Of a stretch of DNA of 64,000 bases, positions 1 through 64,000 are shown piece by piece. The position numbers and the translations under genes were made by a program. Below the pieces are notes generated by a model. It saw nothing but the letters and a program-made list of their open reading frames with translations. It did no database searches and was not told where the DNA came from. Within the stretch, counting starts at the first letter, position 1. Every line of letters begins with the position of its first letter. The stretch is from NCBI GenBank assembly GCA_037042185.1, contig JAXQJY010000028.1, positions 1,550,001 to 1,614,000 of the forward strand. Reading direction: 5' to 3'. This DNA comes from Sordariomycetes sp. S80-01Y. Lineage: Eukaryota; Ascomycota; Sordariomycetes.

Positions 1-2660
1 ATGCACTGAACAAGAAGAGGCCGCGATGCTTGAGGCAAAGAACAACAAACGAGGGGCCAAGGTTGGGTCGACGACGATCTTCAGGTTCCAACGCCTCGCA
101 AAGGAACAAGCAGATGCAGCGGCAGGGATCACACGGCCTCGATGGTTTTTGAGAGCTTCCCCAAGCTGTCGTCGAGTGGATGCGAACCTGTGGCCGCGGG
201 GGGCAGTCTTGCCGCTGGCGTGGGCTGGTTGGGCGTGGCCGCTGATGACCGCATATGGCGTCCCCTCAGGCAGCTAAAGGAGGTAGGGAGAAGTCGGAAA
301 AGGGGGCAAGCTAAGGTCAAGGTGCTCGTGATATTTTGATGGTGATGGCGAGAAGGAGTTCGAGATCACCAGGATCCCTGACCGCCCTTCTGGGCAGAGA
401 AGTGGCTGCTGCTGCCCCCCACCCCCTTCAACACCGCACCTAATTGCACATTCAAGGTTCCAGGCTGAACTTGAAGTTCCCACTGAGGGGTTCGCTGCCA
501 CTGCCACTGCCACTGGCGGTGCCCCGCCTCGAGGGACACTCACTGGCAGTAGCGAGGGGTCACGGTTCTGCCAACTCAAACCCGACACTAGCAGCTTCAG
601 TTGCCACCACTGGCACCGCAAACGACTGACGCCTCACGCCCCAGGCTGTCAGGGTCTTCCGGAGCTCCAGTGAACGCCCAGAACAGCACCTGTACGAAAG
701 GGTCCCAGGCTGTGAGCTGCATTGCAGCTGCACCGCAGCGTGGCGGGACGACGAGCACTCATCAAGTACTCGTCGAGCGGCTATCACTGCACGACTGCCA
801 GTCCACGGCTGTGTCTGCACGTATCGCTCCGCACGTGTCGTCTTTGACTCGCAGTCACTTGCATCCCGTCTTCCACAAGGACCATCTGGGCCTGGTAGGG
901 CTCATGTTGAGACCTGTCGCTGTTCGTCCGACGCTGCCCTGCCCTCAGCCGTGCTGGACCGTGCTGGAAGCTCCGGTGACATGTGACGATGACTTCAGCT
1001 CCTGAGACTGCCCAGGCTTGCAACACAGGATGTCCCAGGAAAAGCTTGAATCACCAACGGCAGTTCTCTGACTTTCCAGAAAGGCATTCCTCCTCGCAGC
1101 ACGAAGCGTGATCCAGGCTCCGCACCCTTGACGAGGCACACAGATCCAACCTCTGCACCCGCCCTTCCGCCGGCGGTTGCGGTTGGCCACCCACCGCACC
1201 GCACCGCCCGCGCAAGCACCCAACATCCGGAGCCACTTACCGTTGCAGCCCATGCAGGTGCAGGAAAATACTCTTTCTGATTTATTATCGAATTCCTTCG
1301 ATTGTCATTCGGTACAGCGCTGGTCCAGTGATGCGTCCCCATGCGAGATTGGCGGCGCCAAACAGTCATAGTCGCGACTAACATCAACTAACACCGTCGG
1401 GCCACGCCTCACTGGCAGTCTCGGGACTTACACGAACCCACCCGCGATCATCGAGTCGAGTCTTCAGACCCAAGTCAAGTACTCGTACCAGCGGAACCCA
1501 GTTGAGCCCTCGGTCTAATAAAGTACCCGGCTCCTCGTCACGGACTTGAACGCCGCGTTCTTGAATCAAAGCTCCTCTTTTTTCCTCTCCTCATCCCCGT
1601 AGAATAATTACACTCGGCGCCTGGAGCTGGTTGCCTCAGCCTGCTCTCGTGGGAGTACGATATATATCTGAACAACCCCGGCAGCAACAGATAATCGGCG
1701 TCATCTTCAGCACCCCGATCCAGCACCCCTATTTCCTTCCAGGGTTTGCCGCCGCTGAGTCGGCCTTGGTAATCGCTCCGAAACAGCCTCCAATACAAAA
1801 AAGGTGCCACTTTAAGCGTCCCAAGTGGCGCACCCGAAGCTGCTGCTGTACGTACCGCTACCGCTACCGCCTAAGAGATTTTAAACTCTCAACTCCGCGG
1901 GCTGGACCCAACTTGACGGACAGCTAGAGAATCTTGAGGAAGAAGCCAAAACAAGACTTGGTCCGTCTCAACTCCACCAACCCTCCCCACTGCCGCGACT
2001 CCGAGTCGGGGCCTTGTACTTACGTCCGTCACAGTACCCGTAACCTTGGGCAAAGACCGAGGCCGGCAGAGGAAATTCGGAGGCCCCAAACAAGACAGAA
2101 AATTCGCTACCTACCCCTACCCACCCCTGCTCTCCTTCAGAAAGAGTAGCGCCCACCTGGCAACCTCCGACTGTCCGTGGTGGCCCGTGAGGTGGTGCAG
2201 TTTCCAGCGCCTGGTCCACTGTTCGCCTACTCGTACCCGCCAGCAGCCGCTAAGCTACCTTAGACACGCCAACCCCAAGTCTGGCAAAACCTCACGCCGC
2301 CCTCCAGAAAACGCTCGCCCGAGCATCTCTCCTTCTTCTTCCTCCTTCCCCAGGCTGCCCTGCGCGCCTGGGCTCAACAAAGCTCAGCTTCATTTTCGAA
2401 ACACTCATCTTTTCCCAACTCCTCTTCTCCCACCCCTACGAGAATGAATCTTTGATCTGTCGAACCCCCGCGTCGCAACTCTCCGACTTGGGGAAACTCG
2501 CTCGTTTCCCGTCTTGTCCCGCCACCTACCAACACCCATCCCATACGATCGCACTCGTCCAGGACCTCTCGCTGTGGTAATTACACTTTAACGAAAAGGC
2601 CTATCGACCGACACTTTACAACCTTGAAGAGACGAGTTACTCGCAATTGCAACCGTCACA
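1..2660. other. gene-free stretch upstream of the Nudix gene
   Basis: No reading frame here has a recognisable domain or a convincing splice pattern. All open frames are short, mutually overlapping and typical of GC-rich noncoding DNA. A CACTGC microsatellite lies near 495-520 and a CCGCTA one near 1850-1872. From about 2280 to the start codon at 2661 the plus strand becomes pyrimidine-rich, as is usual for fungal promoters and 5' leaders. The first 2 kb may include the far end of a gene lying outside the window, but nothing shows it. Confidence 0.5.
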
Positions 2661-3238
2661 ATGGGCGGATCAAACGGCAATGGCTCAAGTAGTCGTTCGA
2701 TGCACTCCCGGGTCGGAAGAAGCAATCAACGTGAGTCTTGCGCCTGTCCAAGTCGCTTGGCTGCCCAGAACTTTACTTTTACTTGTTCTCTTCCTGGACG
2801 GCCACTAATATCCCACCAGGCTATAACACAACTGGCGAACGCCTCGTCGCCGGTGTCGTCCCCGTCTCCCAAGATGGCAACTACGTCATGCTCATTCAGT
2901 CCACCCGCCGGAAAGGATGGGTTCTTCCCAAAGGCGGCTGGGAGTCGGACGAGACCTGCGAAGAGGCCGCCGCGCGCGAGGCCTGGGAGGAGGGGGGCAT
3001 CGTCGTGCGCATCGACTATACTCTCAACACCATCGAAGAGAAGCGCCCGGCCAAGTCCTCCAAGGAGCGCGCCAAGTACTACTTCTACCAGGCTACGGTC
3101 CTAGAAGAGTACGAGGACTGGCCCGAGAGGCATAAGAGGGAAAGGAGGTGGTTCACCTACAGCCAGGCGCTTCAGGCGCTCGAATCAAGACCGGAGTTGC
3201 AGGAGGCGCTGCAGATGGCAACGATGCACCACATCTGA
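2661..3238 (+). CDS. aps1: diphosphoinositol polyphosphate / diadenosine polyphosphate hydrolase (Nudix, Aps1-type)
   Basis: Two exons, 2661-2730 and 2820-3238, joined in frame across an 89-base intron with a CTAAT-like branch point; 162 residues. The protein carries a perfect Nudix box GX5EX7REUXEEXGU at residues 62-84 (G62, E68, R76, E77, E80, E81, G83), whose glutamates bind the catalytic Mg2+. The stretches GVVPVS and GWVLPKGGWE, the compact length and the lack of extra domains match the DIPP/Aps1 subfamily, which hydrolyses inositol pyrophosphates and Ap5A/Ap6A. Such enzymes influence polyphosphate and phosphate signalling. The first exon encodes a Ser/Gly/Asn-rich N-terminal tail. No signal peptide is visible, so a cytosolic or nuclear site is expected. 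Family assignment is firm; exact substrate preference is inferred from the family. Confidence 0.93.
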
Positions 3239-4326
3239 GGCAATCCTCTTCTCTGCTTTTCTCATTTCTTCCCTTTCCCCTTGTCTTTACATTTCCTTGA
3301 TCCGTCTGCTCTACTTTAAGCAATGGCCATGCATGAAGAGCCACGGTAAAAGGTTCTGTCTTTCCAGGTCGTCGAGCGATAGAGTCGCATCGGCAAGCAT
3401 GTCCATTTGCAGCCAACATGCCCAGCCCGCGCGGCATGACTCACGGTAGCTCCGAGGACCTCACCGCCCCAACATCGGAAGCCCATAAGCGCTACTCGTC
3501 GCTTGCTTCGGGTCGGTTGGATTTACACGAAGGCGTTCCGGAACCATGGGAGGCGGTATGACACCAACACGATAGAAAAGTCCCTTGCAAGTTCGAGACG
3601 GCGCGCTCTCGACGGGACACGTGAAGAAGGGCAACGCACAGAAGAGAGGCATTGCGGGTGACACAGGCCTATTAGTGTCGTCTCTCGTTTGCCATTACTT
3701 TGATAGAAAGATGGACATGCATGCATATTCATGCCTTCGCCCTGCTCTTCTACTGAGGACCGTCGGAAGCTGAGTGAGCCCGGAGGCTAATTGCAGCATC
3801 TTGTAGACTCTAGCACGTAAATCTCGTAGACGCAGCGCTTGACGTATTCGGCGCCGTATGTACAATAGAAATAACCACGTTTCACAGAGATCATACCATC
3901 AATCCGGCTGTGTGTTTTGTCCTGAGGCCTCAAATTGCTCGCCCTGGTTGCCCCTCATCGAGCCGCGGAAACTCAGTTGCCCCTCCATCTCACCAACTTT
4001 TTTTTGCGCATCCAACAACCGCATCTCGCATTCGCCCCCACCTCATCCTGTCCGATCCGGAGTGAAACCGTGACGTTATCGGTCACGTGGCTTTCCTTTA
4101 TCGATACGGCAGTCCACTCCCAGTGCGGCGTTGCCTTAGCCTGCAGGCCCTGGGCGACCATCGACGACGGCTCGATACTGCAAGGGCGGAACGGATGCGA
4201 CGCGGCCCAACTTTTTGCTGCCAACGACCCCAACGAACGCGACAGGATGCTCCAATGACCAGGCGCACCCCTTGAATTCGACCTCTATTTCTTCCTACCC
4301 TTTGAGCCCCTCGGGTCCACGAAGAC
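3239..4326. other. intergenic, Nudix gene to LSM1
   Basis: Holds the 3' end of the Nudix gene and the promoter of LSM1. A pyrimidine-rich tract at about 3970-4060 and scattered CT-rich bases before 4327 fit a fungal leader. No gene seen. Confidence 0.5.
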
Positions 4327-5030
4327 ATGGAGAACCTCAGCATCCAAGAGCAGCCCTCGCGGGGGCCGCCGCCGCCGCAACAACCTGGTGCAGGGCCGCA
4401 GCCACCTGCCCAGCTCCCTCCACAGATGTTCACCACTGCTGCGCAGCTGCTGGATCTGACAGACAGTATGCATTCCGTTGCGCGACCCCCAAAAGCGCGG
4501 CGATCCTGCTATGCGTTCTGGGAGAGAACAAAAGGCTGACACGAGAACGTAGAGAAGCTGATGCTTGCATTGAGAGACGGACGAAAGCTAATCGGTGTCT
4601 TGAGAAGCTGGGATCAGTTCGGTACGTCGCTCTGCACCCGTCACAGATGAGGAGCACAGTGTAAGGCGTTTTATGTGAGAGGAGCGAGGAGCTGACGGAT
4701 GGAAAAGCAAATCTCGTCCTGCAACAAACCACAGAACGCATCTTCGCAAACCTGCCGCCTGCAACGCCTGACTCCCCGCCGCGCGGTGTATACGCAGACA
4801 TACCGCACGGGATCTTCCTCGTTCGGGGCGAAAACGTCCTGCTCCTGGGTGAGATTGACCTCGACAAGGACGACTTGCCGCCGAGGGGGTACGAGCTGGG
4901 CGAGGTGGCGACGGTGAAGAAGCTAGCCGAGGAGCAGAAGAAGGACGAGAGGACAAAGGAGAAGAGGAGACACGGAAAGCTGGCGGGGCTAGGGTTCGAG
5001 GGCGAGGGGTTGGGTGATATGGTGCTTTGA
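4327..5030 (+). CDS. LSM1: U6 snRNA-associated Sm-like protein LSm1
   Basis: Three exons, 4327-4465, 4553-4621 and 4708-5030, encode 176 residues. Both introns (87 and 86 bases) have GT..AG ends and a CTGAC branch point, and all junctions keep frame. After a Pro/Gln-rich N-terminus (residues 10-33) comes an Sm fold: Sm1 is KKLMLALRDGRKLIGVLRSW (about 47-66), and Sm2 is GIFLVRGENVLLLGEID (104-120) with the RG(E)N RNA-contact motif. The charged tail rich in EEQKKDERTKEKRR is typical of LSm1. LSm1 replaces LSm8 in the cytoplasmic LSm1-7 ring, which binds oligoadenylated mRNA ends and promotes decapping with Pat1 in P-bodies. The length is within the fungal range and the assignment is secure. Confidence 0.95.
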
Positions 5031-5742
5031 GGACTGTCTGTGGACCGCGCACTGGGGCTGCCATATTGCTGGTAGCTTCGCAAGGGTAGCGGCCAGTTGA
5101 ATGTGATGCGGATGAGGGCTGGTCTCTGAAGCAGAATATTGTGAAATGCTTCGAGACCGGGAGTCTAGACGGCTCTTGAGAGGAAGAAGGGGGAATGTTC
5201 TCGCTCAGCCCTGGAGCCTACATGGATTCGGCTTGAATCGACATTGAATTTCACGCGCATTGGATCCCCGTGCCTCTCATCTGTGGCGAAACTATTTCCT
5301 GGTCAACGTTCACGAAGGTGCTCGTTGTGACAAGCGGGCTTCTCGGCCGGGACCTCCCAAGCCTCCGTACTTCGGTGGTAAGAAAATGGGGCAGTAGGCC
5401 CTGGACCAGCCTCGCTACGGTGAATGACAAAGAAGAGAAGGCCTCAAGTTGCGTTGGGACTGTTGGCAGGGCTGAGGCTCATTCTCTTGCTATTCTATAC
5501 TCATCTTATAGGGAGCCATCATTCCCTACTCAGCGTGCATCCCGTACTCAGCCGTAATCTTATACTCGGCCTCCAAAACGTAGCCAGGCTCCTAACCATA
5601 CTCAATCTCCATACCATGCCCATCCCCCAAACTATACTCAGTCTCCATACCATGCTCAGGGTGCATCCCATACTCAGCCTTCAACCCATACTCATACTCA
5701 GTCTTCATCGTACACTCAGCCTTGATCCTATCCTCAGGCTAC
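5031..5742. other. intergenic between converging LSM1 and Rix7-like genes
   Basis: Contains both 3' ends. The distal part (about 5510-5742) is a degenerate tandem repeat listed separately. No gene seen. Confidence 0.5.
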
Positions 5743-5745
5743 TCA
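5510..5745. repeat. degenerate tandem repeat of CATACTCAG-type units
   Basis: The plus strand repeats variants of CATACTCAG and CTCCATACCATGC at irregular spacing (for example near 5526, 5548, 5563, 5600, 5633, 5671, 5687 and 5709). The array abuts the stop codon of the Rix7-like gene, so it forms part of that gene's 3' flank and possibly its 3' UTR. The units are too irregular for a CRISPR and show no inverted ends. Confidence 0.7.
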
Positions 5746-7914
5746 TGCTTCCTGGTCCAATTTCTTCTTGATCCTAGCATATTCAGCTGGATTGGACACG
5801 CTTCGCTTGGTCCTTTGGAGAGCCGCCTCCCAGTCCTCCGCGATGATGCCAGCTGGGGACTCTGGATCTACCCTGACCATGTCCCTCCAGCGCTGCACAC
5901 CGATTTCAGCAGCCTTATAATAGAGGCCACTGAGGTCGGCGCCGCTGAAGCCTTCGCACCGCTTGTCCCGTGCTATACCCTCAATCAAAGCACTCTCCGC
6001 CGCCGTCGCGGCCGGTTGTCGAACGCGATAGATTGTCTGAAGGATCTGCACGCGCTCATCCTCTGTTGGCAGGTCAACGAAAACAGCTGTGCTGAGCCGC
6101 CCTGGTCGTAGCATGGCGGCATCAATCATATCGGGTCGATTCGTTGTGCCGATGATGTACACGCCGGTCCGATCGTGGACGCCGTCCATCTCGGTGAGCA
6201 GAGCAGTGACGATGCGCACGCCAGCATTGGATGCATCGTCGCGCTTCGGAGCCAAGGCATCCATCTCGTCAAAGAAGAGAATGCATGGAGTGGAGGATCG
6301 GGCTCGTTGGAATAGCTCACGGACAGCTCTCTCGGACTCTCCGACATACTTGTTGAGCAGTTCCGGACCACTCACTGCGATGAAGCTCGCCTGAGCCTCG
6401 TTGGCCACGGCTTGTGCAACAAGGGTCTTTCCGCAACCAGGGGGGCCCCATAGCAGAACGCCTGCTGATTGTCCTAGCGAGAATTTCTCGAACAGCCAAG
6501 GGTCCTTGATTGGCCCAATAATAGACAGGTCGAGTTGCCTCCGCGCTTCCACCATGGCGCCGACGTCGTCCCAAGTTACCTTGGGAATCGTACTAAATCC
6601 CTCTCTGCGACAGCAGGGCACGTGGTCCCTCAAAACGGTCTTGATCTGCTCAAGCGTTACTGTACTAACGCGAGACGATGGAGATTCTTGGCTGTCCACA
6701 TCGTCCTCCATTCGCGCGTCGTCGGTGCTCTTGACTTGGTCGAGCAGCTGGGCCCTTTCAATAACGTTATTGATATCCAGTCCAACAAAACCATGCGCCA
6801 TTTCTGCCAATTCGTGGATCTCAGAAGCTGATAGCCGCGGGTTGTCGTGCAGGAGCACCCTGAAGATATCCTCTCGCGCTTCCAGAATGGGCGTTCGGAT
6901 CTGGATGGTTTCCACGAAGACATACCCTAAGCGCAGCTCCGGATGTAATTCTGTTGGTAGAGTGCTCGTACCGATGATCATAACATGTTTGTCGTCTGGT
7001 AGCTCTCGGAACATGCGCTCTCGTTGTTGCAAAAAGAGCCTAATTGCCCTCGCAAACGGCTCACCGTGAGCGCCATTGTCGTGCCTTGGCAAGTAGAGTT
7101 CCATGTCATCGGCAAGGATGATGCTGGGTGCGAGACGTGCAGCTTCGTCAAATGCCTCGACCAGTGTCTTCTCCATGCGCTCTTGATCAAGGAAACAGTC
7201 TCGAATTGAGATGATCGGCAGCTCCAGCCTGCCGCACAGGGACTTCACTAGAGCTCGCTTCCCAACACCTCTTGGGCCTGTCAGGAGCAAGCCTTTCGCC
7301 TTTCTCTTCCCTGTCAATGTGGCGGATCTTCTGACGACCCTGTCCAGAATCGGTTCAAGTTCCGTGATGTAGGGGGCCATGCCACCTAGCGGCAAAGAAA
7401 TTGAGGGACGCTCGACGGTAAAGCGGGAGGGCCTTTGAGCTCTCCTCTTATCTCTCTCGCCGGTGTTTTCTCCGACGCCATTAGCCTGCATCTTCTCACT
7501 CTCACTCTGCCTATCCTCACGATCGTTCTGCATTTTGCGTTTCTTCTTGGGACGCCCTACTTCAGCTGTCGACGGAGGAGTCCTGACTGCAGGTCTCGTG
7601 TTCCAGTTCTTGGTGAGCTGTCGGTTCAGAAGGAACCTCTCGTCCTCGGGCTTCTTGGGCAACTCAGCTTCAGCCTGCTCGATGGCGGCCTCGGAATCCG
7701 AGTCGTGCAGTTCCTCTTTACGAAATTGCAGTACGCGGTCAATGGAGTCTTCAAGTGGACGCCTTTTTTGACGGCTGATGTGGGAATTGGAGCGTTTGAT
7801 GGCGTCGTATGCTTGGGTGATTGTTGTGAAGTGTGAGTCGGAGGACTCCTCGAGCTTGGTTATGACGGCGTAAACATCACGGTCCAGCCCCTGCCTCAAG
7901 TTTGGTCGAGGCAT
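5743..7914 (-). CDS. Rix7/NVL-like tandem AAA ATPase with a degenerate first AAA domain
   Basis: Single exon, 723 residues. The N-terminus (LRQGLDRDVYAVITKLEE, then RQKRRPLEDSIDRVL) resembles the Rix7/NVL nucleolin-binding region. The second AAA domain (about 440-680) is intact: Walker A GPPGCGKT, pore/loop LLNKYVGESERAVRELF, Walker B CILFFDEMDAL, sensor GTTNRPDMIDAAMLRPGR. Rix7 is a nuclear ATPase that strips factors such as Nsa1 from pre-60S ribosomes. The first AAA domain (about 185-390) is abnormal: Walker A reads GPRGVGKRAL (Arg replaces Thr after the Lys), Walker B reads SIILADDMEL (Asp replaces the catalytic Glu), and the usual RAGRFDREI arginine-finger segment is replaced by RLGYVFVETI. 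It may be a divergent paralogue rather than the canonical Rix7. It shares a 375-base divergent promoter with VPS20. Confidence 0.85.
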   Translation of the reverse strand: MPRPNLRQGLDRDVYAVITKLEESSDSHFTTITQAYDAIKRSNSHISRQKRRPLEDSIDRVLQFRKEELHDSDSEAAIEQAEAELPKKPEDERFLLNRQLTKNWNTRPAVRTPPSTAEVGRPKKKRKMQNDREDRQSESEKMQANGVGENTGERDKRRAQRPSRFTVERPSISLPLGGMAPYITELEPILDRVVRRSATLTGKRKAKGLLLTGPRGVGKRALVKSLCGRLELPIISIRDCFLDQERMEKTLVEAFDEAARLAPSIILADDMELYLPRHDNGAHGEPFARAIRLFLQQRERMFRELPDDKHVMIIGTSTLPTELHPELRLGYVFVETIQIRTPILEAREDIFRVLLHDNPRLSASEIHELAEMAHGFVGLDINNVIERAQLLDQVKSTDDARMEDDVDSQESPSSRVSTVTLEQIKTVLRDHVPCCRREGFSTIPKVTWDDVGAMVEARRQLDLSIIGPIKDPWLFEKFSLGQSAGVLLWGPPGCGKTLVAQAVANEAQASFIAVSGPELLNKYVGESERAVRELFQRARSSTPCILFFDEMDALAPKRDDASNAGVRIVTALLTEMDGVHDRTGVYIIGTTNRPDMIDAAMLRPGRLSTAVFVDLPTEDERVQILQTIYRVRQPAATAAESALIEGIARDKRCEGFSGADLSGLYYKAAEIGVQRWRDMVRVDPESPAGIIAEDWEAALQRTKRSVSNPAEYARIKKKLDQEA

Positions 7915-8289
7915 TTTTGACGAGGGCAGGCGATGGCCTCGCGAGAGGAATGTTGTATGAAAGTCGCAGTTGCGAGAGGCGGATGTGGCAGCAGCATCTA
8001 AGATGGTTTTTTTTTCTGCCTTTGGTGAGTAGCGACGTTGCCCAAAAAGTTAGCGAGCTCGAAGCGAACTACCAATCACTTCAGTCTGTCAGGACCTGCG
8101 CCCCGCCAGGACCGTCTAATCGATAAGTGCGGCCTGGCCCGAGAGCCATGACGATTGTCAACGAACCGACCACCGCCCGCCGTGACTGCGACAAGCATCA
8201 CCTCCAACTTCCTTTACCACAGATAAGGTACCTACCTTGCCTTGAGAGTACACGCACTGCGGCAACTGCAGCATACCGCACATTCCATC
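7915..8289. promoter_or_regulatory. divergent promoter region, Rix7-like gene and VPS20
   Basis: 375 bases separate the two start codons, so both promoters and 5' leaders must lie here. An 8-T run occurs near 8008. No clear TATA box or factor site could be assigned. Confidence 0.5.
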
Positions 8290-8959
8290 ATGGGTGCAAA
8301 CGGAAGCAAAGTCACTGCGCAGGATCAGTACGCCTCCCTCGCGTCATTCTCACGTGCCCGCAACCCGCTGACCCCAAAACAGGGCGATCCTCGATATGAA
8401 GAACCAGCGCGACAAGCTACACCAGTACCAGCGAAAGATTACAGTCCTCACCGACAGGGAAACCGAGATCGCGAGACAGATGCTAGCAAAGGGTGATAAG
8501 AAGCGGGCGTTAATAGCGCTGAGGAAGAAGAAGTACCAGGAAACTCTGCTAGCCCAGACAGATGCGCAATTGGAACAGCTGGAAAAGCTCACGTCCAAGG
8601 TGGAGTTCGCGCAAATACAAAAAGATGTGGTTTTTGGTTTGGAACAGGGTACCAAAGTGCTTCAGCAGATCCATACTGAGATGGGCGGTATCGATCGCGT
8701 GGAGAAGCTGATGGGCGAGACGGCGGACGCGGTTGCGTACCAGCAAGAAGTCAGCGAGATGCTAGGCGGACGACTTACGGCGCAAGACGATGAGGAGGTT
8801 GATGAGGAGCTCGAGGCGCTGGAAGCAGAAATGGCTAGCAGGAACAAGGCGCAGGCCCCCGAGCTACCTAGCGTGCCGAGTGCGAAGCTGCCAGAGCAAA
8901 GAGAGGCAGCGTCAGAACCGGAACCCAGACGAGAAGAACAGCCCATGTTGGCATCCTGA
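8290..8959 (+). CDS. VPS20: ESCRT-III subunit Vps20/CHMP6
   Basis: Two exons, 8290-8327 and 8383-8959, joined across a 55-base intron; 204 residues. The N-terminus MGANGSK is a good N-myristoylation signal, as known for Vps20, and explains why the tiny first exon matters. The rest is a Snf7-like coiled-coil: a basic N-terminal half (DKLHQYQRKITVLTDRE, then KGDKKRALIALRKKKYQE) and an acidic C-terminal half (DEEVDEELEALEAEM). This matches ESCRT-III charge polarity. Vps20 binds ESCRT-II on endosomes and nucleates Snf7 filaments for multivesicular-body sorting. The last 45 residues are Pro/Glu-rich, where a MIM for Vps4 is expected. Assignment is strong. Confidence 0.93.
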
Positions 8960-9683
8960 GGCGCTCATCTGCTCCCTTTGCATATTCGAAGAGCGATGGG
9001 ATTCGGAAATCGGGTCAAGCATTCGGCGGGCATTGTTACAATTGATTTTTTCTTAGCGATGCTGGTGTTTGAATCTCAAATCGCATTGAAGACCATCGCT
9101 TTCAGGGGCAGAACCCACCAACGTGATGGTAGGCAGATGTAATAGAGTTGACGAGGTGAAAGCTTGGCAGTCAAAACAAGCTCGAGCCCCGGAATGGTTT
9201 GAATCGCCATTGAGAATAGGCTGCTCAATCGAAAGATCGGGGAATGATGTCTTTTCGAAGATCGTGGGGGGCCCGTCGCGTTGCTAAATGAGGTGCAGCA
9301 ATCTGCAAGGGCTGAGGCGCGCGGTTGGGCCGTGGCGGAGCTGGAATTGCATGGCATAGGTTTTCCGTCGGCTGGGGGGGCCGCGTCGACCTCCTGAATC
9401 CAGCCTCCTCAAGTTCGAGTTTCCGCGACCCGCGACCCGCGACCGACGACATTCTCCTCTCGAAACGACTCGAAACGATCGGATTCTTGACTTCCAAAAA
9501 GGCTTAAATTTGCCTTGCTCGCATTTCCCGCGAACAATTGTCTAGCGCCAGACACGCTGAGACCTTTCGCGATCGACTCGCGCCGAATCGCACGGCCTCG
9601 CGGCCGCGTCTCCTTTGTCCAGTGGATTGATGATAACGGCCTGAAAATAACGACTACGGAGTTGAAGACGACTGCTGGGCAAC
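8960..9683. other. intergenic, VPS20 to Uds1-domain gene
   Basis: 3' end of VPS20 and promoter/leader of the next gene. No additional reading frame with a recognisable domain. Confidence 0.5.
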
Positions 9684-12137
9684 ATGGACGGGCACGGGTA
9701 TCGGCCGAACGGGGACGACTATGGCGTGCCCCCAAGATCTGGGATCGATCCTAACGGTAGAGTCGTGGTGGACTCTTACCGAGGGGACATCGTAAATGGC
9801 TTCGAGCAAAAGCCGCCAGTTCACAATAATGTAGGATGTCTACTGCATCCCGACCGAATCTTGCGCTGACAGGTTAGATGAACCCCGAACGACCGCAGAG
9901 CTCCGCGCTGGTAGACCTGAAAGATCCGATTCAAATACACCTCCTTACCGAGACCGCCTTGACCGACAGCAAAGAATACGAGATACTGTCACAAGAGGAA
10001 ATCGACGACTTGAAGAAGCAGGTCCAGACCATCAGTCAGCGCATAGTCGTTACACGATCGAACCTCCTCATTCAATCCAAGTACCGCGATGCGGCAATCT
10101 CCATGGCAAAGCTATATTCGCCAACGAGAGACGCGCCGGATCAAAGGACTGACCAGGATAGGGAAGCCGAGATTGAGCGCGAGGAGTGCGAGCGCAAGTG
10201 TGAGGAGCTGGCAGCGGAGCTATTCTACCTTGAGAAGGGGGTTATGGAGCCAAAGAGGAGGTTATTGGAGCACACTGCTGGAATCCTTCAGCTCACACAC
10301 AAAGCATCAAGCAAGAAGACCATGGCGCCCAACGGTCAGCCTTTGAATGGTGTGCCGGGCAGTCCAGAGAGCATGTACACCTACACACAAGGGCGCAATA
10401 GCCTCGACGGGCCGGACGATTTCTACACCGACGACACTGGCTTCCATGGATTCGACAATCTGGACACTCGTGGACCTCGGAAAAATGCGATTGAGATTCC
10501 CCTGAAGTCACCGATCCGCGAACAGCAGAGTCAACTGAAGGAGGAGATGGACGCCTTGCGCGATTTGGTTGGCGAGATGGAGCAGAGGTTGGGGAACTTG
10601 AATGGGTCTTTACGGGACACGATTGTGCGTTTCAATCCCGAGGACAACGCCGGTTTCGAAGGGCCACCGATGGCGTCTGGGGCAGCGAAGCCTGGCGACG
10701 TGCTGAGAAGCCAGGTCGAGTATCTCGAAAGCGGACTCATGGCGGTCCAAGCGGAGCAGGAATCGTTCATCGCCCAACCAAGAGGGGGAGGCGGTGCCGA
10801 TGAGAAGGAGCTTCAAATGCTGTGGGACCTGATCCAGTCAGGGTACACTGGCATCAAGCAGCAAAAGGACGAGCGTCGTCAGGCACGTGCTGAGAGGGGC
10901 TTGGAAGACGACGAGTCGGACGACGATGGCATCGACTTGTCCGAGACGTACACAATCTTCAACTTCTCATCGCGGGTGCGCTGGCTGTACAGGCAGGCAA
11001 CCATGCTGAAAGACCAAAAGTCCGTGCTCAAGCGCCAGATCAAGCAACAGCGCGAGCTGAACAACAAATCGGATGCCGAGAAGGATGCCGAGCTGGCGAA
11101 CAAGCAAGAAGAGCTTGAGCAAAACCAGCTCATTCTCGACCGCGCGGAGAAGGATGCCATGGATGCCCAGAAGATGCTATCTGAGGCACTGGAAGACTTA
11201 GAGAAGGCTCGGGCAGAAGGCAATTCTTCTCAGGCCGTGCAGGAGGAGCTGCAAGAGCGTAGGGAGCGGACGCAAGCTTTGGAAGACAGGCTCCGAGAAG
11301 CCCTCAAGGAGCTCGACAGCGCCAACGAAGACAGCCAGACACAGAAGAAGCGCCTTGCCGCTGTCGACGCCTCCATCACCGCGTTGGGCTCGCAGCTCGA
11401 CGAGGCGACTGCCTCCCGCGAGGAGGCCGAGCAACGCGCCGAAGAGCTCCAGCAACAGCTTGACGAGCAACAGACTGCTCTCCAGGCACGCGAGAAGGAG
11501 TACGAAGATCTGAACCTTGAGTACGCCGAGCTCAAGACAGAGGTCACAATCGCCCGCGCAGAACTTGACGGCGCTTACGGAACGCGAGCCGAGCGCGCAG
11601 CCGACGTGGCCGCTGCCCAGACAGCCAACGAGGTGGACCGTCTACGTGAGGAGCTTGCCGCCACGGCGAAGGAGCTCGAAGAGATCACCAAGGAGACGAT
11701 CGCTTCAGAGCGCGAGAAGCTGGATCTCGAAGCCAAGCTGGACGAGGCACTGGCTGTCAAGTCAGAGGTTGAGGGCGAGATCGGGGCCTTGAGGGAGCGT
11801 CTTGACGAGGAGACGAAGCGGTCTAGGGAGCGCATCTCCAAGCTGCAAGACGAGCTTGACGGGGAGAAGCTGAGAGCCGGAAGGGGCTCGGGCGAGGGTA
11901 GCAGACCCGGGGCAGGGGCAAGCATGCTGAGTGAGCAGTTCAGGACAACGATGAGGGAGGAGAGGAAGAAGTTCCAGGAGGACATCAAGGTAAGTTTCTT
12001 CAGCTCAACCCAGACCGAAGAGGTGCTAATGAGTGCCGCAGGAGGAGCGTGCCCGCAACAGGAAGCTGGAAGAGGAGATTTCACGTCTCAAACGCTCATT
12101 AGGGCCCGGCAAGAGCCCACTCAGCCCACGCTCATGA
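9684..12137 (+). CDS. Uds1-domain coiled-coil protein (up-regulated during septation)
   Basis: Three exons, 9684-9830, 9878-11989 and 12042-12137; 784 residues. Introns of 47 and 52 bases are both phase 0, and the last has a GCTAATGAG branch region. Residues about 65-190 (ALTDSKEYEILSQEEIDDLKKQV, then TRSNLLIQSKYRDAAISMAKLYS) match the Uds1 domain found in fission-yeast and other fungal proteins induced during septation. From about residue 210, and especially 400-780, the protein is almost continuous coiled coil rich in Glu/Lys/Arg/Leu. This suggests a structural or scaffold role at septa or the cortex. An acidic patch (DDDESDDDGIDLSE-like) lies near 330. The first exon codes for a Tyr/Gly/Asp-rich leader without known function. 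Molecular role is inferred only from the domain name and shape. Confidence 0.85.
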
Positions 12138-13825
12138 CCCGTCATTGCCTGAACGACGACCTCATTTCCCCAGTCTGCACCACGAACAGCATCATTAAGC
12201 ATGGAACACGGGCGTTTTTCTCATTCGGCTCCAACATTAGACATCGTTACCCGAGGAACGATTTGGATCGGCAAGTTTTCTATCTGGGGCGGCTTCAAGT
12301 CATTTTCTGGATCACGTATGTATGTATGTATGTTTGGGACTCTCATGGTTTACAAGGGTGGCACTACGGGGGGGTTGGTAGATATGCAAGGAAATAGAAA
12401 GACCCTCGAGGGAATACAGCACCACGCTAGACTCTCTCACCTTCCGTTAGTAAGACAAGAGGCCGCCATGGAGCCCTTCAACTGCATCTGCGGGCACTTC
12501 CTATACGTTATAAGCTGGCACTTGAGGACTTCTTCCTTGCTGTCCTCGACGCATAGTATCTGCCCGAGGCACGCGCTACAAGCCCCCGTGCAATAGAATT
12601 ACCAAAGGAGCACTCCGGAGGAAGTCGTCGAAAGGACCAGGCTAGATGAAAATACAGGGTTTGAGGCTCTTGGTCTGCAGCTATCTGAGACTGAAGTCCG
12701 ATCGTCTCAGACACGCGCGAAGAAATCACCACGTACATTAGGCTTACCTCACCATGCCTCTTCGTCGTGGCAACAGATGCGACATGCATTGAATGTTCCG
12801 GAAGGGACGAAGTACCTCTACCTTGTCTCTCATCCGAGGCGCGAGGCGCGAGCCGATGACCGCCAAGGCCGTTTTCCCATCGCAGCCTGACGGCGGCGGA
12901 GCTGAGGGCTGCATAAGTTTTGAGGGCTCACAGGTAAAAGCTCAGCCACACAACCATCATGGCCCCGAGCACGGCAATTCAGCCACTGCAAGTCATCGGG
13001 GCTCGGAAATAGATCTCACACCTACAGCGGCGTCTCCGATGCGGTCGAATGACTAAAGCACTGACATGCGACGATATTGAGTCATCCCCCGTGAGCTACG
13101 AGCTGCGTTAACAGCGGGCGAGGGCAATTTTGACAGGTGCGAGGAACGGAGTCGACGGGAGTGACGTCGGGGCGCTCGGCATTGGGGGCGCTCGGATACC
13201 TTCCGGGAAAAGCCCCCTTTCGTCACGCACGTGGCGACCCTGTCCGCCTGGGGCGAGGCGGTCTCATGATCAATTCGTGATTTCCATGTTCCACACCGTG
13301 TAAGGTAAGGCATCCCACCACTTTATGGGGACGACGAAACCTTTTTTTTGTTTGAGTGAGCAAATAATGATAGTCATCTCGTCTTGAGGGACACATGTAA
13401 GGGAGGGGCCGCTTTGACGAACTGGATAGTGGCCAACAATCATTGATTATTTGTGATGACCTCTGACGACCTGTACTCCCATGGGATGTCAGCCTCGGTG
13501 TGCAATTAATTAATACCTTGCAATCTAGACTAGCATCGGTGAGCAGATTGAGCGGCCGACATCGTGAGGTAGAATGCGCTTTTGTGATGGCCGAGAAGAA
13601 AATGGACCAAAGGAGTGAGAAGCTCTGTGGGTGTCTGCATGCGAAAGCAGCCAGCCTTGTTGGTTGTGAGAGTCTAGAGGCTCAGTATGAGAGCCTGTTC
13701 AAACTGTGTGCACCTTGAACCAGTCTACAGAAGGGATTCGGTGCAGGTTTCCCCTCATTCTCGTTCAGTTACGCTGAACCATAGATCACACCATTCACCG
13801 ACCAGCATCCCGCGCTCAATTCAAT
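12138..13825. other. intergenic, 1.7 kb
   Basis: No supported gene. A (TATG)n microsatellite sits at about 12316-12334, inside the likely 3' UTR of the upstream gene. The 600 bases before 13826 probably hold the promoter of the small membrane-protein gene. Confidence 0.5.
12316..12334. repeat. TATG microsatellite
   Basis: About four and a half TATG/GTAT tandem units directly visible downstream of the Uds1-domain gene. Confidence 0.8.
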
Positions 13826-14281
13826 ATGGCTCAGCGAGCCGGGTCCGACAAGCCTCAGCCCTTCAACTCGGGTATTTTTCTCACCGGTCTCGCCACGGCC
13901 TTCGGTCTTTGGGTCATCACCGGCGCCCTCGCCTACAACGACAGGACCTATCCATCCGAGGACACGGCGGGTTGGGGTTTCGTTCTGACTTGCACCGTCA
14001 TCCCTCTCACCTTCTTCACGGTTGTTGGCAATACCCTGCCGGAATATGAGGCCATTGCCAGCCCGCCTCGCAAGGCATCGAGCTGGGCCATCACGGCCGT
14101 TCTCACCTTCTCAATCAGCACCACAATCGCATTTTGCATTGTTACTGCCAGCAGCAGGAGGCTGCTGGAACACGTATTTCTCATCTTGAGCAGTGCATAC
14201 GCGGTGGTATTGGTTGAAGCGGCCACCGGCTGTGTGACGAGCTTCTCACGGCGACTGGAGAGCGCGGCCGCGGCGGCTTGA
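13826..14281 (+). CDS. small tetraspan membrane protein, unknown function
   Basis: Single exon, 151 residues, not recognised by family. Four hydrophobic segments are visible: about 16-37 (GIFLTGLATAFGLWVITGAL), 49-67 (GWGFVLTCTVIPLTFFTVV), 85-106 (WAITAVLTFSISTTIAFCIV) and 113-133 (EHVFLILSSAYAVVLVEA). The spacing suggests four membrane helices with both ends on the same side. The short N-terminus is polar with no cleavable signal. The tail ends in an alanine run. The start has an A at -3 and the frame is free of splice signals. Coding is supported by the regular hydrophobic pattern rather than homology, so the call is moderate. Confidence 0.65.
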   Translation: MAQRAGSDKPQPFNSGIFLTGLATAFGLWVITGALAYNDRTYPSEDTAGWGFVLTCTVIPLTFFTVVGNTLPEYEAIASPPRKASSWAITAVLTFSISTTIAFCIVTASSRRLLEHVFLILSSAYAVVLVEAATGCVTSFSRRLESAAAAA

Positions 14282-15261
14282 ATAAGCGACATCAATGACG
14301 GTAAACGATCCCAGAAGTCGCCATTTGCATGGTTGTCGGGTGTAGTCCGCCGTCTCATACAGTTGCAATGGATTGCCTATTAGCCACACTAAAACATGTT
14401 TGCTTTTTTTTCCAAACAAAGTGCTGTAGAGAGGACAGACAGGGACCCATACGCAGCACTGTCAGTCAATGTTTGTCCAGGCCAATAAAAGCGAGGGCGT
14501 GAGTCTCGAAATTATGATTCGAGCCTTCCGAGGCACTGGTGAGTAAGGAAATCGCACGAGATCTCGTGACAATCATGCGGTGTCCCTCGCGAGCTGACAT
14601 TCACGTCGGACCACATATTGCGGAGCAGCTGTGAATGAAGATGATGAAACCAGCGCCGCGTCAAGGAGCACGTCGCTGCAACCCCGGAAATTGTCCATGT
14701 CGGCCAACGGAGGTCGGTCCAACACTCGGTGTGAAGAGGTCCGGCCGCAGTCGCATTCGCAGTCGCAGTCGCGGCACCAGCGCAGTGCGGAAGGCTGCAC
14801 GCGGTCGAGGACCATAAGTTATTACACCGCCTACTGACCGGTCACCGTCACCCGTCGGTGCGTGTGCGTTCGGGGGAGGCGATGGTGGTGTAGGGGAGCA
14901 CCGTTGCCGCCGTACGGAGTAGCAGTGGCTCAAGTTGGGGGGGTGCTGCAAGCGGACGTCACGGCGAGCCTCACTTTTTTTTTTTGGGCAATTTGCGGTG
15001 CAGGTCTAGCAAGATGCCGGGGTAGCCTTTCCTGCCCGTGGGTTTGGCAATGGGTTGGTCATGGTGAGCTGATCATTAGCTTCGCATGGTCATGTACGAC
15101 CGCACCGATCCTCACGGCTGGGAGACTTTGCGAGGTAGCGAGCAATAAACATCTGCAAGAGTCTGGGACGGTCGAGCGGTGTTTGCCTCGTCGTGTGACT
15201 CCCTTGCTGCGATGCGCATGTTGACAGCCGGTTGTACTGTTGGGTTGGACGTCGACGTCGT

Positions 15262-15292
15262 TGGCTGCGGCTTCGGCTGCGGCTTCGGCTGC
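15262..15292. repeat. GGCTGCGGCTTC tandem repeat
   Basis: Two and a half copies of a 12-base unit read directly on the plus strand. Confidence 0.8.
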
Positions 15293-15716
15293 AACTGCAA
15301 TTCACCGCATTCGAAAGCAAAGCACTTGCGAGCGCGAGTACCTCCAGTTGGTTAGGAGGTCCTGGGTGATAGCAGCCGTGCTATGCATCCTGGATGGAGC
15401 CGACAATCACAGCGTGCAGATGGGCTTCCATTTGAGCTCGCCGTCGCGTCGCCCACGAGCATCTTGCTAAGAACAGGCAGGAGGTGCGGAGATGGGGGGT
15501 CCCGGCCGGCTGGCGGGATGGGAGCCGGACTCGGGAGGGACAGGGTTGACAGGGCAGAGACAGAGAGACAGCCTCGCTCGAAGCGACGGAGGCTTGGGAG
15601 GGCCTGAGGACGACCCCCGGTGGAGCTTGCTCCGTAATTATGCACTTTGTTTGGAATTGGGAGACTGGCAAAGACGGGAACGTTGGGGTGAACCGCCCTG
15701 CTGGATCGGCAGGGGA

Positions 15717-15730
15717 GGGGGGGGGGGGGG
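15717..15730. repeat. 14-base guanine homopolymer
   Basis: Uninterrupted run of G, preceded by GGGGA. Such runs are error-prone in assemblies and can form quadruplex-like structures. Confidence 0.85.
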
Positions 15731-15910
15731 TTCAATTGGGGGCGGCCGAGGACCATCTGAACAAATCCCCAAGATCCGGGAGTCTCGATCTCAGCTCGCC
15801 TTTGTTTCCTCGTCGAGAGCCGCAGCCGGCCTCGTGTCATCCTTCTGGGTTGGACGGTACTGTGCCCGGAGTCCGGAGGCATTGGCGTCGATGCACTTAC
15901 GTTGGCTTGG

Positions 15911-15930
15911 CTTAGGCTTAGGCTTAGGTT
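15911..15930. repeat. short TTAGGC repeat
   Basis: Three units of TTAGGC (the last reads TTAGGT). It resembles but does not equal the usual fungal telomere unit TTAGGG, and it is internal and short. Confidence 0.7.
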
Positions 15931-18595
15931 GGGTTGCAGAAGATATCTCGTGATGATGAGAGAATGGTCCACAGCATCGAACCCGCGGTGCGGCAGATGC
16001 AGATGAGTCCAGAAGGGGCAGGGCCAGGCTCGAACCTACAAACTACGTCGCAAATCGCACAGATAATAGATGAAGTATGGCAGCGTGTGGCAGGTGACTC
16101 GTCGACGCCCAGGGCGCAGCGCAGGCCTTCGGACACGCCAGCATTCCATTCATTCCGGTGGGCTGATCCCATAGGCTTGCTAGGGAGGCACTTGGCGGCA
16201 GTGAGCGACTGCAGGGAGGCTGCCAGCAGACCAGACACTGCACTGCACTGCGCTGCGCTGCGCTCATTCATGCCCGCTCAGGCAGTGGTGCGTGAGGGCA
16301 CCACGACTCGTAGTGGTGGTCGCTCAGAAGGCAATGCCAATGCCGCTAGGAAAACGCGAATAAGAACGTACAGGCGAGGTGGTGCGTTGGCCACCAGAGG
16401 GATCAGCGAGGCCGGAGCTCAGGGGAAGGGGTCCAAGTGGATGATTCATCTCCACCGCGAGGACACCACCCAGCTGAACTTGAAAGCCACGAGCCGGAGC
16501 CAGAATCGCCATCGAAGAAAAAGGAAGCGACAGAAGGAAGGAAGCGATCTTGAAGAGGCAAAGAAACCGAATGTGTGTGGTCACTCGCTGGTATGTGTGG
16601 ACGGGCCACGCGAAGTGGCGTCTAATTCCAGCGCGGCGCCTCGGCTGCTGATTCAAGAAAGGCTGTTTGGCTGATGCGGTTTACTCGTACGGAGCAGTAC
16701 TACTAAGTACGTCGTACTGTGGTGCTGGTTCGCTGATGGGCCGGCGCAGGACGACTCATGCGCATGCGGCTCGCTACACACACAAAGCGTCCGTTCTCAA
16801 ATCTCACAAACGCGCTCGGAAGGCTGTTCCTAAATTTCGGGAGATCACGAGGTTGCATTGCGCGCTGGAATGGCCAGAGGCATACCGCATATGGGTGAGT
16901 GCAGCGCATCCAGCCAAAATACCTGGACGGGGTCCCTGCACCGCTCGCACCGCACGATACGGAGGCGGCGCAATGGGGCCTAAATGGCCATGTTGTCGGG
17001 GCTCGACGATGCATTCCAGTGCTGACTCGAGACGTGCGACGAATGCGCCTTCGAAACGCACCTCAAAAGTGAGGCCGTCCTGCGCATGTAGCAAAGGACA
17101 GGGGCAGAGCATGATGAAATGCAAGGGATCCTCACGTCCCGCGGCTCAGAAATGAGGTGGATTCACTGGAGAGACACTCATCTCTATTTATTGACGTCTT
17201 GGCCCTCTGTACCTCTGGTCGTCATAATGCTACCTACCTTACATACAAGCACAAGCACGGCTGCGCGCACAGTTGAGGCGCCGTCGGGCACGGGCTCTGG
17301 GACGCACAGCGCCTTTGCGTCCGCCGGGGCAGACATTTGCACGAAAGCGAAAGTAACCCTACTCAGTCAGTTTTGGGTTCGTCGAGAGGAGTAGGGCTCG
17401 TCAGGTACCAGTACCATCCTCCTGGAGGACCTAGCGCCGTGCGCAGGGAGGGTCGTGAAAAAGGTACCTGCCAGCCCGCCCATGATCAGGGGCAGCGACG
17501 TGTACCCACCATTTCAGAAGCCAAATGGGGCTACTGCATGCAGGCATGCCACCCCCAACTTCAATGCCACGCCTTCTCATGCGTCCGTGCCTGTAGCGTG
17601 TATTCTTAGTTCCGCTGTCCTTAGTCGTGTTTGGTGGCCAGGGAAAAAAGTGCGCTGCATGCCCGCTCCGTCAGATCAGTGAGCCTTGACGTACGAGACG
17701 TATTATCCAAGAGTGGTCCCGCCGTCGGCAACCCCTGACACTAACATCTGAGTCTCTAAGACCCCGGTCATCGCTCCTTCCCTCTGGGCCCTTCCCTTTC
17801 TTTCTTCCCCGAAACCGTTTCACTCTTTCTGCGCTGAATCAATCTCTCTCGCACATCTTGTCTCCTTCAAGTTGTACTTTCTCTTCCCTCGTCCCGCTGA
17901 CTTTACTGCCCTTGTGCTCACTCATCCGTCCGGTGTTGCACTGAAAGGTCTCCCTTTTCGACTCCACGGGGCTCCCTCCGAACCACGCAATACCCAACTC
18001 CGATAAAGGCCCAAAAGACACCTTAGGCCCTTCCTCAACCGAGGACGACGATACGTTGCGAAGACATTATACCTGCAGGACAACCAGGGTTTGGCTCCGA
18101 CAAACAGCTGCGAGAAGACGTGGCTAGCGAAGGACCAACCGCACACGCTACATCCCTTCACCGCTTCCTATCAATCGACCGTCCACAAAGACGCGAGAAC
18201 ACGCCAATTCATGTACGTATGACTCTTACGATGATCCTGGCCCTTGAAGGATACAATGGTGCTGGTTCTGGGCATTTGTTTGGGCTGCTCCGGTCTGGAG
18301 ATGGGTGTCGGGATCTGGGGGCTGCAAACGTCCGCCCTCCTGAGTGCCCACGCGAACGTCACGCATTTGCCCTCACCAGCACCCATGCAACTGTCCTCGA
18401 GACTCAGCAGCCGACAATGTCCACCTGCACATTCAAGTTTCTTTAACTAATTATTCTAAAGACGTGGCAGTCTTAATTGACTCCGCCCGCTGAACTTCCA
18501 ACGAGTAAACGCGACGCCCAGCCGGAAACCACGGCCGAGTCGCGGCAAGTTTTAGGGGAACACTTGACATTCTCATCCGACACCAGGCCAATCCA

Positions 18596-20467
18596 ATGAT
18601 GAATTCGGGACGTGATGCGAGTGGCTCTATGCCTTCGAGGCGGACGATGTCCGTCAGCGAGACCGACCCAAGACCGGAGCTCGACTCCGAAGCACAGACG
18701 CAGCAAGAGGAGGCACCGCAAGATACAACAGTGGTGTCGCGAGAAGCGCACAAGAAGCATGCAAAGGCTCCATCATCTGGGAGGGCAGCTACCATAGCAG
18801 ATCTTCCTCGAGCGCCGTCTGACGATCCTCGAACACCAAATCCAGATCACCTAGCAGGAAAGTCTCATGCTTCGAGTCAGCTGCCGATGCCACCCATCAC
18901 AAAACACACGCTAAGCGAACTTGATGTCACAAAGATCGTATACAACTCCAAGTTACGGCATGACATCAACTTTGATCCTGAGCTGCATTTCCGGCCGAAC
19001 CTCGAAGGGGACAGGGGCAAGAAGAAGCAAGAACGGTCGAATTCGTTCTGGAGAACCCTCAGGGACCAGCTCTCCATGTTTGTCGACCCGTCACAGCAAG
19101 CCGACTTCTTTCAGAGATATGCCCAAGGCGGCGAGTGGTGTCTCCCGATTCTCCTCAAGACGATCAAGGAAATTCTCGAGACGCTGGTTCCTCAAAGGGA
19201 TCGTCAGCTTTTGGACGAGGGCCTGAACGTCGACTTGAAAATGCAAGAATTCTACAAGGGTGCCCTGGACCTGAACAAGATGGCCGACTGGCTATCTGGC
19301 GTCTTGAAATCCCACTGTGCCCCGATGCGGGATGAGGAGGTGGATAGCATGGCAACCCTGATCCAGTCGGGCAACCAAGAAAACGACATTGGCAAATTGG
19401 TTCTGGGCATGAGGGAACTTCTTACGGTTCTGGAACACATGAAGCTCGACGTGGCCAACCACCAGATCCGCTGCCTGCGACCAATGCTTATCCAGGACAC
19501 CGTTCACTTCGAGCAGCGCTTTTTCGCGAAGAAGATTTCCCAAGGACGGGTCAATATCGACTACTCAAAGGAGTGGTACGAGCAAGCCAAGACTGCGTAC
19601 GGAAGCAACGCGCCAGGGGGCTTCGGTGCCATGCACGTTCTCTTCGAGGGTCTCACTCAGCTCATCCTGCCATCTCGCAGCGTCGACGTTCCTGAAACCT
19701 TCCAGCACGACCAGGAGCGCCTGATGAAGTTCCGCGGCGAGGCCTTGGATGCCATCAACCTGGACATCTGCATGCGTCTCTATGATAACCTCGAGCGCAT
19801 GTCGAATAGCCATGCTCAGATGAACTTCGCCGCAGTCGACGAGGTTTCGGGGACTTCATCGAGGACTTTCAGCGCCGAATTTAGCAACCCCTTTACTCAG
19901 TCTCGCCCATCGAGCCTCGTCTTCAGCGACGCTTCGTCTCCTCGCTCGTCATTCGGCAGCGTTCCGGCCTACGTCGCCCCTGACCAGCACGAATCCAGCC
20001 AAAAGAGCCGGAACCTCTATAATTCCCTCCTTGCTCTGCTCTACACCGCCCCCCACGCCAGCAACCCCATTGCCCGGTGGCAGTCGGTTGCTCCCGCCAT
20101 GGCTGTCGAGATCTTCCGCTACTTGAACAACGCACCTCCTGAGCAACTCCAGACAATCGAAATGGCCTTGAACGAGAGCTTGTGTCAATATGATTCGGGC
20201 AAATTCCGCGAGGCCGAGGCGGACTTCCATGGCCGCCTCATGCAGGAGCTCAGTGACAAGGTCAGGGAGTACAAGGGATTGTCATGCGTGTCTCTCTACA
20301 CTGCCGTGTCTGAGCGAAGGACGCCTCAATCGGGCGCCGCCAGAGACCTATACCAGAGCGTGAGGGACGGAGAGGATCTGGCCTTTGACGACCTGTCCAC
20401 AAGGTTAGCCCACGTCGGCATACTACACTGGAGAGTATGGGCTGGCATGGCTTACATGGAGGAATAA
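18596..20467 (+). CDS. TCP11/Sok1-family protein
   Basis: Single exon in this model, 623 residues. The first ~100 residues are a low-complexity Ser/Pro/Glu tail. From about residue 104 (TLSELDVTKIVYNSKLRHDINFDPELHFRP-type start) to the end runs a helical TCP11 domain, including the recognisable IRCLRPMLIQDTVHFEQRFF segment near 300. In yeasts the homologue Sok1 is a multicopy suppressor of protein kinase A loss, linking the family to cAMP signalling. In mammals TCP11 acts in sperm cAMP/PKA signalling. A serine-rich insert lies at about 418-470. The start at 18596 is the first of two adjacent ATGs and directly follows a plausible 3' splice site, so an upstream noncoding or short coding exon cannot be excluded. 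It converges on KSH1 downstream. Confidence 0.88.
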   Translation: MMNSGRDASGSMPSRRTMSVSETDPRPELDSEAQTQQEEAPQDTTVVSREAHKKHAKAPSSGRAATIADLPRAPSDDPRTPNPDHLAGKSHASSQLPMPPITKHTLSELDVTKIVYNSKLRHDINFDPELHFRPNLEGDRGKKKQERSNSFWRTLRDQLSMFVDPSQQADFFQRYAQGGEWCLPILLKTIKEILETLVPQRDRQLLDEGLNVDLKMQEFYKGALDLNKMADWLSGVLKSHCAPMRDEEVDSMATLIQSGNQENDIGKLVLGMRELLTVLEHMKLDVANHQIRCLRPMLIQDTVHFEQRFFAKKISQGRVNIDYSKEWYEQAKTAYGSNAPGGFGAMHVLFEGLTQLILPSRSVDVPETFQHDQERLMKFRGEALDAINLDICMRLYDNLERMSNSHAQMNFAAVDEVSGTSSRTFSAEFSNPFTQSRPSSLVFSDASSPRSSFGSVPAYVAPDQHESSQKSRNLYNSLLALLYTAPHASNPIARWQSVAPAMAVEIFRYLNNAPPEQLQTIEMALNESLCQYDSGKFREAEADFHGRLMQELSDKVREYKGLSCVSLYTAVSERRTPQSGAARDLYQSVRDGEDLAFDDLSTRLAHVGILHWRVWAGMAYMEE

Positions 20468-21442
20468 GCCTCGACATTGGTCAATCATGAAGCTGATTCC
20501 GAGATTTCCTTCTTAATACCCTGGCGAAAATCATCACGGCGCAAGTCGCCAGTGGAGACGGTCGACACCACAACATCATTATACCACTTAATCACCACGA
20601 ACGGCCATCTACGACTTCAAGGTCGCATCTTCTATCGTCATTCATACCATTTGCATTTTCGGCGTTAAACAGACGGGTGGCGGCGAACCAACTTTCACAG
20701 GGCAGGTTGACTCTGGCCCTTTTCATTTTGTTCCTTTTACCTTTCCATCAACACACAAGGTTGGCTGGACTACCGGAGCGAGGGGGTCTGCATTTTATCA
20801 CTCATTTACAAGGTTCTCTCTTTTATGCCAGAGAATAGAGATGCACTGGTTGGAGGTCAGGAAAGACCCTTGCAGAGTTTGATTGCTTTTTTTGCGTCGT
20901 CTCATCGGTGAGATGAAGACATGGAGGCTTCCTAGACGGAGTGTACATAGGGTGACCTGGGTGCTAGTAACCCGGCTTCACGGCTGGGGATCCAGAATTG
21001 ACTCGCCGAGTTTAACAATATTCAGAATTAGAGCTTGCTGTCTCGTGACTTGTGATCTGTCGTGCCTTGTCGTTTTGCAGTTACCTAGTGATAGACCGTA
21101 GTGTCTCGACTCCGATAAGTAGTGTCGCCTCCGTAATATCTGCGCTGACGCCTTGCCGTCGACAGGAAGTCCTGAGAATAATTCCGGCACCGTCGACTGA
21201 AGCCACAACAGTCTAATTGGTATATTCTTTCCTTGCCCCCAATGCTTTGGGCATCAGGGGGCCAGGCACCACCCAGCTTGCACTCGAGGGCCCTGATGGC
21301 AGCTCGTTTTCGCTTGATGACGTCTCGGAGCCAGAATTATGTACGCCCATCCGCCTCTTGGGAATCTCATTGCCAAACGCCATATCCTTATCCCGTTGAT
21401 CCAGTTGCTCTTTCTTTCGTAATCGTTGCGTGGGTGTCGTTT
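20468..21442. other. intergenic between converging TCP11 and KSH1 genes
   Basis: Two 3' flanks, with no coding signal beyond chance frames. An AT-richer stretch near 20560-20660 probably belongs to the TCP11 3' UTR. Confidence 0.5.
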
Positions 21443-21828
21443 TCAGTTGATGAGCATAGAGCCCTAAAAACATCAGTCAGCTTGTTCCCCTCCCATATCT
21501 TCCTGCGTCTTGCTCTCCCCGCGACCCCGATCCTCCAATCTGTCGCGCGAGCAGCAGCAGCAGACGCCGAGATCACTCACCGCCATGAGCACGCAGCATA
21601 TGCTGATGTAGGGGCTCAGCCGCTCGCCTATCCGCGCGCCCTTCCAAAAGATGCCCATCACGCCGTCCTTGTTGCGGTCCATGATGCCGGGGAAGAAGTG
21701 GTGCACGTAGGCCGACGTGCAGATGAGGAGGAGGATGACGAGGAGGAGGGATTGGAAGTTGAAGAGGGCGGACTGCGGCGAATTAGCTTGTCTCTCGTGT
21801 ACGGGTTTAGGAGAAGCATAGGTACCAT
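21443..21828 (-). CDS. KSH1: protein Kish (TMEM167 / Ksh1), early secretory pathway
   Basis: Minus-strand exons 21826-21828, 21581-21772 and 21443-21463; 71 residues. The first coding exon is only the ATG, which is followed at once by GTACCT and a 53-base intron with a CTAAT branch point. The main exon encodes [18 protein letters not shown], a loop with DRNK, then [16 protein letters not shown] and a second hydrophobic segment. The last exon adds GSMLIN after a TTTTAG acceptor. The start MSALFNF and the FWK-ARIGER core are hallmarks of Kish proteins, which span the Golgi membrane twice and are needed for secretion in yeast. The length equals the family norm (about 72). It shares a 368-base divergent promoter with TAF13. 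Confidence 0.93.
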
Positions 21829-22196
21829 TTTGGAGAAGAAACCCTGGATCGGTGGAGGGAGAGTTTGCGCGCGCAGGGAGCTGGAGGTCTTTGTTTGCGA
21901 TGATGTCGTGGCTTGTTCAAGGAGGTTTGGCCGGGGCTCTGCCGCCAAGGTGGCTGCCCCACAACCACGTCTCTCCCCGGGCGCATCGAGACATCGCGAC
22001 TGAGTGTCACCTCCCACCTCCCAATGACCAACCCTTACTTTACCGTACGCCATCCATCGCCCCTCGCAACGCACAAGCACCGGGAAGTTCCCGTTCAAGG
22101 GTGTCTCATTAGCTTGCAGACGTTTCCGATACTTAATAAGAAAGCACAACCGCGCAAGCAGCGACCTCAGCCGCGCAAGGCGCAACACCCTTCACC
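21829..22196. promoter_or_regulatory. divergent promoter region, KSH1 and TAF13
   Basis: 368 bases between opposite start codons; both promoters must be here. No clear TATA box was identified, in keeping with housekeeping genes. Confidence 0.5.
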
Positions 22197-22765
22197 ATGG
22201 AGCCCCGAGCCCGCGCCGCCAAAAATGTCGGCAAGATGAACTTCAACCATAACGAGCGTACGTTCCCCCTCAGTTCCCCTTTCGACGCCACCGCCATCCC
22301 ATCTTCGCTGGCCAATCTACCCGAGCCCACCCGCTGACGCAACCCCCAGTATCGATGCTCCTCTTCGCCCACGGCGACGTCCGCCAGCCCCTGCCCGAGA
22401 CGGTGCGCGTCCTCGACGAGATCCTCACCGACTTCATGCAGAGCATCGCCTTCGAGGCGGCGCGCGCGGCGCACTACTCAGGCCGGCAGAAGATCAAGTA
22501 CTCGGACTTCGAGTTCAGCTTCCGCAAGAACCCCATGTACCTAGGCAAGCTGCAGGAGGTCTTCGAGAAGCAGGACGAGATCAAAAAGATCAGAGCCCTC
22601 GTCAAGGACAACGACGGCGACATCATGAAGGAGGCCGCCGAGGAGGAGAAGAGGGTCGAGAAGGAGGGCGGCAAGGGGCGCAAGAGGCCGCGCGAGGAGG
22701 AGCTGGGCGAGGGGGACGACGACGAGGCTGCGGATGCTGACATTGGGAAGAGGAGCAAGGTGTAG
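22197..22765 (+). CDS. TAF13: TFIID subunit TAF13
   Basis: Two exons, 22197-22257 and 22350-22765, joined across a 92-base intron (GTACGT..CTGAC..CCCCAG); 158 residues. The joined sequence reads NFNHNELSMLLFAHGD, which restores helix 1 of a histone fold. Helix 2 (VRVLDEILTDFMQSIAFEAA) and helix 3 follow, with the KIKYSDFEFSFRKNP segment typical of TAF13. TAF13 pairs with TAF11 in TFIID and contacts TBP in RNA polymerase II initiation. The C-terminal 45 residues are highly charged (KGRKRPREEE, DDDEAADAD) and end in a KRSK nuclear-localisation-like cluster. Length and order match fungal TAF13. Confidence 0.93.
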
Positions 22766-23884
22766 GTCTGCATATCAGCATGGGCTTGGAATTCTGGCAT
22801 TACAGGGCATCGCATGGCGTTGGGGCTTGGGCGTGATTCTTGGTGCAACGCGGCACCTCAACTTTGGCACATTCAGGGCAAGGCATGGGATGCTACGGGT
22901 AACATGGCTTTCTTAGACGCATAGTGCTTTTCATGAATATACGTCAGCACTGGCGACTTAGTGTCATTCTTTCAGCAACGGTTGGATGGCATGCCGTCCT
23001 TGCAGCCGCGGTCATCGGCGAGCGTGAAGATGATCCTGTAACGGGTGAACTCAACGATTGGCCCAGTGATATATTTCACGAGTTGGATCTTCACTCCATC
23101 CCATTTGTCTGGTCCAAATCAATTCATTGCTCATCCAGAGACTTGTCGACGACAAGTTTACGAAGCAGGTTGAATTCGAAGTCGTCCCCGGGCATCGGCT
23201 CCGAGAGGCCGAACCCCGTCCAAGTAACAGGTACCGATCACATCGTGGGGGCCGCGGTGCTTCTTCTCCACAGCACCAGCAGCCCGAGCGAGCCAGGTCC
23301 GTCGCCGGTTCACAGCGATTCCCAGCCTCTCTACGCAGAAGTGCGTGCAGATTCTTCCTTTACAACTGCGATATCGGGCTCCGACCGCGATGCAATCGTC
23401 ACATCAGCGCAACCCGATCCCCACCAGCCTCCAGCTCTCCACGCTCTTTGGCTGACGCTGCTTCAAGTCTGCGGTATTCGGTTGCTCCGATTAGTCGGCC
23501 ACGGACAAAGTTGCAGAGGAACAACGCTTCTCGGCCAACGATGGGAGCCCACGGTGCCAGGGTGCCTAGCTGCGTCTGACGGGTGGTAGGGGAGTGGAAA
23601 GGCGCTGCGTGGGTGGTCGGTCACAGCCCGCCACACAGTGACCGCCGCGATGCATGCGAGATGCAGGTTGTGAAGAAGCCGCCGATGAGTCCGGCCTCGT
23701 TCGGCGCTTGTGCCTGGAGAGCTTTTCCCTTCTCCCAACCTGCTGCATACTCGACTCCTTGAGCTGTTGTTGACCTTGGCCCCTGACATCCGTCACTCAC
23801 ACGTGCTAATTCGATGGACCGCATCCAGGGCTCTCACTCATAACGTACATCATCGGTCTCTGACCCAAGACCCTTCTTCCGATC
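22766..23884. other. intergenic, 1.1 kb, no resolved gene
   Basis: Open frames occur in several phases on both strands. The longest plus frame begins with a signal-peptide-like hydrophobic stretch at 22933 but has no domain. A protein-like minus stretch at about 23128-23230 cannot be linked to a start codon or valid exon. I call no gene. Confidence 0.4.
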
Positions 23885-25349
23885 ATGGGCGAGGAATCCG
23901 GGGCCCCACTGCCGCGTAACGCGGAGCAGCAGCCGGACAGGTCGACTCCAGCATCCAACTTGGCCGTTGACGAGTCTCAACGACACACTCGGAAGGACTC
24001 GTCTTCGTACAGCACTGGCGGGAAAGATGGACAGTTCTCCACGCAAGCAGCACGGCATCTCTCGCCCAGCCCTGCACCGAGCGGGAGGCTTTCCATCGCT
24101 TCAAGAGGGTCTTCGTACCCGTTAGACGGACAGCACGATGGTCCGGCTCAGCAGACCACGCTGCAGAGATTCTGGGCCAAGAACAAGGGCGCCGTCCTGG
24201 TGGCTGCCTCGCAGGGTTTTGGCGCCTTGATGAACCTGAGTGCCAGGTTGCTGGAGACGGAGGGAGATGGCATGCATCCTGTTCAGGTGCTTCTACTACG
24301 ACAGTCCATCACTTCGCTATGCTGTTTGATATACATGTGGTGGATGGCCACTCCCGGTGCTCCCTTTGGTGGTAAGGAGGTCCGGATCCTCCTCCTCATC
24401 CGAGGCACTGCCGGTTTCTTTGGTATCTATGGGTAAGTCAGTTCCCGTCAAGCTGCGACACCAGCCTGACAAATGCAGAATGTGGTACTCCATGATGTAC
24501 CTGCCCCTAGCCGACGCAACCGTCATCACATTCCTTGCACCCGGTATCGCTGGGGTCCTGTGCTATTTCCTCCTGAAAGAACCCTATACCCGACTGGAAC
24601 AGCTGGCCACCCTGGTCGCTCTACTAGGCGTCGTGCTCATTGCTCAGCCAGCCTCCTTGTTCGCAGACCCGTCATCGTCAGATGATGCATCGGCAGCTGA
24701 ACCCCCGGAGAAAGACAACTCCCTTCCTGGTCTAGATCATGAATCCACTGCTGAGGAGCGGTTGGTGGCCGTGGGAGTAGCCCTCCTGGGTGTGTGCGGT
24801 GCTTCAGGGGCCTTTACTACGTTGCGAATGATCGGGAAGAGAACACACCCCTTGGTTTCAGTCAACTTCTTCGGCGTGACCTGCACTGTGATCTGCATTG
24901 TCGTCCTAGGCCTTGCGCCTCTTCTCGACATCAGTCAACCGAGCCTTAGCTGGCAATGGCCAGCCTCAGCAAAGGGGTGGTTTCTTCTCGCCATCCTCGG
25001 AGCGCTGGGTTTCATTATGCAGTATCTCCTCACGGCAGGTCTGCAGGCCGACAAATCGAACCGCGCCAACTCGATGGTGTACACGCACATGCTGTTTGCG
25101 GTTAGCATAGACCGCTGGGTATTCCACCACGAGATGAATCTGATGAGCTTCGGCGGCTGTGCATTGATATTGGGAAGTGCCATCACTGTGGTGCTACTGA
25201 AGAAGCCAGCGCCACCCAAGGTGGAAGATGTTGAGAACCAGAGATCCGGTCTCAATCAGAGGAGCAACATGATTGGGGAGGGTGAACGGTCGCCCATGCT
25301 GGTTGGAGTCGGAGGCCACGGTGATGATCTTCCGTTGTCGAGGCTGTAA
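23885..25349 (+). CDS. EamA/DMT-family membrane transporter (SLC35G-like)
   Basis: Two exons, 23885-24432 and 24479-25349, with a 46-base intron; 472 residues. After a Ser/Pro-rich cytosolic tail of about 95 residues come roughly ten hydrophobic helices in two EamA repeats: from GAVLVAASQGFGALMNL through LADATVITFLAPGIAGVL, then from LVAVGVALLGVCGASGAF to the closing helix GCALILGSAITVVLLKK. The second repeat keeps the MVYTHMLFAVSIDRWVF signature, which corresponds to the FAMLWGYLFFGE-type end of DMT repeats. Fungal members of this SLC35G1-like branch are uncharacterised multispanning proteins of secretory or plasma membranes, and the substrate is unknown. A start with A at -3 and a frame-preserving splice support the model. 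Confidence 0.88.
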
Positions 25350-26487
25350 TGATCAGGAGACAGTACGATACTCTGGCATGCCAATGATGCATGGTTGGGT
25401 AGATTACCGATTGCAGGTGACACTAGACAAACCATCGTGATTTAGATGAATACACGAACTTCAATCACCCTTTCCTACTGGGCAGTCAACGAACCGGTCT
25501 GAGATGAAGAGGCAGCGGGAGTCGGGAACAACCCTCCGGGTTCAGAAACATGATTCGGGCACTATCCGTCCGGCGTTCCAACATTGACAAGCGCACCCGT
25601 GGCCTCAAATGAAAATGTTAGTCTTAGTCCTTGTGGAGCTCTTCAGTGGATGATCACGGCCTCGATAGAAGGCCTTTGTCAAAGTTGCCTTGGATCCACT
25701 GACAGTTGTGATGTTTCATCCACCGTCATTCCGCCCCAAACAACGTTGAAAAGGCTTAAGACATTACTCTGGCTGCTGTAGGAGGGGGCTATCGAGCATT
25801 GTGCTTCAATGGTGAGACATCTTGACAGCTTGCATGCTCTCGGCAAGCTGATCGCAAGTCCCGATGGTTTGACCAAAGGTGAGATTTCTCCCGAGTACCT
25901 GAGGTATTCCGTAGAGATACACCAGTGTCTTTTCGTTCAGGTAAAATAATTTGCCCGAGGGAAAGGTTATCGGGTGATATGTCGCTCGCTTCGCCACGGA
26001 AATCGCTAGTACACTGAGGAACAACTGCCGACACTAAGGGGCCACCGACAGGGGTACTGGATTGCGGATTCGAAGCACCTCCTCTCTTATCGCTTTTCCT
26101 TGGGCGATCATATAGAAAGCTAGTGAGGCATCCCTTTCGTCGGGTAAAGATCGCCGCTTCCGCTTGCGCAAGCTCGTCGCGAAGGCCCTGTAGGCGGGCC
26201 AGCCATCTTGCTAGTTAGGTTGAGGCATCTATCGGGCCCTGTGTTGACATTTCCGAAGCTCACTCGATGGCATCATCAGGTTATAGCTATGGAATGGAAG
26301 GGCAAAGTTTCTTTTGTTCGTGATCACTCGGGATCGCCTGATACGTTGTGGTGACAGAAGTGGTGGAAGGTACAGTACTGAGGACATATAAACTGTACAA
26401 CAAGACGAGCTCTACAGACGGGTCGCAGATCTGTGAAAGCTTTCCGACGGTCTTCCTAATCCTATACTTTGTATCCAACTCAATATC
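25350..26487. other. intergenic, upstream of terpene synthase
   Basis: AT-richer than the flanking genes. No gene seen. The last 150 bases carry the terpene synthase promoter listed separately. Confidence 0.5.
26387..26392 (+). promoter_or_regulatory. TATA box of terpene synthase gene
   Basis: TATAAA lies 101 bases before the start codon at 26488, a typical distance for a regulated fungal gene. Confidence 0.55.
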
Positions 26488-27747
26488 ATGTTCGAGAGCA
26501 CCCCAACCCCTTGGCACGCGCTGAAGCCCCTTGCCCAAGAGTCACAAGATGACCATGGCATGATTTCAATGCCCGTACATTTCAAAATGTCAAACTACTC
26601 AACAAAGGTAGGCCTATCAAGCTTTTTTTATAACGTCTGGCTGTGGAAGGGTGATGCTGATTGTTATGCTCAGCTCCGAATTCCGGATCTTCCCAAGCGC
26701 ATGCTCGGTGACGACGGCTGCAGATACACCCCTTACTCGTCGTATCTCGAAGACCACATCGCTTGGAAAAGAGTGCTCTACCCGCACGAATCGGACGAGG
26801 GACTGGAACGTTCTTGTCTGAAGGATCTCGGATCAGTGGCGCTCGGGTTTCCGGGCGTCGATGACAAGGCGGCAGTGCTGTGCCTCGCTGCCCAACTGTT
26901 GTTTACCTGCGATATCGACGACATATTTGAGACAATGGACGTTGCTACAGCGGATTATTGTGTCAGGAGCTGCGTTTCTATACTAGATGGTGCTGCTTGG
27001 AAGCCTCACTGTAAGCTGCACGTGAGACTACCCCTGAGCTCACAAGCTGACTTCTGGGATCTAGCTGAAAATCCGGAAAATCCCATTACTAAGGCCCAGA
27101 AATATTCGGCACATTACCGCAAGTGGTTGATCGAGCTCCTTCGCCCTTCCGCGGCCACTGCCCTCATCCGCGACGTACAGGACATGATTCAGGGCCAGCT
27201 TCCTGAGCTCAAGCACAACCGAAACAACACGCCACTCGAGAGCCTCGATCACTACCTCGATTTACGGTTCCGCCCATTCGGCTTGTACCCACTTCTGACC
27301 ATACTCGAGCATCACTGCCTACCAGAACCCCCCAGCGAGCGTCAGCAAGCCGAGCTACGTTCGCTGAAAGAGCAAATCATCAGAATCGCCATCGTCCAAA
27401 ACGATCTCGGTGGTGTTGACAAGGACTGGGCAGAGGGCAACCGGTCCAACGTTGTCTTTGCGCTCGCTGAGCTTGACGGGGAGAAGATCTTCACTCCGGA
27501 GGATCTGGTTCGACGGCCCTACATCATCGACAGGGCTGCGGAGGAGCATGACAGGCTAATCGCGAGGGCTATTCAGACGTGGGCAGATATCAAGCGCGCG
27601 GAGGAGAATGGGGACGCGCGGGTTGCGATGGCGGCGGACATGGTCATGACTGTGTGCGTTACGCATATCCTGTGGACTTTGAACACTGCGAGATATCTTG
27701 CCCCTAAGGACCGGACTTCTCAGGAGCTGGAAGCCAGGAAGTATTAG
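26488..27747 (+). CDS. class I terpene synthase (fungal sesquiterpene-cyclase type)
   Basis: The frame is open for 419 residues. I favour a 66-base in-frame intron at 26608-26673 (GTAGGC..GCTGAT..CTCAG), giving exons 26488-26607 and 26674-27747 and 397 residues. This joins YSTK to LRIPDLPKRM, the usual start of the fold. The Asp-rich metal motif is DDIFE near the end of LLFTCDIDDIFETMD. LDHYLDLRFRPFGLYPLL matches the YLxxRxxTxGxxP helix. The second metal site reads NDLGGVDKD, against the consensus NDxxSxxxE, so Ser is Gly and Glu is Asp. The terminal LNTARY supplies the pyrophosphate-binding Arg-Tyr. Members cyclise farnesyl or geranylgeranyl diphosphate. No P450, transporter or prenyltransferase gene is adjacent. 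Activity and product are not predictable. Confidence 0.87.
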   Translation: MFESTPTPWHALKPLAQESQDDHGMISMPVHFKMSNYSTKVGLSSFFYNVWLWKGDADCYAQLRIPDLPKRMLGDDGCRYTPYSSYLEDHIAWKRVLYPHESDEGLERSCLKDLGSVALGFPGVDDKAAVLCLAAQLLFTCDIDDIFETMDVATADYCVRSCVSILDGAAWKPHCKLHVRLPLSSQADFWDLAENPENPITKAQKYSAHYRKWLIELLRPSAATALIRDVQDMIQGQLPELKHNRNNTPLESLDHYLDLRFRPFGLYPLLTILEHHCLPEPPSERQQAELRSLKEQIIRIAIVQNDLGGVDKDWAEGNRSNVVFALAELDGEKIFTPEDLVRRPYIIDRAAEEHDRLIARAIQTWADIKRAEENGDARVAMAADMVMTVCVTHILWTLNTARYLAPKDRTSQELEARKY

Positions 27748-29746
<1,999 letters not shown>

Positions 29747-31352
29747 TATAGATCACACTCAAACAGACATACATCTCACTTTCAGGGCGTGCAGGCGGGT
29801 GTTGTCGGGGCGCTCTCATCTATTCAGCCAGGAGGAGCTCAAAGGGCGCCGGAAGTGGTTCCATGCAGTGCTGCGGCTGCTCGTGTACGGATACAGGAAA
29901 ATCGAGGCTCGGAGTCTGGTGGTTTGCGCGTTTTCTCCCCAAGCTAGTAATCAAGGACAACTTTTTGCAAGTTGCTAGAACAAAGAGGCGTGGCGTCGAT
30001 CCCGATGCAGCCACAATGTGCACTGGATTTCCTGCTGATCTGTGGAGAGCATCATTCAGAGACCAAATGACGAAGCAGCCTCTCACCAACAGATGCCCAT
30101 GAGAAGTCTCGCCGGATATTTCTAATCATCCTCTTTGTTCTCAGCCAAGCTGCATCTTAGACACGGGCGCTCCTCCACAAGACGATGCTTATTGCCGTGC
30201 GCCTCGCGCATTGTCCCCTCTATCCCCTCGGGTCAGCATTCCAGAGACGTCTTAGCTCAAGGCCCGTGCCAACCTTAAGCAGGGAGTTTCCTCTTTGTCC
30301 ACGAGGCTGGGGATCTCTCTCCATAACGCTCGGGCCTCTCTAGTCGGGGATAGCCCAACCGGCCGAGGAGATAGAAGGCAAAGGCAACGGCAACAACGGC
30401 CCCAGGTGTTGGCGCATCGAGCCCGGCCGCATGCATGCTCGTGCCAGCAACGGGCCCGACCCGACCTGACCGACCTCTGTCCACCACAGAGAAGGGCCTC
30501 CCACTCGCTGGGAAAAAAAAAAAAAGGAATTGATGGAGGGGGGCAAGGAAGAAATGCTTAAAAATAAGTCGCCGCGGCTGTTCGTTGGTTCGGGGATGCG
30601 TGGGCGTGGCTGGCACCCAGAGAATGGCGCGTTGGTATGGACGGACGGGTCGTCGTTGGTGCTTCACCCGCACCATCCATCCCGTGACGAGGACAAAGAG
30701 AGCCTTGAGGTGCTGACGATGCAGGGGCGAGAGCGAAAGAAAGAGAGGCAAAGCAGGACACCCTTTCATTACAATTTCCATTATGAAACTCCAGTTCGTG
30801 TTGCGGACCGCCGTTGATTAAAGGAGAACTGCTAGTCTGGTTGGTGGCTGGATTCCCCCCCTCGGAGGTGATAGATCTCTAATTGTTCACAGCCGGCCGC
30901 GCGTGAATGGGACGGCATGACGGGATCATTAGTACCTTACCTTACCTACCTACCTACGTTACTTTACCTCGCAACCAGTACTTACTAGTGCTGTCCTGGA
31001 CCTGGCACGCAAAATTCAAACAAAGCACGCAGAGACAACTTAGTCTAATGCGGTGCCTGTCTTCAGTTGCTACTGGCAGTGTCCTGTACGTCGTCCCGTC
31101 TCTCAGCTTCTTCGGCCAGACGCGACCACTTGGCATTTCACTTCCACCTCACCTCATCTCACCTCGCCATACCTTACCTTCACTACTACCCCTTGCTGGC
31201 GATAGTAGCATTCTCCTTCGTCTTACCTTGGACAGTTCACGCTGAGGCTTCACCAGAAACCTGCCCTCTCGTCTGCTTAGAGCTGCGTCGTCTCTGGCGT
31301 TTCCACGCGAGGTGGATGACCGTTCCCCAGACCGGCATTTAAAGCAGATCTC
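29747..31352. other. intergenic, RVB1 to HMG-box gene
   Basis: No supported gene. It contains a 13-A run (30513-30525) and ACCT-type repeats (30934-30957). The last 300 bases are pyrimidine-rich, as expected for the HMG gene leader. Confidence 0.5.
30934..30957. repeat. ACCTT/ACCT microsatellite
   Basis: ACCTT units pass into three ACCT units directly on the plus strand; short and imperfect. Confidence 0.7.
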
Positions 31353-33414
31353 ATGTCTCACGTTATCACCTCCACCACCGCGCGGCACCCAGACAGGATG
31401 ACGGACTCGCCCATGGAGATGGACCGCAGGATCTTCCACCTGGATGTTCACCAACGTCCTGGCGCCCGAGCCTCCACCGCATCGAGCTCCCTTTCACCAC
31501 CGCCTCGGGACGCTGATGAGGCGGCCCATCAGCGCGCAATGCACCTGGCAAAGAACCGCGCTGCGTCCGAGGACAATGCCGGCGCGAGCATGGCCGACGC
31601 GCCGCTAAAGATTGCCACGGGCGCTCAGCCGAGAGTCGTGATGCTGGACGAGGCGCAGGCTTGCACTTGCGTGGCCGTAGCTTCTTCAAACGCGCAGCCT
31701 GTAAAGGTCCCCAGGCCCTGTAATTGTAAGTTTGTTTACCTTGTGAGGATCATCTCGTCCCGGTGCTTCGAGGTGGTGGGGAGCTAACGTGGGGGTTCTA
31801 GCTTTCATACTGTACCGCTCTTCCATGCAGCAGGAAACAGTCAGCAAACACCCCGGCCTCTCAAACCCGCAGATCTCCAAGATCATCGGAGAGAAGTGGG
31901 CCAACGAAGCCCCCGAGATCAAGGCACAGTGGAAGCGCAAGGCTGCCGAGGAGGCGGAACGTCACAAGCAGCGCCATCCCGACTACCGCTACGCGCCCAA
32001 GCGGAAGGGCAGCACAGCCGAGCCAAGCACTCCCGGCAGGCAGGCTTACTACACCGACGGGGAGCGATGCGCCAAGTGCAACGGCCTCAGGATGCTGTCC
32101 CTACCCAAGCCTGCGGCCCGGGATAGGTACGATTCGGAGCTGTCGTCGGCTGCCAGCTACGAGGGCTCAAAGAGGCAGCTCGCTCAGTTCATGGAGGACG
32201 ACGAGAGGGAGTACAGGAGGAGATCCAGCTCACCTCAGGCTAAGAGGAGAAGGTTGCCGGACACTGCGGGCTCAATGGGAGTCGTGCCGATCCATGTGAG
32301 GGATGCGCAGGAGAGGAAAAGTATCGATAGGGGAATGCCTGCCTCCGCTGGTCATGACGGACGTTACGTTCATGTCGACACTCCTCTTCCATCGCACTAC
32401 GCCATGGCACCGCCACCTCGGCCTGGGCTGGGATCCGCCCATCCTGGTTCTGCGCACCCAGGTCCACCTCATCCGGGTCCGGCTCACCCTGGGTACAAGT
32501 ATGCCGACCGCGATGCCTCGGTGCGTCTTCCACCCCTCAAGACAGCCATCACCCCAGCGCAGTCACCAAGCCAAGGTTATGGCTATGGCTGGACACCCCT
32601 CAACACCAGTCACAGCAGCGACAAGACAGCCCCCGAGCAGATCATGTCCATTCGCTTCGACCGCAAGAGTGCGATTGTGAACAAGATCTGCCCTCCACTG
32701 CCGCGGATGGCGGACCGGTCACGAGGCGCCATCATCGCCATCGAAGGGGCGGACCCGTCTGTGCTCGAGCAGGTGTCCGCGGCCGTCGAGAGCAGCTTAA
32801 TAGTGTGCCGCGATGCCGTGGTGACCGCCTGGTCCGGCCCGACGACGCTGGGCCAAATGAAGCTCCCATCTCAAGGCGACGAGTTCAAGAACCTGGCGCA
32901 CGTCGTCTTCAACGACATCCTGGCCTGGCACGTAATCTCGAGTGAGATGACCAACTTTGTCACGCGGCGGTGCATCAGCCAGTCCCCGAACGCCGACCGA
33001 GGATCGCAGGACTCTTCCCCGTCCGCAAACCATCTGAGCTCGCCGAACGGGGACGACCTGCACAAGATCCCGGTCGCCCTGATCAAGAACGGCTTCAGCC
33101 TCACCCACTCTGACAAGTTCGCCTGCGCGACCACCATCAACCTCGGCAACTACAAGCCCATGGACCACTGGCAGTGGATGGCGACGCTCTGGCGCGGCAT
33201 TGTCGGCGCAGATCTGGTTGTGTACATCCAGACGTCGCCCGAGGAGGAGATGGACAAGCTCAAGACGGTCGAGTACTTCAAGGCGCTCAACGCCATGGTC
33301 GTTCGGGTGCCCGTTGGAAAGGGACTGAGCGAGGCGACGGAGAGGAGGCTGAACTTTGAGATCATCGAGTGGGTCACCGACATATGGCCCAAGCCGAGTC
33401 CCAGAGCTGAGTAG
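31353..33414 (+). CDS. HMG-box (MATA_HMG-type) DNA-binding protein
   Basis: Two exons, 31353-31725 and 31802-33414, joined across a 76-base intron; 661 residues. The splice sits inside the HMG box and restores VPRPCNSFILYRSSMQQ; without it the first helix is broken. The box (about 118-190) continues with GLSNPQISKIIGEKWANE and QWKRKAAEEAERHKQRHPDY, the pattern of fungal mating-type-like HMG factors. The Asn of the usual RPxNAFILYR is kept, followed by Ser. The centre is low complexity with an HPG repeat (near 355-375) and a KRRR nuclear signal. The final 220 residues form a separate folded region (PPLPRMADRSRGAIIAIEGAD to the end) common to this group but of unknown role. A transcription factor; targets are not inferable here. 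Confidence 0.88.
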
Positions 33415-33863
33415 AGCTGTGCTGAATTTAGCGTTACGGGCGAGTCTGGATGTCTCTGGATTGCGGGTGGTGGAGGAGTTGGGACCGTGACGGACGCTGG
33501 ATCGCTGCTGGATATTAATGTAGATGAGAGGTACATATAGCTTTGAATGAGTCCATGTCACAAAGCCATCAATTTGCAATGTAAAAATGAATGGCGATGC
33601 GCGTGATTTCAAGAATGTTGCCCGGTGAGATGAGGTGAAGTCGGATTCGACGCACGTGCCAGGGGGTTCCCCTGTGATGCCATCGGCCGCACTTTGTCGC
33701 GTTTATCCGACGCGTCCAACCAGACCACCGTTAACAAGCGTCCGTCATTGTCCACCAGGTCGCACCTCAGGTACTAACAAACAAACAGCCACCCGCCCTC
33801 CGAACTAGCTCAGGCTCCTTTCTCGCTCTTTCTGGACACGATGATTCTCTCAGTCAGCCCATA
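33415..33863. other. intergenic, HMG-box gene to dynactin
   Basis: 3' flank and dynactin promoter. A CT-rich tract lies just before 33864. No gene seen. Confidence 0.5.
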
Positions 33864-36800
33864 ATGCCCGACTTCAAACCCGGCCAAACGGTCCAGCTCA
33901 ACGATGGCCGCAAAGCCATCGTCCGCTTCGCCGGCCAGACCAACTTCCAAGTCGGCGAATGGGTCGGCGTCGAGCTCGACGAGAAGACGGGCAAAAACGA
34001 TGGAAGCGTCCAGGGCGAGCGGTATTTCGACTGCCCCATGGGCTACGGCATGTTTGTCAAGCCCATGATGGCCACCATCATCTCGCAGCCCCCCGCGGCC
34101 AAAGCGCCCGTACGGAAACCCGCGAGGCCGAGCAGCTTCAATCCTGCCGCGGGGAGGACGTCCACCGGGGGCGATGCGAGTCTTGCGAAGAGGAGGAGTT
34201 TGAATGCGCCGAGTCCGAGTCCTGTTCCTAAGCCTTCCAGGCCGTCGAGCATTGTCAGGGTACGTTGAGCCAGCCCCAGGAAGCGGAGCGTGCTAATTGA
34301 GAAGTCCCCTACCAAGTCGCCCACAAAGCAACTAAGCGGCCCGCCGAGCACGTCTACATCTCGAACCGGCACCCCCTCCAACGCCCGAGCGCCGTCCGCG
34401 GGGTCCAAGGCTCGGCCATCTGTCGGGGCGAACCGAACATCGATGGGACCACCAGCTGCGCCAGCTGCTCGGACGACACGACAGCCATCCATATCTGGAA
34501 CAACGCGAGGCACAGGGGCTCCAACGAGAACGCTTAGCGGGCGGTCCTCCCTCGCCGGCCGCGCAACGACGGCAGCCCGACCCGACTCAACTAGACGGCC
34601 CTCTGCAGACTCCCAAGCTGGGCGCGACAGTGGAAAGGAAGACGAGGGTGGGACAAGCTCTCCCCTTAAGGAGGGGGAGATTCTCTCACCTCAACCCCGA
34701 AGCCCAGCAGCCGCCCGGTCGAACACTGTAGAGAAGCTCACCGCGTCCGCTGGTGGAACAACGACGGCCACTAGAAAAACTGGCACCCCGGCATCCACGA
34801 CAACGCGCGCTACCGGTAATGCCGCGGCGGCGAATCGCGAGATTGAGGACCTCAAGGCCAAGCTCAAGGTGTTGGAGCGCAAGCGGTTGGAGGACAGGGA
34901 TAAGCTGAAGCAGCTAGAGAAGGTTCAGGGTGAACGGGACAAGTACGAGGGTATCGTGCAAAAGCTGCAGCAAAAATATCAACCGCTGCAACAGGAGAAC
35001 ACAGATCTGCGCAAGATGATGAAGGAGGCGGAGGCGAAGTTCGAGTCCGTCGAGGGCATGCAAGCGGAGCATGAGTCGGCGCTCGAGCTGGCGACCCTGG
35101 ACAGAGAGATGGCGGAGGAGATTGCTGAGGTTCTGAAAGCTGAGTTGGAGGAGCTCAAAATCAAGACGGAAGAGCTTGAGCTTGAGGTCGAAGTGCTGCG
35201 CGAGGAAAACTCGGAATACAGCAATGGCATGACTCCTGAGGAGCGAACAAGCACAGGCTGGCTGCAGATGGAACGAACGAACGAGCGACTGCGCGAGGCG
35301 CTACTACGCCTACGAGACTTGACGCAGGAGCAGGAGGAAGAGCTCAAGGACCAGATCTCTGGCCTCGAAGAGGAGGTCAAGGAGCTCAGTGGCTCGAAGG
35401 AGAAGCTCGAGGCAACGCAGGAGAAGCTCACTCACTCTGAAGGTGTTGTAGAGGACTTGCGTCAGCAGCTTGACAATGCTCTCGGGGCGGAGGACATTAT
35501 CGAGGACCTTAGTGAGCGCAACATGAGCCTCTCTGAACAGGTTAAAGAGCTGCAGGCCGTCATTGATGATCTGGAAAGCCTGAAGGAGATCAACGATGAG
35601 CTTGAAGCGAATCACGTCCAAAACGAGAAGGAGCTTCAGGAGGAGTTAGACCTCAGGGACTCCATCATCACCGAGCAGCACCGTCTCAGCGGTGAGCAAG
35701 CCCAGGACAGAGCAGACTTGGAATACACCTTGTCCCGCTTCCGCGAGCTTGTCACTACACTGCAGAACGATCTGGAGGATATGCGTGCCTCGCAAGCCGT
35801 AACCGAGGATGAGAGCGAAAAACTGACCGACCGGTCGCGAGCCATGATGGATCTCAACATGAAGCTGCAACTGTCGGCGGCCAAGGCGCAGGCTAAGACC
35901 ATCGACCTCGAGTTGCGACGCTTGGAGGCGCAAGAGGCCGAGCAGCACCTCGGCATCGTCAAGCTCTTCCTGCCTGATAGCTACAAGGAGGACCAGGACT
36001 CCGTCCTTGCTCTTCTACGCTTCCGTCGCCTGGCGTTCAAGTCGAACATGCTCAATGGTTTCATCAAGGAGCGTGCCACCGGACAGCCTCACCCTGGACA
36101 CGAAGACGATGTTATTGCAGGGTGCGATGCCATGGATAAACTCGTCTGGGTTTCGGCTACGTGCGAACGCTTTGTCAACCATATCAGCCACTGCTCCATC
36201 GAGCAATTCTCGCGGTACCAGAATGCCCTTCACGAGCTCGAGCCAGTGGAGCGTGCGCTTAACGGGTGGATCGATGGCTTGCGCCGGGACGAGCTCAAGG
36301 AGCAGAAGTGCGCAGACGAGCTACACCGCACCATGGCTCTCATGTCGCATCTGGCCGAGGTCCACATATCTGATGACCTGGCTAGCTACGCCGACGAGGC
36401 ACACGTTAGATCGCTGGTCATCCAGAGTAACCTCGACTCCGCGGCAACGATTTTCACTACGATACGGGACATGGTTCAGCGAGTTATGCCCGCGGAGAGC
36501 GACGAAGACGAGCTGGCCCAGTACTTCTCCAAGAAGGCCGAGTCTGCCATCACCGATACTAGGAGCGCCAAGGTCCTGGCTGGCAAGACCGTCCGCGCCC
36601 TGGAGGACCTCAAGACCCGATCGCTGTCTCTCCTGCCTGACACTAGCGACTCGTTCGAGCAATGCGAGCTCGCGACGCAACAACTCGCTGACCTCGCCAG
36701 TCAGATTGGTCGTGGTGTCCACCAACTGTTCACCAAGGACGAAGGCCGCACCGAGCCATTCACCTACATCGAGCTCCAAGAGACCATTCAGAAGACGGTT

Positions 36801-37892
36801 CTGGCCGCCACCAACACTAATGAGTCTGACACTTTCACCGAGTACATCAACAAGCTCCGAATCGCCACCGGCCAGATCAAGGATCTCTCCGCCCTCGCAA
36901 CCGCCCTCGAGCAAACCCAAGAGTTTGATGTCAGCCCCGCGCCCTGGAAGCTCCGCTCCGAGGAGCTCAAGGCACTCAAGACCATCCCCGTCGATGCCGA
37001 GGAGGAGCTGCGCAAGCTCAAGGAGGAGCACTCCGAAGCCCGTCGCACCATTGCGCAACGCGACGAGCAATACAGCACCGCGGTCCTCAAGATCGAGACG
37101 CTCGAGGCCCGCATGCGCGACGCCCAAAACAACATCGAGCGCATCTCGGCCCTCCAAGCCGAACTCGAAGCTGCCGGCGAGCAGGTCTCAAGCCTCAAGG
37201 AAGACATCGAGAAGCAAGACCGCGAGCTCAAGGACCTCGAATCGGAACGCGACAAGTGGAAGAAGATTGCCAGCGACAGCCGGGCCTACGCCGACGGCGC
37301 AGATGCCGCTGGGGCAAAGGCCGGACAGGAACGTGCCGTGGCCACGGCCAGGGAGATGGACACCCTCAAGAAGGACATCGAAAGCCTGCAATCTGCCGTG
37401 CGGTACCTGCGGGAGGACAACCGCAGGGCCAGGCTCACGGAGCAGCCCAAGTTCGACTGGCTGGCGGAGCCGCTCAAGAAACCAGCGTCCAAGGCCGAGC
37501 AGCGCAAGGCGCTGGTCGTCAACGAGGGCAAGGACGTGCTGGGCGAGCTCGTCAAGATGGCCACCTCGGCGTCAGTCTTCGACTTTGCGTCCCTACCCCA
37601 GGACAAGCTCGCGTGGAAGCCGGCCAAGAGCACGCCGCAGTACCACGCGGCCAAGCAGACGGAGGACTACGAGGCGTGGAAGAGCTGGCAGACCTCTGTG
37701 CTCAGGAAGACGGAGGTGCTGGCCACCTCGACCCGCAAGCCTGCCGAGAAGAGGACGCGCAGCGACCCGGCTGCCAGACTCCAGATCCGCCTGCCGGGCT
37801 CGGACGGCAAGATGCTCAAGGGGTCCGGCGGTGTGCAGATTGTGGGATCGCGGGAGTGGGAGGCTTTGCAGGGGAGGCATATTGCCGTCTGA
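33864..37892 (+). CDS. ro-3: dynactin large subunit p150Glued
   Basis: Two exons, 33864-34259 and 34305-37892, joined across a 45-base phase-0 intron; 1,327 residues, normal for the fungal protein. Residues 1-70 are a CAP-Gly domain (GQTNFQVGEWVGVELDE, then GKNDGSVQG and a GYGMFVKP end) that binds microtubule and EB1-type C-termini. Residues about 75-290 are a basic Ser/Thr/Pro/Ala-rich linker. A first long coiled coil runs about 300-700 and contacts dynein intermediate chain. The helical dynactin domain follows (to about 1,040), then a second coiled coil (about 1,050-1,180) and a basic tail. Dynactin activates cytoplasmic dynein for nuclear migration and endosome transport. The Neurospora gene is ro-3 and the Aspergillus one nudM. 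It converges on SEC65. Confidence 0.95.
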
Positions 37893-38168
37893 TGTTTGAG
37901 GTGGATGGATGGAAGGTTAGACGGAGATGTGTACGTCAAGATGGAAGCGGATACCCCCCCTCGATGGACTGTCTTGATTCAAATGTGTATTTTCTTTTCA
38001 TTTCTAGGCATTGTCCAGCGTGTAGCTCCAAGACTCGATTCACACCACCCTCTTTTTGACATGAGTTCCCTGCATGCCGCTCTCTTATGATCCCTGACAC
38101 GGACGTCCCACCGACGATACACCGTGCTTGAACCACGACTCCCGCAGGTCGAAGCGCGTAGGTCCGAT

Positions 38169-39017
38169 CTAGGCCTTGCCCTTCTTCTTCTTGTCCTTCT
38201 TCTTCTTGCCGGCGCCGCCGGCGCCGCTGCCCTCGCCCTCGCTGCCGGCACCGCCGCCCGCCCCGGCCGCGCCGCCCATCAAGGCGCTCATGGGGTCGCC
38301 GCCGCCCTGCATCTCCTTCATCATGTCCTTGAAGAGGTTCTCGCTGACGCCGCCGCCCGTCATGGCGCCGCTCATGTAGGGCAGCCTCTCGCCCATCTTC
38401 CAGCCTCTGGGCACGGCGGGGCGCGGGTAGGGCTTGCCCTGCTCGGGCTGGAGCTGGCCGCCCATGCGCACGCGCAGGCCGATGGAGTCGTCGGTGGTGG
38501 GGTTGGCGGCGAGGTGGCGGGCGACGAGGATGTAGAGGTGGTGCTTGTTGCGGACCTGGGCGGTGCCGGAGCCGCCGCCGCCGCTCTGCTTGAGGCCGAC
38601 CTTGACGCGTCCCGGGTTGCTCCAGTCCTTGGGGTGCACCTTGTCCGGCTCGAGCAGCGTGGGCAGGCCGAGGCGCGAGCAGGCGTTGGCCACCTCGCGC
38701 GCCAGCGGGTCCTTGACGGCCAGGGCGGCGCCCACGCGCCTGCCCTCGGCGCGCGAGCGGCTGGCGTCGAAGTAGACGGGGTACAGGCACTGGAAGTCGG
38801 CGTACTTGGCGCGGTCGGCCGTCGTGGGCTGCGCCGTGTTCTGCGGGGCGGGCACGGCCGCGTCCTTGGGGATGGCCGAGGAGGCGGACTGGGGCGGCGC
38901 GCGCTGGAGGAGGATGTCGCGGTCGTTGAAGTCGGAGATGTCGGCCTCGTCGGGGTCCGAGATGGACGCGACGTCCGGGTCGGAGTCTGACACCTCCTCT
39001 ACGCGGGGGTGCGACAT
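38169..39017 (-). CDS. SEC65: signal recognition particle subunit Sec65 (SRP19)
   Basis: Single exon, 282 residues. The N-terminus (1-60) is acidic (SDSDPDVASISDPDEADISD). The SRP19 fold spans about 68-185: YADFQCLYPVYFDASRSRAEGRRV is the conserved first strand and RNA-binding loop, with VANACSRLGLPTLLEPDK and WSNPGRVKV following. Next comes an extension with MPRGW-type residues and a Met/Gly-rich linker (NLFKDMMKEMQGGGDPM). The tail is Gly/Ala-rich and ends in a polylysine cluster (KKKKDKKKKGK), characteristic of fungal Sec65. The protein binds SRP RNA helices 6 and 8 in the nucleolus and lets SRP54 bind, enabling co-translational targeting to the ER. Very high GC makes long chance frames on the opposite strand. 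Confidence 0.94.
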   Translation of the reverse strand: MSHPRVEEVSDSDPDVASISDPDEADISDFNDRDILLQRAPPQSASSAIPKDAAVPAPQNTAQPTTADRAKYADFQCLYPVYFDASRSRAEGRRVGAALAVKDPLAREVANACSRLGLPTLLEPDKVHPKDWSNPGRVKVGLKQSGGGGSGTAQVRNKHHLYILVARHLAANPTTDDSIGLRVRMGGQLQPEQGKPYPRPAVPRGWKMGERLPYMSGAMTGGGVSENLFKDMMKEMQGGGDPMSALMGGAAGAGGGAGSEGEGSGAGGAGKKKKDKKKKGKA

Positions 39018-39499
39018 GGCGGGAGCTGAGGGGAGAAGAGTGAGGGAGGATGTTGTTGGGAGAGGGACGTCTGGAGCGGTGGAATTTCTAGATAGATAGG
39101 TGGCGGGGTGAATGATGTGGGGGGGAAGGTGAGGTTCGGTGAGCCAAATGGGTGGACCCCTGCCAGTGGTCCAGGTTAGGCCAAGTTGTGGCTTTGGCGG
39201 GGCGTGTTGACTTCAAAAAAGGGGTTGGATCGCTGCGAAACACAAGAACATTGCAACGTTTTTAGTCACCAGACTTAATTGTCTTGATTCAACCCCGTAA
39301 GACGCTCAATATACATGTGCTGAGATCACAGGCGTCGCCACTGTGCGACCTCTCCTTGTTATCCGAAGTTGCTGTTCAGTCTCAAACTGCCGTAATCTCA
39401 ACCTCCCCGTCACAGCCTCTCGCAGCTGCACTCCAAGATCGAGCAGCGGTGGCAAGACAATCTAATATCCGCAGAGCACCAACCGAAAAAGACCGCCTA
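39018..39499. other. intergenic, SEC65 promoter and CCCH-gene 3' flank
   Basis: Both neighbours are on the minus strand; this interval holds the SEC65 promoter and the 3' end of the zinc-finger gene. No gene seen. Confidence 0.5.
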
Positions 39500-41227
39500 C
39501 TAGTGATTCTTGTCGATGTGGACATTCTTATATTTCGTACCGGGAGGATGCGCGTCCTCGGGGTACTTGCAAAATGGGTGGAGGCACGTGTCGCCCTTCA
39601 TGCTCTGGCACTGCTGCTGTTAGCCACAATATCCCTAGGTCTTTCTGGGGAGTTAAAGGCCTACGTGGTGCCCGTAAATACACTCGTCGTTATCGCAGCT
39701 CTGGGCCCTCGTGCACGGGTTCAGCCTCGCCAGGTACGCAATCACCGTCAGCTCGTCCTCGGTCGGATCGTACTCGTGAACAAACTCGCATCCGCGCTTC
39801 GTGCAGGGGCCGCGCAGGAAGTGGTTGTTGCAGATCTTGTTATTGTCTTTTCTCTTCTTGATCTGATCCAGCACCGACTGAACGGGGTGGATGGACTTGT
39901 CCAGGCCGCGCTCGCCGGGATTCCACCCATCGAGGATGCTCTCTACCGGGGTTACGTCCCTTCTGATGGGCTTGGTTTCTCGCGTAGGCTTGGCGGCGGG
40001 CGTATCTTTGCCGTTGGTGCGGTTGGCGAGCGGCAGGGTAATGACAGGCGGGGGGGTAGCGGGCTTGATCTTCTGTGCCATGCCAGCCCAGGAGGTGGAT
40101 GGGGAGTTGGTATTTGTGCCGATGGGCGTGGGGACTGTAGTTGCTGAGGTCGCCTGCGGCGAACCGGTCATGGAGGACGGGGCACTATATTCGTGGCTCA
40201 TGGTCCGCTCAAAGGGCCCACGCTCGATGGGCGTGAGCTTTGCCAACCTGTCCTTCCGGAACAGGTCCTTGTCTTCCCTGAAGACGTTGATCCCCGTGGC
40301 AAAAATCTCCTTGACGGTCGGAACACCCTCGAGAATCGTGAGCTGCCGCCGGACCATGTCGTCCTTCATGAGATTATCCAGGAAGGGCGCATATCCATTA
40401 TCATGCGAAATGCCCAGGCATATCTGCTTGCAGTTGCTGTTCTGCAGATGCCACTTCGTATTCTCCTTTATCTTCGCAGCGGTGCTGTCCATCCTTTGGC
40501 CGACGTCAACAAAGTCAAAGGATGGGTTGGCCTGCGTGAAGCCCCAGAAGAAATCACGTAGGTCCTCCGCCTTCCAGATGCCGCCGTCGCGCACCATGGT
40601 CCTGGCCAGGCCGTGCAGGTTGGCGACGACCTTGCACTGGACTTCCATCGTGGAGGCGAACTGGCCGCATTGGTAGACGACCAGACGGCGGAGTTGATCG
40701 GCCGCGGCCTTGCCGCCCTCGACGCCGCGCTGAACAAAGCGGTCTTGGAACTGTCAGAGGTGAGCGGATGTGGAGTCTTGGAGGGAGCGGTCAGCGTACA
40801 ACGAGGCCGTTGCCGTCAATTAAGATGGCGACATATGGGTTGCGGAACTGCCGACATGTTAGCGAGAGCCTCATACACTGGTATGTCAAACTTACCTTTA
40901 GGCTTTCGTTATCTTTGGTCAGCCTGAAAAGTTCGGTCTGATAATATTCGATGTGATTCTGCAGCTCGCGCCTTGAAATTATCGAGTCGGCAAGATCAAG
41001 TTCACGATTCTTGGCCTCCTTCCTGAGACTCTCATTCTCAGCACGCAAAGTCTCTTCCATGCCCCCGGTGTACGAAATCAGCTCCTGTTACGGCCTCAAT
41101 CAGTTTCCAGCTCACATGAGTCGGCGTGCGGCGGACCAACCTTGATCAAGCCATCTGAAGTCTCCCGTTGAATCTGCAGGGTCTGGAAGCGTCGGTAGAA
41201 ATCCACGAGCTCGCATTCCTTGGCCAT
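39500..41227 (-). CDS. tandem CCCH zinc-finger protein with DUF7923-like domain
   Basis: Five exons on the minus strand: 41141-41227, 40896-41084, 40800-40847, 39665-40750 and 39500-39610; 506 residues. Introns are 48-56 bases. Residues 1-92 form a coiled coil (EETLRAENESLRKEAKNREL). Residues about 93-270 are a fungal domain beginning RNPYVAILIDGNGLVF, which recalls NYN/PIN-like nuclease folds (inference only). A Pro/Thr-rich linker follows. The zinc-finger block starts with CNNHFLRGPCTKRGCEFVH, then C-TRAQ-SC..CIYGHH and CQSMKGDTCLHPFC, as in fungal tandem CCCH proteins that bind RNA. The last intron ends in CAGCAGCAG, so the HH|CQS join depends on the third CAG; upstream ones would insert one or two Gln. 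Function is probably RNA-related. Confidence 0.86.
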
Positions 41228-42736
41228 GATGGGCTGCTGCGATTTTCAGGCTCAATTGTATGTGAAAAGACAGAGTAAATGCTCGTAAATGTGAAGATGC
41301 TATCCGCAAGCCTTTCGACAAGGGCCTTCCTTTATCCACTGAAATAGTTGAATTTGAGCGATGTGAGGTAGGGTTTCGGTCGTGAAGCGAGCAGCTGCAG
41401 CAAGGGTTTAGACGCCGCGCGTGCGAGGTCCAACGTTGGCGGTCCTGCCTTTTTTTTCAAGTCCAGAATCTCGTCTAGTCAAGGATTCCCTTCAAAAGCC
41501 CTGCCTGCTCGGGCTGCTGGTTAAGATGAGATAAGAAAGAGACTAAAGGCCGTGCTGATGAGATACCAAAAGCAAGTCCGAACCTTCTTCAGATGAGAGC
41601 TGGGAACTGGAAAAAAAGAAACCTGTCAGCCAGTCGCCCGCCCCAACTAACGCCCGGGGCGCTAGCGAGCACCACCAACTCTAGTTAGTACTTACCTGCC
41701 TTGCCCAAGGTACCACCACCAGGTCAGTGCTTGAGCATCGATTTCTCCACCGCGCACGCACCGCACAAACACGTAGGTATTAACCGTGTTGGAAGGATGG
41801 CCTTTGATCGGACGAGGGCAATTGCGGCCGGGGGGTAGTGGTATGCCTGGTTGTTTGTTTGATCAAGCGTGAGAAGTTGGCAGTTGGTGTTTGGCTGCTC
41901 GCTGGCAGCGTCATTGTCATGTTAGGTCATGTCACTCACTGCCTGTCTTGCCATTGTTAGCCGCCAACGGCTGTCAATTTAGACGGAAGTCGCGGTCGCA
42001 GTTGCAGTCGCATTTACAGTTGCAGTTGCGTTGCTGCAGCCAATTCCGGCCGCATTGGAGGCTAGCCCTGAGCTTGTGTCGAATTGCGGGGCTGAGGCTT
42101 GCTTCACACCTCTCCATTGGCTGGAACGGTCGCAGATCGTCTCGGGTGACAAAAATGTCTTAACCCGTCTCTTATTCATCCTGCCCGTCCTTTATTTACC
42201 ATCCGTGCCCGTCACCAACGGACCAACAGCCTCCCAGTGTGGCTGACTCCGGCACGTCCTATAATAATGATAATGATGGCAATGCGGGGACCGAGACGGA
42301 GACGTCGACAAATGGCCTGCCAGTTGTCCCGCTCCCAAGCTGCTTTGCCTGCACGCGCGCGGTTCCAACGCATTCAACGCTTGTGTGCCTGGCCAGACCT
42401 TGGATGAGGCGTGCATGCCAACCGCCCACCTCTGTCCAATCACCCACCACCGACCACCACCATCACCATTGCTCGCAGCCATCAGCATAGGTCCCCTTCC
42501 AAAATGCACGCGCAGCAGTATGGCACTCAAGGGATAATCTGCCTTGCCCTTGCCCTTGCTATTGCTCGGCCGAGCTGCTGCACCGCTCTGCGCTGAGCTC
42601 TGAAAGCACTCGCCTGTCCCTGACGCATCCAGAGCGAGAGAAGCCCTGTTGGCAGTCGCTGGGAAGTGAGTGGTCATACCGACCGACGGCTCAACGCAGA
42701 CCCAAACCCTATAGTCTCCTGCACGCATCCGTCCCC
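41228..42736. other. intergenic, 1.5 kb
   Basis: Promoter of the CCCH gene and 3' flank of the Zn2Cys6 gene. TTGCAG/TCGCAG hexamers occur at about 41991-42042. No gene seen. Confidence 0.5.
41991..42042. repeat. TYGCAG hexamer repeat
   Basis: Alternating TCGCAG/TTGCAG units, imperfect, read on the plus strand. Confidence 0.65.
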
Positions 42737-45241
42737 TCATCCTGGCGTGCCTGAAGAGCCAGGCTGAAACTGGTTCAGGAACGTCCACACAGTGTCCTCG
42801 CCGAAGCCACCGCCAAAGTGCCACGGCATGCTGTCGGTGTCCGTAAGAATTCCCGTCACATCTGCGGGAGGACCTGCTGTCGACAGGCTTGGGTCCGGGC
42901 CGAGAGGCACCGTGCTCGTGCCTGTCATGTTGTCTATGACATTGAGGTCGTTGAAGAGCAGGTCGTAGGTCGGGTACATGGGCTGCAGCGAGGAGAGAAT
43001 TTCCGTCGACGGCATGCTCCAGCCCGAAGGGAAGGCTGTGGCTTCGGAATCGTTCATCATGACGCTCGAATCCAAGGGCGCGCTGGACGCGGCGGGTTTG
43101 TTGCTGCTGCTGGCAGGCGTCATCACATGCGTTGATGGTGGCGTCGGCCCCAGTCCGGTCAAGGGCGCTTCGGGTGTGAGACTGATGGCCTTGGTGAATT
43201 TGGCAAAGATGGCTTTCAAGACGCCCTGCGCTGATCGTGCCAGTGGGTTGCGCTCTTGCATAGCCGAGAAGCGCTCGATCGTCCAGTGAAATTGCTGCAG
43301 GGCGCGCTGTTTATGCTCTGGATACTCGAAGGGGAAGATGGTGTAGATGGATGACAGCAAGACTAGGGCGTCGAAACTGCCGAAGAAGAGGTGGTAACTG
43401 TTCGTGTTAGCGACTTCCATACTCAAACCCCTCTTATCTCTAACTTACTTCCTCCAATGATCCGGTGGTAGACCGAGGAACATCTGCCTCCCCGTCTCCA
43501 GCGTCTCCAGGCTTGCCCTCAACGCCTCATCTCGACTCTGCTTACGGTGGAAGACGTAGGGCCTGTGCAGGGCCATCTTGTTGAACGCTTGCAGACCGAT
43601 GTAGTACCACCGCTGGAACTTGAGCCACTGCATGTCCGGGCGGTCATCCCAGATCAGATCCGTCCCGTCCACCCTGAAGATGGCAGGCTTCCTCTCTTCG
43701 AGCGCGTCGATTCTTTTGTGGATCTCCTCGATTTTGGAGGGATCCTTTGGATGAGGCCCCTCTCGCTCGAGTTCTTGGATGTCGAAAAGGGGCTCGGCGA
43801 TTTGACGTACCCAGAGCAGACCTGCCAGGGGGGTCGGCGGGTCGCGCCACTCGTTGCGCAGCACGACGGGCTCGCGTGAGCGATCTTTGGGCATGACTGT
43901 GTCGACTGGCAATGTCGGGAAGCTGTGGTGCTTGTTGATCGTCCCAGGTCGCCCCAGAAAGATAGTCATCGAAATATCCCTACCCGATTAGTTACCCATT
44001 AGTGCTTGAGCTTTTTCCAGAACATCTGAAGGACTCACCACACCCACAGAATGAGGTACATCTTCCTCCTCCTTTGCACCAACCACTGATTCTCCAGGGC
44101 AGCCTCAGCGCTGCGCCCCTCAGGCTTCGGATCCAGCGCGTCGCTGTGCATGCCCAGCTCCTGCGCGTCCTTGATCGCCACGCTCACGGCGTGCCAGCTC
44201 TCCGTAATGTGGGCCGTGTACTTAAGAAATGCGGCCCGAAGGAACTCCGCCTGGATGGCGGTGAGGCTCAACTCCTTCTTGTCGAAGATCTGGACCAGCT
44301 GCTGCCCCGACTCGGAGTAGTCCAGCGCCAGGTCCTCGAAAGTCATGGTGCTGGCGTACTTGAGTCCCTCGAAGTCCGCATCGCCCTGAGGCAGGACGAG
44401 CAGCGCCGTGGCAATGACCTGGAACAGCACCGCGGGAAAGACCTTCATGTCCTTGCTCAGCGCGCTCGGCCCCTGCGTGCTCAGCGTCCTGAAGGGGATC
44501 CCGTGCCACTCCCGCAGCTGCTCGTCAAAGACGCTGGGGTCGAGCGCGTAGTACTGATAGTTGAACTTCTCAAAGTACACGGGGATCAGCCTGTCCATGT
44601 AGCTCTTGGCGGGCAGCTGCTTGATGAGAGACCGGAACCTCTCCTTGGTGATGTGCTGGTAGTGCTCGCTTCCGAGGCCGTGGGCAGTGGCCAGCTCGAG
44701 CGACGCAGGGGCCGGGGATTCCAGGCGTTTGAGAAAGGTCATGGTGCTGGCCGCGTTGGAGGAGTAGCCCAGGCTGGCGGCGAAGTTGGACAGGGGCGTC
44801 TCATCTTTGCCCTTTCCGCTGCTGCTGTCCGTATCGGTGTGGGCGAGTCTGGGTGGTGAGGCCGATGCGTCGTCAAGAGATCGCGCCGCTGGCGGCTGGG
44901 CGCCGGGCCCCTTGCGAGTCTTTGGCTCGGACTCGTAGGTGCACGCCGACTCCTTGTTGCGGGAGCGACAGTTTGCGCAAGGCAAGTCGCGATCACACTG
45001 CCCTTCTTGATCAGCCCTGTCCTGTCGTCACGCTCATCCGCGGCTGCGCTGGGAGGCGAAACACCTTTTGCTTACGCCGGTGGCATTCGGTGCACGAGAC
45101 GACCAGCCGCCTCCTCTTCCTGGGCGGCCCGCTGCGGTCTGGCGCTGCCGAACCCCGGGGCTCGGTGAGGAGGTCGTCCGCGGCGGCGGGCGTCACACGG
45201 AGAGGCTGGCGGTTCTCGTGCTGGATCCCCATGGCGTCCAT
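42737..45241 (-). CDS. Zn2Cys6 fungal transcription factor
   Basis: Four minus-strand exons: 45065-45241, 44039-44997, 43449-43979 and 42737-43397; 775 residues; introns 67, 59 and 51 bases. The first splice falls inside the zinc cluster and joins RLVVSCTECHRRKQK to CDRDLPCANCRSRNKESAC, giving CX2CX6CX5CX2CX7C at about 50-75 with a basic flank (PPRKRRR). A fungal-specific transcription-factor middle region spans roughly 190-560, including the ILWVWDISMTIFLGRPG box spanning the second splice, which corresponds to the LxxxDRxxSxxxGRP signature. The C-terminal 200 residues are Ser/Pro/Thr-rich and probably activating. Start 45241 is the first ATG with the zinc cluster in frame; a second in-frame ATG lies nine bases later. 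It is on the same strand as the pyrimidine gene but 555 bases away, so no operon-like link is implied. Confidence 0.9.
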
Positions 45242-45796
45242 TTCTGGGGCGGGGGTCGTCTTGACTCGTTATCGGTGCGAAGCCATGTGCAAAGAGCAGG
45301 AAAGTGAAGGATCCTGGGTGGAGGTTTGTCGCGGGAGCGGGAGCGGGTGCGGGTGAGGTCAGCAATGAGAGTAATCGCTCGGTGTGAGATGAGTTGTGTG
45401 AGCGGGATTGACCTGCGTTACGAACGGTGCGCTTGAGTGACGGGAGTCGGATTCCGGAGGGAGCGGAGAATGCTGGCTTTAATTCCGACGGTCTATGCAT
45501 AACCAGTCGGTGTCCCGCCGTTGCCTGCATTTGAAACATTAAAAAAATACGTCGCAAGTGATTTGACAGAATTCATGACTTTGTCTTCTTATACATGTGA
45601 GAGGCTATGTGATTGGAAAATAATTGGTGTCGTCTCAGTGTAGTAACTCCCCAGATGAGACACGGCACATCCAAACCCACGTCGTCATCCCCCCCCGTTC
45701 AAACAAAGGGGGTGTAAGCAGCCTCGCCAGTCCATAAATAGATCATCCATTAACCACATAGAGCGCGTGGCCAGAATAATCTAGGTTCTTGACCCC
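45242..45796. other. intergenic, Zn2Cys6 promoter and OMP decarboxylase 3' flank
   Basis: An A7 run and a C-rich run (45689-45696) are visible. No gene seen. Confidence 0.5.
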
Positions 45797-46900
45797 TCAG
45801 CGAACACGCTCGCTGTAGGCCTTCCAGGCCGCCGAACGGTATCGGTCGGCTTCATGCTCCGGATCGCCAGCCTTGATGATACCCCTCCCTACAATAACGA
45901 TATCTGCCCCCAGGCCAATGATCTTGTCTGGTGTGTTGTACTGCTGACCCTTCCCATCGCCCTTTACCTCCGCATCCATGTCGTGCTCCGGTGGCAGCTG
46001 GCAACCGGGCGTCATGTGGATGAAGTCGTCCTCTGGCATGCTGTTCAGTCCTTCCTGCGAAACGAATCCCATGACGAAGTCCTTGTGTTCCCTCGCCGCC
46101 TCGACGCAGGCTTGGGTGTACTCGGCGTTCATGAAGTTCCCGGCGCTCGACATCTGAGCTAGGATGAGGAGACCCCGATTCAGGGGCGGCTCCTCCAGCC
46201 CAGAGAAGAGCTCCTCGTCGCCCTCCTCTGCGATCGTCTTGCCGTATCTTGGAGAGTGTGCGGACTCGTACTGTTGCGTGACCGTGGTGACGGAGACGAT
46301 GCTGCCCTTGCGGCCCTCGCTGCTCTCCTTCCGTGTCAGACTAGCGCCGTTCTTCTGGTTGCCCGTCTCGTCTTCCTCTTCATCTTCGGTGTCCTCATCC
46401 TTCCTCGGTGTGCCAACCGTGACCGAGGTCTTGACCTCGTACGGTAACCTCTGCAGCCAATGCGCGGCTGCTTTGGCGAGGGACGCCACGGAGGCCTTGC
46501 CAGGCACCATGTTGACATTGACGATATGCGCCCAGTTGATGATGCGCGCCGTGCCCTGGGTATACTGCAGCTCTACCGTGTTGCCAATGTCGCCGAATTT
46601 GCGGTCCTCGAAGATCAGAAACCCATGCTTACGAGCTAGCGCTGCGAGACGTGCGCCCGTGCCCGTTTCTGGCGAGAAGTCCCAGCCTGCAACCATGTCG
46701 TAGTGCGTCTTCAAAACGACGATGGACGGGCCGACCTTGTCGGCAAAGTAGAGCAGCTCGCGGGCCGTTGGCACATCAGCGCTAAGACACAGGTTAGAGG
46801 CTTTCAGGTCCATGAGCTTGTAGAGATATTGGCTCAAAGGGTGCGAAACGGTCTCCGACCGCCTCGAGTAAGGCATCTTCAACGTCGGATGGGGCGCCAT
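45797..46900 (-). CDS. pyr4: orotidine 5'-phosphate decarboxylase
   Basis: Single exon, 367 residues. It converts OMP to UMP, the last step of pyrimidine synthesis, in the cytosol. Visible signatures: LCLSADV (37-43), VVLKTHYDM, the catalytic [12 protein letters not shown] with D99, K101 and D104, then NVNMVPGKA, and at the C-terminus [12 protein letters not shown] and the phosphate-binding [14 protein letters not shown]. Residues about 165-240 are a charged, Ser-rich insert ([13 protein letters not shown] and onward) absent from yeast Ura3 but usual in Sordariomycete pyr-4 products. The insert supports the taxonomic guess. No neighbour belongs to the pathway. Assignment is certain. Confidence 0.97.
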
Positions 46901-47502
46901 GGTGAGGATGAACGAGAGTTGTTGAGCTCAAAATCGGTTCTCTGGAGATTGAGAGTTGGTAAGAGCTGGCGATGTCGATGATTGGCCAAGTCACAACGAG
47001 GGGATGGCCAACGGCCGGGATGCAGAAACTGCTAGACCAGCTCGCAATGCGCGTACCCGCCTCGACGCCTGGGTGCCAGCGGCTGGACGGATCTTGAGGA
47101 GGATCTGGAGCTGCGAAGGCAATTGAGGAGAAGGGCGAGGCTACGCAGGCTGGCGCGCGGGCGGAGCTGGGTTGATATGCTATCCGAGGGTCGAAGCGGT
47201 GACCACCTGAGCAGGACAGAATGTAATGGTGGCAGCCAGGAGTCGAGGCTGTCTTGCCAATATAGAGCTGCGGCGGCGAAGCACAGACAAAGTGTTCAGC
47301 AGCCAGGCACCAGTGTGAAAGTGCTGCAGTTCGAAAGATCAGCCCTGGAAATGCAAGACGGCAGGTGAGATATGGGTGTGCTCAAGTAGGGTTGAGGGAA
47401 TGCGAGCGAGCTAGGTACGGCAGGGCCACTTCAGCTAGGGGCCGGGCGTGGACGCGCTTGACGGGGCAGACCCGGGTGGCTTGAGAACATGGAGGCAACT
47501 GA

Positions 47503-47543
47503 AGGCAAGGCCAGGCAAGGCAGGGCAAGGCAGGGCAAGCAGG
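47503..47543. repeat. GGCAAGGCAG tandem repeat
   Basis: About four imperfect 10-base units visible on the plus strand. Confidence 0.75.
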
Positions 47544-48407
47544 GACCAACGAGGAGACGGACCTTGCGAACGGAGTAGGGGTCGAGAGCCGGAGACCCTG
47601 CTTCAAGCCGCAGTAGTGCCTGCTTGGTACAGTGGTGGGAGTCTGGGGCGAGCAGAGAAAAGCTGGGTGGTGGAGGCCGATGGAGCTCTAGGAGGGTGGT
47701 TCCGCGGTTCCGCTGGTCCGAGAGACTGCGTACGTCGACAGGACAAGAGAGAGGAGGAACCAGTGGGATAAGAGGTCTAGACTGAAGCGTCTTCAGGGAT
47801 CCTGAGGCGGAGGGTCAGGAGAAGAGAGATTGGAGTCGAGATGGAGTGAGGTGAGGTGAAGAAATAATGTGGAGACCCTGGATTTGGAGGGACTGGGGTT
47901 GGAGTCGCACCGGCGCTGCAGTCGCGGTCCCGCTCTCCAGGGCTCTCTGAACGCCGAGTCCAATCCACCACCTCATTGGATTCAATTGTCAGTGCACCTC
48001 CACAGGCCACTGCATCCGGTTGCCCTACTTTTTAGGTGTCTTTGAACCTAAAGCAGAACCCCCGCCAGCCGGCCAGGGCCCTTCCCGGGACCGCGTCCCA
48101 CCCGTCATTTCCACTCTCGACGGTGCCGGTGGTATTTCTCGCAGTCAGTCTGAAGGTGGAGGAGACCTCGTCCGTCCCACGACGCGCAATGCGAGCCCAT
48201 CATGGGTTGGTGTCTGTGGCCGGTCTGCGCGACTCCACGATTGGCGCCAGCTGGCGGCGAAAAAGTTTTGTGGTCGGCCGTTGACGCCACTCAAAGACCC
48301 CCAAGACAGCTCGCCAGGATATGAGAGGTCGCTGCTGAGGGGATATTGAGGGGCTCCTGACGGCCCTAGCAGCTTTCAACGTCCTCTATCGGTCGCGAGC
48401 AAGCAAG

Positions 48408-48461
48408 CCATGGCCGTGAGCCAGCCATCAAGCCATCAAACCAGCAGGCCAGCAAGCCAGC
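48408..48461. repeat. CCAGC/CCATCAAG short repeats
   Basis: AGCCATCAAGCCATCAA followed by CCAGCAGGCCAGCAAGCCAGC; imperfect tandem units. Confidence 0.65.
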
Positions 48462-49721
48462 GCTTATCGGCTGCTGGGGTCTCCGTCAGCCCCGCCAATG
48501 CGAGTCTCCCTCAGTCCTCGAGCGACTGTCAGAGACCCCTTTTTCAGATGTCAGATCTCGAGAATGCAGGACTGAGTTACATGTGTACGGGGGACTAGCT
48601 AAGATAAGTATGTGTCGACGGACAGACAACTCGACGTGCATTAGCCGTGCGGCAGTGGGGGGAGGGTAGGGTAGGGAAGCTGATCGGCCTCTGCCACCGC
48701 CCTGCAGGCCACCCACCCATCCAAGACCTTGAACACTGGGACTGGACACAAAGAACCCGTCCTGGCTTTTCCCATCCTGTCTGTGGCGCGGTGCCGACTC
48801 ACTCGAGCGGCACGAGCGGCTTTGCCGGCAGTTGCCTTGTCCCTGGATCGCCTGTGGACAGCCCTGCTATTAAATGCTGTCCAAGGTGGCGCGAGAGTTG
48901 CCCCTGCATCCTGCCTGCGCACTCGCCAGGCTCTCTAGCAGGCTTTTGATGTGACAGTCGTTGTGACTGCTCGGCCGCCTGTCATCTTCTGGGCTGCCGT
49001 ATCAGCAGAGAATCCCAAGCAGAGACAACGATCCCGCAGTCTCGACGATTTCCATGTGACGGACAAGGGCCAGTGCTGTCCAGCCTCCATCTTGTGGATG
49101 ACTGCCCTGCTTTATCCACGGCCAACCAGGACCAGATGAGATGACAAGTCCGCCGCGGCGCTCGGGCTCGGCATCCTGCCGGCAGCGGGGAGCCGCCGTG
49201 ATCGACGTCTTCTCTCGCGACTCCCCTGAACCTCGAAGATGCTGCGTCGCGCAAGACCGTCTTCCAGAATATCATGCATGGCTCCTAGACACCAGCCCGG
49301 CGATCTGATCTCCAGGCAGCAGAGCTGATCCTCTGGAGAAGGCACATTGCATTCGGACGTCCCGTGATGATCGCCAGTAGCGACAAGCAGCGGTTCGGCG
49401 ACTTGCACCGGACTTGCAGCTTTTGGGTTGTCGATCAAGAGCCTCCACCACAAGTGGATGGATTGGCGGATGTGGAGGTTTGGGAGACTCTAAATCGGAA
49501 TTCAAGAGCTGGAACCCACGGGCATTGACCGGCACGGATTAAGATGGTTCCATCACCGACGACGGCCTCGGTCTTTCGGGTCAATGATCCTGGACGCCGG
49601 GCCAACTTCTATGGAGCTTTATCTAAACCACCTCCCCGTCCAACTTAACGCGCAGGTCTTACAACATGTCCCGTCCGAGACGATGCCTCCGGAGCTGATA
49701 TTCGCGGTCTGAGCTCTCGCC

Positions 49722-52234
49722 ATGGATCACGATACCGAATCGGAGCAGGCTCAGGGTGTTGACGACATAAGCGGCACAGGCGAGGCTGCCTTGGCATGCA
49801 ACTGCTGCCGCAGACGAAAGCTGCGATGCTCGAGAGAGGTCCCAACTTGCCAGCAATGCCGCAAGACAGGTATGCTGATGGGAGTGGGGCTAGAAATGAG
49901 GGTTAGTAGCTGATCTTGTGGGGGACAGGAAGTGAGTGCGTCTATGAGTCGAAGCGGGCCAAGCCGGGCATGAAAGCTGGGGCCATTGACAACTTGCATC
50001 GAAGATTGGGTGAGTGCACGTAGCTGCGGCGTAGTCGTCTCTGCCTCTGACAAATGCTCAAAGATGCCCTGGAGAAACTTGTTCATCAGCAGACGGACAG
50101 TGACACTCGCAGCGTACGATCAGGCGATGACAATGGAGGCGGTCACTACAACGTGCTCTCATTCTTCGCAAGAGAATTCCAGCGCTTCAACGAGTCCCAG
50201 GGAGCAGGCTCTTCCGCACAATCTGGCAGTACACCGTCCTCGAAAGTGGACGCCCCTCCAACTAAGCGGAGGAGACTTGACGAGGAGTTCGTGTACCAGT
50301 CTAAACCCGCTTCTATCATCGCTTCAATGCCAGACGACGACGAACTGAACCTGTTGCTAAAGGCTTACTTCGCTCATGTGCATCCATGGATACCCATGCT
50401 GCATGAGGCACGCCTACGTCGGCGCCTGGCTACGGACAATGAGCGCCAGAAACTGGGCGTCGTTATACGTGCCATGGTCCTCGTTGCCGCCAGATACATC
50501 CAGGATGATCAAGTTGCAAGAAGATTAACTATATCTGATGATCTGGCACAACAAGCCAGAGACGACATTGTGGCCACGGCGATGCGGCAGCTTTCAGTGG
50601 AAAATCTGCAGGCGCTCATCATGATGGCGTTCAATGACATCGGCGGCGGCCGAGCCGAAAACGCATGGCCTATAGTCGGTGCTCTGAGTCGCAATGTTGA
50701 GTATCTGCAGCTGGCTGTCGAAAGCGACGAAACAGAGCGCCATACCCTATCCCAGCCATTTGTCTCCTTGTCACCGCCAAGCGGATGGACTGAAGCGGAG
50801 GAACGAAGACGAGTCTTCTGGAACGCGTTCAACTTGGATCGTCTCTGCTCGGTCTCGATGGGTTGGAACACCAGCCTGACCTCGGACGATGTCAATCGAC
50901 GTCTGCCCTGCGATGGAATCAAGTGGCGCAAAGAAGATGAAGTCACGACTCCCTACTTCGGTATCTGGGACAAAGCAGCCGGCCGCATTGGCAACCCTAT
51001 CGCCTTCTTACCGTCTCATTACTCGGGTCCGCTGTCGTCAGGGGATGATGAAGGGCAGACGCCCTCTGACACGGGAACGTCACCAGGCGCTCCGTCGGCA
51101 CACATCGATATGTCCACAGTTGGTGCCTTTGCCTACTCTATTGAGGCTACCGAATCACTGAGCAGGGTGACGACGTACTTCTTGCAGCAACGAGTCAACA
51201 TGCGGGATCAGAAGGATTTAACTCGATGGCTGACCCGGTTCAAAGAGCTGGATCTTCGGCTGGTTCATTGGAAGATGCTCCTACCTCACAAGTGGAAAGT
51301 AGACACCTCCCAGCGATCTTCCAGGATGGATCCAAACCTGACCTTGGCACACATCACACACAATGCGTCGATGATTCTGCTGCACCAGCCGATTGCCTTC
51401 CCGCTTCCCGAATGGCCCTTCAAGAATCGACTTCCGAGCTCGTGCAGCGCCGACACCTGCGAGGCTGCTGCTGCTGAGATAGCGACCATCACGGAAAACT
51501 ACCTCAAGAACGCACCGCCGTCCGTGCCTGTAGCAAGCCAGTTCGCCTTCTGTCTCTATGTTGCTTCCAGGGCTTGTCTATTGCAGTGGCGCTACAACCC
51601 GAGAGAGCCGCTTGCGTCATCCTTTTGGTCGCTGATACAGAGTCTGGACATCATGTCGCGTCGATGGGCTGGCCCTCACGCCGTGCAACTAAACTTCCAG
51701 AACACGAACCTCGCTGCGAAGTACTCTGCTAAGCTCAAGGAGCTTTACCAAGCTTGTATGAGGAATTCGGCTTTCAAGGTCGATGTCCTTGGCTATATCG
51801 GCGAGGTGTCTCTGGCTGCTCCCTCAAGCACAGCTTCGGCTGCGCCTGAAGACCAGGAGCTAGACGAGGATAGCGACGTATCTCCAGGTGCTGAGGTTAT
51901 TCAAGCCCGGGATGGCGTTACGCGAGACTTTCCCCAGGTCCAGCAGTTACCGTCAAATAACTTCAACCTGAGGTCAAGACATCAATCGTTTGCGAATCCT
52001 CAGACAGCGCTCGATCTGGCCAACGACCAGAGACAAATGGCTGTGACTCCCGAGATCGCCACCAAGATGAACCCAATGCCACCGCCAAGCACCTACCACC
52101 GTGGGAGCGTCCCAAACGCAGACCTCGGTGCGATTTCACAGTTGTTGCTGGATCAACAGTTTGTCGACATGGACCGCATCATCAGCTATAATGATGGCAT
52201 GTTTGGAACGGAGTATGAAGGAGGCAGCTGGTAA
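49722..52234 (+). CDS. Zn2Cys6 transcription factor, putative regulator of the glucuronide cluster
   Basis: Three exons, 49722-49869, 49929-50009 and 50064-52234; 799 residues; introns 59 and 54 bases. The zinc cluster CNCCRRRKLRCSREVPTC, then QQCRKTGSEC, fits CX2CX6CX6CX2CX6C at about 26-54 and is completed by the first splice. A linker and a short coiled coil (DNLHRRLDALEKLV) follow, which may allow dimerisation. The fungal-specific transcription-factor domain is centred on about 190-420 (AYFAHVHPWIPMLHEARL; EEERRRVFWNAFNLDR-like WTEAEERRRVFWNAF). The C-terminus is acidic then Gln/Pro/Asn-rich. Only 65 bases separate its stop from that of the GH88 gene on the other strand, so their 3' ends may overlap. 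Its position makes it the natural candidate regulator; that is inference. Confidence 0.9.
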
Positions 52235-52299
52235 GAGGCGTTTACTCTATTCTATGTAAAAGACACGGTACGCCATGTCGTACACGGTGGTGTCCTCAT

Positions 52300-53859
52300 C
52301 TATGCAAGACCCATGTTCAACAATCGATTCCCAAACTCAACCAGATAGTAATCCGCATACACCAGCCCGTGGTCGGCGTACCGCCGGCGAGCGTTCTCAT
52401 TATTGTTGGCAGTGCCGTTCTTTAGCAAGCCGTCAAAATACTGTCCACGTACGTCGTCCTCAACGGCGAAGTTCTCTGTAGACCCAACCAGACGAGCTTT
52501 CTCCGCGGAGTAGCATAGGTCGACAGTATCTCTCACGATCTTGGTGGCGACCTCGAGGAAGTGGCGCGATAGGCCGTGTCTGCCGATTCCACGGAGAGCT
52601 TGAGATAGGATGACCATGCCGTTGGCGGCAATGACTCCCGCTGATGAGTCTCTCAAGGGATTTTCCTCGTTTACAGGGGCGTCCCAGTCCCATAGCGGCA
52701 CATAGCGCCCTGTTGTCCCTTTTGACCCTGAAGACTTGGGCGTTGTCTCAACGCACGCCGGTGATGTTTCGAGTCGGTACAGGAAATATTCCGCCACACC
52801 GCAGGCAGCGTCCAAAAACACCGTATCTTTTGTCCACATGTAGGTCTGAGCGTATCCGAGGATTGCCCACGACTGTCCTCGAGACCACGTTGACTCGTTC
52901 GAATACCCCTGGGCAGTCCAGCGCCACTTCATCGACCCTGTTTTCGGGCTAATGTTGGCCACGTGGCAGGTCGAATACAGCTGACCTTTGTAGCGCTGGT
53001 TTGGAAACGAGGCTGGTGATTCTGGCCGGAGGTGAGTGTCGAGAAGCGTCCTCGCGTGCGTTGTCGCTATCTCTGCGAGGCTCCGGTCGCCACAGTGGGC
53101 GGAGGCGTAGAACAGTAGGTCGAGGTTGCAGAGACTGTCAATGATGACGAGGTTGTTGTCACTCATGTCAGTGACGGCGATCTCTTTCTTCAGCAAGAGA
53201 TCCCAGCTTCGGATGGCCCCTGTTGAGGGTATGTATCGAGTGGCTAGACTCCGAGCTGCGTTGATGATGGAATCCAGGCTTCGTCGGTTACCGAACAGCT
53301 CCCAGTCGCGCTGGAGCGCTGGCATGACGATGAAACCAATGTCGTGAGTGTCTGTCCGGTTCGACATGGAATGCAGCGGATCTGACCATGCCCCGCAAAG
53401 GGATGTGAGATGTTGTCGAATACTTGCAGCTGCCATGCCATGACCACCTTGGATGTGGCGAGGGTGTTTGATGCTCCTCTCCAGAAGAGCGTACAAAGTC
53501 CCAGGAAAGAACCCGCATGTCCAGAACTCAGGTTCACGGAGGTCATACCGCCCAGTATGTGGCCCTCTCTGAGGGACCGTTTCAGGGAATCCTCGGGGTC
53601 TTCGTGCAGCATGGTCAGAATACTGGACTGTGTCCAAGCCATTGTCGGCAACTCGAAGACACTTAGCCAGAACATTCTCTTCGAACAACTCTGGGAGCGA
53701 TGACGGCAGCTCCCGTTGTTTCGAGGCCTCGGCAGACTTCGCGTCGAGATCTGGCCCATCAGACCAAGAGGTCTCACTGTCGTGCGCGCTGTGACCAGGA
53801 CTGTAATTCAGATCCCTTGAGACGGGCGAAGCGCTTGATGCACGCGAATGGGTGGCCAT
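52300..53859 (-). CDS. GH88 unsaturated glucuronyl hydrolase
   Basis: Single exon, 519 residues from the first ATG at 53859; the frame stays open a further 35 codons upstream without an ATG. The (alpha/alpha)6-barrel family signatures are clear: EFWTCGFFPGTLYALLE (111-127), HDIGFIVMPAL (172-182, with the Asp of the HD pair expected to be catalytic), WRWTAQGYSNESTWSRGQSW near 350, and SSAGVIAANGM near 425. GH88 enzymes hydrate the 4,5-unsaturated glucuronate that polysaccharide lyases leave at the non-reducing end of oligosaccharides, releasing the sugar. The N-terminus (MATHSRASSASPVSRD) has no hydrophobic signal, so the enzyme is probably intracellular. It is transcribed divergently from the MFS transporter and tail-to-tail with the regulator. 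Confidence 0.92.
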   Translation of the reverse strand: MATHSRASSASPVSRDLNYSPGHSAHDSETSWSDGPDLDAKSAEASKQRELPSSLPELFEENVLAKCLRVADNGLDTVQYSDHAARRPRGFPETVPQRGPHTGRYDLREPEFWTCGFFPGTLYALLERSIKHPRHIQGGHGMAAASIRQHLTSLCGAWSDPLHSMSNRTDTHDIGFIVMPALQRDWELFGNRRSLDSIINAARSLATRYIPSTGAIRSWDLLLKKEIAVTDMSDNNLVIIDSLCNLDLLFYASAHCGDRSLAEIATTHARTLLDTHLRPESPASFPNQRYKGQLYSTCHVANISPKTGSMKWRWTAQGYSNESTWSRGQSWAILGYAQTYMWTKDTVFLDAACGVAEYFLYRLETSPACVETTPKSSGSKGTTGRYVPLWDWDAPVNEENPLRDSSAGVIAANGMVILSQALRGIGRHGLSRHFLEVATKIVRDTVDLCYSAEKARLVGSTENFAVEDDVRGQYFDGLLKNGTANNNENARRRYADHGLVYADYYLVEFGNRLLNMGLA

Positions 53860-54528
53860 GACGTTTGGGAGTTTTGATAACAGCCGGGGACAGAAAGAAG
53901 GACCTAGCCAGAGAGAGGATACTTTGATACTACAGGATTGTTCGACAAATCGAGCCGGACGCAACTTATACCGAACTCAGACACATCAAGCTTGGGTCAT
54001 TTGTTATAACGGAGTATCCAACGGGTCCCGGAGTGACCGTGCCAACTGCTGCCGCAGGGAAGGCTCCTCAACCCAAACCAGTGTGCCGGAACGCAGGCCT
54101 ATGTGGCTCGGCCGTTATAGCCGGACATGCTGTCATCGATCCGCATGTTTAGATTGCTTCTCGGTGTACTTTGCCACGGCCTCGATAGGGACTACAAAAT
54201 GCGGACGGTCAATACTCCATCCCCCGTAAGAAATGTCCCGAAGTCGACCATCGCGCTACCCCGGACGACCCCACACCCTGCCGATCTATTGGAGACGAGG
54301 GACTTGCGGGGTACCTAGGCGGGCTGATTGACGGGGTTTTTTACTGTCTTTACTCTCGAGTGGTGGCATTACTGTTCGGCAGTAAGACGATCGATACTCT
54401 AGAGCTCAACCTGGCGAAGCTATAAAGACAATGGCGTATCTCATGTTCACTTACATCCCCCCGCCCCGACTTGCATGAGCCCATTCTTGTCCACGTCGAC
54501 ACTTCATTCTGAAGGGCTTTCCAGCACC
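53860..54528. promoter_or_regulatory. shared divergent promoter of GH88 and MFS genes
   Basis: 669 bases between start codons. A TATAAA lies at 54421-54426, 108 bases before the MFS start, and TATAAG on the minus strand at 53965-53970, about 110 bases before the GH88 start. Between them are several CGG/CCG triplets, including an inverted pair CGG-N5-CCG at 54029-54039, a CGGAG at 54010-54014 and CGGCCG at 54109-54114. Zn2Cys6 proteins commonly bind paired CGG triplets, so these are candidate operator sites. Binding by the neighbouring regulator is a hypothesis. Confidence 0.5.
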
Positions 54529-56489
54529 ATGGCAGAAAACAAAGAGACCGGCCAGCCCGTTGTTGGTCCGACAGATCTTCCCAGCAAGGAGGTCGACAAC
54601 CTCGGGCCTGAGATCAGGAACAGCATCGAGCATGCTAACGCCGTGGAGCCTGTCCCGGAGAAGTCCGTTGAGGACGGCAATGGTCAGGGGCCGGTGGTGA
54701 GCAGCTCTGCGGAGAACAAGCCTAAGAGGAGTCTTTGGGTTGCTTGGATGCATCTGTTCGATTGGTATCCAGGCCATTACTCCAAGGAGGAGAAGAAGCT
54801 GCTTTTCAAGCTGGACTGTGTGATCCTGCCCCTCTGCTGCCTCGCCTGTGAGTTGGGTTCTCGACAGTGGCGAGAGAGCATTTGACTAACAGGATACCTA
54901 GTCTTCATCAAGTGGCTTGACCAGGTCAACATCAACAACGCCTATAACTCCGGTATGAAGGAGGAGCTCAACCTGCAGGGCAACCAGTGAGAACCGCTCT
55001 CACCTCCACCAACACTCTGAACTGACAGTCCCAGATACTCGCTCTTCGGCACCTTCTATAATATCGGCTACCTGATTTTCGAAATCCCCTCCATGCTGAT
55101 CATCTCCCGTCCCAAGCTCGCCCGGTACTACCTCCCCACGATGGAGGTGCTCTGGTCCATCCTCACGTTTGCGCAGTGCAGGATCCGCAACGAGCGTGAC
55201 ATCTACGGCATGCGCTTCCTGCTCGGCGTTCTCGAGACTCCCGTATCTTCGGGATCCATGTACATCCTGAGCTCGTGGTACCGAGGCGACGAGCTGTTCA
55301 AGAGGGCCGGTGTGTGGTTTGTGAGCAGCAACCTGGGGAGCTTCATGGGTGGGTATCTGCAGGCTGGTGCGCATGCCGGTCTCAACGGCAAGATGGGCAT
55401 GTCTGGGTGGCGATGGCTTTTCATCATCGGTGAGTTCCTCTCTTTCCCCTCCCGCAAAGCTGCAGCTAACCCGGCCGAAGATGGTTGCATCAGTCTTCCC
55501 ATCGCCCTCGCCAGCTTCTTCTTCTTCCCGGGCATTCCCACGAGCCCCAAGGTCTGGTGGCTCAAGGACGAGGAGCACGAGCTCTGCAAGAAGCGCATGT
55601 ACGACGAGGGCGTCCGACCTAGTCGCAAGATCGGGAAGCGCATGCTCAGGCGCGTATTCAAGCACTGGCACTTCTACATCGCCGTTCTGACCTACATCTT
55701 GTGAGCCGGCCCGTCAGCCTAAATTCCATGTTGAATATGCGCGCTGATTACGATATAGCTTCCAATGCAGCTCATACGTTGCTGGTCAGATGATTCTCTG
55801 GCTCAAAGATGAGGCTGATCGCTTTGGCACGTGGACCGTTGAGGAGATTAACATGATTCCCACCGGCGTGCAGTGCATTTCCATCGTCTTTGGTATCCTG
55901 GCTACTTCGCTCGTCATGGTGTACCCTTTCTGGGCCGTCATGTCCTGCGTCGCCGGCGTTCTCGTATTTGCGAATGCCTGTCTCTTAGCTTGGGACATTC
56001 CTACGGGATTGAAATGTAGGAGCCTGTTCTTTCCCAATTACAAAACCTTGCTGACCATTTGCAGTTGCGGCATACTACATGCTAGGATTCAATTCCTGCG
56101 TGACACCCATTCTCTTCCCCTGGGTCAACGTAGTCATGAAGGACGACTCCGAGGCCCGCGCCTTTACCACCGGCGCGATGATGACGTTCGGCTGGGTCTT
56201 CTTCTCGTTCTGGCCCATCACCATCTTCCCCGTCCTTGAAGCGCCCAAGTGGCGCAAAGGCTACACCATCAACACGATCTGGGTCGTCATTTGGTGGGCG
56301 CTCTTCATGCTCGGTCAGTATCTGTGGAGGAGGGATTTGAGAGCCAAGAAGTTCGATATCAAGCTGGAGGAGGAGAGGGTGAGGGAGGCGGAGCAGGCGG
56401 CCATGAAGGGTGAGAGGGAAAGCATGGAACACGTCGAGGGGGACGAAAAGAACATTCAGGCGAAGACCGTCGAGGCGCAGAAGAGCTAA
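54529..56489 (+). CDS. MFS transporter, DAL5/allantoate-permease (organic anion) type
   Basis: Six exons: 54529-54847, 54902-54986, 55035-55429, 55481-55700, 55759-56015 and 56065-56489; 460 residues; introns 48-58 bases. The ATG at 54529 has a strong CACCATGG context; another in-frame ATG at 54475 would add 18 residues. After a polar N-tail come [36 protein letters not shown]-type helix 1 and a total of about 12 hydrophobic segments. Motifs include [12 protein letters not shown] and [18 protein letters not shown], typical of the Liz1/Seo1/Dal5 branch. Known members carry pantothenate, allantoate, nicotinate and similar carboxylates with protons. In this setting it probably imports uronate-containing saccharides. 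Substrate is inferred from neighbours. Confidence 0.9.
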
Positions 56490-56968
56490 GCACTGGTGGA
56501 TGCGAAGAGTCCAAATCGGAGTATTGTTCGGAGGGCCGGGTTCAGGGGCTCGCGACGGGAAAGGGGCTAAACCAAAGACGGACCGGCTGCAAGTAGCAAA
56601 GTTTTGAGACGAAGCCTCCGGAATCGGTGTTAGTCGCAGTGCTCTACTTGATTATGACTTGAACCGTGGTGAACTCGCTTACGGATCTAGATCAGCTCCG
56701 ACACATCTCCCGAAGCCCGATGCACAATGAGCGTCTTCCCCACACTCCAGTAGACTTCCACGCCTGACTACTCCGCATCTCGGCTCAGACCAGGGGCAGA
56801 AGCAGGCTCTCGTCGTCTATTTCAGCCTCTTGCGCCCAGGTCTTCTAGGTCCCAGCCCTCCATCGTTGGCAAAGCCGTTCCTGACAACCGCTCAACCCGT
56901 CCATTCCGCCCCGGCCTCGGCTCCGAATCCCCGACCCACATCTCCGGCTTTTCGGCTCCGGATTCAAG
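56490..56968. other. intergenic, MFS to DUF2264 gene
   Basis: 479 bases with the MFS 3' flank and DUF2264 promoter. No gene seen. Confidence 0.5.
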
Positions 56969-59049
56969 ATGGCCCCTCCGGCCTTCACCACTTCTCCCCT
57001 GAAGACTCGGGCGGATCTCATCGAGGCACTGAAGTCCATTGTAACGCCTATGGAGGCGTACCGCTCACCGGGGGGCGCCCGCGTCAAGGTCACGCCCGGC
57101 TCGTGCGCCGGCTTCGACGATGTCGCCGCGCAGGTGGAAGGCTTCGCGCGCCCGCTGCTGGGCATACACGCGATTCTCGACGACGATCAGCTCCTCGGAA
57201 GATGGATGAAGGGGCTCGAGAATGGAGTCAATAGGGACCACGCCGAATTCTGGGGCGATATGGGGGATTTCGACCAGAGGATGGTGGAGACGGAGAGCAT
57301 CTGCCTCGCCATCCTATGCTACCCGGACATCCTCCTCCCAAAGATCAGCGACAGGGGTAAGGAGGACCTCAAGACGTGGCTGCTCCAGATGAACGACCAC
57401 ACCATGCCGGCGCAGAATTGGCGCTGGTTCCGCATCTTCAGCAACCTCACCCTAACACAGTATCTGGGCGTCCCAGCGCCATCCGTTCAATCGGTGCTTG
57501 ACCTCGACTTCGACGTCCTGGATAAGTGTTACGTTGATCAGGGATGGTCGAGCGACGGCGTCTGGGACACGGGCAGCTGGGGCGAAGAGAGGCGGCAAGC
57601 GGACTATTACTCTGGCAGCTTTGCAATGCAATTCGCGCAGCTGCTGTACGTCAAGTTTGCGAAGGGCGACGAGCAGAGGAAGGAGAAGTACAAGCGTTGG
57701 GCGCAAGAGTTTGGGCGGGATTACTGGCGTTACTTTGACGTCGACGGTAAGCTGCCCCTGTTCGTTCACCGACAACCCTTGCTAACGAGTGAAAAGGGGC
57801 TGCCATTCCTTTTGGACGCAGCATGACCTATCGCTTTGCATTCGCCGCCTTCTGGGCCGCGGTCGCGGTAGCAGGGGTTGAGCTTCCGGCACCCGTCAAC
57901 GATCTCGGGACCATCAAAGGCCTCCTCCTTCGTCACCTCCGTTGGTGGTCTAGACAGCCAAACATCTTCAACGCAGATGGCGTCATGAACATTGGCTTCA
58001 CCTACCCCAACATGTACCTCGCCGAGGACTACAACTCACCGCAGTCGGTATACTGGTGTCTCAAAAGCATGCTCGTCCTGCTCCTCCCGGAGTCGCACCC
58101 TCTATGGCAGGTTGATGAGCTTCCCCATCCCATCGCACAGAAGGGCGTCGAGGTTGAAGCGTGTCAGACGATATGGCCAGCGAGGCAGATAGTGGACAGC
58201 TCGGCTGCGCATCACTACTTCCTGTCAGCAGGCCAGATGACAGTCGTACAACACAAGGCGAGGGAGGCAAAGTACTCCAAGTTCGCCTACTCTTCTGCCT
58301 TCGGTTTCAGTGTTCCCTCCACGGGCGGGGGGACGTTGGGGCAGATGGCACCGGACAGCACGCTGTGCATCAGCATCGACGGCGGGGACACGTTCAAGCC
58401 TAGGTGGAACACGGAAGACGCAGTACTGGACAGTGTCACCCTGAACGGGGAAAAGACTGATGCGCTCAGAGGAGTGTGGAAGCCGTGGAAGATGCTGGAC
58501 TTGGAGGTTGAGAGCACCATCGTTCCGCTGAGGGATGTCTACCCGGGCTGGCACATCCGCGTGCACAGGGTGAGCTGGACCAAGAGCGCAGAGGGCAGGC
58601 TCCTTGATGACAAGATCAAGTTGGTCGACGGCGGATTTGCGATACCAGCCTTGACCGAGGGCGGGTTCCACGTTCCCGAGCTCAAGGCCCAGGATGCCAT
58701 GACAGGGGATGAGGGCTGGTCCGCAGGAGCCGATGCCCTGGTCAAAAGCAAGCGCGGTGTTGGGGGCATCGTCGACTTCACGGAGGCTTTCGGCGAGGCT
58801 GCAGGCATAGACACGGAAGCTTTCGTGCTGAAGGCGGATCCGAACACGAATCTGATCTCGCCGAGGACGCTGATTCCCTGTGTGCGGCACACGTTGAGGC
58901 CTGGTGGTGGTGAGCAGAAGAGGGAGGCTTGGCTGGTGACGGGTGTCTTTGCCTGCTGTTCCAGAATCGAGACGGACCGAGCGATGAAGTTCTGGTCACA
59001 AAAACCAAAAGTGAGACGCGATGGCAGCGGCAGCATCAGAGTAGAGTAG
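56969..59049 (+). CDS. DUF2264 protein, putative GH154-type beta-glucuronidase
   Basis: Two exons, 56969-57746 and 57797-59049, with a 50-base intron; 676 residues. The N-terminal ~400 residues form a DUF2264 (alpha/alpha)-barrel: GFDDVAAQVEGFARPLLG (near 50), FWGDMGDFDQRMVETESICLAI, MNDHTMPAQNWRWFRIFSNL (near 150), DQGWSSDGVWDTGSWGEERRQADYYSGSFAM and FDVDGAAIPFGRSMTYRF across the splice. A beta-rich C-terminal region follows. As I recall, characterised bacterial DUF2264 enzymes are beta-glucuronidases, now CAZy family GH154. There is no signal peptide, which fits intracellular action on imported glucuronides beside GH88. The catalytic residues could not be fixed by eye. Specificity is inferred from family and neighbours. 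Confidence 0.87.
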
Positions 59050-59626
59050 ACGAGATCTCAATATAGTCCCAATGCTGTGGTGTTGATGATAGTGGAAAAG
59101 CCGGGTTGGAATGCTACGACGCGCTGCACCGCGACATCATCGCGCAGGGTAGGGAGAAAGCGTTCGCTTGCTTAGTGCGAGAAATCAGACCCGACGGTGC
59201 CGTGGAACCCCTGCACAGTGGACCCCTTCTGGGCGTCCAGTGGAGTCAGGTCCCTACATAGGAGGAGCATTTCAGGTATGGGGCACAAAAAAGCCCCTTC
59301 AAGCTCTTAAGTTCAGTTGCCCTCGAACCGCCGCCGCTGCCTTTGCTTATCAGTCTCGCAAACTCACGCCACCACAACCGCTACCAGACTTCGTCTCTCC
59401 TTCACAGCAAACTCCCACTTGACCTCTCGATCCTTACCCTTCACTCCGTTTCCTCCGTCATCTTCTTTTTGCCATCCTCCATCGACCGCCAGCCTGCCGC
59501 GAAGCCACCTCACGCGCCGCGCAAGCCTCCAGACCCCGAGCAGAGCTGACACGTCGGCCTCACGCAAAGCTTCCAACCTCCGACATCTGCGGTCGCGCAC
59601 CTGATTCCCTACATCCGACCATCGCC
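59050..59626. other. intergenic, DUF2264 gene to PIS1
   Basis: Right edge of the accessory cluster and PIS1 promoter. A long CT-rich tract (about 59390-59480) precedes PIS1. No gene seen. Confidence 0.5.
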
Positions 59627-60621
59627 ATGCCTCGACAGACCAGGCGCAGCGTCAAGGCCCGCGAGGCTGCGGCGTCGTCCGACGAGGACACCTCCCAGGT
59701 CGCAATGAACGGCAATGGCTCAGCTCATCACCAGCCGGAAGCCTCGGACGATGCGCCGCGTGAGAACATCTTCATGTTCTGGCCCAACATCATCGGTATG
59801 AATTGGCACGCATTCATCGTTGTAATCATGCAGTCAACTAACCGCGTCTCCTAGGCTACTCGCGCATCGTTCTCGCCATCGCCTCCCTCTACTACATGCC
59901 CCTTCACCCGCGCACATGCTCCGTGCTCTACTCCGTCTCGTGCCTCCTCGACGCTCTCGACGGCTACGCCGCCCGCATCTTCGAACAGTCCACCCGCTTC
60001 GGCGCCGTGCTCGACATGGTCACCGATCGCTGCACGACCTCGTGCCTCCTCGTCTTCCTGTCCTCGGCTTTCCCGCGCTGGGCGATCCTCTTCCAGGGCC
60101 TCATCGCCCTCGACTTCGCCAGCCACTACATGCACATGTACGCCACCCTCGTCGTGGGCGGAGTCGACTCGAGCCACAAGAACATCGACAAGAGCCAGAG
60201 CTGGTTGCTGAACATGTACTACACCAACAAGAACGTGCTCTTCACCTTTTGCGCGCTCAATGAGCTCTTCTTCATCGCCCTGTACCTGCTGTCCTTCTCG
60301 AGCCCCTGGATCTCGCCCCATCTGATCAAGAGCGTCGAGGAGTCGAGCGGTGCGCATATCGAGCCTGGTGCGCAGCTGAACAGCTCGATCCTGGGGCAGA
60401 TTTTCCCCGATCCCTTCAGCGCAGCTGCTCTTGAGATGGCACGCGCCAACAAGATGGACTCCTTCGTCCCTTGGGTGCTCGTTTCCATCAGCTTCCCCGT
60501 CATGTTCCTCAAGCAAGTCATCAACGTCATCCAGCTCGTCAAGGCCAGCAAGTGGCTCGCAGATGTCGACGTCAAGACGCGCAAGGCCAAGGGCTTGCCG
60601 CGGAAGGTCAAGGCCAACTGA
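59627..60621 (+). CDS. PIS1: phosphatidylinositol synthase
   Basis: Two exons, 59627-59795 and 59855-60621, with a 59-base intron; 311 residues. The CDP-alcohol phosphatidyltransferase motif DxxDGxxARx8GxxxDxxxD is complete: D89, D92, G93, A96, R97, G106, D110, D114. These aspartates bind metal and CDP-diacylglycerol. The enzyme joins CDP-diacylglycerol and myo-inositol to make phosphatidylinositol in the ER membrane. Membrane segments include IVLAIASLYYMPL, WAILFQGLIALDFASHYMHM and FVPWVLVSISFPVMFLKQVI. The N-terminal 45 residues are hydrophilic, longer than in yeast Pis1. The C-terminus is basic and cytosolic. Assignment is firm. Confidence 0.95.
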
Positions 60622-61306
60622 GAGCCACAAGAAGGCGTAGATCAGTAGGCTTTCGAAAAGACAAGAAGCTTCTGCTTCGGCTCGTATTCGTTTCTTGGAC
60701 GGTGACTGTCGAGATTGATCCTCTCTCTGTTGGCTGGTCACACGTCCCTTGTTATGCATGGGTAGGCGTCAGGGGTCAGGACATGTGCAGGGACACGGGA
60801 AGTGCATACTGACCGAGATATGGAGGAACGAGGTTGCGGGTTGGAACTGCATGGGGAAGTGGTTACGGCCGTTGATTCGACACGGCCTGCAATGAAGGGC
60901 AGCTATCTGTATAGTAACACTCGCTCAGCTCGCCGGCGAGGGGCAGGGGGGGCCCTCGACCAGGCGTTTCTTTTTTTCTCTCCCATACGCCGTTGTAATT
61001 GCTAGACGTTGGCACTCGCTGGACTACAAAGAGCTTGGGGGTCCGGATTTGATTCATTACATGTTACTCTACTTCTAATTCAATATCACTGGTATATGGC
61101 ACCTTTCAATTCATTGAGTGACTGACCGCCGAAATGGACTGGAGGTGGCGGTTGTGCAAGACCCCCGGTCTGATGGCCCGTGCCCGGACGACAAGACTGA
61201 GCTGAGCTTGGAATAATTGTTTGGTCGCTGGTCTACTTGTATCTCTTCTAATCACCCGTCAATCCCTTCTAGTCCCAAAATCTCTAGCAGCCTTTGCCCC
61301 TTGGAC
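60622..61306. other. intergenic between converging PIS1 and BTB-like genes
   Basis: Two 3' flanks; no gene seen. AT-richer stretch near 61050-61110. Confidence 0.5.
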
Positions 61307-62788
61307 TCATACCTCAGGAGTCCAATCCCAAGTCTCGGCGGTGAATAGCCGCTTGGCCATCTTATCCGCGTACATGTTCCCCTCCATCTTCAGCCTCGAA
61401 TCATTGCTCATGGCCCTCGTGAAGGCAAAGACGTCGCTCTCCCCACCCTCGCCGCGGCCCCGGTCCTTCTCCACGACCCAGCTCACGTCCAGACGCCTCT
61501 TCTTCCAGTCCGCCAGGGGTATGCTGATGACGTTGGTGCCGAGCATGGCGCGGATGTACTCCAGCACGGGCTCGACGCGGATGCGCGGCCCGCAGTTCTG
61601 GTGGTACTTATCGACCTGGTAGGCCGGGATCTGGCGCAGGGTGGCGAGCAGCTCCTCCAGGTCGAGCATGGACGTGTCCGGGACGGCTTCGAGGCTCATG
61701 GGGCTGAAGTCGACGAGGAAGGACAGCTTGCGCGAGAGCAGGAAGCGGAGCAGCTGGCCGAGCTGAAAGGAGTCGCACGACGCGGAAGACTCGTAGCCCA
61801 GCTTGCACTGGCGCTCCTTGGAGGAGTAGATTTGCAGAAAGTGGCGCTGCACCGAGGCGATGGTGTTGAGGATGCATTCTCTCCTATACTGCAGCTCGTC
61901 TGTGCCCAAGTTAACATGACATCCCAAAACTCAGGGACAAAGGGGCAGCATACGCTCCAAGCCATCGGGAAGACTCCACCAGGCAGCGCCGGCATCCGCA
62001 TCAGAGTCGTGAAAAGCGCTCCAATGGCTCGAACCCCTTCTGATGAGCTCTCTCGTGGAATGGTGGAGTCTTAATGGTTGATTCAGCAGCCAGGAAGCCA
62101 AGATCTTCTGCCGTAGCGTCTGCTCGACATCCGTGACCCGGCCGACATCGTCCATCATGGGCCTGCCGTCTGTGACGGGCCACTTGAACTTCAGCTCCGT
62201 GGTCAGACATCTCGACACGGCCGAGGTACAGTCGAACCGATCCGCCGTAATGGCCAGCGTGGTAACGTATGACATGGTCACTTTAGCCACCTTTGGCGCT
62301 TCCCCGTGGATGATCCTCAGCATGTCCTCAAAGACCTGCTCCCGACTTGCGGCTTTGGTAGCCTCGTCGTCCTCGCAGATGGGCAGCCACGGGAGCTGGT
62401 CAACTTCAGCCTCTGCGGGCTTGACGCCCCTTTCTCTCAGCTGACTCAAGGCATCTTCAATGAGCTTCGCCTCCCTGAATGCTGAGTTTGAGAATAGGTT
62501 GCCGAAGTACTTGGAATGCCTCTTCAGGCTCCCCAGGCTCACGCGATAGGCCTCCTTAACAGTCGCCTTCAAATCGGGCGGCGGGACAGCGGTAGCGCCG
62601 GCCTTCCTAAGCGCGGCAAGCTGGGCCTTTCTGGCCCTCCTCAGGGTGTCACTCGAGGTGGTAAAGGTCAAGTCCAGCACGACATCCCCCCTGGGGTCGA
62701 TGTTCACCACGTGACGTCCGTCCCTGCTTTTGGTGTCACCGTCGGCTCCAGCTTCTGCAGTTGCGGATGCGGATGCGGAGTCGCCCAT
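61307..62788 (-). CDS. BTB/POZ-like domain protein, function unknown
   Basis: Two minus-strand exons, 61954-62788 and 61307-61899, with a 54-base intron; 475 residues. After an Ala/Ser/Asp-rich start, DPRGDVVLDLTFTTSSDTL (about 31-49) and YRVSLGSLKRHSKYFGNLFSN (about 81-101) resemble strand B1 and helix A2 of fungal BTB domains, which report protein dimerisation or cullin-adaptor surfaces. The rest is helical without a known second domain (no Kelch, MATH or ankyrin). Such single-BTB proteins are numerous in filamentous fungi and mostly uncharacterised. The splice rejoins GLE to H-ELQYRREC in frame. No neighbour suggests a role. Confidence 0.8.
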
Positions 62789-64000
62789 GCTTGGATTGGT
62801 GCTGGGCTAGACATCGAAGGCTGTGCTGGAAGGGTCCATAGGCATAGGGATGTTTCCGCGGGGACGTGGGAGGTGGGAAAATTTTGAGGCTGCCGGTGGA
62901 CGATCACACAGCACCGCCGGCGCTGGCACTGGGCACTGGCAGGCATCTGTCGCTGGGCTGCTCGGGGGATGTGGAGGCTGGTGAGGATTCCCAACGTCAC
63001 TGTTGCCGCCACCTGGGGCGGGCGAGGCGCGGGATGTGGCTTGACAAGACGCCCCCTTCCAGGTTGCTTCGACGGTGCATTTAGCGCCATCTGCCTGTGC
63101 AGCTGCCACCTCTTGCACAATCCTAACAGGCACATCAGGTCTAGAAAATCCACGTCGTAGGCTTCGACACAGGTAGTGGAAGAAACTCGAAAGCGCAGCT
63201 AGGGGCGCTTGATGTTGAGCGAGCATGGCTTAATGCAATGCATCGCGGCTACCTTAAATCGCCCAGCGCAGGGGTACGTCACTCCTTTATCCGCAGCGCG
63301 GAAATCGTTGTCCATCCTCAACGCCAGCGCAGCTGTCCCTGAAGCCTAATCCTGCTTCGTCGCCGACTTCGGATTCGACAGACACCTCAATTGCTGTTGC
63401 TGCCATATCTCCAGGTGCATTCGCTGCCGCCACCCGTAAGTCACCCGCCGAGGTCACGCTAGGCGCCAATCCGAACAACCATCGTCCCATGGCCCTTTGA
63501 ACCGAACCTCCTCCACCTCCACCTCCTATATCCGCCATCTTGGCGTCGATCCGACCGCCTCTGCCCCTTCACTACGCCGCTTCGCCCCCCTCTCTCCCCT
63601 TCATGGACGAGCCCAGCCGACTGCGACTCGAATCAACGGTATTGCCATTACTGCAACGGTAATGCGATTGCGGCTGGAGGACGATTGGACAGAATCTCTG
63701 CTGTTCACGATCAATGGCCTCGTTGGCGCAGAGGACTCTTGGGCGCTGGGGAAGACCCTTGGCGCATCATCCACCGGAAACCACGACAACGACACGGACG
63801 GCATGTTCGCGGCACGCTTCGACCGCTCCGGGCTTCACATGGTCCAACACGCGTTATCGATATGCCGCCTCGCACAAAGGGTTGAACGCCGCCCAGCAGC
63901 GTCGGCAACGAGGTGACCCGACGTCACAACTTCGACAGCTCCGACTACAGCATAGCTCTGCAAGACCTTTGCGCGGATTCCACACATATTTCGTCACTCA
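62789..64000. other. right end of window, promoter region and possible start of an unresolved gene
   Basis: The first 600 bases include the BTB-gene promoter. From about 63500 to the end all three plus frames are mostly open and protein-like in places (for example a frame across 63830-63960 reading KGLNAAQQRRQR). A possible intron GTGACC..CTACAG occurs at 63913-63951. Without the sequence beyond 64000 I cannot choose a frame or start, so no CDS is called. Confidence 0.35.

Follow-up and report, generated by a model that had tools for sequence, protein, structure and literature searches.

A fungal gene cluster pairing a predicted glucuronate dehydratase with a GH88 protein, one of eight GH88 modules in its genome

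This study confirmed four adjacent genes, encoding in order a Zn2Cys6 regulator, a GH88 protein resembling unsaturated glucuronyl hydrolases (UGLs), an MFS carrier and a DUF2264 protein, in the 64,000-nucleotide stretch of Sordariomycetes sp. S80-01Y DNA analysed here (the window). These genes quite probably form an intracellular beta-glucuronide utilisation cluster, in which dehydration would be followed by hydrolysis. In terms of gene content, the genome holds eight paralogous GH88 modules; all of them include a carrier and a regulator of related type, and a lyase or a beta-glucuronidase is present in some.

Gene content and edges of the cluster

Spliced gene models, read directly off the window sequence, and domain matches confirmed the four genes at the positions given in the initial annotation. 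The Zn2Cys6 transcription factor (49722..52234, plus strand; exons 49722-49869, 49929-50009 and 50064-52234; 799 aa) matches Zn_clus (2e-07) and Fungal_trans (2.3e-19). The GH88 gene (52300..53859, a single exon, 519 aa) lies on the minus strand, opposite to the regulator, MFS and DUF2264 genes, and the intergenic region between it and the divergent MFS gene (53860..54528) is a candidate bidirectional promoter. The MFS carrier (54529..56489, plus strand, 566 aa) is encoded by six exons (54529-54847, 54902-54986, 55035-55429, 55481-55700, 55759-56015 and 56065-56489) and matches MFS_1 at 6.5e-23. Among curated families it comes closest to TIGR00893 (D-galactonate transporter; 1.2e-35), with a score of 123 bits that is below the cut-off of 395, and its only matches to solved structures are weak ones, to melatonin receptor. 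The fourth gene (56969..59049, plus strand; exons 56969-57746 and 57797-59049; 676 aa) encodes a protein with DUF2264 and DUF2264_C domains, formerly GH154. Housekeeping genes had been placed past both edges, which holds because the cluster is flanked on the left by an orotidine 5'-phosphate decarboxylase gene (OMPdecase, PF00215; 45797..46927, minus strand) and on the right by a CDP-alcohol phosphatidyltransferase gene (59628..60621, plus strand), assigned to CDP-OH_P_transf (PF01066) from exon 59842-60618 alone.

No signal peptide was seen on the GH88 or the DUF2264 protein in a hydropathy check and on reading the N-termini by eye, and on this basis both enzymes are apparently cytosolic, as had been proposed. 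The four-gene set is real, but describing it as self-contained was too strong because it includes no secreted depolymerase: unlike the C15 and C8 copies described below, it contains neither a lyase nor any other depolymerase. A SusC/SusD pair, the mark of a polysaccharide utilisation locus in the strict Bacteroidota sense, is likewise absent from the four genes, which have an MFS carrier instead. Among 60 gapped CGG/CCG patterns sought in the eight GH88 upstream regions, several weak excesses were observed over these many trials, and none gave a convincing shared regulator motif.

The GH88 protein

The identity of the GH88 protein is supported by sequence matches to solved structures, but not by Pfam, as PF07470 gave no match at E <= 1. 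The protein matches the solved UGLs 3wiw (3.9e-25), 2zzr and 3anj (both 1.6e-20) and 1vd5 (3.3e-16), and a Foldseek search with a predicted model of low confidence (mean pLDDT 53.7) returned UGL chains in its top ten rows (best 1e-13). Its D173 and D241 align with D115 and D175 of streptococcal UGL, which we take to be the catalytic pair of that enzyme; mutants of both are named in PDB titles (D115N in 3vxd and 3wux, D175N in 3ani and 3ank). Asp173 and Asp241 are candidate catalytic residues of the window protein, and both are kept in eight fungal GH88 paralogues, in the C2 copy via a hand-typed joint.

PF07470 scores 46-64 bits on four prokaryotic proteins annotated as GH88, which indicates that this profile fits the present branch poorly. 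It was rejected as a means of counting GH88 genes, since its genome search misses the window gene; the five genes over its cut-off are presumably of the related GH105 type, and the C2 copy falls below it. GH88 genes in the genome were counted with the window protein as query. No fungal-type GH88 was found in viral contigs.

The DUF2264 protein as a predicted dehydratase

The DUF2264 protein matches PF10022 (8.9e-115, 384 bits against a gathering score of 25) and PF20938 (2e-54). In the passages of Alvarez et al. 2025 (PMC12269599) considered here, GH154/DUF2264 is proposed to be a glucuronate dehydratase family: an active site of hydrolase type was not found, the hydrolase activity of BcGDH was absent after further purification, dehydratase activity on beta-GlcA compounds was measured for BcGDH and the founding BT_3677, and alanine mutants of ten BcGDH residues were inactive. 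The window protein matches the solved structure of BcGDH (9o4u) at 3.5e-12, and in an alignment nine of these ten residues are identical in it and all ten in the C8 paralogue. The catalytic Y229, R285 and Y289 of BcGDH correspond to Y214, R267 and Y271 and are conserved in all four fungal paralogues as well as in 14 aligned prokaryotic relatives (from 22 loci, the eight omitted being all Vibrio or Vibrionaceae). Six of the other seven (E74, R78, N176, N177, W178, F181 and Y354) are also identical, Gln149 replacing N176. By alignment to BcGDH, the active site of the window protein thus reads E57, R61, Q149, N150, W151, F154, Y214, R267, Y271 and Y338, and we designate the protein a predicted beta-D-glucuronate dehydratase.

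The initial annotation had regarded this protein as a beta-glucuronidase and had assigned one enzyme to unsaturated and one to saturated ends. Neither view is supported here: as the window protein has retained the active site of a dehydratase, DUF2264 and GH88 are better read as consecutive steps than as two parallel hydrolases, a reading that was dropped as the leading view in light of the same passages of Alvarez et al. 2025 (PMC12269599) and of the active-site alignment.

The window protein is only distantly related to BcGDH and has a second domain without counterpart there. According to these passages (PMC12269599), even BT_3677 and BcGDH act on different substrates, so specificity is not transferable to the window protein.

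Recurrence of GH88 modules in the genome

The 30.9 Mb genome contains eight GH88 genes of the window type, seven of the modules lying outside the window. At all eight loci, GH88 is accompanied by a regulator homologue (gaps of 69 bp to 5.7 kb) and by a sugar or organic-anion carrier (gaps of 0.6 to 9.3 kb). For three of the four DUF2264 genes, a GH88 is located at a distance of 0.5-3.2 kb; the probability of such proximity by chance is about 1e-7 at 5 kb, under a uniform model and with a distance picked after seeing the data. The six loci elsewhere that best match the window regulator are all GH88-adjacent (56 of 120 candidates scored), and distances among the GH88 proteins correlate with those among the regulators (r=0.80), a level attained by 117 of 40,320 permutations. 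The gene grouping is not due to chance, and recurrence of the combination within the same genome bears out the proposal of a glucuronide-directed cluster coupled to a transporter and linked to a regulator.

No GH88 is found near the DUF2264 gene on C5, and DUF2264 is missing from five of the eight GH88 loci. The C8 regulator was recovered in part, without the Zn cluster; that on C13 shows weak similarity and ranked below loci without GH88.

The modules differ in their additional enzymes. On C10, the gene between GH88 and DUF2264 encodes a GH2 protein that passes the NCBI beta-glucuronidase equivalog (558 against a cut-off of 544) and whose best structure match is 5c70, entitled 'Glucuronidase'. 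On C15, GH88 and a regulator are joined by a Sugar_tr carrier and, 3.5 kb from GH88, by a PF14099 lyase (score of 35 bits against a cut-off of 29.9). The lyase-bearing C8 copy, where the sole PF05426 match in the genome is located at 7.6 kb from GH88, also has a Sugar_tr carrier. Neither lyase has a solved relative at E <= 0.1. The C2 GH88 gene is located near GH43 and GH28 genes, and the C10a GH88 gene near a GH10 gene. These neighbourhoods were scanned as 40 chosen ORFs rather than as every gene, and many neighbours have no evident glycan role. No KduI was found in the genome. The cluster had also been likened to bacterial polysaccharide utilisation loci (PULs), which is fair for the module family as a whole; the window set is devoid of a depolymerase.

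Linkage in prokaryotes

The linkage between GH88 and DUF2264 is loose in prokaryotes. GH88 lies within 10 kb of DUF2264 in two of 22 prokaryotic loci, some of which have short flanks, and within 20 kb in seven of 17 genomes, Vibrio accounting for five of the seven; for the latter count, 18 of the 22 loci were entered and 17 genomes searched, without L052. Matches were present in 238 plasmid records, and GH88 is annotated within 8 kb of DUF2264 in four of the eight plasmid loci examined among 40 matches listed, in a gene table that is incomplete. Sets of importer, GH88 and DUF2264 comparable to that in the window occur on some Rhizobium and haloarchaeal plasmids, and in Haloarcula GH36 the GH88 gene immediately precedes DUF2264. 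Naming a transfer donor was rejected, as the 22 prokaryotic loci, with 25-37% identity, are too distant.

Proposed pathway and alternatives

In the pathway that we propose, the MFS carrier would import a small, charged, GlcA-capped sugar or conjugate. The cytosolic DUF2264 protein would then dehydrate the saturated GlcA at the non-reducing end across C4-C5, yielding 4,5-unsaturated GlcA, with Tyr214 as the likely base, Tyr271 as the likely acid and Arg267 beside both; this step is deduced from active-site identity with BcGDH, the activity of which was measured by others. Given its likeness to UGL, the cytosolic GH88 protein would use Asp173 and Asp241 to hydrolyse that unsaturated residue, as well as lyase-made unsaturated ends. 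The Zn2Cys6 factor may sense the substrate and turn the gene set on. On a genomic scale, the chances appear evenly balanced that these loci represent a family of uronate modules, at least eight in number, that is expanding by duplication. In such a family, GH88 would be inherited together with its own member of one Zn2Cys6 lineage while carriers and depolymerases vary, and three modules would employ dehydration and then GH88 in place of, or along with, a beta-glucuronidase.

The same chemistry could act on small glucuronide conjugates (plant or animal phenolics, steroids or saponins), for detoxification or food, rather than on polysaccharide fragments. This is possible, if somewhat unlikely. 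The window set has no depolymerase, its carrier is nearest to the sugar-acid/organic-anion type as opposed to the Sugar_tr carriers on C15 and C8, and the best match of the C10 GH2 protein, 5c70, is presumably a glycyrrhizin-active enzyme from Aspergillus oryzae. However, among the matching UGL structures, those that state a ligand or substrate in the title deal with heparin, glycosaminoglycan or polysaccharide fragments, and the window GH88 belongs to one paralogue set with the lyase-linked copies. We consider it unlikely that the substrate contains another uronate (galacturonate, iduronate or 4-O-methyl-glucuronate of pectin, xylan or mucilage), glucuronate being merely the family default. 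The neighbours of GH88 on C2 and C10a would fit such a substrate, as would the GH28, GH78, GH115 and oligogalacturonate lyase genes among the DUF2264 neighbours on haloarchaeal plasmids, and a putative A. niger UGL is down-regulated in araR deletion strains, according to the part of PMC5617896 considered. Nevertheless, the dehydratases measured in the passages of PMC12269599 work on beta-GlcA compounds, UGL structures are named glucuronyl enzymes, and one copy has a beta-glucuronidase neighbour.

A role of DUF2264 as a true beta-glucuronidase for saturated ends, with GH88 acting in parallel on unsaturated ends, is quite improbable. The title of 8oi4, in the structure match list for DUF2264, names a beta-galactosidase, and one table in the part of a haloarchaeal paper considered (PMC13260240) gives GH154 as an exo-beta-1,6-glucuronidase. 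Against this stand the activities reported for BcGDH and BT_3677, the dehydratase residues retained in the window protein, and the separate GH2 beta-glucuronidase beside DUF2264 on C10, which would make a second beta-glucuronidase redundant. That the four genes are adjacent by chance and form no functional unit is hardly credible: fungal genomes are rich in regulator and MFS genes (150 Zn_clus matches scored of 416 candidates), but the combination recurs at eight loci, a GH88 adjoins three of the four DUF2264 genes, and the ranking of the regulators points the same way.

The dehydration-then-hydrolysis route that we favour is known from Bacteroides (PMC12269599) and inferred in haloarchaea (PMC13260240), in the parts of these papers considered, and our literature search found no description of it in any eukaryote. 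If it operates here, a route so far known from bacteria and archaea would gain its first eukaryotic use, and fungal DUF2264 proteins, which genome papers tally as members of a glycosidase family, would acquire a likely function. The fungus would keep expandable, regulator-matched modules for uronic-acid glycans, a counterpart of modular PUL evolution. The enzymes, regulator and carrier constitute ready test sets for the glycans used by such fungi.

Comparison with known systems

The CAZyme gene clusters of Trichoderma (PMC8672877) resemble the window cluster in that CAZyme genes lie beside transporters and transcription factors; 'GH88' occurs 0 times in the main text of that paper, and the passages considered describe no GH88-centred family with matched regulators. 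The ulvan dehydratase P29_PDnc, acting with a GH105 enzyme (PMC8511951, in part), dehydrates a terminal uronate and feeds an unsaturated-uronyl hydrolase, as in the pathway proposed here, but it comes from a marine bacterium and its sequence is unrelated to the GH154 family according to the passages of Alvarez et al. 2025 (PMC12269599). The haloarchaeal GAG PULs, as described in part of PMC13260240, comprise a GAG lyase, GH88, GH154 and an ABC disaccharide importer, with GH2 in one of them. They share with the window cluster the enzyme logic proposed for it, with import before cleavage, and with C10 the combination of GH2, GH88 and GH154, whereas they are archaeal and plasmid-borne and include a sulfatase and an ABC carrier. 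On two Rhizobium plasmids (NZ_CP013499.1 and NZ_CP092352.1), importer, GH88 and DUF2264 genes are adjacent as in the window, and the GH88 protein is alignable to that of the window at 27-28%; in contrast to the window cluster, the importer is of the ABC type rather than MFS, Zn2Cys6 is absent, and a heparinase II/III gene adjoins on the other strand. Bacteroides caccae PUL25 (BcPL35, BcGH88, BcGDH and BcGH109; PMC12269599) is a bacterial PUL for which no Zn2Cys6 or MFS pairing is described in the passages considered, and its BcGDH lacks the second domain of the window protein. Nevertheless, PUL25 pairs a dehydratase with GH88, as the window cluster is predicted to do, and its BcGDH shares nine of ten active-site residues with the window DUF2264.

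The cluster and its two enzymes

We recovered all four genes that the initial annotation had reported, each with the expected family. In hand-made models built from the sequence, a Zn2Cys6 factor with Zn_clus and Fungal_trans domains occupies 49722-52234 (+), a GH88-like enzyme matching structures of unsaturated glucuronyl hydrolases (UGLs) 53859-52300 (-), an MFS carrier with an MFS_1 domain 54529-56489 (+), and a DUF2264 protein 56969-59049 (+). The housekeeping genes described beyond both edges were also found: the left neighbour encodes OMP decarboxylase, the right neighbour a CDP-alcohol phosphatidyltransferase. Both enzymes had been said to lack a signal peptide, and indeed neither exhibits a hydrophobic N-terminal stretch, as judged by hydropathy and by eye. 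The nearest curated family of the carrier is TIGR00893, with a score below the cut-off of that family. Outside the cluster, an ORF at 26437-27747 matches the C-terminal domain of terpene synthase family 2 (PF19086, 5.2e-12).

With regard to Pfam, the family assignment held for the DUF2264 protein (DUF2264 8.9e-115, DUF2264_C 2e-54) and failed for the GH88 enzyme, which had no match to PF07470, although it matched the solved UGLs 3wiw (3.9e-25), 2zzr and 3anj (both 1.6e-20) and 1vd5 (3.3e-16). Its predicted structure, built from three sequences, had a low mean confidence (pLDDT 53.7, pTM 0.62), and the best ten Foldseek rows for this low-confidence model were UGL chains, headed by 3wiw, whose entry title reads "unsaturated glucuronyl hydrolase specific for heparin". 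The streptococcal UGL residues D115 and D175, whose mutants D115N and D175N are named in PDB entry titles, align with D173 and D241 of the window enzyme; their equivalents are conserved in the eight fungal paralogues, the one on contig C2 being joined by hand, and in five aligned prokaryotic GH88s. Against the PF07470 cut-off of 26.6 bits, the paralogues on contigs C15, C13 and C2 scored 15, 24.5 and 25.6 bits, respectively, while those on C8 and at C10a, one of the two C10 loci, were unmatched. Since the profile misses or under-scores this branch, fungal GH88 tallies based on Pfam may be too low.

The solved relatives of the DUF2264 protein are 9o4u ("Beta-D-glucuronic acid dehydratase", 3.5e-12), 9nwf ("Glucuronate dehydratase") and 8oi4 ("Beta-galactosidase"). 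According to Alvarez et al. (2025, PMC12269599), the Bacteroides caccae enzyme BcGDH, classed as GH154, had no glycosidase activity once further purified; BcGDH dehydrates terminal GlcA, whereupon GH88 takes off the product. The same study states that the GH154 founding member, BT_3677, is also a dehydratase, acting on a different substrate, and that ten active-site alanine mutants of BcGDH were all inactive. Of the 22 prokaryotic relatives identified, 14 were aligned with BcGDH and the four fungal paralogues. The window protein retains nine of the ten mutated residues, the exception being N176, which corresponds to Q149. Y229, R285 and Y289 are invariant in all rows, and the two tyrosines and the arginine of the published dehydratase mechanism are therefore present. 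In the row of sequence record L047, five other active-site positions are missing or different.

Recurrence in the same genome

The window corresponds to C11:1550001-1614000 of a genome of 16 contigs and 30,874,049 bases, which its introns, Zn2Cys6 factors and gene content mark as fungal. This genome contains eight GH88 genes, to which the 12 matches obtained with the window GH88 reduce, and four DUF2264 genes (8 matches to PF10022 at four places). Three of the latter lie close to GH88, at 3.1 kb in the window, 0.5 kb on C8 and 3.2 kb on C10 (1.18 Mb); near the gene on C5, GH88 was not found. In the C5 region concerned (C5:412740-423240, records L029 and L030), genes for a Sugar_tr carrier and a short-chain dehydrogenase come after this fourth DUF2264 gene, which has no evident partner hydrolase.

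Homologues of the window regulator were located 0.07-5.7 kb from GH88, and carriers 0.6-9.3 kb from it, at all eight loci. The C8 regulator was recovered in part and its Zn cluster was not seen; that of C13 is far less similar to the window regulator than the others. Ranked by best single match per locus, with 56 of 120 first-look candidates scored, the top six other loci were C11b (a second locus on the window's contig), C10b, C8, C15, C10a and C2, each with GH88 beside it. The seventh, C12:1847717, showed 27% identity and 97 bits, versus 114 bits for C2.

The GH88 and regulator distance matrices were correlated (r=0.80), a value attained by 117 of 40,320 permutations; the correlation was reached by 69 of 5,040 without C13, and by 20 of 720 when the partial C8 was also removed. 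C10a and C15 are paired in both trees, each of which has only a single well-supported inner branch, and C2 and C8 are joined in the regulator tree but not in the GH88 tree. Under a post hoc uniform model, which disregards any clustering tendency of catabolic genes, the probability is ~1e-7 that at least three DUF2264 genes out of four lie no further than 5 kb from GH88, ~5e-6 that at least three PF14099/PF05426 genes out of five lie no further than 15 kb from it, and ~2e-8, 2e-6 or 1.5e-5 for at least seven of eight GH88 genes within 5 kb of Zn2Cys6, assuming 150, 300 or 416 Zn2Cys6 genes (150 of the 416 candidates were scored).

Gene content and proposed pathway

The neighbourhoods of the copies, in which 40 ORFs were scanned, differ in content. 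The C15 locus (C15:2307117-2316407, records L034 and L035) comprises a regulator, GH88 and a Sugar_tr carrier, together with a lyase of family PF14099 (35 bits), in which a hydrophobic stretch follows an internal Met taken as the start. PF14099 corresponds to family PL20. In content, this compact four-gene set resembles a full fungal locus for uronate glycans. On C8, a Sugar_tr carrier, GH88, DUF2264 and a regulator are accompanied by a beta-helix protein and by the genome's sole PF05426 match, both with hydrophobic N-termini. The C13 locus exhibits a regulator, a Sugar_tr carrier, GH88 and GH29, with a PF14099 lyase at 13.7 kb. The genome has five PF14099/PF05426 genes, three of them no more than 15 kb from a GH88. 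C2 combines GH27, GH43, GH88, MFS, a regulator and GH28, C11b has GH88, a regulator and an MFS resembling the window carrier, and C10b has GH88, a regulator and a Sugar_tr carrier, with GH18 at a greater distance. Neighbours with no evident glycan role, which we counted against a glycan-related reading, are an amidohydrolase and a P450 (C8), an indoleamine dioxygenase, an FAD oxidoreductase and a PEP-mutase type protein (C11b), and ATG11 and a ubiquitin hydrolase (C15). The two BNR_4 and two GH79C genes in the genome all lie outside the GH88 regions.

At C10a (C10:1177131-1186918, records L031 and L032), a GH2 beta-glucuronidase is flanked by GH88 and DUF2264, with the regulator behind and a Sugar_tr carrier and GH10 also present. 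The C-terminal exon part of this GH2 alone scores 558 against the NCBI beta-glucuronidase equivalog cut-off of 544, and its best PDB match is 5c70 ("Glucuronidase"). Given this arrangement, a hydrolytic and a predicted dehydrating route would therefore coexist side by side in the fungus.

In the window cluster, the MFS carrier would import the substrate, and the active sites suggest that the DUF2264 protein would dehydrate terminal GlcA and that GH88 would hydrolyse the resulting unsaturated residue. Linkage and apparent co-inheritance point to the Zn2Cys6 factor as the likely regulator of the set. The 5-keto-4-deoxyuronate released would have to be processed by genes outside the cluster; KduI was not found in the genome. 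As the four window genes include no lyase and the carrier is of the TIGR00893 type, albeit below the cut-off, the substrates may be small glucuronides.

Comparison with known systems

In open-licence PMC papers, we found neither a description of a dehydratase/GH88 pair in a fungus nor a paper on "DUF2264". The glucuronan lyase system of Trichoderma is reportedly the subject of a paper. Two fungal genome papers, in their available parts, merely count or list GH88 and GH154, one giving two of each for Cercospora kikuchii and one of each for C. sojina. Fungal CAZyme gene clusters are already known, as the available part of a Trichoderma study indicates (PMC8672877).

Among prokaryotes, a GH88-like gene lies within 10 kb of DUF2264 in 2 of 22 loci, five of which had shorter flanks, and PF07470 and PF10022 genes are at most 20 kb apart in 7 of 17 whole genomes, five of the seven being Vibrio. 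DUF2264 relatives occur in 238 plasmid records; among the eight examined, with an incomplete gene table, four had an annotated GH88 within 8 kb (Rhizobium N621, Rhizobium C104, Haloarcula GH36 and Natrinema 869). In Rhizobium plasmid NZ_CP013499.1 (record L068, 1-9821), heparinase II/III, an ABC importer, GH88, YesL and DUF2264 are adjacent. Haloarchaeal PULs comprise a GAG lyase, GH88, GH154 and an ABC importer, with GH2 in one, according to a 2026 paper (PMC13260240). The closest bacterial likeness seen is that of the Rhizobium plasmids, with an ABC importer, GH88 and DUF2264, and heparinase II/III on the opposite strand. The enzyme chemistry and the clustering of CAZyme genes in fungi are thus already known; what is new is the predicted eukaryotic pairing of a dehydratase with GH88, and a predicted family of paralogous modules, each matched to its regulator.
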